A program made the translations under genes and the position numbers. 64,000 nucleotides of DNA, taken from the NCBI RefSeq assembly GCF_001421485.1, contig NZ_LMKK01000003.1, forward strand, positions 372,001 through 436,000, in the 5' to 3' direction. Shown here piece after piece: positions 1 to 64,000 of this stretch (position 1 is its first letter; the number at the start of each line of letters is the position of its first letter). The DNA is from Agreia sp. Leaf210 (GTDB lineage Bacteria > Actinomycetota > Actinomycetes > Actinomycetales > Microbacteriaceae). A model generated the notes under the pieces. That model had not been told where the DNA came from and ran no database searches. It saw nothing but the letters and a program-made list of their open reading frames with translations.

Positions 1-1
1 C

Positions 2-1168
2 GACCTCGAGTTCGTCGATATCAGCAAGAGGTTCCCCGGCTTCACGGCCATCGAGGATCTCAATCTCACCATTCCGGCCGGCTCGTTCTTCGCGCTTCTC
101 GGGCCGTCAGGCTGCGGCAAGACGACCACGCTCCGACTTGTCGCGGGGCTCGAGGAGCCGTCGGCGGGACGCATTCTCATCGGAGGAAAGGACGTCACGA
201 ACACGAAGTCCTTTCAACGTCCGGTGAACACGGTCTTCCAGTCGTACGCTCTCTTTCCGCATATGACGATCCTCGAGAACGTCGCCTTCGGTCTTCGTCG
301 ACGCAAGATCGACGATCCGCTCGGCAAGGCTCACGAGGCCTTGAAACTCGTCGAACTGGACCACCTCGCGACGCGGCGCCCCGCTCAGTTGTCGGGCGGT
401 CAGCAGCAGCGCGTCGCGCTTGCACGAGCGATCGTGAATCGACCCGCTCTTCTCCTGCTCGACGAACCGCTGGGGGCGCTCGATCTCAAGCTGCGTCGCC
501 AGATGCAACTCGAGCTGAAGAGCATCCAGACCGAGATCGGCCTGACCTTTCTTCATGTCACGCACGACCAGGAGGAGGCCATGACCATGGCCGACATCGT
601 AGCGGTCATGAACAAGGGCCAGATCGAGCAGATGGGGGCGCCCGAGCAGCTCTACGAATTGCCGCGAACAGCGTTCGTCGCCAACTTCCTCGGTCAATCG
701 AATCTCTTCACGGGCCGGGTCACCGAGTCGACCGCCGACTTCATCACCGTCGACATCGCGGGCAGAGGCATCGTGGTGCCTCGCACCCGGGCTCAGCGCC
801 ACGCGGGCGAGGTGACGATCGGCGTGAGGCCCGAGAAGCTGCTGCTGCACACGGAAGCGCCCGAGACCAAGGCCGGACTCAACATCCTCGGACCGGGCCG
901 CGTCACCGACGTCTCGTTCTCCGGGGTCAGCACCTCGTACATCGTCCAGATCCCGGGTCTGGGCGCCGTGACCGTCTTCGCTCAGAACATGGTCTTCGGA
1001 CCGGTTGTGAACGAGGGTGCCGAGGTCTGGGTCAGCTGGACGGTGGATCACGGCTTCGGTCTTGAAGACGAGCCGAGCCCGGGCTCCCGCTTCCCCGCCG
1101 ACGCGTCGACGAGCGCCATCGCGATCCAGCGCAGGGCCGCGCTCGAGACCGAACTGGAAGGGGCGTAA
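2..1168 (+). CDS. ABC transporter ATP-binding protein, PotA-like (5' partial)
   Basis: ATPase subunit of a spermidine/putrescine-type importer; the frame is open from base 2, so the N-terminus lies outside the window. All nucleotide-binding motifs are readable: Walker A GPSGCGKTT (about nt 101-127), Q-loop FQSYALFPH, signature LSGGQQQR (about nt 388), Walker B LLLLDEP followed by the D-loop, and the switch histidine in HVTHDQEEAM. The last third (after FLGQSNLFTG) is a TOBE-type regulatory domain. Two permease genes follow with spacings of 3 and -4 bases, so this is one operon. The binding protein is not in view and may be upstream. Substrate is inferred only from family and from the facing gabT gene; GABA, polyamine or another amine are all possible. 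Confidence 0.9.
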   Translation, partial: DLEFVDISKRFPGFTAIEDLNLTIPAGSFFALLGPSGCGKTTTLRLVAGLEEPSAGRILIGGKDVTNTKSFQRPVNTVFQSYALFPHMTILENVAFGLRRRKIDDPLGKAHEALKLVELDHLATRRPAQLSGGQQQRVALARAIVNRPALLLLDEPLGALDLKLRRQMQLELKSIQTEIGLTFLHVTHDQEEAMTMADIVAVMNKGQIEQMGAPEQLYELPRTAFVANFLGQSNLFTGRVTESTADFITVDIAGRGIVVPRTRAQRHAGEVTIGVRPEKLLLHTEAPETKAGLNILGPGRVTDVSFSGVSTSYIVQIPGLGAVTVFAQNMVFGPVVNEGAEVWVSWTVDHGFGLEDEPSPGSRFPADASTSAIAIQRRAALETELEGA

Positions 1169-1171
1169 CCC

Positions 1172-2086
1172 GTGGCCTTCGCGGCATTCGCTTCGAGCGA
1201 CGCGGCCGTGACGAAGCCGCCGAGACGAAAGTCCACGATCGCGCTGGTTCTGCTTCTTCCCGGCATCCTCTACATGGTGCTGTTCTTTCTCACCCCGCTC
1301 ATATCGCTCGTCATCACCTCGTTCCAGGCCGAGCTTCCCGGGGGAGACATCGGCGAATACATTCCGGGAGTGCAGTGGCAGAACTACGTAGCGAGTGCGA
1401 GCGAGTATCTGCCGCACATCCTGCGCGCGTTCGGCTACGCACTCGTCGCCACCGTCTTCGCCCTGATCATCAGCTACCCGATCGCGTACTTCATCGGTGT
1501 CAAAGCACGACGCTGGCCCCTTCTGCAGAGCACGATGCTCACCCTCGTCATCGCTCCGTTCTTCATCAGTTTCCTCCTCCGCACGCTCGCGTGGAAGCAG
1601 ATCCTCTCCGACGAGTCGCCCGTGGTCCTGGCGCTCAAAGCGGTGGCGATCCTGCCCGTAGACGGACATCTCACGGGTACACCGTTCGCCGTGATCTTCG
1701 GGCTCACCTACAACTTCATCCCGTTCATGACCCTTCCGCTCTATACGACTCTCGAGCGCCTCGACACTCGCTTCCTCGAGGCGGGAAGCGACCTCTACGC
1801 GAATCCGGCCACGACGTTCCTGAAGGTCACGGTTCCGCTCTCGATGCCGGGCATCATCTCGGGCACACTGCTGACGTTCATCCCGGCGGCCGGTGACTAC
1901 ATCAACGCGAGCCGCGACTTTCTGGGATCGAGTAAGACGGCCATGCTCGGAAATGCGATCGAGGCCAACTTCCTCACGCTGCAGAACTATCCTGTCGCGG
2001 CGGCGCTCTCCATCATCCTGATGGCCGTCATCTTGGTACTCGTCGGCGTGTACGTGCGCCGCAGTGGAACGGAGGACCTGCTGTGA
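1172..2086 (+). CDS. ABC transporter permease, PotB-like
   Basis: First inner-membrane subunit of the importer, 304 residues, GTG start 3 bases after the ATPase stop. It has an N-terminal membrane segment (about residues 18-42), a periplasmic loop, then about five further helices. The EAA loop that docks on the ATPase is visible at about residues 191-227 (LEAGSDLYANP followed by VPLSMPGIISG). This arrangement is typical of the PotB/PotH branch of binding-protein-dependent transport permeases. The stop overlaps the start of the second permease in a GTGA, indicating translational coupling. Confidence 0.9.
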   Translation: MAFAAFASSDAAVTKPPRRKSTIALVLLLPGILYMVLFFLTPLISLVITSFQAELPGGDIGEYIPGVQWQNYVASASEYLPHILRAFGYALVATVFALIISYPIAYFIGVKARRWPLLQSTMLTLVIAPFFISFLLRTLAWKQILSDESPVVLALKAVAILPVDGHLTGTPFAVIFGLTYNFIPFMTLPLYTTLERLDTRFLEAGSDLYANPATTFLKVTVPLSMPGIISGTLLTFIPAAGDYINASRDFLGSSKTAMLGNAIEANFLTLQNYPVAAALSIILMAVILVLVGVYVRRSGTEDLL

Positions 2087-2943
2087 CCGCGCTACCTCTC
2101 GATCCGAAGAACCCGGCGACCAGGCGCGGAGAGCCCTCACGCCCCCGCGGAAGGTTCGCGGGTATCGGACTTCCCATCTATGTCGCGCTGGCCCTCGCGT
2201 TCCTGCTCATCCCGATCGTCTACACCTTCGTCTTCTCGTTCAACGACTCGGGCAAGTCCAACCTCGCCTGGAGGGGGTTCACGTTCGAGAAGTGGCTCAC
2301 GGTCTGCAACGAACCCGGTCTCTGCGAGGCCTTCGGCAACAGCATTCTCGTGGGAGTCGTCGCCACCGTTCTCGCGACCGCGCTCGGCACGGCCATCGCG
2401 ATTGCGCTCGTGCGCTATCGATTCCGGTTTCGCTCGAGTATCAGCCTGCTGCTGTTCTTGCCCATGGCGACCCCCGAGGTCGTGCTGGGCGCGGGGCTTG
2501 CTGCACAATTCCTGGCCCTCGGTACGCAGAAGGGCATCGTGACGGTGATTCTGGCCCACACGATGTTCTGCATCAGCTTCGTGGTGGTCACCGTGAAAGC
2601 ACGCGTAGCAGGCCTCGACCCGGCGCTCGAAGAGGCGGGACGAGATCTCTACGGCTCGCCGGCCCAGGTCTTCTGGCGCATCACGTTTCCTCTGCTTCTG
2701 CCGGGCATTCTGGCGGCGGCGCTGTTGTCGTTCGCGCTGAGCTTCGATGACTTCATCATCACGAACTTCAACTCGGGCGCCGTCGACACCTTCCCCAAAT
2801 TCATCTACATCGCGGCGGCACGAGGCATCCCCGCCGAGGCGAATGTGATCGCCTCGGCCGTGTTCATCCTGGCGATCCTCATCGTGGTGGTGAGTCAGGT
2901 CAGCCGCTCGGCCAGGCAGAAGAGGCTGGCGAAGCTCACCTGA
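2083..2943 (+). CDS. ABC transporter permease, PotC-like
   Basis: Second permease, 286 residues, starting at a GTG that shares four bases with the preceding stop. About six transmembrane helices are seen. The EAA motif (LEEAGRDLYGSP, then FPLLLPGILAA) lies at about residues 180-211, followed by the SFDDFIITNF segment that is characteristic of PotC/PotI proteins. Last gene of the importer operon; it meets the oppositely directed asparaginase gene tail to tail with an 18-base gap. Confidence 0.9.
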   Translation: MTALPLDPKNPATRRGEPSRPRGRFAGIGLPIYVALALAFLLIPIVYTFVFSFNDSGKSNLAWRGFTFEKWLTVCNEPGLCEAFGNSILVGVVATVLATALGTAIAIALVRYRFRFRSSISLLLFLPMATPEVVLGAGLAAQFLALGTQKGIVTVILAHTMFCISFVVVTVKARVAGLDPALEEAGRDLYGSPAQVFWRITFPLLLPGILAAALLSFALSFDDFIITNFNSGAVDTFPKFIYIAAARGIPAEANVIASAVFILAILIVVVSQVSRSARQKRLAKLT

Positions 2944-2966
2944 TCCAGCGCCCGAGCCCGATCAGG
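2939..2966. terminator. possible bidirectional hairpin between convergent operons
   Basis: The 7-base arms CCTGATC (2939-2945) and GATCAGG (2960-2966) can pair around a 14-base loop. The structure contains the stop codons of both convergent genes. There is no T-run on either side, so it is only a weak terminator candidate. Confidence 0.3.
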
Positions 2967-3966
2967 CGGTGACTCTGATCGTTCCGACGGGCTTGCCGCC
3001 ACCGAGAACGGCGAGATCGAACGTGCGCACCAGGGCATCGACGTCGTCGCGGCTGACGGCGCCCGCGCGCACGAGGAGATCGAGCGCCACGATCGCGGCC
3101 GCCCGCAGACTGCCATCGAGGATCTTGAGGGCGACGGCCACACCGGATCTGGTGGACATGACCATGACACCCTCGGCACCGAGCTTCGCAAAGAGCTGGA
3201 GCTTGTCAATCACGAGGGTGTTCTGCTCATTGGGGGAGTCGACGGCCCAGCCGTTGGAGAGCACCGAGTCGACCAGCCATTCGGCATCCGGAGTCTCGCT
3301 CTGGGCTATGCGCGACACGCCCCGGGCGAGTGCACGAAGGGAGATGGCATGCACGGGAGCACCGCAGCCGTCTACTCCGGATGCGGCGATCGCCTCGCCG
3401 GTCTGCTCCTCGATGAGGTCGCGGATCCGGCGCTGAAGAGGATGCGCGGGGTCGAGGTAGTCGGCGGTGCTCCAGCCCTGCTTGACGCAGGCAAGCAGCA
3501 TGGCGGCGTGCTTTCCGGAGCAGTTCATATAGACCCGTTGTGCGGAGCCGCCGGCGCGGACGACCGCATCGCGCGCGGCCCGGTCTCCCGGCCAGTCCTC
3601 GGGGCATCCGAGGTCGGACTCGTCGAGCGAGGCCAGTCGAAGGATGTCGCGCACGACGTCGACATGCTCGGGCGTTCCCCCGTGGCTCGCCATCGAGAGT
3701 GCGGTCTGCAGCGGATCGAGGTCGACACCCGCCTGACGGATGGCCAGCGCCTGGAAGGGCTTGAGACTGGAGCGCGGGAAGACGGGTGCAGATGCGTCGC
3801 CGAGCTCGTCGAGAACCGCGCCCGTCGGGTCGAGTACGACGGCCGCGCCCACGTGACGCGACTCGATGAATCCGCTGCGCTCGAGCACGGCGAGCTCGAC
3901 GGCTCCCTCGAGAGAGAAGGTGCCCCGCGATGCAGCGTCTGAGGCAGCCGTCGCGAGAGAGCTCAT
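2962..3966 (-). CDS. asparaginase II family protein (class 3 type L-asparaginase)
   Basis: Predicted to hydrolyse L-asparagine to aspartate and ammonia in the cytoplasm; 334 residues. The family core is well preserved: PRSSLKP gives a Ser-x-x-Lys pair (S66, K69), NCSGKHAAM gives Cys149 and Lys152, and DGCGAP gives Cys201. This pattern matches the Ser/Lys and Cys-Lys-Cys residues known from the Rhizobium etli-type enzyme. The frame stays open further upstream, but the ATG at 3966 overlaps the gabT stop as ATGA and MSSLATAA is a sensible N-terminus. Second gene of a gabT operon. Substrate could be another amide, since activity across this family is not uniform. Confidence 0.85.
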   Translation of the reverse strand: MSSLATAASDAASRGTFSLEGAVELAVLERSGFIESRHVGAAVVLDPTGAVLDELGDASAPVFPRSSLKPFQALAIRQAGVDLDPLQTALSMASHGGTPEHVDVVRDILRLASLDESDLGCPEDWPGDRAARDAVVRAGGSAQRVYMNCSGKHAAMLLACVKQGWSTADYLDPAHPLQRRIRDLIEEQTGEAIAASGVDGCGAPVHAISLRALARGVSRIAQSETPDAEWLVDSVLSNGWAVDSPNEQNTLVIDKLQLFAKLGAEGVMVMSTRSGVAVALKILDGSLRAAAIVALDLLVRAGAVSRDDVDALVRTFDLAVLGGGKPVGTIRVTA

Positions 3967-5318
3967 CGCAGGGTCGCCATCGCATCGTCGATGACGCTCA
4001 GCGCGTCGGTCAGGAGTGCATCGGAGATCGCGAGGCTCGGCAGGAAACGCACGATGTTGCCGTACGTTCCCGCATTCAGGACGAGAACACCCTGCGACGC
4101 CGCGTAGGCCACGATCGCGTCGACGGCCTTGGGGTTGGGTTCCTTCGTGGTGGCTCCCGTTCCGGGCTGCACCAGCTCGATCGCGATCATGGCTCCGATA
4201 CCGCGGATGTCGCCGATGATGTCGTACTTCGACGCCAGTTCCTCGAGACCCGTGACGAGTGTCTGCTCGATGCGGGTCGCCTCGGCGAGCAGGTTGTCGC
4301 TCTCGATCTGCTCGAAGACGGCCACGGCCGCTGCCGCTGCCACGGGATTGCCGCCGAAGGTGCCGCCCAATCCGCCGGGGAGGGCCGAGTCCATGATCTC
4401 GGCGCGGCCCGTGACTCCCGCGAGAGGAAGCCCGCCCGCGATGCCCTTGGCGCTCAGCACGAGGTCGGGAACGAGGCCGAAGTGCTCGCTGGCGAAATAG
4501 GCGCCGGTGCGCGCCATGCCGCTCTGGATCTCGTCGGCGATGAAGACGATGCCGTTGTCGGTGCACCACTGCTGCAGGGCGGGCAGGTAGCCCTCGGCCG
4601 GGACGACGAAGCCGCCCTCGCCCTGGATCGGCTCGACGACGAGGCACGCGAGGTCGTACGCGCCGACGGTCTTCTCGAGGTAGCCGATCGTGCGGGCCGC
4701 CGCCTCGGCTCCGGTGAGTCCGTCGTGGTACGGGTACGAGTTGGGTGCGCGGTAGACGTCGCCGGCGAAGGGGCCGAAGCCCGTGGAGTACGGAGCCGCC
4801 TTGAAGTTCATCGCCATGGTCAGGTTGGTGCGACCGTGGTACGCGTGCTCGAGCACCGCAACACCCGTGCGGCGCGTGTACTTGCGGGCGATCTTCACGG
4901 CGTTCTCGACGGCCTCGGCGCCGGAGTTCACGAGCACCGTCTTCTTCGCGAAGTCGCCGGGGGTGTGCTGGGCGAGCAGTTCGGCGACCCGCACGTACTC
5001 CTCGTAGGGGGTGACCGTGAACAGCGTGTGCGTCACCTTGCCGAGCTGAGCCGCGGCGGCCTCGATGACCCGAGCAGAGGTGTGACCGACGGTCGTGACT
5101 CCGATACCGGCGCCGAGATCGATGAACTGATTGCCGTCGGCGTCGACGAGGATCGCTCCGTTGGCCTTCTCGATGTAGATAGGGAGTGCGGTGCCGACAC
5201 CCACCGGCACAACGGCCAGTCGTCGCTCGTGCAGTGCGATGCTCTGGGGACCGGGGATGGCCGTGACGACCTTCCGCTCCTGGGCGACTGTGTACGAGGA
5301 ATTCAGGGTGTCTGTCAT
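3963..5318 (-). CDS. gabT: 4-aminobutyrate aminotransferase
   Basis: PLP-dependent class III aminotransferase of 451 residues, transferring the amino group of GABA to 2-oxoglutarate and giving succinic semialdehyde. Visible landmarks are NSGAEAVENA (131-140, cofactor phosphate binding), HGRTNLTMAM, VEPIQGEGG (228-236), the PLP-binding Asp262 in FIADEIQSG, and the Schiff-base lysine K291 in LSAKGIAGGLPL. Length is normal for the family. It is the first gene of an operon with the asparaginase (4-base overlap) and faces a polyamine-type importer, so a role in polyamine/GABA nitrogen use is reasonable. A related omega-amino acid such as 5-aminovalerate cannot be excluded as substrate. Confidence 0.92.
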   Translation of the reverse strand: MTDTLNSSYTVAQERKVVTAIPGPQSIALHERRLAVVPVGVGTALPIYIEKANGAILVDADGNQFIDLGAGIGVTTVGHTSARVIEAAAAQLGKVTHTLFTVTPYEEYVRVAELLAQHTPGDFAKKTVLVNSGAEAVENAVKIARKYTRRTGVAVLEHAYHGRTNLTMAMNFKAAPYSTGFGPFAGDVYRAPNSYPYHDGLTGAEAAARTIGYLEKTVGAYDLACLVVEPIQGEGGFVVPAEGYLPALQQWCTDNGIVFIADEIQSGMARTGAYFASEHFGLVPDLVLSAKGIAGGLPLAGVTGRAEIMDSALPGGLGGTFGGNPVAAAAAVAVFEQIESDNLLAEATRIEQTLVTGLEELASKYDIIGDIRGIGAMIAIELVQPGTGATTKEPNPKAVDAIVAYAASQGVLVLNAGTYGNIVRFLPSLAISDALLTDALSVIDDAMATLR

Positions 5319-5328
5319 GATGCCATCG

Positions 5329-5334
5329 AGTTTA
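5329..5334 (-). promoter_or_regulatory. -10 box of gabT
   Basis: Reads TAAACT on the minus strand, ending 10 bases before the gabT ATG, so the transcript would have a leader of only a few bases. Divergent from the osmC-like promoter 25 bases away. Confidence 0.5.
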
Positions 5335-5358
5335 CCGCCGTGCCGACACGCGCCCGGT

Positions 5359-5364
5359 TAGGCT
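5359..5364 (+). promoter_or_regulatory. -10 box of leaderless osmC-like gene
   Basis: TAGGCT ends 6 bases before the GTG at 5371; no Shine-Dalgarno sequence lies in between, so a leaderless mRNA is predicted. Confidence 0.6.
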
Positions 5365-5370
5365 GATCGC

Positions 5371-5835
5371 GTGAAAGCGCAGCATTCCTACACCGTGACC
5401 GTAGAGTGGCTTGGAAATAGGGGCACGGGTACCAGCGGGTACCGAGACTACGGGCGCGGCCACCTCGTGACGGCGGAGGGGAAACACCCCGTCGAGGGAA
5501 GCGCCGACCGCACATTCCACGGAGACACCGACCGGTGGAACCCCGAAGAGATGCTGCTGGCCGCACTGAGCCAGTGCCACATGCTCTCGTACCTGCACGT
5601 CGCGGTTCTGCACGGCGTCGTGGTCACGGGGTATCGGGACGAGGCGACGGGGACACTCGCCCTCGACCGCACGGGTGGCGGACGGTTCACGTCGGCGACG
5701 CTGCATCCCAGGGTCGAGTTGGCCGACCCCTCGCAAGCCGAGCTGGCCCAGTCACTGCACGGCGAGGCGAGTGAGAAGTGCTTCATCGCGAACTCGGTCA
5801 GCTTTCCCGTGCTGCACGAACCCCTGGCCGGATGA
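5371..5835 (+). CDS. OsmC/Ohr family peroxide-resistance protein
   Basis: 154 residues. Proteins of this family reduce organic hydroperoxides through two conserved cysteines. Both are present: one in LSQCHMLSYLH, at the start of the central helix, and one in SEKCFIANSVSFPV near the C-terminus. The segment WNPEEMLLAALSQCH is the family's most recognisable part. It is an OsmC-like subgroup rather than Ohr proper, and the physiological reductant cannot be read from sequence. The start is a GTG used without a ribosome-binding site. The gene overlaps the following phosphopantetheinyl transferase by four bases (ATGA). Confidence 0.85.
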   Translation: MKAQHSYTVTVEWLGNRGTGTSGYRDYGRGHLVTAEGKHPVEGSADRTFHGDTDRWNPEEMLLAALSQCHMLSYLHVAVLHGVVVTGYRDEATGTLALDRTGGGRFTSATLHPRVELADPSQAELAQSLHGEASEKCFIANSVSFPVLHEPLAG

Positions 5836-6425
5836 CCGCCAGACACGTGCGCGTGACGCTGCGTGCGGCGCCCGCGTCCGACGCGATCGAGCGGACCGTC
5901 GCATCCGTCGCCGGTGTCGTGGCGTCGCAGGTGATCATCGAGTCGCACTGCGATGACTGCGAGAGGCCACACGGCAAGCCGCGGGTGCTCTTCCCGCTTG
6001 CCGACGACGGCTCCGAGATCATGGTCAGCAAGAGCTCGGCGGCGGGGTGGGTCGCGACGGCCATATCGCTCGATGCTGGAGGAGGCGATCTGGGCGTCGA
6101 CATCGAGTCGTCGGTGCAGATGTCGAGGGCGCGGGTCGATGAAGCCGCGTTCTCCGAGGCCGAGCGAGATCTCATCGACGACGAAGACGCCGGGAGCCGT
6201 GACGAGCTGCGTACCCGGCTGTGGTCACGCAAAGAGGCGTACCTGAAAGCGACCGGGCGCGGTCTTCGCCTCGACCTCACGACGATCGACCTCGCATCCG
6301 GCCTTGGAGATGGTGCCGTGATCGTCGACGTGCCGTTCGGGGACCCGACTCTTGTTCTCACGGTCGCGATGCTCGGCCCTGAGCCGGTCGTCGTGGAGCC
6401 GGTCGTCGTGGAGCTGCTCGACTGA
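5832..6425 (+). CDS. 4'-phosphopantetheinyl transferase, Sfp type
   Basis: Transfers phosphopantetheine from CoA to the conserved serine of carrier-protein domains; 197 residues. The magnesium/CoA signature GVDIES (88-93) and WSRKEAYLKATGRGL (131-145) are intact, and the HGKP element (47-50) is in the expected N-terminal position. The ATG at 5832 overlaps the osmC stop; an upstream in-frame ATG at 5778 lies inside osmC and is less likely. Its likely client is the carrier domain of the large synthetase encoded just beyond the M1 peptidase gene. The C-terminus ends in a duplicated PVVVE motif caused by a perfect 15-base tandem repeat (6381-6410). Confidence 0.88.
   Translation: MTARHVRVTLRAAPASDAIERTVASVAGVVASQVIIESHCDDCERPHGKPRVLFPLADDGSEIMVSKSSAAGWVATAISLDAGGGDLGVDIESSVQMSRARVDEAAFSEAERDLIDDEDAGSRDELRTRLWSRKEAYLKATGRGLRLDLTTIDLASGLGDGAVIVDVPFGDPTLVLTVAMLGPEPVVVEPVVVELLD
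6381..6410 (+). repeat. 15-bp perfect tandem duplication in phosphopantetheinyl transferase gene
   Basis: GAGCCGGTCGTCGTG occurs twice in direct succession, encoding EPVVV-EPVVV in the C-terminal tail. In-frame, so it would tolerate slippage without breaking the gene. Confidence 0.8.
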
Positions 6426-6440
6426 CTCGAGCCGGCACGC

Positions 6441-7775
6441 TCAGCGGGGAAGCACCGGCAGTCGCTCGGCGAAGAGCCAGCTCTCGAACAGCTCATCCAA
6501 GTCGACGGCGCTGCGTTCGTGAGCGTGCAGATAGAACGCCTCGGTGGTCACGTTGCCGTAGCGGTTCTCCGTCGCCCACGAACTCAGGAGCTCGAAGAAC
6601 GCGTCATCGCCGAGGATGATGCGCAGAGCGTGGAGCGTGAGGGCGCCGCGTTTGTAGACCCTGTCGTCGAACATCTTCTCCGGCCCGGGATCGCCGATCG
6701 TCAGGTCTTGGGGGAGGTGCGAGAGCCGTGCCCAGTGCTGATGCGCGAGGCGGTCGGCCGTGGGGCCGCCCGATTCCTCCGACCAGAGCCACTCGGCGTA
6801 GCAGGCGAAACCCTCGTGCAGCCAGATGTCCTTCCACGTCGTAGCGGTGACGCTGTTGCCGAACCAGGAGTGCGCCAACTCGTGCGCGATGAGCCGCTCC
6901 GAGCCGCCCAGGCCGTCGATGTGGTTCCTGCCGAAGACGGCGAAGCCGTGAGCCTCCACAGGGATCTCGAGGTCGTCGTCGGCTACGACGACCGAGTACT
7001 CGCCGAAGGGATAGGGTCCGAACAAACGCTCGAAGAGAGCGATCATCCGTTCCTGGTCGGCGAAGTCGTTCTGGGCGCGATCGACGATGGAGGCCGGCGC
7101 CAGCACCGTCTGCGGAACAGGCACCTTCGAGAGCACGAGCTCCCTATACACACCGATCTGGATGCTGGCCAGGTAGGTCGCCATGGGTTCGACGGTCTCG
7201 TATGTCCACGTCGTGCGGCTCGCCCGCCGGACCTTCGAGACGAGGCGGCCGTTCGCGAGCACCGAGTAAGACGACTCGGCCGCGATGCGGATGCGGAACG
7301 AGGCCTTGTCGCTGGGATGGTCGTTGCACGGGAACCAGCTCGGTGCCCCGCTGGGCTGAGACGCGACGAGCACGCCCTCGCTCAGTTCTTCCCAGCCGAG
7401 TTCGCCCCACGGGCTGCGCACGGGCCGCGGGAGACCGCCGTAGCGAACGCTCAGTACGAATTCTTTGCCGGCTTCGATGGGACGCGCCGGCGTGATGGTG
7501 AGTTTTCTGGCCGACTCGACGAGCTTCGAGGGTGCGGCGCCGTCGATGGTGACGCGCGTCGCCACGAGCCCGCAGAAGTCGACGCTGAAGCGGGTCAACT
7601 CGTGCGTCGCGGTCGCCGTGATGATGGCGGTCGCGGCGAGACGGTTGTTGGCGACCCTGTAGTCGAGATCGAGGTCGTACGACGAGACGGTGTAGCCGCC
7701 ATTGCCGCTGGTGGGAACGTAGCTGTCACCAATGGTCAGGGAACCGTGACTGGGGTGTGAGGGAGTGTGCGGCAT
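6441..7775 (-). CDS. compact M1 family zinc aminopeptidase
   Basis: 444-residue gluzincin metallopeptidase lacking the large C-terminal domain of PepN-type enzymes. Zinc site: HELAH (298-302) with the third ligand Glu321 in WLHEGFACYAEW. The usual GxMEN exopeptidase motif is replaced by IPVEAHGFAVF, as in other short actinobacterial M1 proteins. No signal peptide or membrane segment is seen, so it is probably cytoplasmic or released by another route. It starts 7 bases after the stop of the poly(amino acid) synthetase, so both are co-transcribed. As I recall, the epsilon-poly-lysine-degrading enzymes of Streptomyces albulus are also zinc aminopeptidases, so processing or self-protection against the product is a plausible role. 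Confidence 0.85.
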   Translation of the reverse strand: MPHTPSHPSHGSLTIGDSYVPTSGNGGYTVSSYDLDLDYRVANNRLAATAIITATATHELTRFSVDFCGLVATRVTIDGAAPSKLVESARKLTITPARPIEAGKEFVLSVRYGGLPRPVRSPWGELGWEELSEGVLVASQPSGAPSWFPCNDHPSDKASFRIRIAAESSYSVLANGRLVSKVRRASRTTWTYETVEPMATYLASIQIGVYRELVLSKVPVPQTVLAPASIVDRAQNDFADQERMIALFERLFGPYPFGEYSVVVADDDLEIPVEAHGFAVFGRNHIDGLGGSERLIAHELAHSWFGNSVTATTWKDIWLHEGFACYAEWLWSEESGGPTADRLAHQHWARLSHLPQDLTIGDPGPEKMFDDRVYKRGALTLHALRIILGDDAFFELLSSWATENRYGNVTTEAFYLHAHERSAVDLDELFESWLFAERLPVLPR

Positions 7776-7782
7776 CTGTCGC

Positions 7783-10700
7783 TCAAGTATTCCACGACGC
7801 GATGGGGTTGCCGGTCCAGCGGCTGGAGGCCGGAACGACCTCGCCGCGCATGACGAGAGAGGCGGGACCGACGGTCGCGCCGTCGTCGATGCGGGCCGCG
7901 GGCAGGATCACGCTGTGCGGTCCGAGGGTCGCTCCGGATGCGATCACGACGGTGTCGAGCGACATCACGCGGTCGTGAAAGAGATGCGTCTGAACCACGC
8001 ATCCGCGGTTCACGCTCGATCCGTCTCCGAGTTCGACCAGGTCGGCCTCGGGCAGCCAGTAGGTCTCGATCCAGGTGCCTCGGCCGACGCGGGCGCCGAG
8101 CGAAGCCAGCCACAGGGCGAGTGCGGGGGTTCCCGTCGCGGCCCTCGCGAACCAGGGGGCCGCGACCATCTCGACGAACGTGTCGGAGACCTCGTTGCGC
8201 CAGATGAACGACGACCAGAGCGGATGCTCGGTGGCTCGGATCCTGCCCACGATCGTCCACTTCGCGACAGTCGTGACGGCAGCCGCCACAGCACCGGCGG
8301 CCAGCATGACAGGCCCGGAGAGCACGATCATCCAGCCGAGTCCCCATTCGATCAGGAGGAACTCGAGAGCGAGCATGACCCCGAGGCCGATGCCGACGGT
8401 GATCATCACGGGCACGATGCGGCCGAGTTCCCACAGCGCGCGCGCCACTCGCAACGAGACGGGAGGCTGATACGTGCGGCTCTCGTCGAACTCGGCCACG
8501 GCACGGCGCAGCCGCACCGGCGGGTTGCCGAGCCACGACGACCCCGACTTCGCCTTGCGTGGTGTCGCCGACAGCACCGCGACGAGTCCGTTCTTCGGAA
8601 CGGTCCTTCCGGGACCTGTCATCCCGCTGTTCCCGAGGAACGCCCGACGACCGATCTTGGCCTCGTCGATGCGCATCCAGCCGCCGCCGAGCTCGTACGA
8701 CGCGACCATCGTGTCGTCGGCGAGAAAGGCGTGGTCGCCGATCGTGGTCATCGCGGGCAGAAGCAGAACGGTCGAGGCCTCGACATTCGCTCCGACCTTG
8801 GCACCGAGAAGCCGCAGCCAGACAGGGGTGAAGAGGCTCGCATAGAGGGGAAAAAGCATCGTGCGCGACAGGTCGAGCAGGCGTTCCGTGGCCCAGACCT
8901 GCCATCCGACGCGCGAGCGCACCGGGTAGTGCCCGGGAGAGAGACCGATCCCCAGAAGTCGAACGCTCAGCACGACGAGCACGGCGAAGACGACGCCCGC
9001 CGCGATCGTCGCGAGGGGCACAGACGCCAGGGCCCTCAGCGAGAGCTCCCCGAGCGAATCGGAGCCGCGCACCATGGCTCCGGTCACCAGGGCGCCGACC
9101 GCGAGCGCGGCAAGAGGCAGGAGGGACAGCAGGACGGACCCGGCGCCGTACGCGGCGACCCACACGGATGCCCGCGGCGGCCGTTCCGCCGGCCAGCCAG
9201 GGCGGGCCTTGCCCATCCGTTCGGCCGGCGAGCCGGCCCACCGCTCGCCGCCAGGGACCCGACCAGACACCGACGACCCCGCGGCGATCTCCGCCCCACG
9301 GCCGACTCGCGCCCCGGGAAGCAGCGTGCTCCGCGAGCCGATCGTCGCGTCGGCCCCCACCGTGACGGCGCCGATACGCAGGATATCGCCGTCGATCCAG
9401 TACCCGGAGAGATCGACCTCGGGCTCGATGGCGACACGCGCACCGAGTTTGAGCATGCCGGTCACCGGCGGAAGTGAGTGCAGATCGACGCCCTCGCCGA
9501 TCGTCGCTCCGAGCGCTCGCGCGTAGTAGGCGATCCAGGGCGCACCGGCGAGGCTCGCCGCTCCCACCAGGGCCGCGACCTGCTCCGCCATCCACAGCCT
9601 TATGTGAACCTGGCCCCCACGCGGGTAGGCACCCGGCCGTACACCTCGGAGGAGCAGGCGCGCGGCGACCACCGAGACACCCATGCGTCCGAACGGGGTC
9701 ACCAGAATCAGGAATCCCACGAGCAGCCACCACCACGCGGGCGTCGGGAGCCAGCCGATGCCGGCGAACCCGATCAGCAGGGCATTGGCGGCGAGGAGGT
9801 AGACGCTCCACCGCGCGCCCACGATGATGTGCATCGGGATTCCGAGCAGCGTCTGGGCCCATTGCGTCGCTCGTGGAGTGGGCGCGACCGTGCGTGGCTC
9901 CGTGGCCACGCTCGGCGCCCTCGAGTCGAGCTCGGTCGCCAGTGCCCCGATGCGTGGATGATCGTAGAGGTCTGAGACGCGGGCTTCGGGAAACCGCGTG
10001 CGGATCATGCTCGTGAGTTGGGCGGCGGCGAGACTGCCGCCGCCGACGGCGAAGAAGTCGTCGGACTCGTCGGAGACCCGGGCGCCGAGCACCTTGGTCC
10101 AGAGTTCGGCCAGCCAGCCCGCGGTTCCACTGAGCGCGGCCGCCCCGCCCGAGGTTGCGCCGGCAGCGGATGCGAGGGGCCAGGGGAGCGCGGCCCGGTC
10201 GACTTTTCCGGAGATCCGGGTCGGTATCGACTCGACGATGGCGAGCACGGGAACCAGGGCGGCAGGCAGTTCTTCGCGGAGCCTGGCCACGGCGGCGTTC
10301 CGATCGAAGTCGGCCTCGGCGATCGCCGCATCGAGAGCGAGGTAGCCCACGAGCACCTGATTGCCCGCCGCCGTGGTCTGCACGACTGCGGCGGCGCCCG
10401 CCACGCCCGTCAGAGCTTGCAGGGCAGCCTCGATCTCGCCCAGTTCGATTCGACGTCCGCCGAGCTTGATCTGGTCGTCGGCTCTGCCTTGAAACACGAG
10501 TCCCTCGCGCTCGAAGCGCACGAGGTCGCCGCTGCGATACGCGCGTTCCCACCCGAGAGTGGGCATCGGTGCGTATTTCTCGGCGTCTTTCGCCGGATCG
10601 AGATAGCGTGCCAGCCCGACTCCGCCGATGATCAGTTCGCCGATCTCGCCCTCGCCCACGGGTGTTCCCGCCGCGTCGACCACGGCGAGATCCCACCCGT

Positions 10701-11724
10701 CGAGCGGGAGTCCGATGCGAATGGGCGCCGATCCATCGAGAAGGGCGCCGCACGCCACCACGGTGGCTTCCGTCGGGCCGTAGGTGTTCCACAGCTCTCG
10801 GGCGGGCGTCGCCAGCCGCGCCGCAAGTTCGGGCGGGCATGCCTCGCCACCGAAGATCAGCAGACGCACGTTCTCGAGTGACTCTGCCGGCCACAGACCC
10901 GCGAGCGTCGGAACCGTGGAGACGACCGTGATGCCGTGAGCGATGAGCCACGGCCCGAGATCAGCACCCGAGCGCACGAGCGATCGGGGCGCAGGAACGA
11001 GGCAGGCGCCGTGCCTCCAGGCCAGCCACATCTCTTCGCACGAGGCGTCGAAAGCGACAGAGAGCCCGGCGAGCACCCTGTCGGTCTGGTCGAGCGGCTC
11101 CGATTGCAGGAACATCCGTGCTTCGGCGTCGACGAAGGCTGCCGCCGATCGGTGGGTGACGGCGACGCCCTTGGGCACGCCGGTCGAGCCCGAGGTGAAG
11201 ATGATCCAGGCGTCGTCGTCCGGCGTGGGCGCTCCGAGCGTGCTGATGGTGCCGGTACCCGTGCGCACAGGCTCGAGTCCAACGCTCTCTCGAGCATCCA
11301 GACGACGGCTTCCGTCGGCAGAGACGCGCGGCACGATGGTGCCGTCTGCGCCGATGTAGCCCACGACATCCGCCTCGCCGAAGACGAGCTCGGCCCTCTC
11401 GTCTGGATCGTCGGCATCGACCGGGACGTACGCGGCACCGAGCACCAGCACGGCCAGGATCGAGACGTAGAGGGTGCGGCCACCCGAGGGGATGCGGATG
11501 CCGACCCGATCGCCGCGGCGCACGCCGGCGACCGAGAGAGAGACCGCCGACTGCGACACCAATCGCATCAGTTCTCGATAGCTGACAGATCCGTTCGCAT
11601 CGGCGAGGGCGGCCGATTCCGGATGCCTATCGGCCGAGTCTCGCAGGATGTCTACGAGCGTGCGCGGGGCCGGGGTGCGCTCGCTGCCCAGGAGGAGCCC
11701 GGGTGCAGCGGGGGAGTCGGTCAC
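7783..11724 (-). CDS. Pls/PosA-type nonribosomal peptide synthetase (poly(amino acid) synthetase-like)
   Basis: Membrane-bound synthetase of 1313 residues with the layout of epsilon-poly-L-lysine synthetase. An adenylation domain covers about 10-510, with FTSGSTGVPKG, NTYGPTE, YRSGDLVR and catalytic K507. A carrier domain follows, with phosphopantetheine Ser564 in FFAVGGGSL. Then come three repeats of two membrane helices plus a soluble left-handed-beta-helix, acyltransferase-like domain (about 630-860, 860-1110, 1110-1313). No classical condensation or thioesterase domain exists. The specificity residues, read against PheA, are D-A-E-S-I-G-T-V-V-K, pointing to a basic amino acid. The GTG at 11724 has AGGAG ten bases upstream; another GTG at 11763 has no ribosome site. 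It heads an operon with the M1 peptidase and is divergent from an MFS exporter. The product is unknown. Confidence 0.88.
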   Translation of the reverse strand: MTDSPAAPGLLLGSERTPAPRTLVDILRDSADRHPESAALADANGSVSYRELMRLVSQSAVSLSVAGVRRGDRVGIRIPSGGRTLYVSILAVLVLGAAYVPVDADDPDERAELVFGEADVVGYIGADGTIVPRVSADGSRRLDARESVGLEPVRTGTGTISTLGAPTPDDDAWIIFTSGSTGVPKGVAVTHRSAAAFVDAEARMFLQSEPLDQTDRVLAGLSVAFDASCEEMWLAWRHGACLVPAPRSLVRSGADLGPWLIAHGITVVSTVPTLAGLWPAESLENVRLLIFGGEACPPELAARLATPARELWNTYGPTEATVVACGALLDGSAPIRIGLPLDGWDLAVVDAAGTPVGEGEIGELIIGGVGLARYLDPAKDAEKYAPMPTLGWERAYRSGDLVRFEREGLVFQGRADDQIKLGGRRIELGEIEAALQALTGVAGAAAVVQTTAAGNQVLVGYLALDAAIAEADFDRNAAVARLREELPAALVPVLAIVESIPTRISGKVDRAALPWPLASAAGATSGGAAALSGTAGWLAELWTKVLGARVSDESDDFFAVGGGSLAAAQLTSMIRTRFPEARVSDLYDHPRIGALATELDSRAPSVATEPRTVAPTPRATQWAQTLLGIPMHIIVGARWSVYLLAANALLIGFAGIGWLPTPAWWWLLVGFLILVTPFGRMGVSVVAARLLLRGVRPGAYPRGGQVHIRLWMAEQVAALVGAASLAGAPWIAYYARALGATIGEGVDLHSLPPVTGMLKLGARVAIEPEVDLSGYWIDGDILRIGAVTVGADATIGSRSTLLPGARVGRGAEIAAGSSVSGRVPGGERWAGSPAERMGKARPGWPAERPPRASVWVAAYGAGSVLLSLLPLAALAVGALVTGAMVRGSDSLGELSLRALASVPLATIAAGVVFAVLVVLSVRLLGIGLSPGHYPVRSRVGWQVWATERLLDLSRTMLFPLYASLFTPVWLRLLGAKVGANVEASTVLLLPAMTTIGDHAFLADDTMVASYELGGGWMRIDEAKIGRRAFLGNSGMTGPGRTVPKNGLVAVLSATPRKAKSGSSWLGNPPVRLRRAVAEFDESRTYQPPVSLRVARALWELGRIVPVMITVGIGLGVMLALEFLLIEWGLGWMIVLSGPVMLAAGAVAAAVTTVAKWTIVGRIRATEHPLWSSFIWRNEVSDTFVEMVAAPWFARAATGTPALALWLASLGARVGRGTWIETYWLPEADLVELGDGSSVNRGCVVQTHLFHDRVMSLDTVVIASGATLGPHSVILPAARIDDGATVGPASLVMRGEVVPASSRWTGNPIASWNT

Positions 11725-11854
11725 GTCGTCAGTCTCCTGGAGGTTCGATCGCCGCGCGCCCACGCGGCGCTCGAACCATAGGGTTCGCAGGTGGACGAGA
11801 GGTTAACGCGGCCGAAGGGGAACGGATTCGCCTGAGGTGCAGTTAGCTAGGACT

Positions 11855-13246
11855 GTGTCCACACCGCCCACCCCCGTTCTGCAGCGACTGGTTCTGATCG
11901 TCGCCGTGCTCTCCGCCTTCGTCGCGTTCCTCGACGGTACCGTGATCACCGTCGCCCTGCCCGCCATCACCCGTGAACTGGGCGGCGGCCTCGTCACGCA
12001 GCAGTGGGTCATGGACGCGTACCTCATCACCCTCGGCTCGATCATTCTTCTCGCCGGTTCCCTCTCCGATGTCTTCGGGCGCAAGAAGGTGTTGTTCTGG
12101 GGACTGCTCGGCTTCGGCGTCTCGTCGTTGATCTGTGCGATCGCGCCGACAGCGGGTGTTCTCATCGGAGCCCGAGCGCTTCAGGGCGTCGCCGGGGCGC
12201 TGCTGGTCCCGAGTTCGCTCGCTCTGATCCTCTCGACGTTCTCCGGCCCCGCGCAGGCGAAGGCGATCGGATCGTGGACCGCGTGGACCAGCACGGCCTT
12301 CCTGGCCGGACCTCTCATCGGTGGGCTCCTCGTCGACCTGGTCTCGTGGCGGCTCGTCTTCGCCATCAACGTGGTTCCGATCGCCGTGACGCTCGTGCTT
12401 CTGGCCCGGCTTCCGCATGACAAGCCTGCCGCTGCGGGATCGCGGGTCGACGTCACCGGGGCGATGCTCGGCATCGTGGGGCTCGGTCTGCCCGTGTTCG
12501 CGCTCATCGAGCAGTCCAATTTCGGATGGACGAGTCCCGTGATCCTCGTCCCCGCGATCGTCGGAGCCGTGTCGTTCGTGCTCTTCATCCTGCACGAGCG
12601 TCGAACCGCGCAGCCGATGATGCCGCTGTCGCTCTTTCGAGTGCGCAACTTCTCGGTGGGCAACGTGTCGACGTTCTTCGTCTACGGCGCTCTGTCGCTC
12701 GGCACCTTCCTGCTCGCCGTCTTCCTCCAACAGGTCGCCGGCTATTCCGCCACCCTGGCCGGGTTGAGCACACTGCCGACGACGATCATCAGCATCGCCC
12801 TGTCGACGCAGATCGGTCGATTGGCGGGCACCTTCGGTTCCCGACTGTTCATGTTCGTCGGGCCGATCGTGGCGGGTATCGGATTCCTCTTGCTACTGCG
12901 CGTCACCGACTCGGCCGACTACTGGCTGGAGGTGTTTCCCGGCATCGTCGTCTTCGGTCTGGGTATGACGATCACCGTCGCGCCCCTGACCTCGGCCATC
13001 CTCGGGTCGATCGAGCAGTCACGAGCCGGTATCGCCTCGGCTGTCAACAACGCCGTGTCGCGGGTCGCGGGTCTCATCTCCGTCGCGGCCGCCGGGCTCA
13101 TCGTGGGTTCGAGTCTCGATGTCGACGGATTCCACCGCGCGGCGATCGTCACGGGTGTGCTGCTGATCGTCGGCGGTGTCATCTCGGGCATCGGCATCGT
13201 CAACCCTCGGAAGACCGACGCACCAGAGAAGGCGGCCAGACCGTGA
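11855..13246 (+). CDS. MFS transporter, DHA2 (EmrB/QacA) type drug exporter
   Basis: 463 residues and about fourteen transmembrane segments, the size and pattern of proton-driven DHA2 exporters. The first helix carries the family's AFLDGTVITVALPAI (D and T of motif D1), and the loop between helices 2 and 3 has GSLSDVFGRKK (motif A). It is divergent from the poly(amino acid) synthetase, sharing a 130-base region with it, so export of that product is an attractive but unproved idea. A GTG at 11837 in the same frame would add six residues; the GTG at 11855 gives the more usual MSTPP N-terminus. A GNAT gene overlaps its end by GTGA. Confidence 0.85.
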   Translation: MSTPPTPVLQRLVLIVAVLSAFVAFLDGTVITVALPAITRELGGGLVTQQWVMDAYLITLGSIILLAGSLSDVFGRKKVLFWGLLGFGVSSLICAIAPTAGVLIGARALQGVAGALLVPSSLALILSTFSGPAQAKAIGSWTAWTSTAFLAGPLIGGLLVDLVSWRLVFAINVVPIAVTLVLLARLPHDKPAAAGSRVDVTGAMLGIVGLGLPVFALIEQSNFGWTSPVILVPAIVGAVSFVLFILHERRTAQPMMPLSLFRVRNFSVGNVSTFFVYGALSLGTFLLAVFLQQVAGYSATLAGLSTLPTTIISIALSTQIGRLAGTFGSRLFMFVGPIVAGIGFLLLLRVTDSADYWLEVFPGIVVFGLGMTITVAPLTSAILGSIEQSRAGIASAVNNAVSRVAGLISVAAAGLIVGSSLDVDGFHRAAIVTGVLLIVGGVISGIGIVNPRKTDAPEKAARP

Positions 13247-13779
13247 CGCTGCCGACCGTCGGGCTGATATTTCTGGGCGACGAGGTCTTCGAGCTGCTGC
13301 AGCGGGGCGATCTCGCCGAGGCATCGCGTCGCTCACAGCTCGACCTGCCGCGGGCTTTCGTCACGAGCGAGTCGTGGCTGTGGCCCGTCTTCCGAGCGAA
13401 GATCGCCGCAGACCCCGAGGCGGAGGCCGTGGTCGTGCGCGCGATCGTCGACGCCGAGACGCATGTCGTCGTGGGACACGCCGGATTCCATGCGCCCCCG
13501 GATTCCCGCGGCATGATCGAGGTCGGATACACGGTTCTCGAGGAGCACCGGAGGCGGGGCTACGCCACCGCAACCGTGTCCTTGCTGTTGAGCGAAGCCG
13601 CCACCCTGGGCGCCTCCGTCGTGCGGGCGAGCGTCAGCCCCGACAACGCCGCGTCTCTCGCCGTCGTGCGCGGCCTCGGCTTCGTGCTGGTGGGGGAGCA
13701 GATCGACGATGAAGACGGGGTGGAACTGATCTACGAGCGCGGCCCCGCCCCGCCGAGCGTTCTCCCTCCCAGCCCCTGA
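13243..13779 (+). CDS. GNAT family N-acetyltransferase
   Basis: 178 residues, RimJ/RimL-like acetyl-CoA transferase. The beta4 and acetyl-CoA loop are visible in GYTVLEEHRRRGYATATVSLL, with the Q/RxxGxG/A-type signature RRRGYA, and the C-terminal ASVVRASVSPDNAASLAVVRGLGF is typical of the fold. The GTG start overlaps the MFS stop by four bases, so both proteins are probably made together. Given the location, it could acetylate the exported compound for self-resistance, but the substrate cannot be told from sequence. Confidence 0.82.
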   Translation: MTLPTVGLIFLGDEVFELLQRGDLAEASRRSQLDLPRAFVTSESWLWPVFRAKIAADPEAEAVVVRAIVDAETHVVVGHAGFHAPPDSRGMIEVGYTVLEEHRRRGYATATVSLLLSEAATLGASVVRASVSPDNAASLAVVRGLGFVLVGEQIDDEDGVELIYERGPAPPSVLPPSP

Positions 13780-13889
13780 ACAGGAAGGTGCGGCGAACGT
13801 AGTCCAGACTGGTTGGGAATCATCCACCGTCTTCGCGCGCTCCACGTTGCGCGTCCACGTCATCTCCCGTCATTCTGTGAGGCCATTCC

Positions 13890-14897
13890 GTGCGCAAACT
13901 TCCCGTCATCTTCGCCGCCTCGGCGGCGCTCGCCCTGACCCTCGCGGGCTGCGCGGGTTCTCCCGCTCCCAGCCCGACGTCGACGGCGGGCGCAACGGCG
14001 GCGCCCCAGGCCGCGGCCGGATCGTGCACCGACACCCCGAGCGGTTCGGCCTCGGACTCGGTGAAGGTGACCGGTGACGCCGGTTCGGTGGCGTCCGCGA
14101 CATTCGACTCGCCCGTCGACATCGATGCGACCCAGCGGACGGTGCTCTCGGAGGGAGACGGCCCGAAGGCGAACGTCGGCGACTTCGGCATTCTGAACTT
14201 CACGATGTTCAACGGAACGTCCGGCGACAAGGTCTTCTCGACCTACGACCAGGGTTCCGCCTCGCTGAGCATGGTCGTCGACGCCACCCAGTTCCTGCCC
14301 GGCCTGGTCAAGGGTGTCGAGTGCCTCAATGGAGGCTCGCGCATCGCCGTCGCCGCTCCCGCCTCCGAAGGCTTCGGCGACAAGGGCAACTCGGCGCTCG
14401 GAATCACCGCGACCGACCCCCTCGTCTTCGTCGTCGACCTCGGCCAGGTGCTTCCGGCGAACGACCCCTCGCAGCTCAAGGCGAATGGCGAGGCTCAGCC
14501 CGCCGTCGACGGTGTTCCCACCGTCGTCGACGCCGAAGACGGCACCCCGACCGTCACCATCCCCGACTCGGCTCCGCCCGCCGATCTCACCGTCACCGTC
14601 CTGAAGAAGGGCGCCGGCAAGGTCATCGAATCCGGACAGCCGTCGGTCGTTCAGTACCAGGGCAGCATCTGGGGAACCAAGGCGGTGTTCGACCAGAGCT
14701 GGGGCAAGCAGCCGTTCGCCGTGCAGCCGGGCAGCACGGTGCAGGGCTTCGAAGCAGCCATCACAGGCCAGACCGTGGGATCGCAGGTCATCGTCTCGAT
14801 TCCGCCCGCGCAGGGATACGGAGACAAGGGCCAGCCGCAGGCAGGCATCTCTGGAACCGACACCCTCGTCTTCGTCATCGACATCCTGGCCGGCTGA
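13890..14897 (+). CDS. lipoprotein with two FKBP-type peptidyl-prolyl isomerase domains
   Basis: 335 residues. The N-terminus (RKLPVIFAASAALALTLAGC) is a lipoprotein signal peptide with lipobox LAGC at 20-23, so the protein should be anchored outside the membrane. After a Ser/Pro/Ala linker there are two FKBP-like domains, about 85-195 and 230-335. The second is better preserved (SVVQYQGSIW, VQGFEAAITGQTVGSQVIVSIPPAQGYG). The first keeps the outline (GLVKGVECLNGGSRIAVAAPASEGFG) but has lost several active-site aromatic residues and may be a binding or chaperone domain. Expected role is folding of secreted proteins. It stands alone, upstream of dxr. Confidence 0.88.
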   Translation: MRKLPVIFAASAALALTLAGCAGSPAPSPTSTAGATAAPQAAAGSCTDTPSGSASDSVKVTGDAGSVASATFDSPVDIDATQRTVLSEGDGPKANVGDFGILNFTMFNGTSGDKVFSTYDQGSASLSMVVDATQFLPGLVKGVECLNGGSRIAVAAPASEGFGDKGNSALGITATDPLVFVVDLGQVLPANDPSQLKANGEAQPAVDGVPTVVDAEDGTPTVTIPDSAPPADLTVTVLKKGAGKVIESGQPSVVQYQGSIWGTKAVFDQSWGKQPFAVQPGSTVQGFEAAITGQTVGSQVIVSIPPAQGYGDKGQPQAGISGTDTLVFVIDILAG

Positions 14898-14905
14898 CCG
14901 TCGGA

Positions 14906-14940
14906 GCGCCTGCCGCCGGGGCTGACCCAGCGGCAGGTGC
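14906..14940 (+). terminator. hairpin terminator candidate after FKBP gene
   Basis: Arms GCGCCTGCCGC (14906-14916) and GCGGCAGGTGC (14930-14940) form an 11-bp stem with one G-U pair and a 13-base loop, starting 9 bases after the stop codon. No T-run follows, as is common in actinobacteria. Confidence 0.5.
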
Positions 14941-14952
14941 AAGGATAGCGAT

Positions 14953-16032
14953 GTGAAACGCGTAGTCATCCTTGGTTCAACCGGCTCGATCGGCGTGCAG
15001 GCGCTCGATGTCGTTCGCTCGAATCCCGAGAGGTTCGAGGTGGTCGGTCTGGGCGCCGGGCGCAATCGCGATCTGCTCGACGAGCAGGCCCTTGAGTTCG
15101 GAGTCGCCGACACGGCGCTCGGTGCCGACGAGGCGTCGCACCTCGTGCGAGACGTCGATGCCGACGTCGTGCTCAACGGAATCACGGGCTCCGTAGGACT
15201 CGGGCCCAGCGTCGCCGCGTTGAAGGCGGGGCGAGTTCTCGCCCTCGCCAATAAAGAAAGCCTCATCGTGGGCGGCGACCTGCTCAAAGCCCTGGCGCGT
15301 CCGGGCCAGATCGTCCCCGTCGATTCCGAGCACTCCGCGATCGCTCAGGCCCTCCGCTCGGGTGCGCCGGAGGAGGTTGAGCGTCTGGTACTGACGGCCT
15401 CGGGCGGGCCCTTCAGGGGTCGCAGCCGCGAGTCGCTCGCCGATGTCACGCCGCGCGAGGCGCTCGCGCATCCGACCTGGGACATGGGGCTCGTCATCAC
15501 GACGAACTCGGCGACCCTCGTGAACAAGGGCCTCGAGGTCATCGAGGCGCATCTGCTGTTCGACGTGGCCTACGGACGCATCGACGTGACCGTGCACCCG
15601 CAGTCGATCATCCACTCGATGGTGGAATTCATCGACGGCTCCACCATCGCTCAGGCTTCGCCGCCCGACATGAAGCTGCCCATCTCTCTCGGACTCGACT
15701 GGCCGAACCGGGTGCGCGGAGTCGGCCGCCCGCTCGACTGGACCTCGTCGCAGACCTGGACGTTCGAGCCGCTCGATTCCGAGGCGTTTCCCGCGGTGGA
15801 GCTCGCCAAGGAGGTCGGCCGCGCGGGCGGCAGCTACCCGGCCGTCTTCAACGCGGCGAACGAGCAGGCGGTCGCCGCGTTCCACGCGGGAACGATCGGA
15901 TTCCTCGACATCGTCGACACGATCCGCCGGGTGGTGGAGCAGCACGAGGCGCCGGCCGAGATCTCACTCGACTCCTTGGCCGACGCGGAGCTGTGGGCAC
16001 GCCGCACCGCCGACACGCTCATCGCGGGCTGA
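14953..16032 (+). CDS. dxr: 1-deoxy-D-xylulose 5-phosphate reductoisomerase
   Basis: Converts DXP to 2-C-methyl-D-erythritol 4-phosphate with NADPH, the second step of the MEP isoprenoid pathway. The NADPH fold opens with [10 protein letters not shown]. The metal and substrate site is recognisable as [10 protein letters not shown], and the flexible lid, [10 protein letters not shown] and HPTWDMG are all intact. At 359 residues it is slightly short of many homologues, as usual in actinobacteria. GTG start. It is followed by the site-2 protease gene and, after the two-component pair, by ispG, a gene order close to the actinobacterial dxr-rip1-ispG block. Confidence 0.95.
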
Positions 16033-16106
16033 TCCGCGGAGGCGACTGACGGCCGCCGTGCGGCGTTCGTCCAGCGAACGGACAGCGGCGACCTGGGGGA
16101 GCGCTG

Positions 16107-16112
16107 TAACGT
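16107..16112 (+). promoter_or_regulatory. -10 box of leaderless site-2 protease gene
   Basis: TAACGT ends 6 bases before the GTG at 16119. This spacing is the main reason to prefer 16119 over the GTG directly abutting the box at 16113. Confidence 0.55.
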
Positions 16113-16118
16113 GTGCAC

Positions 16119-17441
16119 GTGGAAACGGTCCTTCAGTTCATTCTCGGCGTGCTCGTCGTTCTCGTCGGCCTCATCGTCTCGATCGGCCTCCACGAGGTAG
16201 GCCACCTCGTTCCGGCGAAGCTCTTCGGGGTGAAGGTCACGCAGTACATGATCGGATTCGGTCCGACGCTGTGGTCGCGACGTCGCGGAGAGACGGAGTA
16301 CGGCCTCAAGGCGATTCCCCTGGGCGGCTACATCTCGATGATCGGCATGTTCCCGCCCGCGAAGTCGGGCGGCGCCGTGCGGACAGCGAGCACGGGGTTC
16401 TTCAACACGCTCGTGCAGGACGCACGTGAGGTGAGCGCCGAGACGATCGGTGATGACGACGATCGGGCGTTCTACCGTCTGCCGGTCTGGAAGCGCATCA
16501 TCATCATGGCCAGCGGACCGGCGATGAACTTCGTCATCGCCATCGTGGTGTTCGCGATCGTCCTCTGCGGTTTCGGCGTGGCGAAGACCTCGATCGGCTC
16601 GATCAGCCAGTGCGTTCTGCCTGCGACGAGCGAGCGACAGACCTGTGAGGCCACCGACAAGCCGGGGCCGGGAGTCACCGCCGGTTTCGAAGAGGGCGAC
16701 ATCATCACAGCCATCGACGGCAAGCAGGTCTCCAATTGGGACGAGTCGACGGCGATCATCCAGAAGTCTCCGAACAAGACACTGAGCGTCGAGGTGCAGC
16801 GAGACGGTCAGACGAAGACGCTCACCGTGGTGCCGCTTCTCGCGGAGCGCTACGAGCAGGATGCCGCGGGCAACAAGGTGCTCGACGACTCGGGACAGCC
16901 CGTCACCCAGGAGGTCGGCTTCGTCGGAATCGGCCCGAAACAGGAACTCGTTCCGCAGAACGCCGGTGCCGTGCTTCCCTTCGTCGGTGAGAACATCGCC
17001 GGTGTCGTGCACATCATCGTGAACCTTCCACAACGCATGGTCGACGTGGCCAACGCCGCGTTCGGGCCCGGCCAGCGTGACCGGAACGGCCCCATCAGCG
17101 TCGTCGGCGTCGGTCGTGCCGCCGGTGAGATCGCGAGCATGGACGAGTTCACCGTGCAGTCGAAGGTCGCGACCCTCCTCGGCCTGATCGGTTCGCTCAA
17201 CATCGCGCTCGGCGTCATCAACCTCGTGCCGCTCATGCCGCTCGACGGCGGACACATCGCCGGCGCTCTGTGGGAGGGCATCCGTCGATTCTTCGCGAAG
17301 CTCTTCAAGAGGCGCGATCCCGGACCGGTCGACACCGCCAAGCTCATGCCCCTGACCTTCGCCGTGGTCATCGTCCTCGGTGCGATGAGCGTGTTGCTGA
17401 CATACGCCGACATCGTCAAACCGATCAACCTCTTCGGCTGA
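16119..17441 (+). CDS. M50 site-2 protease (RseP/Rip1 family)
   Basis: Intramembrane zinc protease of 440 residues. The first helix carries HEVGH (zinc ligands and catalytic Glu), and the third carries NLVPLMPLDGGH with the conserved LDG. A PDZ domain lies between (about 175-260, GVTAGFEEGDIITAIDGKQV), and the last helices are near the C-terminus. Rip1 in mycobacteria cleaves anti-sigma factors and other membrane proteins, so a role in envelope stress signalling is likely. Neighbour dxr is upstream as in other actinobacteria. The start is chosen from the leaderless -10 spacing; the alternative GTG at 16113 adds two residues. Confidence 0.9.
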   Translation: METVLQFILGVLVVLVGLIVSIGLHEVGHLVPAKLFGVKVTQYMIGFGPTLWSRRRGETEYGLKAIPLGGYISMIGMFPPAKSGGAVRTASTGFFNTLVQDAREVSAETIGDDDDRAFYRLPVWKRIIIMASGPAMNFVIAIVVFAIVLCGFGVAKTSIGSISQCVLPATSERQTCEATDKPGPGVTAGFEEGDIITAIDGKQVSNWDESTAIIQKSPNKTLSVEVQRDGQTKTLTVVPLLAERYEQDAAGNKVLDDSGQPVTQEVGFVGIGPKQELVPQNAGAVLPFVGENIAGVVHIIVNLPQRMVDVANAAFGPGQRDRNGPISVVGVGRAAGEIASMDEFTVQSKVATLLGLIGSLNIALGVINLVPLMPLDGGHIAGALWEGIRRFFAKLFKRRDPGPVDTAKLMPLTFAVVIVLGAMSVLLTYADIVKPINLFG

Positions 17442-17457
17442 CCGGTCGAGGCCGGCG

Positions 17458-17473
17458 TACTCCCCTCGGAGTA
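17458..17473. promoter_or_regulatory. palindromic operator candidate upstream of two-component genes
   Basis: TACTCC-CCTC-GGAGTA is a perfect inverted repeat with 6-base arms and a 4-base spacer, 60 bases before the histidine kinase ATG and 16 bases after the protease stop. LuxR/NarL-type regulators bind short inverted repeats of this size, so autoregulation by the adjacent response regulator is a reasonable guess. It lacks a T-run and is too short to be a good terminator. Confidence 0.4.
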
Positions 17474-17533
17474 AGCGATGATGCGGCCGCGGGCCGACGC
17501 GCACCGGACGCGTCGCTCGCTAGCAACGAGACC

Positions 17534-18847
17534 ATGAGACGGTCGCTGGAGCACGGGCACCATGACGACCGGCGCCGCGAGGGTTGGGGCGCTCCGATAG
17601 AGCACCCCGAGAGCGGTGGCCGGGTCGGCGGGCGTGAGCATCGTCATGGGCCTAGATCCGGATGGCGGGGCGCCTACGGAATCGGTCCTCGGGGCCCGTT
17701 CGTTCCGCCGCAGGCGCGACTCTGGCTGCCGGTGATCATCTCGCTCGTCGTACAGGTGGCCGCTGTCACGGCCCAACTCGCGGGCGCCTCCGTCTCGCCC
17801 GAGACGGTAGGCCTGGCGTATCTGTTCGCCGTCCTCGGCCCGGCCATCCTGATCGCGGCACGGCGGTTTCCCGGGCCCGTCGTCGTGGTCGTCACCGCTG
17901 TCTCCGTCGCCGACGTCGTCGTCGACCCGTCGATCTTCGCGGCGTACGCGTCGGTGCTCTTCGCCGCCTGCCTTGCTGTCGTGCGGGGCGCGGGAGTCTG
18001 GGCCGTCGCATCCGTCGGTGCGGGCTGGATCGCCGCGTTCGTCTGGAGCGCTCTCGCGGGGGCCACGTGGCAGCCCGTGCCAGCAGTGCTGCTCACCGCG
18101 GGAATCGTCGTCGCGCTCGGCTTCGGTTCGTCGATCAGAACCCGACGCGAGCGATTCGCGCAGCTGCGCAGCATGCAGAGCAGACGACGGGTGGATGCCG
18201 CCCAGCAGGAGCGGGTGCGTATCGCCCGCGAGTTGCACGATGTGCTGGCCCACTCCCTGTCGTCGATCAATGTGCAGGCGGGTGTCGGACTTCATCTTCT
18301 CGAATCACAGCCCGAGAAGGCCGGCGAGGCGCTCGCCAGCATCAAGGCCACGAGCAAGCAGGCCCTCGACGAGGTCCGCGACGTGCTCGGCATCCTTCGC
18401 GGCGATGCGGGCGATTCCACCGAGGCGCCGCTCGTTCCCGAGGCGGACCTCGAGAGCCTTCCCCGTCTCGTCGAGAACGCCCGATCGAGCGGCCTCGACG
18501 TCGAGCTCGACTCGCACGTCGATCGGGCCCCGTCGGCGGCGGTGCAACTCGCCCTGTACCGCATCGCGCAGGAGAGTCTGACGAACATCGTGCGGCACGC
18601 GTCGGCGAGCAAGGCCCGGATCGATCTCCGCGAGAGCGGCGACGATATCGTTCTCAGAGTGAGCGATGACGGCCGGGGTCTACCGGTCGATGTCGAATCC
18701 GTCGCGGGCAAGGGTCTGCTGGGCATGCGCGAACGGGCGGAACTGTTGGGCGGGCGCCTCGAGGCGGTCAATCTCGAGCCTCACGGCTTCGAGATCTCCG
18801 CCACGATTCCCCGCTCGACGCGGCCAACGAGAAACGGGGCATCCTGA
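17534..18847 (+). CDS. sensor histidine kinase, NarL/DesK type
   Basis: 437 residues. About five membrane helices (60-200) precede a HisKA_3 dimerisation domain with phosphoacceptor His235 in RIARELHDVLAHSL. A HATPase domain follows, with ALYRIAQESLTNIVRHA (N box), SDDGRGL (G1) and KGLLGMRERAELLGG (G2). No periplasmic sensor domain is present, so the stimulus is probably sensed in the membrane. The first 58 residues are hydrophilic and rich in histidine and arginine (H7, H9, H10, H24, H36, H38). This is either a metal-binding tail or a sign that the true start is later, although no good later start was found before the first helix. The response regulator follows after one base. Confidence 0.85.
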   Translation: MRRSLEHGHHDDRRREGWGAPIEHPESGGRVGGREHRHGPRSGWRGAYGIGPRGPFVPPQARLWLPVIISLVVQVAAVTAQLAGASVSPETVGLAYLFAVLGPAILIAARRFPGPVVVVVTAVSVADVVVDPSIFAAYASVLFAACLAVVRGAGVWAVASVGAGWIAAFVWSALAGATWQPVPAVLLTAGIVVALGFGSSIRTRRERFAQLRSMQSRRRVDAAQQERVRIARELHDVLAHSLSSINVQAGVGLHLLESQPEKAGEALASIKATSKQALDEVRDVLGILRGDAGDSTEAPLVPEADLESLPRLVENARSSGLDVELDSHVDRAPSAAVQLALYRIAQESLTNIVRHASASKARIDLRESGDDIVLRVSDDGRGLPVDVESVAGKGLLGMRERAELLGGRLEAVNLEPHGFEISATIPRSTRPTRNGAS

Positions 18848-18848
18848 G

Positions 18849-19517
18849 ATGATCCGAGTGGTGATCGCCGACGATCAGCAGCTCATCCGCGCCGGCTTCA
18901 CGGCGCTCCTCGCGAGCGAGTCCGACATCGACGTCGTCGGCCAGGCCGCGACCGGCGCAGAGGCCGTGGAACTGGTGGGGCGGCTGCACCCCGACGTCGT
19001 GCTGATGGACATCCGGATGCCTGACGGAGACGGAATCTGGGCGACGGAACGGATCGTCGCCGAGCCGGCGAACGCTGCGACTCACATCGTGATCGTCACC
19101 ACTTTCGAACTCGACGACTATGTGATCGACGCCATTCGCGCCGGGGCGTCCGGGTTCCTCGTGAAAGACACCGAGCCGGTCGAGCTCATCAGGGCGGTGC
19201 GTGTCGTCGCCGCGGGCGATGCGCTGCTGTCTCCAGGGGTTACCAGGAGGCTTCTCGGACGCGTATCGGGAGGATTATCGGCGGTCGTCGACACAGACAG
19301 GCTGTCGGTGCTGACAGACCGGGAACGCGAAGTGCTGGCCCTCGTCGGCCACGGCCTGACCAACGAGGAGATCGCGTCGAAGCTGTTTCTCAGCCCCCTG
19401 ACAGCGAAGACGCACGTGTCACGGATCATGCAGAAACTCGGTGCCAGGGATCGCGTGCAACTCGTGGTCACGGCCTACGAGACGCATTTGGTTCGAACGG
19501 GTTGGAACGGCGGATAG
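18849..19517 (+). CDS. LuxR/NarL-type response regulator
   Basis: 222 residues, partner of the preceding kinase. The receiver domain has the acidic pair D8-D9, phosphoacceptor Asp54 in [13 protein letters not shown], the conserved Thr in [13 protein letters not shown] and the Lys in [10 protein letters not shown]. The C-terminal helix-turn-helix is typical: [39 protein letters not shown], broken here only by description. The ATG lies one base after the kinase stop. The target genes are unknown; the palindrome before the kinase gene and the neighbouring envelope genes are candidates. Confidence 0.92.
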
Positions 19518-19550
19518 CGCGGCACCGGCCGCGCCCCTCCGGTCGACGCC

Positions 19551-19556
19551 TACACT
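19551..19556 (+). promoter_or_regulatory. -10 box of leaderless ispG
   Basis: TACACT ends 7 bases before the GTG at 19564. The intervening GGAGGAC is only two bases from the start, too close for a normal Shine-Dalgarno pairing. Confidence 0.55.
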
Positions 19557-19563
19557 GGAGGAC

Positions 19564-20721
19564 GTGGCTGCTATTAATTTGGGAATGCCGAAAGTGCCTG
19601 ACACCCTCGCACCTCGGCGCAAGTCCCGTCAGATCAAGGTCGGAAAAGTTCTCGTCGGAGGCGACGCCCGTGTGAGCGTGCAGTCCATGACGACGACGCC
19701 CACCACGAACATCAACGCGACTCTCCAGCAGATCGCCGAGCTCACCGCCAGCGGGTGCGACATCGTTCGCGTCGCCGTGCCGAGCCGAGACGACGCCGAG
19801 GCCCTTCCGATCATCGCGAAGAAGAGCCAGATCCCGGTGATCGCCGATATCCACTTCCAGCCGAACTACGTGTACGCGGCCATCGACGCGGGCTGCGCGG
19901 CGGTACGGGTCAATCCCGGCAACATCCGCAAATTCGACGACCAGGTCGGAAAGATCGCCGCAGCGGCCAAGGCCGCAGGCGTCTCCATCCGCATCGGCGT
20001 CAACGCGGGCTCGCTCGAGCCATCGCTGCTTCAGAAGTACGGCAAGGCGACACCCGAGGCGCTCGTGGAGAGCGCCGTGTGGGAGGCAAGCCTCTTCGAG
20101 GAGCACGACTTCCACGAGTTCAAGATCTCCGTCAAGCACAACGACCCCGTCGTTATGGTGAAGGCCTACCGCCTGCTTGCGGAACGCGGCGATTGGCCGC
20201 TGCACCTCGGCGTCACCGAGGCCGGCCCCGAATTCCAGGGCACCATCAAGAGCGCCACCGCATTCGGCATCCTGCTCGGCGAGGGCATCGGCGACACGAT
20301 TAGAGTGTCGCTCTCGGCCCCGCCCGCACAGGAGATCAAGGTGGGCCTGCAGATCCTGCAGTCGCTCAACCTGCGCGAGCGCAAGCTCGAGATCGTGTCG
20401 TGCCCCAGCTGTGGGCGTGCTCAGGTCGATGTCTACAAGCTCGCGAATGATGTGACAGACGGCCTCGAGGGCATGACCGTGCCCCTCCGCGTCGCCGTGA
20501 TGGGATGCGTCGTGAACGGTCCGGGCGAGGCCCGCGACGCCGACCTGGGCGTCGCCTCCGGCAACGGCAAGGGTCAGATCTTCGTCAAGGGCGAGGTCGT
20601 CAAGACCGTTCCGGAGTCCGAGATCGTGGCGACGCTGATCGCCGAGGCCAACCGCCTCGCGGCCGAGATGCCGGCCGCCGACACCTCGACCGGCAGCCCT
20701 GTCGTGACGGTCGGGGCCTGA
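19564..20721 (+). CDS. ispG: 4-hydroxy-3-methylbut-2-en-1-yl diphosphate synthase (flavodoxin/ferredoxin)
   Basis: Iron-sulfur enzyme of the MEP pathway converting MEcPP to HMBPP; 385 residues. The TIM-barrel part shows [24 protein letters not shown] and [12 protein letters not shown]. The 4Fe-4S site comprises the two cysteines in SCPSCGRAQ and the one in [12 protein letters not shown]. The open frame extends 41 codons upstream into the response-regulator end, but the leaderless promoter fixes the GTG at 19564. Its stop shares one base with the MoxR start (TGATG), so the MoxR operon may be partly read through from here. Confidence 0.95.
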
Positions 20722-21716
20722 TGAGGCTGGAGCCTCTGACCTCCGACGACATGGAACGGGCGGGCACGATCGTGCACGCCGTCGAGTCGTCGTACTCGGC
20801 GACGGTGGTGGGGCAGGTGACCCTGCGTCGCGCCCTCCTGGTGGCTCTCGTCGCCGGGGGCCATGTGCTTCTCGAGAGCGTCCCCGGCCTTGCCAAGACG
20901 ACAGCGGCGACGACGCTCGCCCGAGCCATCCACGCGCAGTTCACGCGCATCCAGTGCACGCCCGATCTGCTGCCGAGCGACATCACGGGCACCCAGGTGT
21001 ATGACGCCAGGACCAGCACTTTCGAGACTCAGCTGGGTCCGGTCCACTCGAACTTCGTTCTGCTCGACGAGGTCAATCGCTCGAGCGCGAAGACCCAGAG
21101 CGCGATGCTCGAGGCCATGCAGGAGCGGCAGACGACCATCGGCGGAACCGTCTACCCACTGCCGGAGCCGTTCCTGGTGATGGCGACGCAGAACCCCATC
21201 GAGCAGGAGGGCACGTATCAGCTGCCCGAGGCGCAGATGGACCGGTTCTTGTTGAAGGAGATCATCGACTATCCGACGATGGAGGAGGAGCTCGAGGTGC
21301 TGCGCCGCCTCGACGCCGGGGTCTTCGAGGCGTCGAGTCAGCACGAGGGCTCGGTCTCGCTCGACGACATCCGCTTTCTGCAGAAGGCCGCGTCTCGCGT
21401 CTACGTCGACGACGCCATCCGCAACTACATCGTGTCGATTGTGTATGTGACCCGCAATCCGCTGAACTACATCGGTGAAGAGCTCGCCGGCTACGTCGAG
21501 TACGGAGCTAGTCCCCGCGGCACCATCGCCTTCATGCAGGCCGCACGCGCTCTCGCCCTCCTGTCCGGTCGCTCGCACGTCGTGCCCGACGACGTCAAGG
21601 CCATCCGGCACGCCGTTCTGCGGCACCGCGTGATCTTGAACTTCGATGCCGACGCCGAGGGTGTGCGGCCCGAGACCGTCATCGACGCGATCTTCGCGTC
21701 TGTCCATACGCCCTGA
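20721..21716 (+). CDS. MoxR family AAA+ ATPase
   Basis: 331 residues. Walker A-like loop in LLESVPGLAKTTAA, Walker B in FVLLDEVNRSSAKTQSAMLEAM, sensor 1 in LVMATQNPIEQEGTYQLPEAQMDRF, and the C-terminal lid. MoxR ATPases act with VWA-domain partners as chaperone-like systems in maturation of enzyme complexes or envelope stress responses. The gene opens a run of six genes with no real gaps (DUF58, small membrane protein, two VWA proteins, TPR-like protein), the standard MoxR/VWA arrangement. ATG at 20721 overlaps the ispG stop by one base; the longer open frame upstream is inside ispG. Confidence 0.93.
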   Translation: MRLEPLTSDDMERAGTIVHAVESSYSATVVGQVTLRRALLVALVAGGHVLLESVPGLAKTTAATTLARAIHAQFTRIQCTPDLLPSDITGTQVYDARTSTFETQLGPVHSNFVLLDEVNRSSAKTQSAMLEAMQERQTTIGGTVYPLPEPFLVMATQNPIEQEGTYQLPEAQMDRFLLKEIIDYPTMEEELEVLRRLDAGVFEASSQHEGSVSLDDIRFLQKAASRVYVDDAIRNYIVSIVYVTRNPLNYIGEELAGYVEYGASPRGTIAFMQAARALALLSGRSHVVPDDVKAIRHAVLRHRVILNFDADAEGVRPETVIDAIFASVHTP

Positions 21717-21721
21717 GCGCT

Positions 21722-22591
21722 ATGGACAGCCTTCTCGTGCGGATCAAGTCGCGGATGTTCATCCACGCGCATCGCAAGGCGCTCCACCTGCTCGACGGTG
21801 AGTACGGATCGCTCGTCACGGGGCGAAGCATGGACTTCGAAGATCTGCGCAGCTACGTCGCCGGCGACGAGGTGCGCGATATCGATTGGAAGGCTACCGC
21901 TCGTCACGGGGCGACTCTGGTCAGGCGCTACACCGCCCTGCGCAGACAGACGGTGTACTTCGTTCTCGACACGGGTCGCAATATGGCGGCACATGCGGCC
22001 GATGGCGAACGCAAGAGCGAGGTCGCCCTTTTCGTCGTCGGAGTTCTCGGTTACCTCGCTGTGCGTCACGGCGACGAGGTCGCGCTGCTCTCCGGCGACG
22101 CGGAGCGCACGATCCGGCTCCCGGCCCGCTCGAGCGAGGATCACCTCGAACGGGTTCTGCGCTCAATCGACTCGGCGCACAGCCTGGACTCTCCTCTGAG
22201 CGATCTCGACCGCACGCTCCAGCTCGTCGCCCGCACGGTGCGCCGGCGTGCCATCGTCGTCGTGATCACCGATGATGCGCCCCTCGGCCCCGATCAGACG
22301 AGGCTGGTGCGCCGACTTCGCGCACAGCACGAACTCGTCTGGGTGACGGTGGGCGACATCGATCCTCTGCGTCTAGCAGGAGCGACGGCGGTCGACGATG
22401 GATGGCGGATCCCCGAGACGCTGCGCATGGACCGTCGGCTCACCGCCGAGCTGACGCGTTCGATCGAGGAGGACGTCGCAGAACGTCAGACGACGTTCGA
22501 TGACCTGAAAGTCTCGCACCGACGCATCGGGCGGATCGACGATGTCGTGCCGTCGCTCCTGCACCTGCTGAAAGCCAGGACGCGTGCCTGA
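21722..22591 (+). CDS. DUF58 domain protein
   Basis: 289 residues. The hallmark DUF58 segment is present: DFEDLRSYVAGDEVRDIDWKATARHGATLVRRY (given here only as the core DVRDIDWKATA type motif), followed by a degenerate VWA-like fold with VYFVLDTGRNM. No transmembrane helix is seen, unlike some family members. DUF58 proteins are nearly always encoded next to MoxR and VWA genes and are thought to form part of the same complex. Six bases separate it from moxR, and the next gene overlaps its end by 8 bases. Confidence 0.88.
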   Translation: MDSLLVRIKSRMFIHAHRKALHLLDGEYGSLVTGRSMDFEDLRSYVAGDEVRDIDWKATARHGATLVRRYTALRRQTVYFVLDTGRNMAAHAADGERKSEVALFVVGVLGYLAVRHGDEVALLSGDAERTIRLPARSSEDHLERVLRSIDSAHSLDSPLSDLDRTLQLVARTVRRRAIVVVITDDAPLGPDQTRLVRRLRAQHELVWVTVGDIDPLRLAGATAVDDGWRIPETLRMDRRLTAELTRSIEEDVAERQTTFDDLKVSHRRIGRIDDVVPSLLHLLKARTRA

Positions 22592-23042
22592 CACCGAACT
22601 CATCCCTCCGATCGGCTTCGGCAGCGCATGGCTCGTGATCGGTGTCGTGCTCATCGTGCTCGTCATCGCCACGATCCTGCTCATTATCCTCGTGCGCGCA
22701 CGCAAGCGGTCCGCGTCGGCCGAGCTGCCGCTCGGCGGACTCGCGGGACTTCGTGCCGAGTATCACGCGCGGATCACCGCGATCGAGGCCGAGTTCGCCG
22801 AGGGGCGGCTCTCCGCCAGAGCGGCGCATCACCGCCTCAGCGCGGTCGTGCGTCAGTACGGACGTGCCGTCAGCGGGGTAGACGCCCCGGTGATGACGCT
22901 CACCGAGCTGCAGTCGTCGCCTCTGCCCACGGTGACCGCGGCGATCGCCGAGTACTACCCGGCATCGTTCGAGTCCGCCGACCGCAACGAGATCTCGTCG
23001 GCCGTGGCGAAGGCGAGGCAGGTGATCGAGTCATGGGGCTAG
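22584..23042 (+). CDS. single-pass membrane protein of MoxR operon
   Basis: 152 residues, GTG start inside the end of the DUF58 gene. One long hydrophobic helix (about 14-36, WLVIGVVLIVLVIATILLIILV) followed by a basic stretch and a soluble, helical domain. No catalytic motif was recognised. Small membrane proteins of this kind commonly sit between DUF58 and the first VWA gene in actinobacterial MoxR operons and are presumed to anchor or bridge the complex; this is inference from position only. Confidence 0.8.
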   Translation: MPDTELIPPIGFGSAWLVIGVVLIVLVIATILLIILVRARKRSASAELPLGGLAGLRAEYHARITAIEAEFAEGRLSARAAHHRLSAVVRQYGRAVSGVDAPVMTLTELQSSPLPTVTAAIAEYYPASFESADRNEISSAVAKARQVIESWG

Positions 23043-24013
23043 CCAACGCGTGGATCCTGCTCGGCCTCGTGCCGGTCGTCGTCGCCGTGATCGTGGTGCC
23101 TCGGTTGGCGCGTCGTCGACGATCGTCGGATGCCGGGGTGCCGGTGGCGCACACCGGGCGCCTCACCAGACTCCCGGGCTATATCGCGGCGGTCGCCAGA
23201 ATGCGCGGTCTCAGCATCGCCGCGCTCCTGGTGGTGTCTCTTTTCATAGCGACGGCCGCTCTGCTCGCGGCTCGACCCGTCATCACCTCCACCGAGAAGC
23301 CCGCGAAGTTCACCCGCGACGTGGTGCTGTGTCTCGACGTCTCGGGCTCGATGACGGATGTCGACATCGACGTGCTCGAACGATTCAAGGAGCTCTCAGA
23401 GGGATTCGAGGGCGAGCGCCTGGCCCTGGTCATCTTCAACTCGTCCGCGGCCCAGGTCTTCCCGCTCACTGACGACTACGACTACATCGCAGAACAACTC
23501 GAGGCGGTGCGCTCGAGTCTCGATGGCACGGGAGAGTTCGGAGACGCGTTCGGCGGAACTCTCACGGGGGAGGGCGCCTCGCTCATCGGCGACGGCCTCG
23601 CATCGTGCGTGCTCACCTTCGACAGGACAGACGAGAAGAGATCCCGCTCCGTCGTGCTGGCGACCGACAACGACATCAATGGAACGCCCATCATGACCCT
23701 CGATGAGGCCGGCGCATTCGCCACGTCTCGCGATGTCCGCGTCTACGGCATCGACCCGAGCGTGACGAAGCCCGGCGACTCCGAGGATTCGGCTGAATTC
23801 CAACGCGTCGCCGATTCGACCGGTGGCCAGTACTTCGTGCTCGAGTCCGCCGACACCGTCCCGACCATCGTCGACGGCATCGAGGCGACGGAGGCCGCCC
23901 TTGTCGACGACGAACCTAAGCTGATCGTCTCCGACCAGCCCACCCTTTTCGTCGCGCTCTCCATCGTTCTCCTCGCAAGTCTGCTCGTTCTCGCTTGGAG
24001 GGCCAGGCTGTGA
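23033..24013 (+). CDS. VWA domain membrane protein (canonical MIDAS)
   Basis: 326 residues. Topology resembles BatA: membrane segments near residues 8-22 and 58-80, an extracytoplasmic von Willebrand A domain (about 95-285), and a last helix at 300-322. The metal-ion-dependent adhesion site is intact: DVSGSM (DxSxS) and the downstream Thr/Asp in VVLATDNDING. It overlaps the preceding gene by 10 bases and the following VWA gene by four (GTGA), so production of the two VWA proteins is likely to be balanced. Confidence 0.9.
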   Translation: MGLANAWILLGLVPVVVAVIVVPRLARRRRSSDAGVPVAHTGRLTRLPGYIAAVARMRGLSIAALLVVSLFIATAALLAARPVITSTEKPAKFTRDVVLCLDVSGSMTDVDIDVLERFKELSEGFEGERLALVIFNSSAAQVFPLTDDYDYIAEQLEAVRSSLDGTGEFGDAFGGTLTGEGASLIGDGLASCVLTFDRTDEKRSRSVVLATDNDINGTPIMTLDEAGAFATSRDVRVYGIDPSVTKPGDSEDSAEFQRVADSTGGQYFVLESADTVPTIVDGIEATEAALVDDEPKLIVSDQPTLFVALSIVLLASLLVLAWRARL

Positions 24014-25017
24014 GGTTCTCTCCCGTTCTCCCGTTGCCGGCGCTGATCGCCGTGTTCGTCGTGTTCGCCGCATTCGTCGTCTGGCAGCTGGTGTTGCGAG
24101 AGAACCGATCACGTCGGTTGTCGTGGTCGATCCGCGCGGCCATGGTCGTCGCGCTGTTGCTCATCGCCCTCCGACCCGGCATACCCGGACCTGCAGGTGA
24201 GAAGGCGACCTCCGATGTCGACGTGTTCTTCGTGGTGGACACGACGACGAGCATCGTTGCCGAAGACTTCGACGGCTCCGATCCGAGACTCGACGGCGTG
24301 AAGAGCGACATCGTCGACCTGGTCGACGCGTATCCCGGGGCGAAGTTCGCTCTGATGTCGTTCGACAGTTCGGCTGTGCTGCGAGTGCCGCTCACCTCCG
24401 ACGCCACCGCAGTCGCTAATGCTGCTGACGTGCTGGCCCCCGAGATCACGATCTACTCGAGCGGAAGCAGCATCACCGAGGCGAAAGACCTGCTCGCATC
24501 GACTCTGCAGCGAGCGGAGGACGCGGAGCCGGATCGCGCGCGCGTCGTGTACTACTTCGGCGACGGTGAACAGACTGCGGCGGCACCCGTCGGGAGCTTC
24601 GCCGACTCCGCTCCGTTCGTCAGCGCGGCCTATGTCTTCGGCTACGGCACAGAGGCAGGCGGCCAGATGCGGGTGCAGACGGGATACTACGACGACGACA
24701 AGACGGACGACGGATTCGTCACCGACGACACGGGCTCACCCGCCCGCTCGGTGATCGACGAGCAGAATCTGCGCACGATCGCAGACCAGCTGGGAGCCGA
24801 ATACCTTCACCGCACCGCTCCCGGCGACCCGCCGGCAGCCACCGTAGACGCGTCCGCGGGCAGTTCCCTGTCGGACGAGTCCTCGGCTGGTACGACGGAG
24901 CTCTACTGGATTCCGGCCGGTGCCCTCGTGCTGCTGCTCGCCTTCGAAGCCATCATCGTTGTTCGGCGACTCCGCGAGCTCGGAGCTGCCGCCGGGCGGA
25001 AGGGGAGAGACGAATGA
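24010..25017 (+). CDS. second VWA domain membrane protein (altered MIDAS)
   Basis: 335 residues, GTG start within the previous stop. Two helices at the N-terminus (about 7-25 and 34-52), a VWA-like domain (about 65-280), and a C-terminal helix (about 300-322) before a short basic tail. The MIDAS reads VDTTTSI, so the first serine of DxSxS is threonine; metal binding may be weaker or absent. The pair of one canonical and one altered VWA protein fits a BatA/BatB-like heteromeric unit working with the MoxR ATPase. Confidence 0.87.
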   Translation: MRFSPVLPLPALIAVFVVFAAFVVWQLVLRENRSRRLSWSIRAAMVVALLLIALRPGIPGPAGEKATSDVDVFFVVDTTTSIVAEDFDGSDPRLDGVKSDIVDLVDAYPGAKFALMSFDSSAVLRVPLTSDATAVANAADVLAPEITIYSSGSSITEAKDLLASTLQRAEDAEPDRARVVYYFGDGEQTAAAPVGSFADSAPFVSAAYVFGYGTEAGGQMRVQTGYYDDDKTDDGFVTDDTGSPARSVIDEQNLRTIADQLGAEYLHRTAPGDPPAATVDASAGSSLSDESSAGTTELYWIPAGALVLLLAFEAIIVVRRLRELGAAAGRKGRDE

Positions 25018-25724
25018 TGCGCCGCCGTACCAAAGCCGGTCTCATCGCTCTGCCGCCGACAGTGCTCGCGATTGTCGTCGCGGTGAAACTGATCGGACTC
25101 ACGATCGTGTCCGGCCAGGTCTCCGCCGCGTACGAGAGGGAGGACTTCGAGTCGGCCACATCGATTGCCCGATGGCTCACCGTCGTGAACGTGATCGACC
25201 CGTGGAAGGCGCACTTCGCCGTAGGCGATGGTCTCGCCGCTCAGGGGCTCGATGCGGATGCGCAGGGCGAGTTCGAGCGTGCGCTCGGCTTGGCGTCCAC
25301 CGAAGATCAGTGCCCCGTGCGGGTGAATCTGTCGCTCGTGCTCGAGCGGCAGGGCGATGCGGTGGTCGCAGCCGATCCGAACAAGCGCGACGAGGCATCC
25401 GCGTTCTACGACGAGGCGCTCGACGTGATCGACAAGGCCGACGAGTCGTGTCGACAGCCTCCGCAGAACGGAGAAGAGGGCACGGACGACGACCTGTCCG
25501 ACTCGGAGAAGCGGGTGACCGAGAAGAAGGAGGCGCTTGCCGAGCAGCCGCCCGAGGACGAGGGCGACACGAGCGACGATCAGCCCAAGCCGGATGGCTC
25601 GCCGAGCGACGCCACGGTCGAGCAGCTCGAGGAGAAGCTCCGTGATGCGGGTCAGGATCGCAGCGACCAGCAGACGTCTGAGCGCACACCGACCGACCCG
25701 GACTACGTCGACAAGCCCTGGTGA
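25014..25724 (+). CDS. membrane-anchored TPR-like protein closing the MoxR operon
   Basis: 236 residues with one N-terminal membrane helix (about 11-32). A short helical-repeat-like region follows (ESATSIARWL, AQGEFERALGLA, ASAFYDEALDVIDKAD) that resembles tetratricopeptide units. The last 100 residues are an acidic, Gln/Asp/Glu-rich low-complexity tail, rich in E, D and P. It corresponds in position to BatC-like TPR proteins. ATGA overlap with the second VWA gene; a second ATG one codon later (25017) is an alternative start. No enzymatic motif seen. Confidence 0.8.
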   Translation: MMRRRTKAGLIALPPTVLAIVVAVKLIGLTIVSGQVSAAYEREDFESATSIARWLTVVNVIDPWKAHFAVGDGLAAQGLDADAQGEFERALGLASTEDQCPVRVNLSLVLERQGDAVVAADPNKRDEASAFYDEALDVIDKADESCRQPPQNGEEGTDDDLSDSEKRVTEKKEALAEQPPEDEGDTSDDQPKPDGSPSDATVEQLEEKLRDAGQDRSDQQTSERTPTDPDYVDKPW

Positions 25725-25749
25725 TGCCGGCGCTCAGCAGAATCCGCGC

Positions 25750-25776
25750 GAGAACACAGCAAATTCCGAAGTTCTC
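25750..25776. repeat. inverted repeat upstream of LCP gene
   Basis: GAGAAC (25750-25755) and GTTCTC (25771-25776) can pair over a 15-base AT-richer loop. It lies between the MoxR operon stop and the LCP -10 box, so it may be an operator or a weak terminator; there is no T-run. Confidence 0.3.
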
Positions 25777-25780
25777 TCGC

Positions 25781-25786
25781 TAGTTT
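25781..25786 (+). promoter_or_regulatory. -10 box of LCP gene
   Basis: TAGTTT ends 8 bases before the TTG at 25795, close to leaderless spacing. This spacing supports the rare TTG start. Confidence 0.4.
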
Positions 25787-25794
25787 CGTGAGCC

Positions 25795-27096
25795 TTGCCG
25801 AAACCCGTCCGGGTCAGACAAAGGAATTCGATTCTCATCAGCTCGTTACGCACCTCTTCGTCCATCGCACCGCGACACGGTCGCCTCGGCAACCGCTCCA
25901 GCTTCTGGGCCGTCATGCGGGTTGTTGCGATCACGGCCGCGGTTGCTGTCGTGAGCTCGGTATCGATCGTCGCGATCGCCGTCAACGGACTCGCATCCAC
26001 CGTGCAGGCGAACACCGTCGCTCTGAGCAACGAAGTCGACGTGCCGCAGCTCGTGGATGTAGGGGCTATCGAGGGCGGCGTCAACGTTCTCGTCGTGGGC
26101 AGCGACACGCGCATCAATCAGCTCTCGACAGAGGGCGACGACACCGAGGGTGCGCGTAACGACGTCACCATGCTTCTGCACATCAGTCAGGATCATCAGA
26201 ACGTCAGCGTCATCAGTTTTCCGCGCGACACGATGGTCGACATGGCGAAGTGCACCGATCCCGACACGGGCGAGGTGTACGGCGCGACGTCGTACCAGCA
26301 ACTCAACACCGCTCTCGGGCGTGGCGGGCAGCGAGGTGGCCTCGGTTGCGTCGTCGCGACCGTCGAACAGATCACGGGTCTGAAGATTCCCTACGCGGGT
26401 GTCATCTCTTTCGACGGCGTGGCCGCGATGACGTCGGTGATCGGGGGCGTCGATGTCTGTATCTCCAAGCCGATCGACGATCCTTACAGCAATCTGCATC
26501 TGGGTGCGGGCAACCAGACTCTGTCCGGTGAAGACGCGCTTGCGTTCCTCCGCACGCGTGAGGGCGTCGGCGACGGCAGCGACCTCGCGCGAATCAGTTC
26601 TCAGCAGGTCTATCTCTCCGCCCTCGTCCGCAAGATACTCTCGGACGGCACCCTCACCAACCCGGTCACGCTCTACGGTCTCGCCAACGCGGCACTCAGC
26701 AACATGTTCCTGTCGACGGAACTCGGCAAAGTCGATTCGATGGTCTCGATCGCGAAGGCTCTGCAGGGCGTGCAGCTCGATAAGGTCGCGTTCCTCCGGT
26801 ATCCGGTCAGCGGCGATCCCGACGATCCGAACCGCGTGGTCGTGAACGAGGCAGACTCCGACATTCTCAACGCGGCGCTGGCATCCGACACCCCCCTCGA
26901 CCTCAGCCAGGTGGGCACGGCCGACTCGGCGACGTCGGCAGACGGAACGGGCGATGCGCCGGCTACAGACGCGGCTCCCGCTCCCGCTCCAGACCCCGCC
27001 GCGACGACGGCTCCGGATGCGGGTGGTGCCACCGTTCTGCCGGATTCCTTCACCGGCCAGACGGCGGCGAAGGTCACCTGCTCCGTCGGCAACTGA
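25795..27096 (+). CDS. LytR-CpsA-Psr (LCP) family cell-wall glycopolymer ligase
   Basis: 433 residues. A cytoplasmic N-terminal tail and one membrane helix (about 38-62) lead to the extracellular LCP domain (about 95-265). Key residues are seen: VVGSDTR, the Arg/Asp pair in ISFPRDTMVDM, and the Arg cluster in FLRTREGVGDGSDLARISSQQ that binds the polyprenyl diphosphate head group. LCP enzymes attach teichoic-acid-like or other glycopolymers to peptidoglycan. The C-terminal 60 residues are an Ala/Pro/Asp low-complexity tail. TTG is the most upstream plausible start; ATG at 25912 just before the helix is an alternative. Confidence 0.88.
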   Translation: MPKPVRVRQRNSILISSLRTSSSIAPRHGRLGNRSSFWAVMRVVAITAAVAVVSSVSIVAIAVNGLASTVQANTVALSNEVDVPQLVDVGAIEGGVNVLVVGSDTRINQLSTEGDDTEGARNDVTMLLHISQDHQNVSVISFPRDTMVDMAKCTDPDTGEVYGATSYQQLNTALGRGGQRGGLGCVVATVEQITGLKIPYAGVISFDGVAAMTSVIGGVDVCISKPIDDPYSNLHLGAGNQTLSGEDALAFLRTREGVGDGSDLARISSQQVYLSALVRKILSDGTLTNPVTLYGLANAALSNMFLSTELGKVDSMVSIAKALQGVQLDKVAFLRYPVSGDPDDPNRVVVNEADSDILNAALASDTPLDLSQVGTADSATSADGTGDAPATDAAPAPAPDPAATTAPDAGGATVLPDSFTGQTAAKVTCSVGN

Positions 27097-27128
27097 TCCC
27101 ACTGTCGGGTCGACACCGCTTCGATCAA

Positions 27129-27134
27129 TAGACT
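27129..27134 (+). promoter_or_regulatory. -10 box of leaderless proS
   Basis: TAGACT ends 7 bases before the GTG at 27142, and only one base before the alternative in-frame GTG at 27136. Confidence 0.55.
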
Positions 27135-27141
27135 GGTGAGC

Positions 27142-28905
27142 GTGTCAGTTCGCCTCAGCAACTATTTCCTCCGTACCCTCCGCGAAGATCCCTCCGATGC
27201 AGAGGTGGCGAGCCATCGCCTCCTCGTGCGCGGCGGCTACATCCGTCGGCAGGCCCCGGGCATCTTCGCGTGGCTGCCGATCGGCCTGCGCGTCAAGGCC
27301 CGGATCGAGAACATCATCCGCGAGGAGATGACGGCTGCGGGCGCACACGAGGTGCACTTTCCCGCCCTTCTGCCCAAGGAGCCCTACGAGGTCACGGGGC
27401 GCTACACCGAGTACGGCGACGGGATGTTCAGGCTCAGCGATCGCCACGAGGCCGACTACGTCCTGGCACCGACCCACGAGGAGGTCTTCACCCTTCTCGT
27501 CAAAGACCTGGTGAACAGCTACAAGGATCTGCCCCTGTCGATCTATCAGATCCAGGACAAGTACCGCGATGAGGCTCGGCCCCGCGCCGGTCTGCTGCGA
27601 GGCCGCGAATTTACGATGAAGGACGCGTACTCGTTCGACGTCACCGACGAGGGTCTCGAGGCCTCCTACCAAGCGCAGCGCGCGGCGTACGAGCGCATCT
27701 TCACGCGCCTCGGACTCGAATACGTCATCGTCAAGGCGGATGCCGGCGCGATGGGCGGCTCGAAGAGCGAGGAGTTCCTCCACCCGACTCCGATCGGCGA
27801 GGACACCTTCGTGCGCAGCGCCGGGGGATACGCGGCGAACGTCGAGGCCTTCACGACGACGCCGCCCGTGCCGCGCTCCTACGACGGGCTCACCCCGCCC
27901 GACGTGCACGACACCCCCGATACCCCCACGATCCAGACTCTGGTCGACCTGGCCAACGCCAACCATCCCCGGCCGGACGGCCGTTCGTGGACCGCGGCCG
28001 ACACGCTGAAGAACGTCGTCTTGGCGCTCCGCAACCTCGACGGCACCCGCGAGCTCGTCGTCATCGGCCTCCCGGGCGATCGAGAGGTCGATCTCAAGCG
28101 CGCCGAGGTCGCCTTCGCGCCGGCCGAGGTCGAGGCCGCCATCGAGAAGGATTTCGTGGCCAATCCCGGCCTTGTCAAGGGCTACATCGGCCCGTGGTCG
28201 GCGGAAGGTCCCGTTCTCGGAACGACCGGTTCGACCGGCATCCGCTATCTGCTCGACCCGCGTGTCTCCGACGGCAGCGGCTGGATCACGGGCTCGAACC
28301 AGCATGGACGTCACGTGTTCGGCCTGGTCGCGGGTCGTGATTTCGGCTCCGACGGGGTCGTCGAGGTCGCTCAGGTTCTCGCCGGCGACGAGGCCCCCGA
28401 TGGCTCCGGCCCCGTCGAGCTCGCCCGCGGCATGGAGATCGGCCACGTGTTCCAACTCGGCCGCAAATACGCGGAGGCCCTCGGACTGAAGGTGCAGGAC
28501 GAGAACGGCAAGCTCGCCACTGTCACGATGGGGTCGTACGGCATCGGTGTGACCCGCATCCTCGCGATCATCGCCGAGCTGAACAACGACGACAAGGGTC
28601 TCATCTGGCCGAAGGCTGTTGCTCCGTTCGATGTGCACGTCGTGGCCACGGGACGAGACGCAGCCGTCTACGAGACAGCCGAGACGATCGTCGAGGCGAT
28701 CGAGGCATCCGGGCTCGAGGTGCTCTACGACGACCGCCCGAAGGTGTCGCCCGGCGTCAAGTTCGGCGACGCCGAACTGCTGGGTGTACCGACGATCGTG
28801 ATCGTCGGCCGTGGCGCCGTCGACGGGGTCGTCGAGCTCTGGGATCGCGCATCCGGCGAACGTGTCGAGGTGCCCATCACGGAACTGGTGCCGCGCCTTC
28901 GCTGA
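27142..28905 (+). CDS. proS: proline--tRNA ligase
   Basis: Class II aminoacyl-tRNA synthetase charging tRNA-Pro; 587 residues, the bacterial form with an inserted editing domain (about 225-400). Motif 2 is seen in [26 protein letters not shown] and motif 3 in [13 protein letters not shown]; the C-terminal anticodon-binding domain starts at about 480 ([12 protein letters not shown]). The start is set by the leaderless promoter; the GTG at 27136 would add two residues. No rimP gene is seen between it and nusA. Confidence 0.95.
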
Positions 28906-28941
28906 TTTGCGTGCGCGGTACCGCGGAGTCGCTTCGTCGGG

Positions 28942-28947
28942 TAAATT
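28942..28947 (+). promoter_or_regulatory. -10 box of nusA operon
   Basis: TAAATT 70 bases before the nusA ATG. The resulting leader of about 60 bases ends in the strong ribosome site AGAAGGAGG, 8 bases before the start, unlike the leaderless genes around it. Confidence 0.45.
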
Positions 28948-29016
28948 GATCTGTTGGACCTGACGCCATCCGCGTCGGGGGACCACGAATTTAATACAGA
29001 AGAAGGAGGCCGGGTT

Positions 29017-30036
29017 ATGGACATCGACCTCAGCGTGCTCAGGCTCTTGGAGCGCGAGCGGGAGATCCCGTTCGACGAACTGGTAGAGATCATCGAACAG
29101 GCGATCCTGACCGCCTACATCAAGCACACGACGCCGGTTCTGCCGGTCGACGCACCGAAAGACACGCCGGCGCCCGTGGCTCCGAATGCGCGCGTGCACC
29201 TCGACCGCAAGAGCGGACACGTGAGCATCTACGTGCCCGAACTCGATGACGACGGTGCCGTGATCGGCGAGAGCGAAGACAGCCCGAGCGACTTCGGTCG
29301 TATCGGAGCCTTCGCGGCGAAGCAGGTCATCAACCAGCGTCTTCGCGACATCGCAGACGACGCTGTTCTGGGAGAGTTCAAGGGACGCGAGGGCGACATC
29401 GTCGCCGGAATCATCCAGCAGGGCCCCAACCCCCGCATGATCCACGTCGACCTCGGAACGATCGAGGCCATCCTCCCTCCGGAGGAGCAGGTGCCGGGCG
29501 AGGACTACTCTCACGGCTCGCGTATCCGCGTCTACGTGACGAGCGTGTCGAAGGGAACCAAGGGTCCTTCGATCACGGTCTCCCGCACGCACCCCTCGCT
29601 CGTGCGCAAGCTGTTCGCGCTCGAGGTTCCCGAGATCGCATCGGGCGCTGTAGAGATCGTGTCGCTCGCACGCGAGGCCGGCCACCGCACTAAGATCGCC
29701 GTTCGCGCCACCGAGCCGGGAATCAATGCCAAGGGCGCCTGCATCGGCGAGCTGGGCCAGCGGGTTCGTGCCGTGACGAGCGAGCTCGGTAACGAGAAGA
29801 TCGACATCGTCGACTTCTCGACCGATCTGCCCACGTTCGTCGCCAACGCGCTGTCACCGGCGAAAGTGTCGAGCGCGTTCGTGATCGACGAATCGCTGAA
29901 GGCCGTCCGCGCGCTCGTTCCCGACTACCAGCTCTCGCTGGCCATCGGCAAGGAGGGGCAGAACGCCCGCCTCGCCGCGAAGCTCACCGGTGCGAAGATC
30001 GACATCCAGCCCGATTCGGTGATGGACGAGGCCTGA
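29017..30036 (+). CDS. nusA: transcription termination/antitermination protein NusA
   Basis: 339 residues binding RNA polymerase and RNA. An N-terminal polymerase-binding domain (1-110) is followed by an S1 domain (about 125-195, GDIVAGIIQQG) and two KH domains (about 200-335, AGHRTKIAVRA, GACIGELGQRVRAV, LAIGKEGQNARLAAKLTG). The acidic C-terminal repeats of enterobacterial NusA are absent, as normal in actinobacteria. ATG at 29017 is preceded by AGAAGGAGG; the longer frame from 28954 is not needed. First gene of nusA-ylxR-infB-rbfA. Confidence 0.95.
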   Translation: MDIDLSVLRLLEREREIPFDELVEIIEQAILTAYIKHTTPVLPVDAPKDTPAPVAPNARVHLDRKSGHVSIYVPELDDDGAVIGESEDSPSDFGRIGAFAAKQVINQRLRDIADDAVLGEFKGREGDIVAGIIQQGPNPRMIHVDLGTIEAILPPEEQVPGEDYSHGSRIRVYVTSVSKGTKGPSITVSRTHPSLVRKLFALEVPEIASGAVEIVSLAREAGHRTKIAVRATEPGINAKGACIGELGQRVRAVTSELGNEKIDIVDFSTDLPTFVANALSPAKVSSAFVIDESLKAVRALVPDYQLSLAIGKEGQNARLAAKLTGAKIDIQPDSVMDEA

Positions 30037-30076
30037 CGCCGCGTCACCACGGGGATCGATTCGGGGGAGGTGTAGT

Positions 30077-30394
30077 ATGGAACCCGTAAGAACGTGCGTC
30101 GGTTGCCGCGCGCGCGCCGATCGATCCTCTCTTCTGAGGGTCGTCGCCCGGAATCCAGTCGTGGTCGTCGATGAGACGGCCGTTCTGCCCGGTCGGGGCG
30201 CGTGGGTGCATCCCCGCATCGAGTGCGTCGAAAAGGCGCAGACGCGCAAGGCTTTCGGCCGGGCGCTGCGCATCAAGACCGCACTCGACACGTCCTCCGT
30301 TCTCGATTTTCTCGAGCGGCAGGCGACTCATCCATCAATCCGCAGACATTCAGTTTCTAAAGAACAGGCTGAAACGTACATCGTGACCAACTAA
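30077..30394 (+). CDS. ylxR: YlxR family RNA-binding protein
   Basis: 105 residues. The family signature TCVGCR follows the start, and RGAWVHPRIECVEKAQTRKAFGRALR carries the conserved basic surface. YlxR proteins bind nucleic acid, and the Bacillus homologue has been reported to modulate RNase P. Located between nusA and infB as in most bacteria. GGGGGAGG lies about 5 bases before the ATG. The last ten residues (KEQAETYIVTN) are less conserved, and the TAA overlaps the first of several tiny reading frames leading to infB. Confidence 0.9.
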   Translation: MEPVRTCVGCRARADRSSLLRVVARNPVVVVDETAVLPGRGAWVHPRIECVEKAQTRKAFGRALRIKTALDTSSVLDFLERQATHPSIRRHSVSKEQAETYIVTN

Positions 30395-30442
30395 TGAGTG
30401 ACAACTAATGAGCGGCTCCAAATGAGCCCCGCGCACAACTAA
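30394..30442 (+). other. relay of overlapping micro-ORFs between ylxR and infB
   Basis: Three tiny frames follow one another, each start overlapping the previous stop: 30394-30408 (MSDN, start inside the ylxR TAA as TAATG), 30408-30425 (MSGSK, again TAATG) and 30422-30442 (MSPAHN, via ATGA). The last TAA overlaps the ATG at 30442 of a 67-codon frame that runs through the infB ribosome site and out of frame into infB (to 30645). The CAACTAATG core occurs three times (30388, 30402, 30436). No individual ribosome-binding sites are visible, so reinitiation would be the way to translate them. Function is unknown; a role in controlling infB is an inference. Confidence 0.6.
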
Positions 30443-30444
30443 TG

Positions 30445-30475
30445 GTCTGCCCCTGTTTGGGAGCGGATCCCAGAC
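30445..30475 (+). promoter_or_regulatory. alternative hairpins next to infB ribosome-binding site
   Basis: TGGGA (30458-30462) can pair with TCCCA (30468-30472) around GCGGA. Alternatively GTCTG (30445-30449) can pair with CAGAC (30471-30475). The two pairings share bases 30471-30472 and so exclude each other. The infB Shine-Dalgarno AGGAG begins at 30476. Confidence 0.35.
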
Positions 30476-30484
30476 AGGAGAATT

Positions 30485-33298
<2,814 letters not shown>

Positions 33299-33344
33299 TC
33301 CTCACGGACTTCGATCGCAGCTTCGAAAGAGAACGGAAAGCACC

Positions 33345-33845
33345 ATGGCTGATCCCGCACGCGCCAGAAAAATGGCAGAGCGAATCCAGGTCATCGTCGC
33401 GAAGACGCTCGAGCGGGGGTTGAAAGACCCCCGCCTGGGCTTCGTCACCATCACGGATGTGAGGGTGACGGGCGACCTGCAGCACGCATCGGTCTTCTAC
33501 ACGGTGTACGGCTCAGACGAGGAGCGCGCAGACAGCGCGGCTGCTCTGAAGAGCGCCACGGGAATGCTGCGGAGCGAGGTGGGCAAGAACATCACGGCCC
33601 GCCTCACTCCGAGCCTGGAGTTCATTCCAGACGGCATTCCCGAGAACGCCCAGCTGATCGACGGTCTCCTGGCCGAAGCGCAGCAGCGAGACGCCGAGAC
33701 CCTGCGGCTCGCTCGCGAGGCTCAGTACGCCGGCGACGCCGATCCGTACATCAAGCCGCGCGAACTGGGCGACGACGAGCTCGACGAGCTCGACGACGAA
33801 GACGACGACAACGACAACGAACCGGTGTCGGCTCCTCGTCACTGA
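33345..33845 (+). CDS. rbfA: 30S ribosome-binding factor A
   Basis: 166 residues; helps late 30S maturation. The KH-like core spans about 1-115 (RKMAERIQVIVAKTLERG, LGFVTITDVRVTGDLQHASVFYTV, LTPSLEFIPDG). A C-terminal acidic tail (DDELDELDDEDDDNDNE) is longer than in many homologues. The ATG has GGAAAG about 6 bases upstream. Expected next genes truB and ribF are 4 kb further on; a strong terminator lies 26 bases after the stop. Confidence 0.93.
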   Translation: MADPARARKMAERIQVIVAKTLERGLKDPRLGFVTITDVRVTGDLQHASVFYTVYGSDEERADSAAALKSATGMLRSEVGKNITARLTPSLEFIPDGIPENAQLIDGLLAEAQQRDAETLRLAREAQYAGDADPYIKPRELGDDELDELDDEDDDNDNEPVSAPRH

Positions 33846-33858
33846 CCGCGCTAGCTGG

Positions 33859-34851
33859 TCAAGCGAATTCAGCGGCGACTTCCTCCACACCGAGGAAGTC
33901 GCCGCTTTTCTCTACCCTGTGCACCAGTTCGGTGAGTCGCTCGTTGATCGGTGCCGTCAGTCCTGCCTCGGATGCAGCCCTGACGACGGCTCCGTGCAGG
34001 AAGTCGATCTCGGTGGGCTGGCCCCTCCGGATGCTCTGCAGGGTCGATCCCGGATTCGGCGTGTCGCCCATTCGCGCGGCCATCAGCCTCGGGAGCGCTC
34101 GCCCGATGGAGATCGGCGCGAGCGCGAAGGCCCGCAGCACGGGCTGGCTGAGGCCCTGCAGCGATGCGAACCGGACTCCGGTAGACAAACCGATCCGCAC
34201 GGCCTCGCGCATGCTGGCCGTGACGATGCGTCCGAGCACCGGATGCACGAGCGTCTCCTGGGCAGACAGACCGGTGATGGCGGGCATGGCATTGACCTGG
34301 TTCACGATGAGCTTCGACCATTGCGCGCCGCGGAAGTCGGCCACCAACAACGTCGGCATCGCCGCACCGAGCACGGATGCGATGTGGGCGGCGATATCCC
34401 GCCGGGCAGGATCGTCTGTGCCGATGACGGTGGGTCCCGCAGCGGTCACGTCGATGAGGCCCGGCTTCAGATAGCTCGCGGCATAGATCGCGATCGCCCC
34501 GATGACAGGGGAGTCGGGCAGGAGTTCTTCCGCAAGGCGAACCCCATCGAGTCCGTTCTGCACGATGACGACGGGGATCCCCACCAGGCTCTCGGCATTC
34601 ACCGTGATCGCACCCGCCGCATCCTGTGCCTTGGTGCACACGAACACGAGCTCGGGCGCCGTCTCCAGCACGGCGGATGCCCGGGGCCGGGCCGTGTGCT
34701 CACCCCAGCCACCCGCGATGCGCAGACCGGATGTGCGGATCGTCTGCAGTTGATCGCCGCGCGCCGTGATGGCCACGTCATGTCCCACGCGATCGAGGAG
34801 CGCCGCGATGGTACCCCCGATCGCTCCTGCTCCGATCACGGCGATTCGCAT
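33859..34851 (-). CDS. 2-dehydropantoate 2-reductase family protein (PanE/ApbA-like)
   Basis: 330 residues, NADPH-dependent ketopantoate-reductase fold. N-terminal Rossmann motif MRIAVIGAGAIGG; FVCTKAQD and VIVQNGLDG correspond to the cofactor and substrate loops; the catalytic Lys region appears in GAQWSKLIVNQVNAMPAITG. It may make pantoate for CoA synthesis, but many paralogues in actinobacteria reduce other 2-oxo acids, so the symbol is withheld. Leaderless ATG. Its last coding 50 bases overlap, on the other strand, the perfect terminator hairpin of rbfA. Confidence 0.82.
   Translation of the reverse strand: MRIAVIGAGAIGGTIAALLDRVGHDVAITARGDQLQTIRTSGLRIAGGWGEHTARPRASAVLETAPELVFVCTKAQDAAGAITVNAESLVGIPVVIVQNGLDGVRLAEELLPDSPVIGAIAIYAASYLKPGLIDVTAAGPTVIGTDDPARRDIAAHIASVLGAAMPTLLVADFRGAQWSKLIVNQVNAMPAITGLSAQETLVHPVLGRIVTASMREAVRIGLSTGVRFASLQGLSQPVLRAFALAPISIGRALPRLMAARMGDTPNPGSTLQSIRRGQPTEIDFLHGAVVRAASEAGLTAPINERLTELVHRVEKSGDFLGVEEVAAEFA
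33871..33906 (+). terminator. Rho-independent terminator of the nusA-rbfA operon
   Basis: Perfect 15-bp stem: AGCGGCGACTTCCTC (33871-33885), six-base loop, GAGGAAGTCGCCGCT (33892-33906), then TTTCTCT. It begins 26 bases after the rbfA stop and is oriented for the plus strand. The whole hairpin lies inside the coding sequence of the convergent panE-like gene. Confidence 0.9.
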
Positions 34852-34857
34852 AGGCCT

Positions 34858-34863
34858 AGCCTA
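34858..34863 (-). promoter_or_regulatory. -10 box of leaderless panE-like gene
   Basis: TAGGCT on the minus strand, six bases before the ATG at 34851. Confidence 0.6.
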
Positions 34864-34882
34864 GGCGGCGGGGTGCGCCGAT

Positions 34883-35545
34883 CTAATTCCAGACGTCGCT
34901 GACGAGGGTGTCCAACAGACCTGGAGTCGAGACGTTGGCCTGGCTCACCCGGATGAACACGCCGTCGCGCACGAGCACGGTTTCACCGATCTCGACGTTG
35001 TACTTCGTCTCTGTCTCGGACTTCACGCACGTCTGGCCGGCGGCCTCCTGGGTGCAGCTGAATCCATCGGCGGGCAGCGACTGCAGGTACGGGGCCGAGA
35101 CGCCAGGATCGGCCTGGCCGATCTCGACGGACAGGTTCGTGATGTCGGCCTGCGGGTCTCTCCACACGCACCGGAGTTCGGTTGCGGCGAGCATCGACTC
35201 GAGCAGAGTCGCGCCGCTCGGTGCGGAGGTCGGCGCGATGGATCCGGTCGGCGTGTAGTAGGGCCCGTCCGGGCTTCCGACCACCGACGGATCGTTCAAC
35301 GGCCAGCTGCCGAACGTGGCAGCGAAAGGCGTCGAAGCGATGAGGGATGCGCAGTCGGTCGGGATCGCGTGTGCGGCGGGCTCGGGTGCCGGGGGCGTGG
35401 TCTCGGCCGCGCCCGCTTCGGGGCTGGCCGTGGGCGTGGCTGTGGTGGCTGGCGCGGTCGTGGGCTGGCCGTCGGACGGAGCCCCCGCGCATCCGGTCAG
35501 CACGACCGCGAGAAGGGTGACTGCTACCCCGAGGTGAGCTCTCAT
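34883..35545 (-). CDS. lipoprotein of unknown function
   Basis: 220 residues. Signal peptide with lipobox: MRAHLGVAVTLLAVVLTGC, Cys19 lipidated. A Thr/Pro/Ala/Glu linker (about 25-60) leads to a globular domain of about 155 residues with four cysteines (DCASLI, LRCVWR, FSCTQE, QTCVK) that could form two disulfides. No known enzymatic motif. The domain has the look of the small secreted domains often annotated as DUF3558-like in actinobacteria, but I could not establish a family. ATG has AAGGCGG upstream. Stands alone between panE-like and mutY. Confidence 0.75.
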   Translation of the reverse strand: MRAHLGVAVTLLAVVLTGCAGAPSDGQPTTAPATTATPTASPEAGAAETTPPAPEPAAHAIPTDCASLIASTPFAATFGSWPLNDPSVVGSPDGPYYTPTGSIAPTSAPSGATLLESMLAATELRCVWRDPQADITNLSVEIGQADPGVSAPYLQSLPADGFSCTQEAAGQTCVKSETETKYNVEIGETVLVRDGVFIRVSQANVSTPGLLDTLVSDVWN

Positions 35546-35592
35546 CGTGTTACCGCCTTCTTCTGTCGACCTGCTGGCCAGCATAGGGCCGC

Positions 35593-36513
35593 TCACGAGG
35601 GAAGGGCGAAGCCACCCGGTGTTCGGGCGAGGAGGCCGTCTCGGACGAGACCGTCGACGGCCCGCTCGAGCTGCACGCTGTCGTGCCAGACCGCATCGAC
35701 GGCACCCGTGGACACGCCCTGGGTGGCCTCGCTCGTGCGAAGGAGAGCGAGGACCAGACCACGCACCTGACGGTCGGAGCCCTCGAACCTCTTCTGCACT
35801 TTCTTCTTCGGCCCACCCGTGTCCGGGAAGCCTGCTCGACGCCAGGCGCACAGCGAGCGCACGGGGCAGATATCGCAGCCCGGTCGGCGCGCCGTGCACA
35901 CCACGGCACCGAGTTCCATGATGGCCGCGTTGAACCGACGGGCGTCGTGCTCGTCGTGGGGCAGGAGACGCTCCATGGCCTCGAGATCGCGTCGAGCGCT
36001 GGGAGGTCCCGCGTCGTCGCGTCCTTCGACCGAGCGGGCGATGACGCGGCGGGTATTCGTGTCGACGACCGGATGCCTGTGGCCGTAAGCGAAGACGGCC
36101 ACGGCCCTCGAGGTGTAGTCGCCGATGCCCGGAAGCGCCCTGAGCGCCGCGACGTCGGACGGCACGATGCCCGCGTGTCTTTCGGTGATCGCTACGGCGC
36201 AGGCGTGCAGCCACAGCGCCCGTCGCGGATATCCGAGCGACTGCCATGCACGCACGGCCTCGCCGGGGGAGTCGGCGGCGAGCGCCTCGGGGGTGGGCCA
36301 CCGAGCGAGCCACTCCTCGAGTCGGGGTATGACGCGCGCGACGGGCGTCTGCTGCAGCATGAACTCGCTCACGAGGATGCCCCAGGCGCCGAAGCCTGGA
36401 GCGCGCCAGGGCAGATCGCGCGCCGAATCCTCGAACCATTCGATCAATGAGCGGGCGTAGTCGCTCGTGCCGGACGCTCCTGAGGGGCCGATGGGCGGGG
36501 CGTTCGTCGTCAC
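35593..36513 (-). CDS. mutY: A/G-specific adenine DNA glycosylase
   Basis: Removes adenine mispaired with 8-oxoguanine; 306 residues. The catalytic Glu is in SEFMLQQTPVARV, the helix-hairpin-helix in LPGIGDYTSRAV, the catalytic Asp in PVVDTNTRRV. The 4Fe-4S loop is complete with spacing C-x6-C-x2-C-x5-C (VCTARRPGCDICPVRSLC). The C-terminal 8-oxoG-recognition domain is reduced, consistent with other actinobacterial MutY proteins. GTG start with a leaderless promoter, divergent from a GNAT gene. Confidence 0.92.
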   Translation of the reverse strand: MTTNAPPIGPSGASGTSDYARSLIEWFEDSARDLPWRAPGFGAWGILVSEFMLQQTPVARVIPRLEEWLARWPTPEALAADSPGEAVRAWQSLGYPRRALWLHACAVAITERHAGIVPSDVAALRALPGIGDYTSRAVAVFAYGHRHPVVDTNTRRVIARSVEGRDDAGPPSARRDLEAMERLLPHDEHDARRFNAAIMELGAVVCTARRPGCDICPVRSLCAWRRAGFPDTGGPKKKVQKRFEGSDRQVRGLVLALLRTSEATQGVSTGAVDAVWHDSVQLERAVDGLVRDGLLARTPGGFALPS

Positions 36514-36519
36514 CGTGTC

Positions 36520-36525
36520 AGCCTA
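36520..36525 (-). promoter_or_regulatory. -10 box of leaderless mutY
   Basis: TAGGCT on the minus strand, six bases before the GTG at 36513. Confidence 0.6.
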
Positions 36526-36582
36526 GGCTCACTTCGCGGCCGGATCGTGACGGCACCCGTGAGGTCGTGAGATGCTCGTGGC

Positions 36583-37230
36583 GTGATCGCTGACCTGTGG
36601 CCCCTCCTGAACCTGCGGTTGACGACCGAGCGCGTCGTCCTCCATTCTCCGAACGACGATGAACTCGCCACGCTCGCCGGCATTGCTGCGGAGGGCGTCC
36701 ACGCGCCCGGGGAGCGGCCGTACCTGGTGCCCTGGACAGAAGGGACGCCGGGAGAGCGCGCCGTTCACGTGGTGCAGCAGCATTGGAGGCGGCGCGGCGA
36801 GTGGACTCCGGAGTCGTGGGAGCTCGAACTCGCGGTTTTCGTCGATGGACTGCCCGTGGGAATGGTGGCCTTGCGAGCCCGGGACTTCCGAGTGCGCCGA
36901 GAGGTGAAGACAGAATCGTGGCTCGGAATCGACTACCAGAGACGCGGGCTCGGAACCGAGGCCCGCGCCGCACTGCTGCACCTGGCATTCGCCGAGCTCG
37001 ACGCGCAGAGCGCAGTGAGCGAGGTCTTCCAGGACAATGCGGCCTCCCAGGGCGTGTCTCGACGCCTGGGATATCGAAGAGACGGCATCTCCCGAGATGT
37101 CCGAGACGACGATGTGGTGGTCTCTGATCGCCTTCGCCTCGACAGGACAGAGTGGGCGAGCTCGGCTCGACTGAGCGTCGCGGCGTCGGGCGTGGCTCCG
37201 TGTCTGCCGCTCTTCGGCGTCTCGGGGTGA
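36583..37230 (+). CDS. GNAT family N-acetyltransferase (RimJ/RimL-like)
   Basis: 215 residues. The acetyl-CoA loop is LGIDYQRRGLGTEARAALLHLAF, preceded by LELAVFVDGLPVGMVALRARDF, and DNAASQGVSRRLGYRRDG gives the C-terminal strand and helix of the fold. The N-terminal LTTERVVLHSPNDDE is typical of ribosomal-protein or small-molecule acetyltransferases. Substrate unknown. The GTG start has GATGCT six bases upstream as a weak leaderless -10 box. The last 30 residues are a poorly conserved tail. Confidence 0.82.
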   Translation: MIADLWPLLNLRLTTERVVLHSPNDDELATLAGIAAEGVHAPGERPYLVPWTEGTPGERAVHVVQQHWRRRGEWTPESWELELAVFVDGLPVGMVALRARDFRVRREVKTESWLGIDYQRRGLGTEARAALLHLAFAELDAQSAVSEVFQDNAASQGVSRRLGYRRDGISRDVRDDDVVVSDRLRLDRTEWASSARLSVAASGVAPCLPLFGVSG

Positions 37231-37301
37231 CTGAGAGCGGCCGCGACCCCGGAACAGCAATGATCGCTCGACGTACTGACCCGCGGGCCGTACCGCGTGC
37301 C

Positions 37302-37307
37302 TAGACT
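37302..37307 (+). promoter_or_regulatory. -10 box of leaderless kinase-like gene
   Basis: TAGACT, six bases before the GTG at 37314. Confidence 0.6.
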
Positions 37308-37313
37308 TGACAG

Positions 37314-37937
37314 GTGTCATCAGACCTCTCCCCAGACCGCATAGACAGCCGCCGCTTCTTCGATGCGCAGGCCACCGAAATCGTGCACAACTACGGTCGT
37401 GGGCGGGCGATCGTCGCCATCGACGGTGCGGTCGGTGCCCTCGAATTCGGCCGTGAACTGGTCTCCGCCCTCGAGCGGGCGGGTCACGCGGCCGTGTTGG
37501 CATCGATCGACGACTTCGTGCAGCCGACGGTTCCGGGCGAGGCCACCCGGCATAGCTCGGGCGACTACTACGAACGTCGTTACGACTACGCCACGTTCAG
37601 GCGCGTGCTCGTGGATCCTCTCCGCCTGGGCGGAAGCGCCGGTTTCGTGGTGGCGGCCTTCGACGAGAGTGCTTCTCGTGCCGTCGAGCCCGTCTGGCGA
37701 ACGGCGCCGGCCGACGCCATCCTCGTCGTCGCCGGACCATTCCTCGCGCGGGCAGAACTGCGCGGCACTTTCAACTACACGATCTTCCTCGAGACGCCGG
37801 CCAGGCCGAAGAACGCCTCGCTCGACGAGGCACTCGACCGCTACACAGCCGAGGCTGGTCCGCGCTTCAGCGCGACGGCCATCGTCGACACCACCGATCC
37901 CGACCGTCCTCGGAGGGTGTTCGCGGACAGCTGCTGA
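37314..37937 (+). CDS. uridine kinase-like protein with degenerate P-loop
   Basis: 207 residues. The overall pattern follows actinobacterial uridine-kinase-like proteins: a nucleotide-binding start (AIVAIDGAVGALEFGREL), an acidic pair in ASIDDF (D66, D67), YYERRYDYATFRRVLVDPL, and a lid/base region AGPFLARAELRGTFNYTIFLE. However, the P-loop that should read GxxGxGK(S/T) is GAVGALEF: the second glycine, the lysine (now E44) and the Ser/Thr (now F45) are lost. The protein therefore probably does not bind ATP in the usual way and may be a pseudoenzyme or regulator. Promoter and start codon are intact, arguing against simple decay. Confidence 0.75.
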   Translation: MSSDLSPDRIDSRRFFDAQATEIVHNYGRGRAIVAIDGAVGALEFGRELVSALERAGHAAVLASIDDFVQPTVPGEATRHSSGDYYERRYDYATFRRVLVDPLRLGGSAGFVVAAFDESASRAVEPVWRTAPADAILVVAGPFLARAELRGTFNYTIFLETPARPKNASLDEALDRYTAEAGPRFSATAIVDTTDPDRPRRVFADSC

Positions 37938-37981
37938 CGCGATGGCCCCATGGGCGGCCCGAACAGTGGGCGGGGCGCGTT

Positions 37982-37987
37982 TACAGT
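37982..37987 (+). promoter_or_regulatory. -10 box of leaderless truB
   Basis: TACAGT, six bases before the GTG at 37994. Confidence 0.6.
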
Positions 37988-37993
37988 TGAGGG

Positions 37994-38968
37994 GTGCCAG
38001 ACCAGTTCACACGTGACAAAGCCGAGCCGTCGACCCGAAGCGGTGTCCTCCTCATCGACAAGCCGGCGGGCCTCACGAGCCACGACGTGGTCGCCAGAAC
38101 CCGCCGCATAGCAGGAACGCGCAAGGTCGGGCACGCCGGAACACTCGACCCCATGGCAACTGGGCTGCTGGTGCTCGGCGTGAACACGTCGACACGCCTG
38201 CTCACCTACGTCGTCGGTCTCGACAAGGAGTACCTGGCGACGATCAGACTCGGCGTGGCGACGACGACGGACGACCGCGAGGGAGAACTCGTCTCTGTTG
38301 CGCCGTCGGGCGCGATCGGCGTCATCACGGCGGCGGACATCCGGACTGGGATCGCCGACCTGACGGGCGACATCGAGCAGACCCCGAGTTCGGTGAGCGC
38401 CATCAAGGTCGACGGCAAGCGCGCGTACGCTCTCGTACGGGAGGGCGTCGAGGTGAAGCTCACCGCGAGACCGGTCACCGTGTCGGAGTTCGAGGTCCTC
38501 GAACAGCGCTCTGCCAGCACACCCGACGGCGCCGCGGTGATCGACCTCGATGTGCGGGTCGTGTGCTCGTCGGGAACCTATATTCGCGCCCTGGCCCGTG
38601 ACCTCGGTTCGTCTCTCGGAGTCGGTGGACATCTCACCGCCCTGCGGCGCACGCGTATCGGCCCGTTCGGCGTGTCCGAGGCCTTCGATCTCGAGACCGT
38701 CGTCGTGGCCGAGGCGCTCGAGGGGCCCGCCGCGACGGCCTCGCGACTCTTCGAGATCCTCGACCTCACAGCCCCGCAGAGCGTCGATCTGGGGCATGGC
38801 AAGAAACTCGAGCTCGGCGACGACGTTCCGGATGCCGCGGGTCCGGTCGCCGCGATCGCTCCGGACGGTCGGTTGGTCGGCCTCGTGTCCATCTCGGCTG
38901 GTCGAGCGAAGACGCTGGTGAATTTTCCTCCTGACCCGCAGCAGACCCCGAGCGGTGCGTCGGCATGA
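37994..38968 (+). CDS. truB: tRNA pseudouridine(55) synthase
   Basis: Makes pseudouridine 55 in the T-loop of tRNAs; 324 residues. GVLLIDKPAGLTSHDVV begins the fold, the catalytic aspartate is D52 in KVGHAGTLDPMATGLLVLG, and the substrate-binding segments PSSVSAIKVDGKRAY and CSSGTYIRALARDLG are normal. A C-terminal PUA-like domain follows (about 250-310). The next membrane-protein gene starts within its stop (ATGA). Confidence 0.95.
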   Translation: MPDQFTRDKAEPSTRSGVLLIDKPAGLTSHDVVARTRRIAGTRKVGHAGTLDPMATGLLVLGVNTSTRLLTYVVGLDKEYLATIRLGVATTTDDREGELVSVAPSGAIGVITAADIRTGIADLTGDIEQTPSSVSAIKVDGKRAYALVREGVEVKLTARPVTVSEFEVLEQRSASTPDGAAVIDLDVRVVCSSGTYIRALARDLGSSLGVGGHLTALRRTRIGPFGVSEAFDLETVVVAEALEGPAATASRLFEILDLTAPQSVDLGHGKKLELGDDVPDAAGPVAAIAPDGRLVGLVSISAGRAKTLVNFPPDPQQTPSGASA

Positions 38969-39333
38969 TCGAGTGGTTCACCATCGCGCAGGTGGTCGTC
39001 GCCGTGGCAGGAGGCATCCTGTGCCTTGCCCTCGGTTTCGCGGGGCGGAAGCCGAACGACTACACGCTCGGAGTCGTGGCACTCGTCGAGGTGCTGCTGG
39101 TAGCGCAGCTGGTCTCGGCCATCGTGTCTCCGTTCGCGGGCAACAGCCCGAGCGGCGACCCTCTCGAGTTCTACACTTACCTGATCTCTGCACTCCTGCT
39201 GCCGGCGGCGGGGGTGTTCTGGGCCCTTGTGGAGAGAACGCGCTGGAGCACGGTGATCCTGGGAGTCGTGTGCTTGGCCATCGCCGTGATGGTCTATCGG
39301 ATGAACGTGATCTGGTTCGTGCAGGGAGCCTGA
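38965..39333 (+). CDS. small four-helix membrane protein
   Basis: 122 residues, almost all hydrophobic, with four predicted membrane helices (about 5-25, 36-56, 68-86, 93-115). No recognised family motif. It overlaps truB by four bases and lies between truB and ribF together with another four-helix protein, suggesting co-expression with the tRNA/flavin genes without indicating a function. Confidence 0.75.
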   Translation: MIEWFTIAQVVVAVAGGILCLALGFAGRKPNDYTLGVVALVEVLLVAQLVSAIVSPFAGNSPSGDPLEFYTYLISALLLPAAGVFWALVERTRWSTVILGVVCLAIAVMVYRMNVIWFVQGA

Positions 39334-39357
39334 CGGAGAGCGGCCTCACGCGGGTTG

Positions 39358-39363
39358 TAAACT
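39358..39363 (+). promoter_or_regulatory. -10 box upstream of small membrane protein and ribF
   Basis: TAAACT, nine bases before the ATG at 39373, giving a leader of two or three bases. Confidence 0.45.
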
Positions 39364-39372
39364 CGATTAGCC

Positions 39373-39837
39373 ATGCCACAACTCACAGCTTCCGCGCCCC
39401 GCTCGACACGTTCGAAGGGTGTCGGCAGGGTACTCATCGTCGTCTACGGCATTCTCGCCCTCGGAGCGACCGGTCGCTCGTTCGTGCAGATCGCCCACTC
39501 GGTCGAAGACTCGCAACAGGTACCGCTCGCGTTCTGGCTGTCGGCCCTCGCCAGCGTGGTCTACATCGTCGCGACCATCGCGCTGATCGCGCCGGGGCGG
39601 GTCTGGTACCGCGTGGCCTGGATCACGATCACGTTCGAGCTCGTGGGGGTACTCGTGGTCGGCACCCTCAGCCTCACTCACCCCGAGCTCTTCGCCAGGC
39701 CGAGCGTGTGGTCGTGGTACGGCAACGGCTATCTGTTCATCCCCTTGTTCCTCCCCATCCTGGGCATGATCTGGCTTCGATCGCGCCGTGCGCGGGTCGT
39801 TGCGATCGAACGAGACACCCCGCCGGACGCCGCATGA
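39373..39837 (+). CDS. small four-helix membrane protein upstream of ribF
   Basis: 154 residues with a basic N-terminal tail and four membrane helices (about 20-40, 50-72, 80-103, 118-137). No catalytic motif was recognised. Its stop overlaps the ribF ATG (ATGA), so the two are translationally coupled; a link to flavin or riboflavin traffic is conceivable from position, but the sequence gives no direct support. Confidence 0.78.
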   Translation: MPQLTASAPRSTRSKGVGRVLIVVYGILALGATGRSFVQIAHSVEDSQQVPLAFWLSALASVVYIVATIALIAPGRVWYRVAWITITFELVGVLVVGTLSLTHPELFARPSVWSWYGNGYLFIPLFLPILGMIWLRSRRARVVAIERDTPPDAA

Positions 39838-40775
39838 GAGTGTTCACAGACCTCGACTCCGTACCCGCGGATATCGGCCGCACTGCCGTAACCATCGGCA
39901 AGTTCGACGGCGTGCATGCCGGGCACAGGGCGGTCATCCGTCAGCTTCTCGGCGTCGCTGACGCGCAGTCGCTCGCGAGTGTCGTCGTGACCTTCGACAG
40001 GCATCCGCTCGCGCTGCTCTCACCGGGCAGCTGTCCCGCAACCCTCGTGGGCACAGAGCGCAAGATCGAGCTGCTGTCGTCGACGGGTGTCGATGCGGCA
40101 CTCGTGCTCACCTTCGACAGGGCCTTCGCAGACCAGACCCCCGAGGAGTTCGTCTCGCGGATGCTCGTCGATGCCCTGCACGCCAAGATCGTTCTGGTCG
40201 GCAGCGACTTCCGCTTCGGGGCGCGCGGCGCGGGCGACGTCGGACTGCTACGCGAACTCGGTCGACAGCACGGGTTCGAGGTGCAACTCATCGACGACGT
40301 GCGGCTCGATGGTGACCGGAGGGTGTCATCGACCTGGATCCGCGAGCTTCTGAGAGACGGAGATGTCGAAGGGGCGGCGGAGCTGCTCGGTCACATCCCC
40401 ACCGTCCGCGGAATGGTCGTGCACGGCGCGAAGAGGGGGCGAGAGCTCGGGTTCCCGACTGCCAATCTGTCTCCGGAGTCGCAGGGTCTCATTCCCGCCG
40501 ATGGCGTGTACGCCGGATGGCTCACCGATGATGGCGTGCGCTACCCAGCGGCCATCTCCGTCGGCAACAATCCGACCTTCACCGGGGTGCCTCAGAAACA
40601 GGTCGAAGCGTTCGTGCTCGACGAGGACATCGACCTCTACGACCACGTCGTCGACGTGGAGTTCACCCATCGCATCCGGGGCATGGTGAAGTACACGGGC
40701 GTCGGACCGCTCATCGAACAGATGAACGACGACGTCGTGCGCGTTCGAGAGCTGCTGGCTCAGACCGATCGGTAG
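39834..40775 (+). CDS. ribF: bifunctional riboflavin kinase/FAD synthetase
   Basis: Converts riboflavin to FMN and then FAD; 313 residues. The N-terminal FMN adenylyltransferase domain has the nucleotidyl-transferase motifs GKFDGVHAGH and (V)SSTWIRELL; the C-terminal kinase domain (about 185-305) has GAKRGRELGFPTAN with the PTAN motif and ADGVYAGW. All are intact. The 3' end overlaps that of the convergent ROK kinase gene by 16 bases. Confidence 0.94.
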   Translation: MRVFTDLDSVPADIGRTAVTIGKFDGVHAGHRAVIRQLLGVADAQSLASVVVTFDRHPLALLSPGSCPATLVGTERKIELLSSTGVDAALVLTFDRAFADQTPEEFVSRMLVDALHAKIVLVGSDFRFGARGAGDVGLLRELGRQHGFEVQLIDDVRLDGDRRVSSTWIRELLRDGDVEGAAELLGHIPTVRGMVVHGAKRGRELGFPTANLSPESQGLIPADGVYAGWLTDDGVRYPAAISVGNNPTFTGVPQKQVEAFVLDEDIDLYDHVVDVEFTHRIRGMVKYTGVGPLIEQMNDDVVRVRELLAQTDR

Positions 40776-41734
40776 ACGAGGGCCGCGGCGCCGATGAGTG
40801 GTCCGTCGGTATCGAGGCCGGTAGGACGAACCTCGACGCGACGGGCGTAGTCGAACCGCGAGTAGCGGTCGATCGCGGTGCGGATGATGTCGAAGAGGTC
40901 GGGCGTGACGAGCGAGAAGCCGCCTCCGATGACGACAACCTCGAGATCGAGCAGCGTCGAGACCGAGGCGATCGCACGACCGATCGCCGTTCCGCTGCGA
41001 GTCACGGCGGCCACGGCGATGCGATCCTTCTCTGCATAGGCTGCGGCGAGGTCCTCGCCGGTCTCGCCCTCGAAGCCTCGCGCCTGTGCCCACGCGACCG
41101 TGTGCGGGCCCGACGCGATCTCCTCGAGCGTGCACGGGGCATCCACGTCGGTGAAACCGGGCACCTCGAGCTGCCCGATGTGCCCCGCGTTGCCGGAGAA
41201 TCCGTCGACGACCGCTCCGCCGGAGACGACGCCGCCGCCGACACCGGTCGAGACGATCATGCCCATCATGTTGTCGGTACCTCGGCCGGCGCCCACCCAG
41301 TGTTCTGCGAGCGTGATGCAGAGCCCGTCGAGCCGCAGCTTGACGGGCGCGTCGTGCCCGAGGTCGCGCGTGGTGGCGGCCACGGTGTCGCGCAGGGCGA
41401 AGTCGCGCCACGCGGGCAGATTCACGGGGGAGACACGGCCCCTCTCGCGGTCGATCGGTCCGGCCGCTCCGATACCGACGCCCAGAAGTGTGGTGCCTTC
41501 GGGGAGCTGCTGGAGCGTCGACGTGACCACGGACACCACGGCGTCACGGAGCTCGTCGGAGGAGCGGTCTCGACCCGTCGGATGCCGGAAGCGGCTGCCG
41601 ATGAGGAGGGCTCCGGTCTCGTCGACGAGACCCGATTCGACTTTGGTTCCACCGAAATCGACCGCGAGCACGACTCCCGGTCCGTGGATCTGGTCAGGGG
41701 TCGACGCGCTTGTCGTGAGGGTCTCTGTTGACAC
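40760..41734 (-). CDS. ROK family sugar kinase
   Basis: 324 residues. The phosphate-1 loop is LAVDFGGTKVESGLVD; GVGIGAAGPIDRERG and the catalytic region (SPVNLPAW, then GNAGHIGQLEV) are in place, and MIVSTGVGGGVV is the phosphate-2 loop. The usual ROK zinc cluster (several Cys after the H-x-G) is mostly gone; only one Cys remains in DAPCTLEEIASG. Probably a glucokinase or N-acetylmannosamine/fructokinase-type enzyme; substrate not decided. Leaderless GTG. Confidence 0.85.
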   Translation of the reverse strand: MSTETLTTSASTPDQIHGPGVVLAVDFGGTKVESGLVDETGALLIGSRFRHPTGRDRSSDELRDAVVSVVTSTLQQLPEGTTLLGVGIGAAGPIDRERGRVSPVNLPAWRDFALRDTVAATTRDLGHDAPVKLRLDGLCITLAEHWVGAGRGTDNMMGMIVSTGVGGGVVSGGAVVDGFSGNAGHIGQLEVPGFTDVDAPCTLEEIASGPHTVAWAQARGFEGETGEDLAAAYAEKDRIAVAAVTRSGTAIGRAIASVSTLLDLEVVVIGGGFSLVTPDLFDIIRTAIDRYSRFDYARRVEVRPTGLDTDGPLIGAAALVYRSV

Positions 41735-41740
41735 CCAGCC

Positions 41741-41746
41741 AGCCTA
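41741..41746 (-). promoter_or_regulatory. -10 box of leaderless ROK kinase gene
   Basis: TAGGCT on the minus strand, six bases before the GTG at 41734. Confidence 0.6.
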
Positions 41747-41802
41747 GGCCACGGGGCTCGCACACCCCGAGCGCACGAGTCTCGCCTGTCGGTCGTGCCG
41801 GA

Positions 41803-41808
41803 TATCGT
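41803..41808 (+). promoter_or_regulatory. -10 box of leaderless SRPBCC gene
   Basis: TATCGT, six bases before the ATG at 41815. Confidence 0.55.
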
Positions 41809-41814
41809 GAGCAT

Positions 41815-42279
41815 ATGGTCTTCGACGCGAACGCAGCTCCCATGCGCCCCCGCCGCGCCGTCGAGTCGCAGCTCCTGGTTCCGTTTCCTGCATCCGTCGT
41901 GTGGCCGTGTCTCGTCGACCCCGTGCTTCTCGACGGTTGGCTCGGCCACGTCCTGACCGATGGCCGCGTCGGCGGCCGCTTCGCCATCGTGTGGCCCCTC
42001 GGCGAGCCGCACGAGGCAGACTGGTTCGGCACCATCGACGAGAGCGAACCGCTGCGAAGGCTCAGCATCGACTTCGATCCATACGTCAGGCTCTCCTTCG
42101 ACCTTGCTCCCGGTTTGGCCTCAGATCCCCGATCGTGCACGGTGACCGTCGTGCACGACGCGTCTCTCGCGGCGTCAGAGGCACGCGCGGTAGCGGCGTT
42201 CTGGGCCGAGCGACTTGACGACCTGTCCGAGCTCCTGCGAGGTCGACCGGTCGATTGGAACCACACCACCAAGCACTGA
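41815..42279 (+). CDS. SRPBCC (START-like) family protein
   Basis: 154 residues. The pattern VPFPASVVWPCLVDPVLLDGWL followed by GGRFAIVWPLGEPHEADWFGTIDE and a C-terminal helix (AAFWAERLDDLSELL) matches AHSA1-like SRPBCC proteins that bind small hydrophobic ligands in a helix-grip pocket. No specific ligand can be proposed. The open frame extends upstream but the ATG at 41815 has the leaderless promoter. Transcribed away from the ROK kinase gene. Confidence 0.75.
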   Translation: MVFDANAAPMRPRRAVESQLLVPFPASVVWPCLVDPVLLDGWLGHVLTDGRVGGRFAIVWPLGEPHEADWFGTIDESEPLRRLSIDFDPYVRLSFDLAPGLASDPRSCTVTVVHDASLAASEARAVAAFWAERLDDLSELLRGRPVDWNHTTKH

Positions 42280-42382
42280 CGAAGAACCACCGAGCACTGG
42301 CGAAGCGCTGATGCTGCGCTGGCAGTGTGCCGAGACTGCTCTCCAGCGTGTCAATGCCTGCCAGGCCACTGGCTCGGCCCCG

Positions 42383-42388
42383 TAGCGT
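42383..42388 (+). promoter_or_regulatory. -10 box of leaderless SDR gene
   Basis: TAGCGT, six bases before the ATG at 42395. The 100 bases before it hold no other clear signal. Confidence 0.55.
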
Positions 42389-42394
42389 GAGGGA

Positions 42395-43906
42395 ATGGAA
42401 AAAGCTGCGCAGTCTCGTGTTCTCGTCACCGGTGCGACAGGATACGTCGGCGGTCGCCTCGTTCCCCGTCTGATCGACGCCGGATTCCTGGTGCGCGTTC
42501 TGGTGCGCGATCCGGTCAAGCTCACAGACGTGCCCTGGGCGTCGGAGGTCGAGATCGTCACGGGCGATCTCGACGATGCGAGCACGCTGCCCGCGGCCAT
42601 GGAAGGCGTCGAGGTTCTCTACTATCTCGTGCACTCGATGGGCAAGCCCGGTCATTTCCGGGAACAAGAGGAAGCGGCTGCCGGCAATGTCGCGAAGGCG
42701 GCGAAGGACGCGGGTGTGAAGCGCATCGTGTACCTCGGGGGCCTGCACCCCGACAACGGTCGCCTCTCCGAGCATCTGGAGAGCCGGAAGCGCGTCGGAG
42801 ACATCCTCCTCGCCTCCGGCGTACCCACGGTCGCGCTGCAAGCAGGGGTCATCATCGGATCGGGTTCGACATCATTCGAGATGGTGCGCCACCTCACCGA
42901 CGTCCTTCCGTACATGCCCGCTCCGCGGTGGGTCCGCAATCGCATTCAGCCCATCGCGATCCGCGACGTGCTCTACTATCTGGTCCACTCGGCGACCGTG
43001 CCGTCCGATGTCAATCGCACCTTCGACATCGGCGGGCCCGATGTCCTGCGCTACGGGCAGATGATGAACGGTTACGCGCTCGAGGCCGGATTGAAACAGC
43101 GCCCGATCGCCGCGCTGCCCGTGATGACACCGTGGCTGGCGTCGCAGTGGGTGAACCTCGTCACACCGATCCCGCGCGCTCTCGCCGTGCCCATCATCGC
43201 CTCATTGCAATTCGACTGCGTCGCTCACGAAGACGACATCCGCACCCTCATTCCCGATCCCGATGGGGGGCTCACCTCCTACAGACGCGCCGTGCGGCTT
43301 GCTCTGGAGAAGGTCAAGACGGGAGCGGTCGAGACCAGCTGGCAGAACGCGGTCGTGCTTGGCGCGGCCAGCGACCCGCTGCCGTCGGACCCAGACTGGG
43401 CAGGCCACACCGTCTTTCTCGACATCAAGCAGCGTACGAGCAGCGCGGCCCCGTCTGAGCTGTGGAAGGTGATCGAGGGCATCGGCGGCGAGAATGGCTG
43501 GTATTCCTTCCCGCTCGCCTGGGCGGCGCGTGGATGGATGGACAAGCTCGTCGGTGGAGTAGGCCTGCGTCGCGGGCGCAGAAGCGCGACAGAGCTCCAC
43601 AATGGCGACGCGCTCGACTTCTGGCGGGTGGAGAGCATCGAACGAGGTTCGCTTCTCAGACTTCGGGCGGAGATGAAGGTTCCCGGCCTCGCCTGGCTCG
43701 AGATGCGGGCGACCCCCGCGAAAGACGGAGCGGGCTCGATCTACGACCAGAGGGCCGTCTTCTTTCCCCGCGGCCTTGGCGGGCGCCTCTATTGGTTCTC
43801 GATCCTCCCCTTCCACGGCGTCATTTTCACGGGAATGGCGAACCGCATCACCGCTGCGGCGGAGAAGGCGACGGCGGCCAAGCCGGAGCCGACACCCTCG
43901 TCGTGA
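42395..43906 (+). CDS. NAD(P)-binding SDR protein fused to DUF2867-like domain
   Basis: 503 residues in two parts. The first 290 are an atypical short-chain dehydrogenase/NmrA-like Rossmann domain: VLVTGATGYVGGRLVPRL, VEIVTGDLDD, VKRIVYLGGLH, and a third segment IQPIAIRDVLYYL. The last 160 (from about 340, FLDIKQRTSSAAPSELWKVIEGIGG to FHGVIFTGM) resemble the DUF2867 domain that is often fused to this type of SDR. Substrate unknown; proteins of this kind are usually annotated as NAD(P)H-binding. It stands alone with its own leaderless promoter. Confidence 0.85.
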   Translation: MEKAAQSRVLVTGATGYVGGRLVPRLIDAGFLVRVLVRDPVKLTDVPWASEVEIVTGDLDDASTLPAAMEGVEVLYYLVHSMGKPGHFREQEEAAAGNVAKAAKDAGVKRIVYLGGLHPDNGRLSEHLESRKRVGDILLASGVPTVALQAGVIIGSGSTSFEMVRHLTDVLPYMPAPRWVRNRIQPIAIRDVLYYLVHSATVPSDVNRTFDIGGPDVLRYGQMMNGYALEAGLKQRPIAALPVMTPWLASQWVNLVTPIPRALAVPIIASLQFDCVAHEDDIRTLIPDPDGGLTSYRRAVRLALEKVKTGAVETSWQNAVVLGAASDPLPSDPDWAGHTVFLDIKQRTSSAAPSELWKVIEGIGGENGWYSFPLAWAARGWMDKLVGGVGLRRGRRSATELHNGDALDFWRVESIERGSLLRLRAEMKVPGLAWLEMRATPAKDGAGSIYDQRAVFFPRGLGGRLYWFSILPFHGVIFTGMANRITAAAEKATAAKPEPTPSS

Positions 43907-43919
43907 ATCGACCGCCGCG

Positions 43920-43925
43920 TATCAT
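43920..43925 (+). promoter_or_regulatory. -10 box of SGNH hydrolase gene
   Basis: TATCAT, five bases before the GTG at 43931. Confidence 0.45.
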
Positions 43926-43930
43926 GGCAC

Positions 43931-44527
43931 GTGAGCACTAACGGAGGCATGATGACTGATAAGCCCGTGACCGCATTCGTCGGAGACAGCATTACCGCCG
44001 CAGGAGCCTGGCAGGACTGGTTCTCAGAGGTCGATGCGCGCAATTTCGGAGTCGACGGAGACACTACTGACGGATTGCTCGAGCGGCTGGACGCCGTCAT
44101 CGAGGCCGACCCCCAGACGATCGTGCTGCTTATCGGCACGAACGATCTGGCCGAGCGCCGAAGCATCGAGCGCATCGTTCGAAACATCGAGAGCGCGCTC
44201 GTTCGTCTGCACCAGGAGCTGCCGGATTCCCGGATCCTCCTGCAGTCCGTTCTGCCTCGTGGGCGGGAGTTCGCCGAGAACGTGAGGGCGATCAATCGCC
44301 ACATCTGGCAGTTTGCGGCGACCCAGCGGGTGCACTACCTCGACCTGTGGCCGGCGCTTGCCGATGCCGATGGCGAGTTAAATTCGGACTTCAGCGAGGA
44401 CCGACTCCATCTGAACGCGGCCGGGTACGATGTCTGGCTGTCCGAGCTGCGTCCCGCGCTCGAGAGAGTCAATGACCTTCCCCCCATGTCACGCCCGATC
44501 AGGCTGCCCGACCTCTCTGCGCAGTGA
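43931..44527 (+). CDS. SGNH/GDSL hydrolase
   Basis: 198-residue esterase/lipase of the SGNH type. Block I gives AFVGDSITAAG (catalytic Ser), block III LLIGTNDLA (oxyanion Asn), block V EDRLHLNAAGY (catalytic Asp and His, DxxH). No signal peptide is seen, so it is probably cytoplasmic; related bacterial enzymes deacetylate carbohydrates or act as lysophospholipases. It is 27 bases before the amine oxidase and may share its mRNA. An internal ATG at 43952 (MTDKPVT) is an alternative start. Confidence 0.85.
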   Translation: MSTNGGMMTDKPVTAFVGDSITAAGAWQDWFSEVDARNFGVDGDTTDGLLERLDAVIEADPQTIVLLIGTNDLAERRSIERIVRNIESALVRLHQELPDSRILLQSVLPRGREFAENVRAINRHIWQFAATQRVHYLDLWPALADADGELNSDFSEDRLHLNAAGYDVWLSELRPALERVNDLPPMSRPIRLPDLSAQ

Positions 44528-44554
44528 CGCGCCACCAGCGCCGGAGCACCAGAC

Positions 44555-46036
44555 ATGAGCGTTGACCGTCGTACCTTTCTCGTGGGCGCGGCCACCGGTG
44601 CGGCCGTGCTCGCCCTCTCGGCGTGCGTCGGTCCGCCGCGTCCCGCGCCGACTTCGGCGACGCCCACCCCGGTGCCGACTCCGGGCACGATACCGACGCC
44701 AAATGGGTTCATCCGGTCGAACTGGGCATCCGACCCCTTCTCCTTGGGAAGCACCAGCTATATCCCCGCGGGCTCGTCGCCGGATTCGCGGGAGACCCTG
44801 GCCGAGAGCGTCTCCGACCGCATCTTCTTCGCCGGCGAGGCGACGAGCAGCGATTTCCCCGGCACCATGAACGGTGCCCAGACCTCGGGTGAGCGAGCGG
44901 CCGCAGACGTGCTGCGCCAGGCATCCGAGGGTGAGCGAATCGGCATCGTCGGAGCGGGACTCGCAGGGGCGGCCGCGGCCAAGGCGCTCGTCGCCGCGGG
45001 TTACGAGGTCGTCGTCTTCGAGGGGCGCGATCGCGTCGGCGGTCGGGTGGATGCTCATGGCCCCGGAGACTGGCCGTTGGCCGTCGATCTCGGTCCGAGC
45101 TTCGTTCGCGGCGTCGACTCGTCGACCCTCGTTGATCAGCTCGGAGACGTCGACGTCGACACGGTGCCCGTCGACGCCACATCGCGGGTCCAGCTCACTC
45201 CCGCATCCGAAACTGTCCCCGACAACGCGGTGGGCCGCGACGCGGTCGACGCCGCTGTCACCTGGGGAGCGGCTCAGTCGCGAGACCCGAGTCTTCGAGA
45301 ATCGCTTGCTGGGGCGAACGGAACGTCCGTCGACGTGTCGGTGGACGAGATCGGCGTCAGCCCGGCGGCTCGCGTCGCGGAGTATGTGGACAGAACAGTC
45401 GTGACGACGCTCGGCGCGGATGCTGACGAGCTCTCGACCTGGTACGGACTCGACGATGCGGACAAGGGCCAGGGAGGCGATGCCTTTGTGGTCGGTTCGG
45501 CTCAACAGGTGATCGTCGATGCGCTCGACGGTGCTGATGTCGCTCTCTCGACGCCGGTGCGGGAGGTATCGCTCGGTGACGACGCCGTGCGCCTGAAGAT
45601 GGCCACGGGGGAGTCCATCCGGGTCGATCGGGTGATCGTGACCGTGCCGATCGGCGTTCTGCAGTCAGATTCGATCACGTTCGATCCGCCGCTTCCGTTC
45701 AGCCACAGGACGGCCATCGCCGCCCTCGGGTCAGGCGCGGTCGAGAAGGTGTGGCTGCGCTATGACACACCGTTCTGGACGCAGGAGGCAGCTTTCTGGA
45801 GTCTCGTCGTTGACGCGCCGGCGCCGTCGGATTCGACTCCGACCCCTTCGGCCACGGCTTCGGCCATGGCAGCCCCGATGATCACCCAGTGGATCAACCT
45901 CATGCCCCTCACGGGCGACGCGGTACTGATCGGCCTGGTCGGTGGCAGCGCCGCCCGGGCTTTCGCCGATCTCGGCGACGACGAAGTGCGGGACATCGCC
46001 CTGGCCAGTCTTCAGCCCTTCGTGCCGACGACGTGA
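44555..46036 (+). CDS. Tat/lipobox flavin amine oxidase with circularly permuted domain order
   Basis: 493 residues. The N-terminus carries a twin-arginine signal (RRTFLVGAATGAAVLAL) ending in lipobox LSAC, Cys24, so the protein should be exported folded and lipid-anchored. After a Pro/Thr linker comes, at about 56-120, the block that normally closes flavin amine oxidases (NWASDPFSLGSTSYIP, then RIFFAGEATS and GAQTSGERAA). Only then does the FAD-binding start appear: IGIVGAGLAG (130-138 region), Glu156 and VGGR (161-164). The chain ends at ALASLQPFV, where the missing block would usually follow. This order is a circular permutation. Substrate could be a polyamine or another amine; it overlaps the convergent membrane protein gene by 25 bases. 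Confidence 0.85.
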   Translation: MSVDRRTFLVGAATGAAVLALSACVGPPRPAPTSATPTPVPTPGTIPTPNGFIRSNWASDPFSLGSTSYIPAGSSPDSRETLAESVSDRIFFAGEATSSDFPGTMNGAQTSGERAAADVLRQASEGERIGIVGAGLAGAAAAKALVAAGYEVVVFEGRDRVGGRVDAHGPGDWPLAVDLGPSFVRGVDSSTLVDQLGDVDVDTVPVDATSRVQLTPASETVPDNAVGRDAVDAAVTWGAAQSRDPSLRESLAGANGTSVDVSVDEIGVSPAARVAEYVDRTVVTTLGADADELSTWYGLDDADKGQGGDAFVVGSAQQVIVDALDGADVALSTPVREVSLGDDAVRLKMATGESIRVDRVIVTVPIGVLQSDSITFDPPLPFSHRTAIAALGSGAVEKVWLRYDTPFWTQEAAFWSLVVDAPAPSDSTPTPSATASAMAAPMITQWINLMPLTGDAVLIGLVGGSAARAFADLGDDEVRDIALASLQPFVPTT

Positions 46037-46686
46037 CCACGACGTCGCGTCAGCGCTATCAGCCCCGCCGCTAGCCCGACGATGACGAGGAGGATCGCTC
46101 CCGAGTAGGCGGCGAACTCGAGCGGTCCGGACACCTGACCGGGATCGAGGAAGAAGTAGGGATACCAGCCCACGATCGAGCCGCGGATCATCGTGAAACC
46201 GCCCCACACGAGGGGATAGATGAGCACCAGCCACACGCGGCGCCACGGGATCTTCGTGCGGCCCGGGGCGAAGATCCAGTCGATGATCACGTACGACGGG
46301 ATCCAGAAGTGCAGGAGCTGGCTCGACCACGGAACCACGATGCGGTAGTTGTAGTCTCCCGCCTGGCTGACGATGAGCCCGAAGACGATTCCGGAGATGA
46401 TCGTGAAGGTGGCCGTGAGCATCCGTGCCGTCATGAGCCAGCCCGGGTCGGTCGAGCGTCTGAACGAGAGCCACGCTCCTATACCCAGCACCACGACGCC
46501 GGCGGCGTTGCTCTGATTCGTGAAGTAGGTGAAGTAGTTGACCGTCGAGAAGCTGCTGAAGCCGAGGATGTACTGAAAGTCGCCGACCAGGGCGACGACG
46601 CCGACGATCGCCACCAAGGCACGCGCCACCCCGAAGGCCGTGCGTGTTTTCGTCTGGCCGCTGACCGGCCTCGTACGCAACCGCAC
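46012..46686 (-). CDS. six-helix membrane protein, Pr6Pr-like
   Basis: 224 residues and about six membrane helices. The sequence pattern (FSTVNYFTYFTNQSN in the first loop, WSSQLLHFWIPSYVIIDW, LVLIYPLVWGGFTMIRGSIVGWYPYFFLDP) matches the actinobacterial Pr6Pr/FAR-17a-like membrane family. Conserved His, Trp, Asn and Arg in the membrane could form a hydrolase or carrier site, but the function is not known. GTG start. Its 3' end overlaps that of the amine oxidase gene. Confidence 0.8.
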   Translation of the reverse strand: MRLRTRPVSGQTKTRTAFGVARALVAIVGVVALVGDFQYILGFSSFSTVNYFTYFTNQSNAAGVVVLGIGAWLSFRRSTDPGWLMTARMLTATFTIISGIVFGLIVSQAGDYNYRIVVPWSSQLLHFWIPSYVIIDWIFAPGRTKIPWRRVWLVLIYPLVWGGFTMIRGSIVGWYPYFFLDPGQVSGPLEFAAYSGAILLVIVGLAAGLIALTRRRGHVVGTKG

Positions 46687-46691
46687 GCCGA

Positions 46692-48050
46692 CTAGAGTCG
46701 CTCGATCAGGGTTCTGTAGAACCGTATTCCCGACAAGAACGTGCTGACATGCATGCGTTCATCGATGGCGTGCAGAGTGGCGCGTTCTGCGGAGGACATC
46801 TCGAACGGTGTGAAGCGATAGACGTGCGAGCTGATGCTGGTGAAGTGGCGGGCGTCGCTCGCGCCGAGCATGACGTAGGGCGAGACGATGGCGCGAGGAT
46901 AGACGGCCGAGATCGTCTCCGAGAGGAGTTGCCACATCGCTCCTGTCGACGGCGACACGGGGGACGGTTCGCTCGGAGTGCTCGCCTCGATCACCACGAG
47001 AGGATCTCGGACGACACGTCTGATGTGTCTCAGCGTCGCGGCGACCGAGGAACCGATCGCGATGCGGGTGTTGACCACCGCGACGGCACGTTCGGCCAGA
47101 GCGTTGGCCGAGTCACTCGCACGAAGCTGGGTGACCGCGGCGGTGGTTCTGATCATGGCGTTCGTCTCATCGCTGAGACGTGCGAAGAGCGCGATGAGGG
47201 GAAGCCGAAGCGTGTCGGCCCGGGTGAAGACGAAACGGAGAAGGGGAGTCGAGTGGGCGCCGATGGTTCGGATCATCTCGATGGTGGGAGCCGGGATCGA
47301 CGCGGGGAAGGGCCGTCTCTCGAGGCGGACAAGCGCCCTGGCGAGTCTCGCCGTGGCCGTCAGACGCGGGGGAGTCGAGGCATGGCCGCCCGACTGCTCG
47401 ACCGTCAGGGTGATGTTGGCCATGCCCTTCTCGCTCACGCCCACCACAGCGGTCGGTCGGCTCACGCCGGGGAACACCTTCTCGACGACGGCACCGCCCT
47501 CGTCGAGTACGAGTCGCGGGTGCACGCCTCGATGCTCGAGTTCGCGCACGAGGGCCGCTGCCCCTGATCCGGCCGTCTCCTCGTTGTGGCCGAAGCTGAG
47601 GTAGACATCGTGCTCGGGAACGAAACCGGCCCCCAGAAGGCTTTCTACGGCTTCGAGGATCGCGGCGACCGCCCCCTTGTCGTCGAGGGTTCCCCGCCCC
47701 CAGATGATCCGGTCGGCCCCGCTGCCGGTCACGACCGCGTCGAACGGTGGATGCGTCCAGCCGGTCGCATCGTCGGCCGCGACGACGTCGTAGTGAGCCA
47801 TCAGAACGGTCTCGTCACCGGGCGATCGGCCGTGCCAGCGGAACAGGAGCGCGTACCCGTCGACGATGTCGAGCGAGAGGGCGGCATGAACCCGCGGGTA
47901 GAGGAGAGCGAGCGTCGAGGTGAATTCGTCGAACCGCGACCACTCGATCAGCGACTCGTCGAGGCGAGAGACAGTGGGGATCCGGATCAACGTCTGCAGG
48001 TGGTCGAGTGCCAGCGCATCGCTGTGCCGTGCGGCCGCCTCTTCTTCCAC
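46692..48050 (-). CDS. M20 family metallopeptidase
   Basis: 452 residues, PM20D1/carboxypeptidase S-like branch. Two-zinc site residues are visible in VLMAHYDVVAADD (His and catalytic Asp), GRGTLDDKGAV (bridging Asp), FGHNEETAGSG (catalytic Glu pair) and LDEGGAVVEK. A dimerisation domain lies between about 220 and 330. No signal peptide, so a cytoplasmic dipeptidase or amidohydrolase acting on N-acyl amino acids is likely. Leaderless GTG whose -10 box contains the stop codon of psuK. Confidence 0.85.
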   Translation of the reverse strand: MEEEAAARHSDALALDHLQTLIRIPTVSRLDESLIEWSRFDEFTSTLALLYPRVHAALSLDIVDGYALLFRWHGRSPGDETVLMAHYDVVAADDATGWTHPPFDAVVTGSGADRIIWGRGTLDDKGAVAAILEAVESLLGAGFVPEHDVYLSFGHNEETAGSGAAALVRELEHRGVHPRLVLDEGGAVVEKVFPGVSRPTAVVGVSEKGMANITLTVEQSGGHASTPPRLTATARLARALVRLERRPFPASIPAPTIEMIRTIGAHSTPLLRFVFTRADTLRLPLIALFARLSDETNAMIRTTAAVTQLRASDSANALAERAVAVVNTRIAIGSSVAATLRHIRRVVRDPLVVIEASTPSEPSPVSPSTGAMWQLLSETISAVYPRAIVSPYVMLGASDARHFTSISSHVYRFTPFEMSSAERATLHAIDERMHVSTFLSGIRFYRTLIERL

Positions 48051-48056
48051 ACCACG

Positions 48057-48062
48057 ACTTTA
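48057..48062 (-). promoter_or_regulatory. -10 box of leaderless M20 peptidase gene
   Basis: TAAAGT on the minus strand, six bases before the GTG at 48050. Its first three bases are the TAA stop of the upstream psuK gene. Confidence 0.55.
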
Positions 48063-49013
48063 CGCGGTGGGGCTTGGCCTGGCCCCAACGACGGCGACGG
48101 CGCGGGCTGCCGTGTCGAGACCGCGTGACACGGCTCGCTCGAGCACGTCGCGATCTCGGACGGGTTCGTGCAGCACGACAGAGAGGAAGGAGGCGCAGAA
48201 CGCGTCTCCGGCACCGGTGGTGTCGACAGCACGCGTGGCCTTGCTCGGAGCCGACAGACGGATGCCGTCGTTCGTTCCCAGAACGACGCCGTCACGGCCG
48301 AGGGTGAGGGCGACGAGCGGAAAACGCTCGACCAGAGACTCGACGATGGAGGGCGGATCGGACCGACCGGTGAGCGCCCGACCCTCGTCGAGATTCGGAA
48401 CGACGATGTCCGCCTCGCCGATGGCCTCGAGAAAGCGATCGCGGCCGAAGTCGGCGATGAAACCGGCCGATCCCGGATCGACGCTCACCGTGACATCCGC
48501 GTCGTGTGCACGACGGATGAGGTCGGGAAAGTCTGCCGTTCGTGCGTGCCGGAAGATCGAATACCCGGTGAAATGCAGGTGGTGAGCCCGCGCCAGACGT
48601 TCGGGACCGATGTCGCGCGGCGAGAGGGCGGCATTCGCTCCCCTCTGGGTCAGCATGGTCCGGGCTCCGTCGGCGGAGACGATCACGACGATCGCACCGG
48701 TCGGCAGATCTGGTTCACCGAGAAGGTGAGGACTGACCCGGGCCTCGACGAGGAGAGCGCGATGACGCTCGAGATCTGTGACGTGCACCCGGCCGACGAA
48801 GTCGACATGACAGCCCGCCCACGCAAGCCACGCCGCGGAATTCGCGGCAGATCCGCCCGCCGTGCGGACGATGCGGGCAGGGGTATCTGTGTCGGGCCGG
48901 ATATCACCCGACGGCGTGACGATGATGTCGTCGATCACGTCGCCGAACACGACGACGCGGGGCGAGCCAGCCGAGACGGGCGTTGCGCCGAGCTCACTCA
49001 CCACTTCACGCAC
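48060..49013 (-). CDS. psuK: PfkB family carbohydrate kinase, probable pseudouridine kinase
   Basis: 317 residues. The ribokinase fold shows the substrate-binding start VVVFGDVIDDIIV, GGSAANSAAWLAWAG, and the ATP/anion-hole signature DTTGAGDAFCASFL with catalytic Asp. PfkB motifs alone do not define the sugar; the assignment to pseudouridine rests on the adjacent psuG, whose coding end overlaps this start by 8 bases. It would phosphorylate pseudouridine to the 5'-phosphate used by PsuG. A ribokinase-like function is the alternative. Confidence 0.8.
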   Translation of the reverse strand: MREVVSELGATPVSAGSPRVVVFGDVIDDIIVTPSGDIRPDTDTPARIVRTAGGSAANSAAWLAWAGCHVDFVGRVHVTDLERHRALLVEARVSPHLLGEPDLPTGAIVVIVSADGARTMLTQRGANAALSPRDIGPERLARAHHLHFTGYSIFRHARTADFPDLIRRAHDADVTVSVDPGSAGFIADFGRDRFLEAIGEADIVVPNLDEGRALTGRSDPPSIVESLVERFPLVALTLGRDGVVLGTNDGIRLSAPSKATRAVDTTGAGDAFCASFLSVVLHEPVRDRDVLERAVSRGLDTAARAVAVVGARPSPTA

Positions 49014-49917
49014 GCACGCTCCACGCTGTCGCGATCTCGGCAGCGAGACGCACGTTGTTGCGTGCGATGTCGAGGTTCACCTCAAGGCTCTTGCCACCCG
49101 AAGCATCGACGATGTAGCCGAGGAGGAACGGCGTGACGGCCTTGCCATGCACTCCCGCTGCCTCGGCGGCCGCGAAGGCCTGTTCGAGAATACGGTCGTG
49201 CTCCTCGGGATCCCACTGCTGATGCGCGGGAATGGGGTTCGCGACCACGATTCCCTGACCATGCCCCAGCGCATCCTGGCTGCGCATGACCTGCGCGATC
49301 TCGGTCGCGGAGTCGACCGACCAGTCGATGGTGTGGCCCGACTCGCGCAACCAGAAGCTCGGAAAGTTCGTCGTCCGATATCCGATGACGGGAACTGAGA
49401 GCGTCTCGAGTCGCTCGAGCGTTGCCGCGATGTCGAGGACGCTCTTCACCCCGGCGGAGACGACGGCGACGGGCGAGATGGCCAGAGCGGAGAGATCAGC
49501 CGATTCGTCGAAGGTCTGCCCTGCGCCGCGGTGTACTCCGCCGAGCCCGCCCGTGGCGAAGACCCGAACGCCGGCCTTGCCGGCGAGATAGGCCGTCGCA
49601 GCCACCGTGGTGGCGCCACTGATCTGCTTGGCAGCGAGGATGGGCAGGTCGCGCACGCTCGCTTTCGCCATGTCCTCCGATGCGATCCGTTCTACACCCT
49701 CGGCGTCGAGGCCGATGCGAGGGATGCCATCGAGGACGGCGATCGTTGCCGGCGTGACGCCCTGCGCGAGGAGGATCTCCTCGAACTCACGAGCAGCCTC
49801 GAGGTTGCGCGGACGCGGCAGGCCGTGCGAGATGATCGTCGATTCGAGCGCGACGACAGGGCGTCCGTCGGCCAGCGCATCGGCGACCGCGGGAGAGACC
49901 CGGAAGGGCGTCGTCAT
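49006..49917 (-). CDS. psuG: pseudouridine-5'-phosphate glycosidase
   Basis: 303 residues. Splits the C-C glycosidic bond of pseudouridine 5'-phosphate into uracil and ribose 5-phosphate. Family landmarks: VVALESTIISHGLPRP, the catalytic Lys regions ILAAKQISGATTVAAT and AGVKSVLDIAATLE, ATGGLGGVHRG, and ANPIPAHQQW near the end. Length is normal. The frame is open far upstream, but ATG at 49917 is the natural start eight bases after a small gene of unknown function. Operon: unknown gene, psuG, psuK. Confidence 0.93.
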   Translation of the reverse strand: MTTPFRVSPAVADALADGRPVVALESTIISHGLPRPRNLEAAREFEEILLAQGVTPATIAVLDGIPRIGLDAEGVERIASEDMAKASVRDLPILAAKQISGATTVAATAYLAGKAGVRVFATGGLGGVHRGAGQTFDESADLSALAISPVAVVSAGVKSVLDIAATLERLETLSVPVIGYRTTNFPSFWLRESGHTIDWSVDSATEIAQVMRSQDALGHGQGIVVANPIPAHQQWDPEEHDRILEQAFAAAEAAGVHGKAVTPFLLGYIVDASGGKSLEVNLDIARNNVRLAAEIATAWSVRA

Positions 49918-49925
49918 GCCCAGAG

Positions 49926-50333
49926 TCAGCCGAGTCGCTCGCGGAGGGCGGCGACGGGGTCGGCGGCCTGGAGGACACCGGGCCCGAATCGGAGCACGGT
50001 GACCGTGTGGGAGACAGGGCCGGCGCCCGCGGAGAGACGGGTCGCGATCGTCGCCCGCTCCCAGATGAGGATGGCCTCCTGCGCCAACTGAACCGTCAGG
50101 GCGAGCGGTTGCGTGTTGCCCACACGCTGAGCCGGCAGCGAGTAGCCGCCCAAGGCCGCGAGGGAATCGTAGATATCGGACACCTCTCGCTGCGGCAACG
50201 GAGCCGACGCCTGAGGCTGGAAGACGGCGACGAAGAGACGGGCCGCGAGTTCGACGGGGTCGGCGTTCCAGACGCCTTCGGGGCCGGAGAAGAGGGCGGG
50301 CGAGGGGGCGCCGAAGGGCACAGGTGAGGTCAT
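49926..50333 (-). CDS. conserved-looking hypothetical protein, first gene of psuG-psuK operon
   Basis: 135 residues, not recognised. It is soluble, with no signal peptide; the middle (YDSLAALGGYSLPAQRVGNTQPLALTVQLAQEAILIWERA) looks alpha-helical. There are no Cys or His clusters. The codon pattern and a clean leaderless promoter support it as a real gene. It ends 8 bases before psuG, so it is co-transcribed with pseudouridine catabolism and could be an accessory or regulatory protein. This is inference from position only. Confidence 0.65.
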   Translation of the reverse strand: MTSPVPFGAPSPALFSGPEGVWNADPVELAARLFVAVFQPQASAPLPQREVSDIYDSLAALGGYSLPAQRVGNTQPLALTVQLAQEAILIWERATIATRLSAGAGPVSHTVTVLRFGPGVLQAADPVAALRERLG

Positions 50334-50339
50334 AAGGAA

Positions 50340-50345
50340 AACTTA
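50340..50345 (-). promoter_or_regulatory. -10 box of the psu operon
   Basis: TAAGTT on the minus strand, six bases before the ATG at 50333. Confidence 0.5.
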
Positions 50346-50400
50346 GCGCCGCGGCCGGTCTCGAACAATCGACATGGCCATGAAAGTCGGGCACGTCGAC

Positions 50401-50406
50401 CAGACT
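50401..50406 (+). promoter_or_regulatory. weak -10 box of epimerase gene
   Basis: CAGACT, six bases before the ATG at 50413. It departs from TANNNT at the first base but keeps the spacing. Confidence 0.35.
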
Positions 50407-50412
50407 GGATGT

Positions 50413-51423
50413 ATGACTCCCGCTTCGCCAGACCCGCTCTCCACCCGTCGCGCCGTTCTTGCCGGTGCCAGCGGTTTCATCGGGGGAGTGCTGCGACAGG
50501 AGCTCCTGGCTGAGGGATACGAGGTCACACTCGTCGGCCGGTCGGCGCCGGCCGTCTCCTGGCACGACACGGCGGCGATCGATGCCGCCATCGACGGCGC
50601 GGCGCTGGTCATCAACCTCGCCGGAAAGAGCGTGAACTGCCGGTATACAGCGAAGAACAGGTATGAGATCCGGCGATCCCGTGTCGATACCACCCGCATT
50701 CTGCGCGACTCCATCTCACGCGTCGCGTCGCCGCCGCCGCTGTGGCTCAATTCGAGCACGGCCACCATCTACCGGCACGCTGAGGATCGGCCGCAGACCG
50801 AGTCCGACGGCGAGATCGGCACGGGCTTCTCCGTATCGATCGCCACAGACTGGGAGGACGAGTTCTTCGCTGGCGAGCTTCCCCAGACGAGGCGGGTGGC
50901 CCTGAGGATGGCGATCGTGCTTGGCCGCGGCGGCGCACTGACACCACTCATCCGCGTCGCCCGGCTCGGACTGGGCGGAACGCAGCACGACGGGTGGTGG
51001 TTCCGCTCTCTCTTCGGTTCGGCCGCCCGGCGCCGCGCTGGCGTCTGGCACGAGAAACGGGGCACCGAGGGCCTCCAGAAATTCAGCTGGGTGCACGTCG
51101 ACGACGTCGTCGCGATCGTGCGGTTCATCCGTGACCGACCGAATATCGACGGCGTCGTCAACGTCTCTGCCCCGGAGCCGAGCGACAACAGGCGGCTGAT
51201 GGCTCTGCTTCGGCGCAACGTCGGTGCGCCGGTCGGGCTGCCGGCCTACAGATGGATGCTCGAGGTCGCCATGTCGGTGCTGCGGACAGAGACCGAGCTC
51301 ATCCTGAAGAGCAGATGGGTCGTGCCCGAGCGGCTACAGAACGCTGGTTACGTCTTTCAACACAGCACTCTGGAGCACGCGTTGGACGACCTCGCGCGAC
51401 CGGCGCCCACGGCGACACGTTAA
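50413..51423 (+). CDS. TIGR01777-type NAD(P)-binding epimerase family protein
   Basis: 336 residues, SDR39U1/YfcH-like. AVLAGASGFIGGVLRQEL is the dinucleotide-binding start; INLAGKSVNCRYTAKNR is the very characteristic second motif of this family, followed by LWLNSSTATIYRHAED and FSWVHVDDVVAIVRFI. Biochemical role is unknown across the family; some members sit with cell-division or fatty-acid genes. In-frame ATG at 50374 would add 13 residues, but the shorter start fits the leaderless spacing. Confidence 0.85.
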   Translation: MTPASPDPLSTRRAVLAGASGFIGGVLRQELLAEGYEVTLVGRSAPAVSWHDTAAIDAAIDGAALVINLAGKSVNCRYTAKNRYEIRRSRVDTTRILRDSISRVASPPPLWLNSSTATIYRHAEDRPQTESDGEIGTGFSVSIATDWEDEFFAGELPQTRRVALRMAIVLGRGGALTPLIRVARLGLGGTQHDGWWFRSLFGSAARRRAGVWHEKRGTEGLQKFSWVHVDDVVAIVRFIRDRPNIDGVVNVSAPEPSDNRRLMALLRRNVGAPVGLPAYRWMLEVAMSVLRTETELILKSRWVVPERLQNAGYVFQHSTLEHALDDLARPAPTATR

Positions 51424-51435
51424 GCTGTCGGCACG

Positions 51436-51792
51436 ATGTCGCAGCGCTATCCGAACCCCTCTTTCGCCCGTCTCGCGCTCGCGCCCGGACTTCTCGCGGC
51501 CATCCTGCTGCTCGCAGGAGTCGCCCTGATAGACAGCGAATGGTTCACGATCTTCCGATACGCGGTCAGCATTCTCGCCGCCATCATCGGTGTCTTCGCG
51601 TTCCAGGCCAAGCAGTGGTGGTGGCTGCCTGCTCTGGCCGCCATCGTCGTTCTCTGGAACCCGATCGTGCCGCTCGAGCTCGAGCTGTTCGTCTGGCAGA
51701 TCCTGCACCTCGCGGCTGCGGTGGTCTTTGTTGCCGCCGGTCTCTTGATCAAAGTGCCCCAGACGCCCGAGAGGCCGATCACCCGCCGTTGA
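51436..51792 (+). CDS. small membrane protein, DUF6804-like
   Basis: 118 residues with about four membrane helices (12-32, 37-55, 60-78, 85-105). The stretch AIVVLWNPIVPLELELFVWQILHLAAAV has the NPIVP...W...LH pattern that I associate with small actinobacterial DUF6804 proteins. Function unknown. It begins 13 bases after the epimerase gene; TAAGCT ends 9 bases before the ATG, so it may have its own transcript. Confidence 0.7.
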   Translation: MSQRYPNPSFARLALAPGLLAAILLLAGVALIDSEWFTIFRYAVSILAAIIGVFAFQAKQWWWLPALAAIVVLWNPIVPLELELFVWQILHLAAAVVFVAAGLLIKVPQTPERPITRR

Positions 51793-51826
51793 GTCGACCT
51801 CGGCGCGTGCGCGGCGCGCGGTGACG

Positions 51827-51832
51827 TAGACT
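51827..51832 (+). promoter_or_regulatory. -10 box candidate of SNF2 helicase gene
   Basis: TAGACT 170 bases before the helicase ATG. If used, the leader is about 160 bases, long for this genome. The ribosome site AGGAGGA lies at 51994-52000. Confidence 0.35.
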
Positions 51833-52002
51833 GTCTGCAGGCCGGGCCGCTTCGCTCTCCCCGTCGACCGTGACAATGTCATGTTGCTCGACGCCTACTC
51901 CCGGCCCGCACGACCGCACCGATCCCGGCCAGGGATCGTTATTCGGCATCGTCGTCCACAGAGGGAGCACGGACGGCGGGGCCCACACTCCACAGGAGGA
52001 GC

Positions 52003-54123
52003 ATGTCTCGATCCGGCGGACGCCGATCATCCAAGAGCGTCGACAACACCGGCCTCATCCCGATCCTCGCGCGCAAGGTGCGCGAGGTCGAAGCGGCTGC
52101 GCAGCGCGGAAAGGTGGCGCCGTCGAACCGCACCAAGTTCCTCGTCGTGGCCCTTCTGGCGAGGGAGGAACGCATTTCGGTGCGCAACAACCCCGATCTT
52201 TCCGACACCGACCGCGCGGAGCAGATCAAACGCCTCGACGGTATCGGATCGATTCTCGCCAAGACGGCGGCGCGTGACACGTCGCTGATCACGCTCCTCG
52301 AGAACGACGCGCCCATCTCGCCGGTCGCACAGAAGCTGCGGCGCCAGTATCTCGAAGAAGCCGGTATCGACGTACCCGAGGAGGTCGTCGAAGCTCCCAA
52401 GCAGACCACCATGCTTCCTCCCGAGCTCGCTGAGCGGCAGGTCATTCCGCAGTCGGTCAAGGCACGCCAGCTGGCCAACCCGTTCCTCGCCCCCGATTTC
52501 TCTTCTGCCTCGACGCAGAAGCACTCGTCGCACGGCAGGCTCTCGAACTGGGAGCTGCTCGGACCCCTCTTCCGCGCCTTCGAATACGGTGCGGGCGGAC
52601 AGGTTGCGAGCATGGACCTTCCCGAGGCGCCCCGGATAGACAGGCTCTCGCCCCCCGGGCAAGAACTCATGCGTCACCAGGCCCGATTCGTGGCGAGCGT
52701 GGCCCAGGGCCACCGTTCCTTCCTCCTCGCCGACGAACCCGGTCTCGGAAAGACGGCCCAATCTCTGCTCGCCGCATCCGTCGCGGACGCCTACCCGCTG
52801 CTCGCGGTCGTGCCGAACGTCGTGAAGATGAACTGGGCACGCGAGGTAGAACTGTGGACTCCCCACCGTCGTGCAACGGTCATTCACGGCGACGGAGCGG
52901 GTCTCGACGCCTTCGCCGATGTCGTGATCGTGAACTACGAGGTACTCGACAGGCACCTGGCCTGGCTGAGCACACTTGGGTTCCGCGGCATGGTGGTCGA
53001 CGAGGCGCACTTCATCAAGAACCTGTCGTCGCAGCGGTCGAAGCACGTGCTCGCCCTGGCCGAACGCATCCGGTCGCAGGCGCCGGGAGGAAGCCCTCTG
53101 ATGATGGCCCTCACGGGAACGCCGCTGATCAATGACATCGACGACTTCCGTGCCATCTGGCAGCTCCTGGGGTGGATCGACGGAACCAAGCCCACGCCGG
53201 ACCTCATGGAGAAGCTCGAAGAGACCGGGCTCACTCCCGCCGACTTCGGATTCTTCTCTGAGGCACGCGAGGCGGTCATCGACATGGGAATCGTGCGTCG
53301 CCGCAAACTCGACGTGGCCGCCGACCTGCCGGCCAAGAGGATCGTCGACCTTCCCGTCGAGCTCGACGACGATCTGGGGCGCTCGATCCGCGAGGCGGAG
53401 GCCGAGTTGGGTCGCCGGCTCGTCACGCGCTACACGCGGCTGCTCGCCGCCCGCACAAAGTCAGATCCGGATGCCGAGGTCTCGACAGAGAACCTGATGC
53501 GCGCGGTCGCACGTCAGGAGGTCGAGGAGTCGAAGGCACAGGGCGGAAGCGGAGACAACGTCTTCACCATGGTTCGCCTCATCGGTCAGGCCAAAGCGTC
53601 GCTCGCAGCCGACTACACGGCCCAGCTCGCCCGATCGGTGGGCAAGGTCGTGTTCTTCGCCAAGCACATCGACGTCATGGACCAGGCGGAGGAGGCCTTC
53701 GCGAAGGCCGGGTTGCAGACGGTCTCCATCCGCGGTGATCAGTCTGCGCTGCACCGGCAGAAGGAGATCGATGCGTTCAACAACGATCCTGCGGTGTCCG
53801 TCGCTGTCTGTTCGCTGACCGCCGCCGGAGTCGGGCTCAATCTCCAGGCCGCATCGAACGTGGTGCTCGCCGAATTGTCATGGACGGCTGCCGAGCAGAC
53901 GCAGGCGATCGACCGCGTGCACCGCATCGGCCAGGAGGAACCGGTGACGGCCTGGCGGATCGTGGCCGCGCAGACGATCGACGCGAAGATCGCCGAGCTC
54001 ATCGACAGCAAACAGGGCCTCGCGGCCCGTGCACTCGACGGCAGCGACGAAGAGGTGTCGTCGGGCGACAGTGTTCAGTTGGATGCTCTCGTGCACCTTC
54101 TCGAGCAGGCGCTGGACGCCTAG
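52003..54123 (+). CDS. SNF2-type DEAD/DEAH helicase
   Basis: 706 residues. An N-terminal region of about 200 residues with no known motif is followed by the helicase core. Seen are DEPGLGKTAQS (motif I), VVDEAHFIKN (motif II, DEAH), ALTGTPLIND (motif III), and in the second RecA-like domain QAIDRVHRIGQ (motif VI) with VGLNLQAASNVVLAEL before it. This is the RapA/SMARCAL-like single-protein type; no DNA methylase or nuclease partner is encoded nearby, so a restriction or DISARM-type defence system is not supported. It may remodel protein-DNA or RNA-polymerase complexes. The ATG follows a strong AGGAGG. Confidence 0.88.
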   Translation: MSRSGGRRSSKSVDNTGLIPILARKVREVEAAAQRGKVAPSNRTKFLVVALLAREERISVRNNPDLSDTDRAEQIKRLDGIGSILAKTAARDTSLITLLENDAPISPVAQKLRRQYLEEAGIDVPEEVVEAPKQTTMLPPELAERQVIPQSVKARQLANPFLAPDFSSASTQKHSSHGRLSNWELLGPLFRAFEYGAGGQVASMDLPEAPRIDRLSPPGQELMRHQARFVASVAQGHRSFLLADEPGLGKTAQSLLAASVADAYPLLAVVPNVVKMNWAREVELWTPHRRATVIHGDGAGLDAFADVVIVNYEVLDRHLAWLSTLGFRGMVVDEAHFIKNLSSQRSKHVLALAERIRSQAPGGSPLMMALTGTPLINDIDDFRAIWQLLGWIDGTKPTPDLMEKLEETGLTPADFGFFSEAREAVIDMGIVRRRKLDVAADLPAKRIVDLPVELDDDLGRSIREAEAELGRRLVTRYTRLLAARTKSDPDAEVSTENLMRAVARQEVEESKAQGGSGDNVFTMVRLIGQAKASLAADYTAQLARSVGKVVFFAKHIDVMDQAEEAFAKAGLQTVSIRGDQSALHRQKEIDAFNNDPAVSVAVCSLTAAGVGLNLQAASNVVLAELSWTAAEQTQAIDRVHRIGQEEPVTAWRIVAAQTIDAKIAELIDSKQGLAARALDGSDEEVSSGDSVQLDALVHLLEQALDA

Positions 54124-54161
54124 GTCGACGGTCCGCGCCTGCTCGATTCTTTGGGTACGTG

Positions 54162-54179
54162 CGGATCAGACCAGATCCG
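54162..54179. terminator. hairpin between convergent helicase and reductase genes
   Basis: CGGATC (54162-54167) and GATCCG (54174-54179) form a perfect 6-bp stem with a six-base loop, overlapping the last codons of the minus-strand gene. No T-run; weak candidate. Confidence 0.3.
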
Positions 54180-55212
54180 GCACTCTCTCTGCCGCTGGCG
54201 GGGGAGGCGGCGGCGTACCGTCACCGAATGGACGCCCGCCTCGGATCTCGCGACCTGACGGTTCGAGCCAGCCCGTCGCATCCGGACCAACCGGCACGAT
54301 CTGGGTGGGATTCAGATCGGTGTGCACGATGTAGTAGTGCTGTTTGATCTGCTCGAAATCGATGGTGTCGCCGAACCCGGGCGTCTGGAACAGGTCGCGC
54401 GCGTAAGCCCAGAGGACGGGCATCTCGGTGAGCTTCTGCCGGTTCGTCTTGAAGTGCCCGTGGTACACGGCGTCGAAGCGCACGAGCGTGGTGAACAGGC
54501 GGATGTCGGCCTCGGTGATCGTGTCGCCCACGAGGTACCGTCTCGTGCTCAGTCGCTCGGTGAGCCAGTCGAGCCGGTCGAAGAGCGTGCGATACGCGCG
54601 CTCGTACGATTTCTGCGACCCGGCGAAACCGCAGCGGTAGACGCCGTTGTTCACGTCGGAGAAGACCACCGAGTTGATCTCGTCGATCTCGGCTCTGAGG
54701 TGCTCCGGGTAGAGCTGCGGTGCGCCCTCACGATGAAAGGCAGTCCACTCCAGGGCGAAATCGATGGTGATCTGCGGGTAGTCGTTCGTGACGACCTGGC
54801 CGCTCGAGACCTCGACGAGCGCGGGAACGGTGATGCCGCGCGGGTAGTCGGGAAAACGAGCCAGGAACGCGTCCTGCAGACGGGGGATCCGCAGCACGGG
54901 GTCGAGACCGTCGGGATCGAGATCGAAACTCCAGCTGCGTTTGTCGTGCACGGGGCCCGCGATGCCGAGAGAGATGGCGTTCTCGAGACCGAGGAGTCTG
55001 CGCGAGATGACGGCGCGATTGGCCCAGGGGCAGCCGCGGGCCACGATCAGCCTGTAGCGGTCGGACTCGACCGGCCACAGCAGACGGCCCTCGGCGTCGC
55101 GGCCCGATTCCGTCGTGAACGCCGTGATGCGATCATCGATGTAATTGGTGTCTCGGGTGAATTCGGAGCCGGCTGTCACGTAGGAGCCGGCGGTGCTCAG
55201 GTCGTCGTTCAT
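54166..55212 (-). CDS. glutathionyl-hydroquinone reductase-like GST family protein (ECM4/YqjG type)
   Basis: 348 residues. The omega-like GST N-terminal domain has the active-site cysteine in RLIVARGCPWANRAVISRRL; TNDYPQITIDF and the C-terminal helical domain (ADIRLFTTLVRFDAVYHGHFKTN, QTPGFGDTIDFEQIKQHYY) are the usual ECM4/YqjG signatures. Such enzymes reduce glutathionyl-hydroquinones. Actinobacteria mostly use mycothiol, so the physiological thiol may be mycothiol; this cannot be read from sequence. A Pro-rich tail ends the protein (PPPPPPAAE). Divergent from corA; the long open frame upstream is not coding. Confidence 0.88.
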   Translation of the reverse strand: MNDDLSTAGSYVTAGSEFTRDTNYIDDRITAFTTESGRDAEGRLLWPVESDRYRLIVARGCPWANRAVISRRLLGLENAISLGIAGPVHDKRSWSFDLDPDGLDPVLRIPRLQDAFLARFPDYPRGITVPALVEVSSGQVVTNDYPQITIDFALEWTAFHREGAPQLYPEHLRAEIDEINSVVFSDVNNGVYRCGFAGSQKSYERAYRTLFDRLDWLTERLSTRRYLVGDTITEADIRLFTTLVRFDAVYHGHFKTNRQKLTEMPVLWAYARDLFQTPGFGDTIDFEQIKQHYYIVHTDLNPTQIVPVGPDATGWLEPSGREIRGGRPFGDGTPPPPPPAAERVPDLV

Positions 55213-55278
55213 GTCTCGTTCACATCCATGTGTCAAGGTTAACCGCCCAAATCCCGGGCGCGTCCAGAAGAGGTGACG

Positions 55279-56412
55279 ATGAAGAAGCCCAGCGTGTCCC
55301 AGGCCCTCCGGGCGATGTCGTCGCTGCGTCCTGGCGCGCACCCCCACACGCCGTCGGTCGCTACGGTCGAGATCGCTCCCTCGGCCCGGCACAGCAGCAC
55401 AGTCGACAACGCCGTGTACGCCGACGGTCGTCGGGTTCTCTCTCCGACCAGCCTCGAGGACACGCTGTCGGGCTGCGCCCGTTTCACCGACTCGATGGCG
55501 TGGATCGGCCTCTACCGACCGAACGAGGCGGAGCTGGCCGCGATCCAGAAGGAATTCGACCTGCACCCCCTCGCCGTAGAGGACGCGATCGGCGCGCATC
55601 AGCGCCCCAAGCTCGAGCGCTACGGCGACACCCTCTTCGTGGTGCTCAGGGCGGCCAACTACTCCGATGAGCGAGAGGAGGTCGACTTCGGCGAACTGCA
55701 TCTCTTCGTCGGGCCCAACTTCGTCGTGTCGGTGCGACACAGCGAGTCGCCCGACCTCGCGGTCGTGCGCCAGCGCATGGAGGCCGAACCCGAGCTCCTC
55801 GCGCTCGGGCCCGTGGCGGTGCTCTACGGCATCCTCGACGCTGTCGTCGACCAGTACCTGCCCGTCGTGTCCGGCCTCGAGAACGACATCGACGAGATCG
55901 AGGCACAGGTGTTCGCCGGTGACGCCGAGGTGTCGAGGCGCATCTACGAGCTCTCGCAGGAGGTGCTCGACTTCCAGCGTGCCACCCTGCCGCTGGTCGG
56001 CATGCTCGAGACCCTCCGTGCAGGCTTCGACGCGTTCGAGACCAACCTCGAGCTGCGCCGCGCGCTGCGTGACGTGGCCGACCACACCGCGGTCGTGAAC
56101 GACCGCATCGAGGGATTCCGCGGCACGCTCCGAGAGATCCTCGCCGTGAACGCGACCCTCGTGGCCCAGCGCCAGAACGAAGATATGAAAGTGCTCGCCG
56201 AGGCGAGCAACCGCCAGAACGAGGAGGTGAAGAAGATCTCCGCCTGGGCCGCTATCTTCTTCGCGCCGACGGTGATCGCGGGCATCTACGGTATGAACTT
56301 CGATGCCATGCCCGAACTGCACTGGCAATACGGGTACCCCGTCGCCATCGGCGTGATGCTGGTCGCCATGACAGGCCTCTACGTCATGTTCCGACGCCGG
56401 GGCTGGCTCTAG
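55279..56412 (+). CDS. corA: CorA-type magnesium/cobalt transporter
   Basis: 377 residues. A cytoplasmic N-terminal domain of about 310 residues with long helices is followed by two membrane helices at the C-terminus (about 318-338 and 350-370). Between them the ion-selectivity signature YGMNF is intact. It is a pentameric channel for Mg2+ in the inner membrane. ATG at 55279 has AGAAGAGG at suitable distance; the GTG two codons upstream lies within that site and is less likely. Confidence 0.93.
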   Translation: MKKPSVSQALRAMSSLRPGAHPHTPSVATVEIAPSARHSSTVDNAVYADGRRVLSPTSLEDTLSGCARFTDSMAWIGLYRPNEAELAAIQKEFDLHPLAVEDAIGAHQRPKLERYGDTLFVVLRAANYSDEREEVDFGELHLFVGPNFVVSVRHSESPDLAVVRQRMEAEPELLALGPVAVLYGILDAVVDQYLPVVSGLENDIDEIEAQVFAGDAEVSRRIYELSQEVLDFQRATLPLVGMLETLRAGFDAFETNLELRRALRDVADHTAVVNDRIEGFRGTLREILAVNATLVAQRQNEDMKVLAEASNRQNEEVKKISAWAAIFFAPTVIAGIYGMNFDAMPELHWQYGYPVAIGVMLVAMTGLYVMFRRRGWL

Positions 56413-56445
56413 CAACGCAGAGCGTCCGAAGTCGCGGGCGCGCGA

Positions 56446-56451
56446 TATAAT
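56446..56451 (+). promoter_or_regulatory. consensus -10 box (TATAAT) upstream of Stealth gene
   Basis: A perfect TATAAT in an AT-rich patch (GATATAATAACTGAA) that stands out in this GC-rich region. It lies about 56 bases before the TTG start, so this transcript has a real leader. Confidence 0.55.
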
Positions 56452-56506
56452 AACTGAAGCGAAAACTGGGGCCTCCCCGTACTGCTCGGAAAGGCTTGAT
56501 ATCTAC

Positions 56507-58129
56507 TTGTCCGGAAGCTCTGCAACTCACAACATCGACATCGACGAAGGTGTCGAGGCTTTCACCCCCGAAGAGCTCTTCACAGCAGCTACGGGTGTTC
56601 ATGGCGCACCTCGCTCGTGGCCCGAGGTACATGGTCGGCCCGACGTCATCGTCAAGAAGGGTCTCGCGACCCTCATCAACACCTCGCTAACACCGCACCA
56701 GGCCCTCGTCGAGGATCTGCTCTTCATTCGCGACGCGTTCATCGCGGGTGGCATCGATTTCGTTCTCGTGCGCGGCAACGACGAACGCCCTGTGCTCGTG
56801 GTCGACGCACCCTTGCGCCGACGGGTCGAGAAAGCTCTCGCCGTCGCCTGCGCCGACGAGCCGTTCTATTCGCGTACGGTCGGTGGTCGACGACGACCCC
56901 CCGTCCTGCTCGGCGACGGCCTGCTCTCAGAGAAGCGCTCAGCGATGATCTTCCGGTTGTTCCGGCCGAGGCTCGAGCCCCTGGGCGGTCTCAGCTACGG
57001 GTCTTCGACCGGTATCGAATTGCAGTTCTGGAGTATCGAGGGCGACCACTACGTGTGTCCGGTCGAGAACTCGCTCACCCGACGCGAGCTACCACTGGTC
57101 GAGGCCATTCCTGCGACGGTCGAGCTGTACGGCCGCAGCTGGGACACCTTCCAGGGCATGTTCGAACCGCATGCCACCGATGTCACCTTCGATATAGACC
57201 TGGTCTTCTCGTGGGTCGACGGCAACGACATCGAATACCAGAAGGCCCGAGCCGCTCGCATGGAGGGCGTCGTCGTCGGCGAGGGAGACGAGGCCGACGC
57301 CCGCTACCGCCAGGTCGACGAGTTGAAGTACGCCCTCAGGTCGGTGTACCTCTTCGCACCATGGGTGCGAAACATCTTCATCGCTACCGATTCGCCGCGT
57401 CCCGCCTGGCTCGACGAGCACCCCCGAGTGCAGCTGATGCGAAGCGAACAGTTCTTCGCCGACCCGTCGGTGCTGCCCACGCACAACTCGCAGGCCGTCG
57501 AGAGCCAATTGCACAACATCCCGGGCCTCAGCGAGCACTTCCTCTACTCGAACGACGACATGTTCTTCGGTCGCCCCGTTCCGCCGTCGATGTTCTTCTC
57601 CTCCGGCGGCGTGACCAAGTTCATCGAGGCTACGACGCGCATCGGTCTGGGGTTCAGCGATCCCAGCCGTAGCGGATTCGAGAACTCGGCCAGGGTGAAC
57701 CGCGATCTGCTTCTGAAGAAGTTCGGTCACGTCATCACGCGCCACCTCGAGCACACGCCCGCTCCGCTGCGAAAAAGCGTCATCGAACTCCTCGAGTCGG
57801 ACTTTCCCGAGGAGTTCCGGCGCACAGCGGCCAGCCGATTCCGTTCTAAGTCGGACATCTCGGTCACCAACTCGCTGTACCACTACTACGCTCTGCTCGA
57901 GGGCCGTGCCGTCACGCAGGAAGACGCGAAGGTGCTCTATGTGGACACCACGCTCAAGAGTGGCCTCGGCCGCCTTCCGGCTCTGCTTCGTCGGCGCCAG
58001 TTCGACCTGTTCTGTCTCAACGACGGCAGTTTTCCCGAGGTGCCCGCCGATGAGCGTGCCGAGCTGATGGTCGACTTCCTCGAGAAGTACTTCCCGATCC
58101 CAGCGCCGTGGGAGAAGACGTCTAGCTGA
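56507..58129 (+). CDS. Stealth family sugar-phosphate transferase
   Basis: 540 residues. The four conserved Stealth regions are readable: DIDLVFSWVDGND (CR1, about 225-240), ELKYALRSVYLFAPWVRNIFI (CR2), SEHFLYSNDDMFFGRP (CR3) and a C-terminal CR4-like part (SVTNSLYHYYALLEG). Related proteins transfer hexose-1-phosphate units to capsule or surface polymers, as GlcNAc-1-phosphotransferase does in eukaryotes. About 220 N-terminal residues are a less conserved extra domain. The only candidate start is TTG at 56507, with GGAAAGG 12 bases upstream. No other capsule genes are adjacent, so it may act on an existing wall polymer. Confidence 0.87.
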   Translation: MSGSSATHNIDIDEGVEAFTPEELFTAATGVHGAPRSWPEVHGRPDVIVKKGLATLINTSLTPHQALVEDLLFIRDAFIAGGIDFVLVRGNDERPVLVVDAPLRRRVEKALAVACADEPFYSRTVGGRRRPPVLLGDGLLSEKRSAMIFRLFRPRLEPLGGLSYGSSTGIELQFWSIEGDHYVCPVENSLTRRELPLVEAIPATVELYGRSWDTFQGMFEPHATDVTFDIDLVFSWVDGNDIEYQKARAARMEGVVVGEGDEADARYRQVDELKYALRSVYLFAPWVRNIFIATDSPRPAWLDEHPRVQLMRSEQFFADPSVLPTHNSQAVESQLHNIPGLSEHFLYSNDDMFFGRPVPPSMFFSSGGVTKFIEATTRIGLGFSDPSRSGFENSARVNRDLLLKKFGHVITRHLEHTPAPLRKSVIELLESDFPEEFRRTAASRFRSKSDISVTNSLYHYYALLEGRAVTQEDAKVLYVDTTLKSGLGRLPALLRRRQFDLFCLNDGSFPEVPADERAELMVDFLEKYFPIPAPWEKTSS

Positions 58130-58205
58130 GGCGCCGACGCCTGACGCACCGGCACCTGACGCACACGAACCGGAGGCACCGACACCGGAGCTGACGGCTG
58201 ACCGG
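58130..58205 (+). repeat. Pro/Asp/Ala-coding degenerate repeats after the Stealth stop
   Basis: The gap to the convergent phosphoesterase gene contains ACGCCTGACGCACCGGCACCTGAC-like units of about 15 bases. Read one base out of the Stealth frame, they encode A-P-T-P-D-A-P-A-P-D-A-H-E-P-E. This looks like the remains of a Pro-rich tail, in a different frame from the present stop. Confidence 0.4.
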
Positions 58206-59162
58206 TCAGGACGAGATCGTGGCTTCCTGAGGCAGGAGCTGGGGCACGGTCAAGACGGGGTCGATGGGAATCGCTCTCGGTTCGGCCGGGCGGATGACGA
58301 CGTTCTCTCGGTCGAGGATGCGCGCCGTCTCGTCGGCGGAGGTGTACGACGTCGTGCTGTACGTGCCGATCGGAACGACGGTATGCAGGATCGTGTTCTC
58401 GTAGACATGCACGAGGTTGAATCCCTGGGCGCCGTCCCGTGCTCGCGTTCCGCCCACGGGCACGTTGAGGTCTTGCGTGTAGCACGTGGCCGAGGCGACA
58501 GACACGGGGATTCCGGCGAAGGTGGCCGTGCTGGAGTAATGCAGGTGCCCGGCGAGGATGGAACGCACGTCGGTACCCTCGAGCACTTCAGCCAACGCCG
58601 ACTGGTCTCTGAGCTCGACGAGCACCGCGAGGTCGAGGACGCTCGGAACGGGCGGATGGTGCAGCGCCAGGATCGTGCCGTGCGGAGCGGGGGAGGAGAG
58701 CTCCTCGGCGAGCCAGTCGAGCTGCTCGGGCGTGATCTCGCCGTGGTGCGAGCCGGGCACACTCGAGTCGAGCGCGATGACGCGTAGCCCGTTGACATCA
58801 TGGACCCGGTCGACGGGCTTCATCGAGGGAAGCTGGCCGAGCAGTCCCGCGCGGAACGACGCCCTGTTGTCGTGGTTTCCCATCACCCAGATGAGTTGGG
58901 CGCCGAGGCGTGCGGCGACGGGTTCGACCATGGCACGCAACTTCTCGTAGGCCCGGGGATCGCCCTTGTCGGCGAGATCTCCCGTGAAGACGATCGCCTC
59001 TGGCCTCGCCTTCGAGCTCTCGAGCTCGGCGAGCAGCTGGGCAAGATGCGCCTCCGCATCGACGGCCCCGTAGAGAAGACCGTCATCACCGATGAAGTGG
59101 GTGTCACTCAGATGCAGGATGAAGTGATCGGGGCGTGGGTACTCGGCGGTTCTGACAGGCAT
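58206..59162 (-). CDS. calcineurin-like metallophosphoesterase (3',5'-cyclic nucleotide phosphodiesterase-like)
   Basis: 318 residues with all metal-site blocks: LHLSDTHF (DxH), [11 protein letters not shown] (GDxxD), WVMGNHDNR (GNHD), LALHHPP (the Hx motif) and ILAGHLHY (GHxH). The architecture is that of class III cyclic-nucleotide phosphodiesterases (Rv0805/CpdA-like). These need only this set of motifs, so cAMP or another phosphodiester may be the substrate. The frame is open 63 codons further upstream, but ATG 59162 has GAGG five bases before it and lies just before the fold starts. Confidence 0.85.
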
Positions 59163-59262
59163 GTCAACCTCGGGTGTGATGCCGAAGGCTCGGGCGACCT
59201 CCGTGCGTGTGCCCCTAATTAACCATGTCTCGTTGAATGACGGGTAAACGGCGCGCAGATTC

Positions 59263-61398
59263 CTAGGTATTTTTGATGAGCGGGGCGGCCGCGAGGCCGA
59301 GGCGGTCGAGCACCCAGGCGTACTCCTGGGCGATCTCCTTCCACCGTTCATAGCGACCGCTCACACCGCCGTGTCCGGCCGTCATCTCGGTCAGCAGCAG
59401 CACCGGGGCGCCGACCTGTCTGAGCCGGGCCGTCCACTTGGCGGGCTCGACGTACAGCACGCGTGTGTCGTTGAGGCTGGTCACCGCGAGTATCGGCGGA
59501 TAGCTGATGTCGTCACGCACGTTCTCGTACGGTGAGTACGACTTCATGTACGAATACACCTCCGCGTCGTGCAGCGGGTCGCCCCATTCATCCCATTCGA
59601 TCACCGTGAGCGGCAGATCCGGATCGAGGATCGAGGTGAGAGCGTCGACGAACGGAACCTGAGCGAGGATGCCGGCGAAACGATCGGGCGCGATGTTCGC
59701 GACCGCACCCATGAGCAGTCCGCCCGCGCTTCCGCCCTGGGCCACCATGAGGCCTGACGTCGTTCTGCCGGAACCGATGAGCTCGTCGGCAGCGGCGACG
59801 AAGTCGGTGAAGGTGTTCTTCTTCGTCAGCGTCTTTCCCTGCTCGTACCAGGCCCGGCCCAGCTCTCCACCGCCACGTACATGGGCGATGGCGAAGACGA
59901 CGCCGCGGTCGAGGAGCGAGATCCGGGGAACCGAGAAGCCCGGATCGATGCTCGCCTCATACGAGCCGTATCCATACAGGAGTGTCGGACGGGGAACCGA
60001 CGAATCGGAGGTTGTGCGACTGACGAGGGAGAGGGGAATGCGCGCGCCGTCGTCTGCCGTCGCCCAGATTCGCTCCTGCTTATAGTCGTCGGGATCGTAG
60101 TCGCCTTGTACGACCTGCCGCTTCAGGAGTGTCATCGTTCCGTCTGCGACCGAGAAGTCGTAGACAGTCGAGGGCGTGATGAACGACGTGTAGCCCAGCC
60201 GCACCGTCTGCTGGGTCCATTCGGGGTTGCCGCCTGTGCCGACCTGGAAGAGGGGCTCGTCGAACGGGATCTCCTCGATGGGGCCGTACGGCTCGGATCC
60301 CTCGCTGAGCCTGATCACGGCGATCCGGGTGAGGCCGTCGCGGCGGTATTCGAGAGTGAGATGGTCGGCGAATGCGTCGACCTCCTCGATGCGACGCCCC
60401 GGGCTGGCCGGCACGAGCGTGCGCCAGGCGGTCTCATCGAGGGGCCGATCGGCCGGCACATCGATGACCTGGAAGTCTTCGGCGCCATGGTTGTTCACGA
60501 TGAGCAGCCGGTCTTCACCCGCTACGACGGCGTGTTCGACCTGATACTCCACTCCCTCTCTCCGCGGCCAGACGACGATGAACTCGCCCTCGAGATCACG
60601 GGTATCGAGAATGCGGACCTCGCTCGTGATCTTCGAACCGATATCGAGCACGAGGAATCGTCCGCTCCGGGTGAGTCCCACGCCGACCCAGAAACGTTCG
60701 TCGGGTTCGGTGAAGACGACGAGGTCGTCGGATGCGTCGGTGCCGACCGCGTGACGCCAGATCGTATCGGGGCGCCAGGCGTCGTCGACGGTCGGGTAGA
60801 AGACGACGCTCGCGTCGGGCGAGAAGGTCGCACCGGGGAAGGTGTTCGGCACCACGTCTGCTCGATTGAGTCCGGTTTCGAGGTCCCTGATGTAGAGGGT
60901 GTACCGCTCATCGCCGGTGGTATCGATCGAGTACGCCAGAAGTCGCCCATCCGTCGAGACGTCGAAGCTACCGAGCGAGTAGAAGTCGGTGCCCTCGGCC
61001 TCGACGTTGTCATCGAGCAGGACCTCTTCTCTGACGTCGCCCGAGGCGATGTCGGGAGGGGTCCAGTCCTCGTCGTCTGCGATGGGGATCCTGCAGTGGA
61101 TCCCGTATTGCTGACCCTCGACCGTTCGGGAGTAATACCAGTACCGTCCGTGGCGCACAGGCACGGATAGGTCGGTCTCCAGTGTGCGGGATTTGATCTC
61201 GTCGAAGATCGACTGCCTCAGGCCTGCGAGGTGTTCTGTCGACGACCGGGTGAACGCGTTCTCCTCGTCGAGGTAGGCACGAACGGCGGGGTCGTCCTTG
61301 TCTCGCAGCCACTCGAAGTCGTCGACGACGGTGTCGCCGTGGTGCGTTCGCGTCGTAGGACGGCGCTCCGCCCGCGGAGCATCGGGCAGCTGCGTCAC
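59263..61398 (-). CDS. oligopeptidase B (S9A prolyl oligopeptidase family)
   Basis: 711 residues. An N-terminal beta-propeller (about 70-410) precedes the alpha/beta-hydrolase catalytic domain. The catalytic Ser is in [13 protein letters not shown], the Asp in [11 protein letters not shown] and the His in [11 protein letters not shown]. The sequence [39 protein letters not shown] is very typical of oligopeptidase B, which cuts short peptides after Lys or Arg. GTG at 61398 overlaps the maltokinase-like stop by four bases, so the two genes form an operon. Confidence 0.92.
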
Positions 61399-62819
61399 GA
61401 CAGAGCGACCAGTCGGGAGATAGCGGTCACAGGGATGGGAAGCCATGCGGGCCGGTTGCGCGCCTCGTAGATCGATTCATAGAGCGCCTTGTCGATCTCG
61501 AAGGCGTCGAGAAGAACACGGAAGTGCTCGATGTCGACCCCGGCGCGCTCGGAGTAGCCCTCGAGGAATGCGGTGCGTGACGCCGATGCCCAGCTCTGAG
61601 CCGACGCGCCCGGGTGAGCCTGCTCGTATGATCCCGAGACATAGTCGAACGACCTGAGCATGCCCGCCACATCGCGCAGCGTGAGATCCGGTTGAGATCT
61701 CTCGGCCAGAGGTCGGAGCGGCTCGCCCTCGAAGTCGAGGAGGACCCACCCGCGGTCGGGAACGGCGACGACCTGACCGAGGTGATAGTCGCCGTGGATG
61801 CGCTGGAGCCTCGGCCACTCGGCGGATTCTGCTCCCGCGATGATGGAGTCGACGGCCGATTCGTAGACCCCGAGTTCCGGCACCTCGGCGACCGCGGCGC
61901 CGAGTCGTCGGCGCATGCTCGCCGCCACCTGTGCCCTCTCGTCTGCTGTTGCGGCCACCGTGGGCAGGATGTCTGCCAGGACCGCGTGCACCTCGGCGGT
62001 TGCAGCCCCGAGGCTCCGCGCGCGGTCGCTGAAATCCTCGCCCTGTTCGACCGCGTCGAGGGCGACACGCCACGCGTCTCGCACGCCAGGCAGGAACCGC
62101 TGGGCGAAGGCGAGATGTCCGCTGTCGACGGGCGATCCAGGCGAAGCGTCAGCCCGCCAGACACCCGACACGTAGCCGACGGACGGCGGAACCAGCGTGC
62201 AGCCGGCCTCGGCGAGCGCGGACTGGACGATGATGTCCGGGTTCTCGCCGTGGTGAAGAGTACGGAACACCTTGCAGATGACGGGCAGCGACGGCTCGCC
62301 CGATTCATCGACCGTGTCGAAGATGATCGACGTGTTCGACTGCTCGCCGCGGAGGACGTGCGCCCGGGCGAACGTCGAATGCGACGCCGTCGGATGCCGA
62401 TGGCCGTCCGCCGTGGCGCCCGACGACCGCTCGGTCTCGCCGCTCACCCCGCCATCGAGCATAAAAGCGAGGAGGGCCGCGCAGTAGTCCGGATCGTGCG
62501 GCGCGTCGTAGACCCAGAGCGTTGCCGGAGAACCGTCGACGTCGCCCTCGACCGTGCCGACGAGGGTGGACTCCGCGGCCTCTGCTCGGGGCGCCGAACG
62601 GTAGGCGAGCGGCACCTGGTAGAGCGTGGATGCCGCGCCCGAGCCGTCGCGAAGCAGGTGGGTGACGAAGGCGGTGCCACCGGGTGCAGGCGGAAGGACC
62701 CACTCTCCGACGAGCACGAGCTCTGCGCTCTCTGCCGAGCTTTGATACCACCGCTGGCGGGCGACCCAGCCGGGGAGAGCGTTCGGACGGAGATCAGGAC
62801 GGACTACACCAGCGGTCAT
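61395..62819 (-). CDS. maltokinase (aminoglycoside phosphotransferase-like fold)
   Basis: 474 residues. The C-terminal kinase lobe carries the Mak/Pep2 signatures RIHGDYHLGQVV (catalytic Asp), GWVLLDFEGEPLRPLAERSQPDLTLRDVAGMLRSFDY (metal-binding Asp and the hallmark Glu-Gly-Glu). Maltokinase forms maltose 1-phosphate for GlgE-dependent alpha-glucan synthesis. The N-terminal lobe (about 1-160) is more divergent and longer by a loop. No treS, glgE or glgB gene is in the window. Leaderless ATG, divergent from an aldo/keto reductase. Confidence 0.85.
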   Translation of the reverse strand: MTAGVVRPDLRPNALPGWVARQRWYQSSAESAELVLVGEWVLPPAPGGTAFVTHLLRDGSGAASTLYQVPLAYRSAPRAEAAESTLVGTVEGDVDGSPATLWVYDAPHDPDYCAALLAFMLDGGVSGETERSSGATADGHRHPTASHSTFARAHVLRGEQSNTSIIFDTVDESGEPSLPVICKVFRTLHHGENPDIIVQSALAEAGCTLVPPSVGYVSGVWRADASPGSPVDSGHLAFAQRFLPGVRDAWRVALDAVEQGEDFSDRARSLGAATAEVHAVLADILPTVAATADERAQVAASMRRRLGAAVAEVPELGVYESAVDSIIAGAESAEWPRLQRIHGDYHLGQVVAVPDRGWVLLDFEGEPLRPLAERSQPDLTLRDVAGMLRSFDYVSGSYEQAHPGASAQSWASASRTAFLEGYSERAGVDIEHFRVLLDAFEIDKALYESIYEARNRPAWLPIPVTAISRLVALS

Positions 62820-62825
62820 TCTTTG

Positions 62826-62831
62826 ACCCTA
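62826..62831 (-). promoter_or_regulatory. -10 box of leaderless maltokinase gene
   Basis: TAGGGT on the minus strand, six bases before the ATG at 62819. Confidence 0.6.
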
Positions 62832-62875
62832 CCCCGGGCGCATGAACTCGCCGAGGGGGTTGCCGCACGCAGGTT

Positions 62876-62881
62876 TAGGCT
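62876..62881 (+). promoter_or_regulatory. -10 box of leaderless aldo/keto reductase gene
   Basis: TAGGCT, six bases before the ATG at 62888; divergent from the maltokinase box 44 bases away. Confidence 0.6.
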
Positions 62882-62887
62882 CGTTGC

Positions 62888-63727
62888 ATGACGAACGCAC
62901 CGACTCACCTCCTCGCCGATGGCAACACCCTCCCCGCCGTGGGGCTGGGAACCTACCCGTTGAAGGGCGCTGACGCGGTGTCTGCCGTGAGTTCGGCCCT
63001 GACCACGGGATACAGACTGATCGACAGCGCTGTGAACTACGGCAACGAAGACGCGGTGGGCGAAGCGGTGCGAAACTCCGAGGTGGCACGCGACGAGATC
63101 GTGGTCACGACGAAGCTCCCCGGGCGCGCCCACGGCTACGAGAGCACCCTCACGTCATTCCAGGAGTCTCTCGACAGACTGGGACTCGATCGCATCGACC
63201 TGTACCTGATCCACTGGCCTAACCCGGGCGACGACCGCTACGTCGACAGCTGGCGAGCCATGGTGCAGCTACACGAGCAGGGGCTGGCGCGGTCGATCGG
63301 CGTGTCGAACTTCACCGAGGAGTACCTCACGCGCCTGCAGTCCGAGACAGGAGTACTGCCCACGGTGAACCAGGTAGAACTCCACCCCTACTTCCCGCAG
63401 CTCGCCCTCCGCGAGTTCCACGAGGTGCATAACATCCGCACCGAGTCGTGGAGCCCCCTGGGCAAGGGATCAGACGTTCTGACGTCGCCCGTTATCGTCG
63501 AAGCCGCGCGTGCACACGAGGTGACCGAGGCCCAGGTCGTTCTTCGCTGGCACGTTCAACTGGGCAGCGTGCCGCTTCCGAAGTCTGCCGATCCTGCGCG
63601 TCAGGCGCAGAACCTCGATCTGTTCGGCTTCGAGCTCTCCTCCGCTGAAATGGAGGCCATCACCCTCCTGGGCCGGCCCGATGGCCGACTATTCGGCGCG
63701 GATCCCGTCACGCACAACGAACAGTGA
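62888..63727 (+). CDS. aldo/keto reductase
   Basis: 279 residues, NADPH-dependent TIM-barrel reductase of the AKR5/DkgA-like group. The catalytic tetrad is visible: Asp and Tyr in LIDSAVNYGNE, Lys in IVVTTKLPG, His in YLIHWPNPGD. RSIGVSNFTEEYLTRL and VPLPKSADPARQAQNL (cofactor phosphate site) complete the family pattern. Likely 2,5-diketo-gluconate or methylglyoxal reductase-type activity; substrate not certain. The TGA stop lies inside a tandem repeat. Confidence 0.92.
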   Translation: MTNAPTHLLADGNTLPAVGLGTYPLKGADAVSAVSSALTTGYRLIDSAVNYGNEDAVGEAVRNSEVARDEIVVTTKLPGRAHGYESTLTSFQESLDRLGLDRIDLYLIHWPNPGDDRYVDSWRAMVQLHEQGLARSIGVSNFTEEYLTRLQSETGVLPTVNQVELHPYFPQLALREFHEVHNIRTESWSPLGKGSDVLTSPVIVEAARAHEVTEAQVVLRWHVQLGSVPLPKSADPARQAQNLDLFGFELSSAEMEAITLLGRPDGRLFGADPVTHNEQ

Positions 63728-63774
63728 CTCTCGACGACCGGTGACTCTCGACGACCGGTGAAGATCGACGATCA
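63724..63774 (+). repeat. 17-bp tandem repeat at end of aldo/keto reductase gene
   Basis: GTGACTCTCGACGACCG occurs twice exactly (63724-63740, 63741-63757), followed by a third degraded copy (GTGAAGATCGACGATCA, 63758-63774). The first copy contains the reductase stop codon. It fills the gap to the convergent hydrolase gene. Confidence 0.75.
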
Positions 63775-63781
63775 GTCACCG

Positions 63782-64000
63782 TCAGTCGCGAGGCCTGATG
63801 AGCTTCTCGACGATGCGGCGCGCCTCATCGCCTGAGCTACCCGACGACATGGCGAAGACGTGATTCGCTCCGGGGAAGGTGACGAGCTCGAAGTCGAGCC
63901 CCGCGGTCGTCGCCTCGGCCTCGAGCCTGAGCGCATCCGGATACAGGATGTCATCGGTGCCGACCAGGACCGTCGTCGGGGCCAGTCCGGCCAATGATCC
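63782..64000 (-). CDS. alpha/beta hydrolase, C-terminal part (5' partial)
   Basis: The last 72 residues of a protein that continues beyond the window. LAGLAPTTVLVGTDDILYPDALRLEAEATTAGLDFELVTFPGANHVFAM contains the catalytic Asp (GTDDILYPDA) and His (GANHVFAM) in the spacing typical of the Abhydrolase_3/HSL family. The catalytic Ser is outside. The C-terminal helix is EARRIVEKLIRPRD. Substrate cannot be judged. Confidence 0.75.
   Translation of the reverse strand, partial: GSLAGLAPTTVLVGTDDILYPDALRLEAEATTAGLDFELVTFPGANHVFAMSSGSSGDEARRIVEKLIRPRD

Follow-up and report, generated by a model that had tools for sequence, protein, structure and literature searches.

The gene cpAO of Agreia sp. Leaf210 encodes what sequence comparisons identify as a genuine natural circular permutant of the flavin amine oxidases, in which the block that closes the ordinary enzyme comes before the core, and this order is conserved and widespread in the phylum. 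The gene lies in a stretch of 64,000 nucleotides of contig NZ_LMKK01000003.1, analysed as a whole and called the window below. The full explanation that we propose with high confidence is that the product is a natural circular permutant, exported, lipid-anchored, linked to a membrane protein of the Pr6Pr family and probably of one origin. The permuted form of the amine oxidase is new within a known enzyme family.

Order of the two parts in cpAO

We compared the translated cpAO frame with the Pfam profile PF01593, of which the whole product is a member with 197.2 bits (gathering cut-off 19.8). The match is split: residues 45-125 align with profile positions 370-443 of 443 (66.7 bits, E-value 3.1e-18) and residues 126-493 with positions 1-366 (138.4 bits, E-value 5.7e-40), each against the same cut-off of 19.8, so positions 370-443 come before positions 1-366 and the canonical order of the parts is absent. 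The break falls at position 366/370 and leaves merely three profile positions missing from cpAO. Motif sites follow the same order, with W57, FFAGEAT at residues 91-97 and GAQTSG at 107-112 preceding GAGLAG at 133-138. In general motif terms, DPF..GS.SY ... FAGEAT ... GA..SG, the usual end of the chain, stands ahead of GxGxxG. The first-pass annotation, made from the letters alone, had set the closing block between the signal peptide and GAGLAG, and both the motif positions and the split profile matches bear this out. Against the PDB, a single-sequence search aligned query residues 45-119 with residues 699-773 of the LSD2 chain and query residues 308-487 with residues 524-692, i.e., with the core first in LSD2, and a search with a family profile again returned LSD2 in two stretches of swapped order (227 and 69 bits). 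The mapped parts are collected in Table 1.

Table 1. Mapped features of cpAO and neighbouring genes, in window coordinates
Feature	Coordinates	Strand	Basis
cpAO, circularly permuted flavin amine oxidase gene	44555..46036	+	493 aa, open frame; Pfam and PDB searches
Tat motif RRTFLVG, residues 5-11	44567..44587	+	Sequence; Tat and lipobox pattern
Lipobox LSAC, residues 21-24	44615..44626	+	Sequence; lipidation of C24 inferred
Pro/Thr-rich tether, residues 25-46	44627..44692	+	Sequence
Closing block, residues 47-120 (PF01593 370-443), C-terminal in canonical enzymes	44693..44914	+	Pfam; LSD2 699-773
Short linker from old C-terminal helix to old N-terminal strand	44915..44935	+	AGE-GxGxxG spacing
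Core, old N-terminal and middle parts, residues 126-493 (PF01593 1-366)	44930..46033	+	Pfam
GAGLAG dinucleotide-binding motif, residues 133-138	44951..44968	+	Sequence, Pfam
Lys398, putative equivalent of the flavin-N5 lysine (LSD1 K661)	45746..45748	+	Alignment; role from parts of PMC12272882 and PMC3184146
Pr6Pr (NF038065) membrane-protein gene, convergent	46012..46686	-	112.4 bits; 3' ends overlap cpAO by 25 bp
NmrA/DUF2867 oxidoreductase gene, upstream of cpAO	42395..43903	+
SGNH/GDSL hydrolase gene, directly upstream of cpAO	43955..44524	+

Among the homologues classified below, AGE and GxGxxG stand 40 residues apart in 52 of 63 permuted members where the distance could be measured and 37-43 in the others, and the C-terminus lies at most 16 residues past the closing block in canonical proteins and at most 24 past the middle block in permuted ones. 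The near-constant spacing and the short tails indicate that the old ends are bridged by a short, nearly fixed linker and that the new ends are clean. The new termini sit just ahead of the segment that enters the closing block, and canonical proteins from viral contigs, divided at the corresponding site, give pieces that line up with the Agreia chain from one end to the other. In 25 aligned permuted members the GxGxxG glycines never vary, nor do AGE and the E, R and GGR in the strand and loop that come next after GxGxxG. The non-redundant set (65 permuted and 29 canonical proteins, 94 in all) contains no protein in which a second closing block was found. As far as these alignments go, cpAO appears to have the attributes of a one-gene circular permutant, with each segment present once, in swapped order and of the same ancestry. 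It is the single full copy in its genome, where two further matches span residues 125-165 and 106-183 only.

Detection and classification of homologues

Homologues with the same order, which the first-pass annotation had proposed to look for, proved numerous. In a Microbacteriaceae sample, 131 of 398 genomes from 30 of 85 genera matched (E-value at most 1e-40), and at every match listed a single collinear alignment crossed the junction. Five named Agreia genomes, some of which may share species with genomes of the 398-genome sample, have the same part order. This repetition across Agreia and all family matches listed excludes chance and misassembly; an assembly rearrangement, named at the outset as an observation that would undo the permutation, or a frame error in this genome is thus next to impossible and already refuted.

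The order-level sample gave matches in 31 of 396 genomes (E-value at most 1e-25), eight of them outside Microbacteriaceae: four permuted (families f15 and f16), two canonical and two without classification. At class level 23 of 197 genomes matched, the 15 outside the order comprising four permuted (f37, f43, f48, f51) and 11 canonical. A search of a phylum sample with the junction only matched 34 of 396 genomes (E-value at most 1e-9), 11 of which are permuted, adding new permuted members from f68, f76, f78 and f117, plus one from f81 that is truncated; the remaining matches cover one half only or belong to proteins that are canonical or not classified. Besides Microbacteriaceae, ten more families of this phylum have the permuted order. 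A plasmid search (E-value up to 1e-20) returned one partial match, in Haloarcula, over residues 152-476 only. Relatives on viral contigs (L153, L155-L157) have the canonical order, and other viral matches were the same contigs repeated or not classified.

Proteins were classified with three profiles (closing, opening and middle block). The 89 permuted and 43 canonical ORF matches were reduced to 65 and 29 non-redundant proteins once duplicates in core sequence were removed, and matches without all three blocks were left out of the counts, including the truncated permuted member L113/L138 and several canonical-type loci. The permuted set leans to Microbacteriaceae (52 of 65) because its loci are the best matches of each search plus chosen others. 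L138 (4698-5567) is a permuted member of 290 residues with closing and opening blocks only, a broken gene or a frame error. A tandem candidate at L141 was rejected as a chance extension beyond a stop codon.

With both PF01593 halves present once each in swapped order and 65 non-redundant homologues sharing that order, the circular permutation first suspected from motif order is upheld as genuine.

Export signal and predicted membrane anchoring

The cpAO product starts MSVDRRTFLVG...LALSAC and continues into a Pro/Thr-rich stretch; a twin-arginine motif (RRTFL) and a lipobox cysteine (LSAC) make up the pattern of a Tat-exported lipoprotein. With a lenient pattern, Tat motif and lipobox stand ahead of the closing block in 52/52 Microbacteriaceae members and 7/13 other permuted members; the same lenient pattern, applied for comparison, occurs in 5/29 canonical proteins. 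The lipid-anchored export predicted by the first-pass annotation is sustained by this distribution, and we read the cpAO product as an exported, lipid-anchored FAD enzyme that would keep the amine oxidase fold. Outside Microbacteriaceae, L092 and L093 carry a Tat-like signal without a lipobox, and the four permuted members from f15 and f16 have no convincing signal peptide, two of them having been tagged as carrying twin arginines alone, on account of overlong frames. These four (L069-L072) form a possible cytosolic branch, with a joining segment that is longer by profile ends. A lipoprotein-like signal is also seen in the canonical relatives L017 and L153, so export may predate the permutation. 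One of them, L153 (2800-4206), is a canonical-order amine oxidase encoded by a contig that IMG/VR lists as viral.

Origin of the permuted order

We built a first tree from the parts set in a common order, with 41 of the 65 permuted rows and all 29 canonical ones (70 rows). It implies four order changes, with a main permuted clade of 32 rows (support 95/91), and constraining the permuted rows to one clade is not rejected (p-AU 0.106). In a second tree, from which eight distant or long canonical rows were dropped, there are three order changes and a single permuted clade costs 0.07 log-likelihood units (p-AU 0.494). A single origin of the permuted order is thus allowed by the tree tests. The four and three changes of the free trees make several origins possible, that is, independent permutations at the same site, favoured there because the old N- and C-termini adjoin; the f15/f16 members without a convincing signal peptide also branch apart from the exported ones. 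Against this stand the single clade, not rejected in either tree, and the identical cut site in the groups aligned, and we consider repeated permutation a serious but doubtful alternative. The permuted family probably has one origin.

Circular permutations are known to arise by duplication followed by trimming or by fission followed by fusion (PMC3320104, part of the text). Among the 94 classified proteins we found no duplicated or split intermediate that would fix the route, which leaves some room for a chimera, in which the closing block of a different amine oxidase gene was fused upstream of a truncated one. The closing block and the core, however, give similar rankings of the 29 canonical proteins (Spearman 0.76), which favours permutation over chimera, and the two co-vary among the 65 permuted members (Pearson 0.78 over 2080 pairs), making a chimera very improbable. 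The same ranking, taken with the lack of a second block in all 94 proteins, supports the original suggestion that cpAO is neither a fusion nor a duplication.

The Pr6Pr neighbour gene

The gene convergent with cpAO scores 112.4 bits against NF038065 (cut-off 30), which places its product in the Pr6Pr family. A simple hydropathy scan found five hydrophobic stretches in this product; most of 47 relatives have five or six, and six helices would be our guess. A convergent Pr6Pr homologue lies downstream of cpAO in 50 of the 52 non-redundant Microbacteriaceae loci (all but L086 and L087). Its distance from the cpAO frame is at most 212 bp in 46 of these 50 and never exceeds 1157 bp. No homologue turned up next to the canonical genes (0/29 loci) or next to permuted members outside Microbacteriaceae (0/13 loci), flanks being short at some loci, and the larger loci available for five outside-family members (L135-L137, L139, L140) contain no match to the window Pr6Pr. 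That none was seen at these 13 loci or at two of the 52 in the family means that Pr6Pr is not required by the permuted enzyme generally. When 11 loci from 11 genera were compared, only cpAO and Pr6Pr were common to all, other shared frames mostly overlying these two, and among the loci compared the flanking SDR (NmrA/DUF2867) and SGNH genes occur in this order within Agreia only.

Pr6Pr is present in 128 of 150 Microbacteriaceae genomes, so mere presence says little and it is adjacency that counts as evidence. Genomes with cpAO carry a mean of 2.43 Pr6Pr copies (46 genomes) versus 1.15 in those without (102 genomes; Mann-Whitney p 1e-13, kinship ignored); two unlisted genomes were excluded from this comparison, and G019, whose cpAO gene is divided between two contigs, was counted among the genomes without it. 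We then built one Pr6Pr tree from 20 chosen unlinked copies and 27 linked rows, the latter drawn from 25 of the 50 linked loci. Twenty-six linked rows (25 downstream and one upstream) group as one clade to the exclusion of the unlinked copies (SH-aLRT 99); monophyly of all 27 linked rows, upstream extras included, was rejected (p-AU 0.017). A second Pr6Pr gene also occurs upstream of cpAO in some genera (L014/L079, L038/L081, L039, L041, L042), and of these upstream copies L038b groups with the unlinked ones and the L014 copy falls in the linked clade.

One Thr and one His are shared by 90% or more of the linked copies and by the same proportion of the unlinked ones. ADTRP and AIG1 are multi-pass hydrolases that depend on Thr and His (PMC8123165, part of the text). 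Assignment of Pr6Pr as a threonine hydrolase of the AIG1/ADTRP kind found no support in Pfam, no family of which matched it at E-values up to 0.5. Pfam includes a model for the AIG1 group, and given the lack of any Pfam match the conserved Thr and His are a lead only towards AIG1/ADTRP likeness. A literature search for Pr6Pr by name found no paper.

Catalysis and the flavin-N5 lysine

Nearly all superfamily members have a lysine bridged by water to flavin N5 that is important for the reaction with O2 (PMC12272882, part of the text). When it is replaced, LSD1 loses its activity and flavin reduction in maize polyamine oxidase becomes 1400-fold slower (PMC3184146, part of the text). By alignment only, the equivalent residue in cpAO is K398. 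The lysine is present in 28/29 canonical versus 29/65 permuted proteins, and the site changes five times on the 70-row tree, with Thr as the most frequent substitute (18 rows). Since 36 of the 65 permuted members lack it, "oxidase" should not be assumed for the whole family. The presence of K398 suggests that the cpAO product can be an O2-using oxidase, an activity that we infer and call putative, and many relatives may pass electrons elsewhere. No cytochrome gene, the neighbour known beside NicA2, was found among the six cpAO neighbours scanned against Pfam.

The absence of the lysine from those 36 members could also mean that the family is degenerate and is losing its redox activity to become a binding or structural lipoprotein. 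This we hold to be quite improbable, as the lysine is kept in all seven rows of the window's genus and the GxGxxG glycines, E, R, GGR and AGE are invariant in the 25 members aligned.

Structure models

We ran AlphaFold2 with six sequences (the window protein and Agreia homologues), which gave a mean pLDDT of 33.8, and with 14 sequences, after adding canonical homologues from viral contigs cut into core and closing pieces, which gave a still weak model (mean pLDDT 54.7, pTM 0.53). Its better parts include the helix of the closing block with the next strand and helix (10-residue means of 70-91 over model residues 61-110). Amine oxidases were the top matches of this weak model both with Foldseek (E-value 1.6e-11, query TM 0.34, at pLDDT 54.7) and with VIA-align (Z up to 11.2, rmsd about 7 or more), among them LSD2, NicA2 and relatives of MAO. 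The weak model and its matches agree with a predicted amine oxidase fold, at a quality too low for contacts, for proof of the fold or for demonstrating that residues 47-120 complete the FAD domain.

Proposed mechanism and significance

In the explanation that we favour, the permuted chain would build the ordinary FAD fold, closing block included, and FAD would be loaded in the cytoplasm. The folded product would then be exported by Tat and lipidated at Cys24, and would sit on the outer face of the membrane with its tether entering at the closing block, versus at the GxGxxG strand in canonical exported relatives. There it would oxidise an amine or a similar C-N compound outside the membrane, with O2 as the likely acceptor in Agreia given the presence of Lys398, and the convergently encoded Pr6Pr membrane protein would work with it in Microbacteriaceae. 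The order probably arose once, the ancestor being a canonical amine oxidase that was already exported and the route either tandem duplication with trimming or fission with later fusion. A bolder version, in which the permuted members are a phylum-wide branch of single origin, the shifted tether lets the enzyme dock on Pr6Pr and lysine-less pairs act as a membrane dehydrogenase or lipid-modifying module instead of an oxidase that depends on O2, is in our estimate improbable.

To our knowledge, few large cofactor enzymes are circularly permuted in nature. The flavin amine oxidase superfamily includes drug targets (MAO, LSD1) and biocatalysts, and a natural family of permutants offers ready-made sequences for testing how the FAD fold tolerates new termini, and allows one to ask whether the order alters export or the way the chain folds around FAD, and which selection favours it. 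The close pairing of cpAO with Pr6Pr likewise gives a handle on this membrane-protein family. Annotation by Pfam name alone hides both the permuted order and the pairing.

Comparison with known systems

Targeted literature searches, with subscription journals mostly outside their scope, showed no permuted amine oxidase or flavoenzyme among the titles listed. In the text of review PMC3320104, words starting with oxidase or flav are absent, and the CIRPIN preprint (PMC12667903) lacks the words oxidase, flavin, FAD, oxidoreductase, amine and Rossmann. Two cases in PMC3320104, saposin/swaposin (permutation by duplication) and the transhydrogenases (by fission and fusion), resemble cpAO in the type of event, although for cpAO no intermediate was seen.

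NicA2, the best VIA-align match to the weak model (Z 11.2, rmsd 7.2, 240 residues), is a nicotine dehydrogenase of the amine oxidase family whose adjacently encoded partner is a cytochrome c (PMC12272882, part of the text). It differs from cpAO in that partner, as no cytochrome was found among six neighbours of cpAO, and in its canonical order, which is assumed from the family without a sequence alignment. The canonical L017 (Microbacteriaceae) and L153 (the IMG/VR contig) share with cpAO a twin-arginine signal, a Cys after the hydrophobic stretch and the oxidase parts, but have the normal order, with the tether entering at the GxGxxG strand, and no Pr6Pr gene was found beside L017. The PF01593 enzymes at large (LSD1/LSD2, spermine and polyamine oxidases, MAO A/B) share GxGxxG, GGR, AGE, the closing helix and the lysine with cpAO, which is set apart from them by its permuted order and lipoprotein signal and belongs to a permuted set in which 36 of 65 members lack that lysine.
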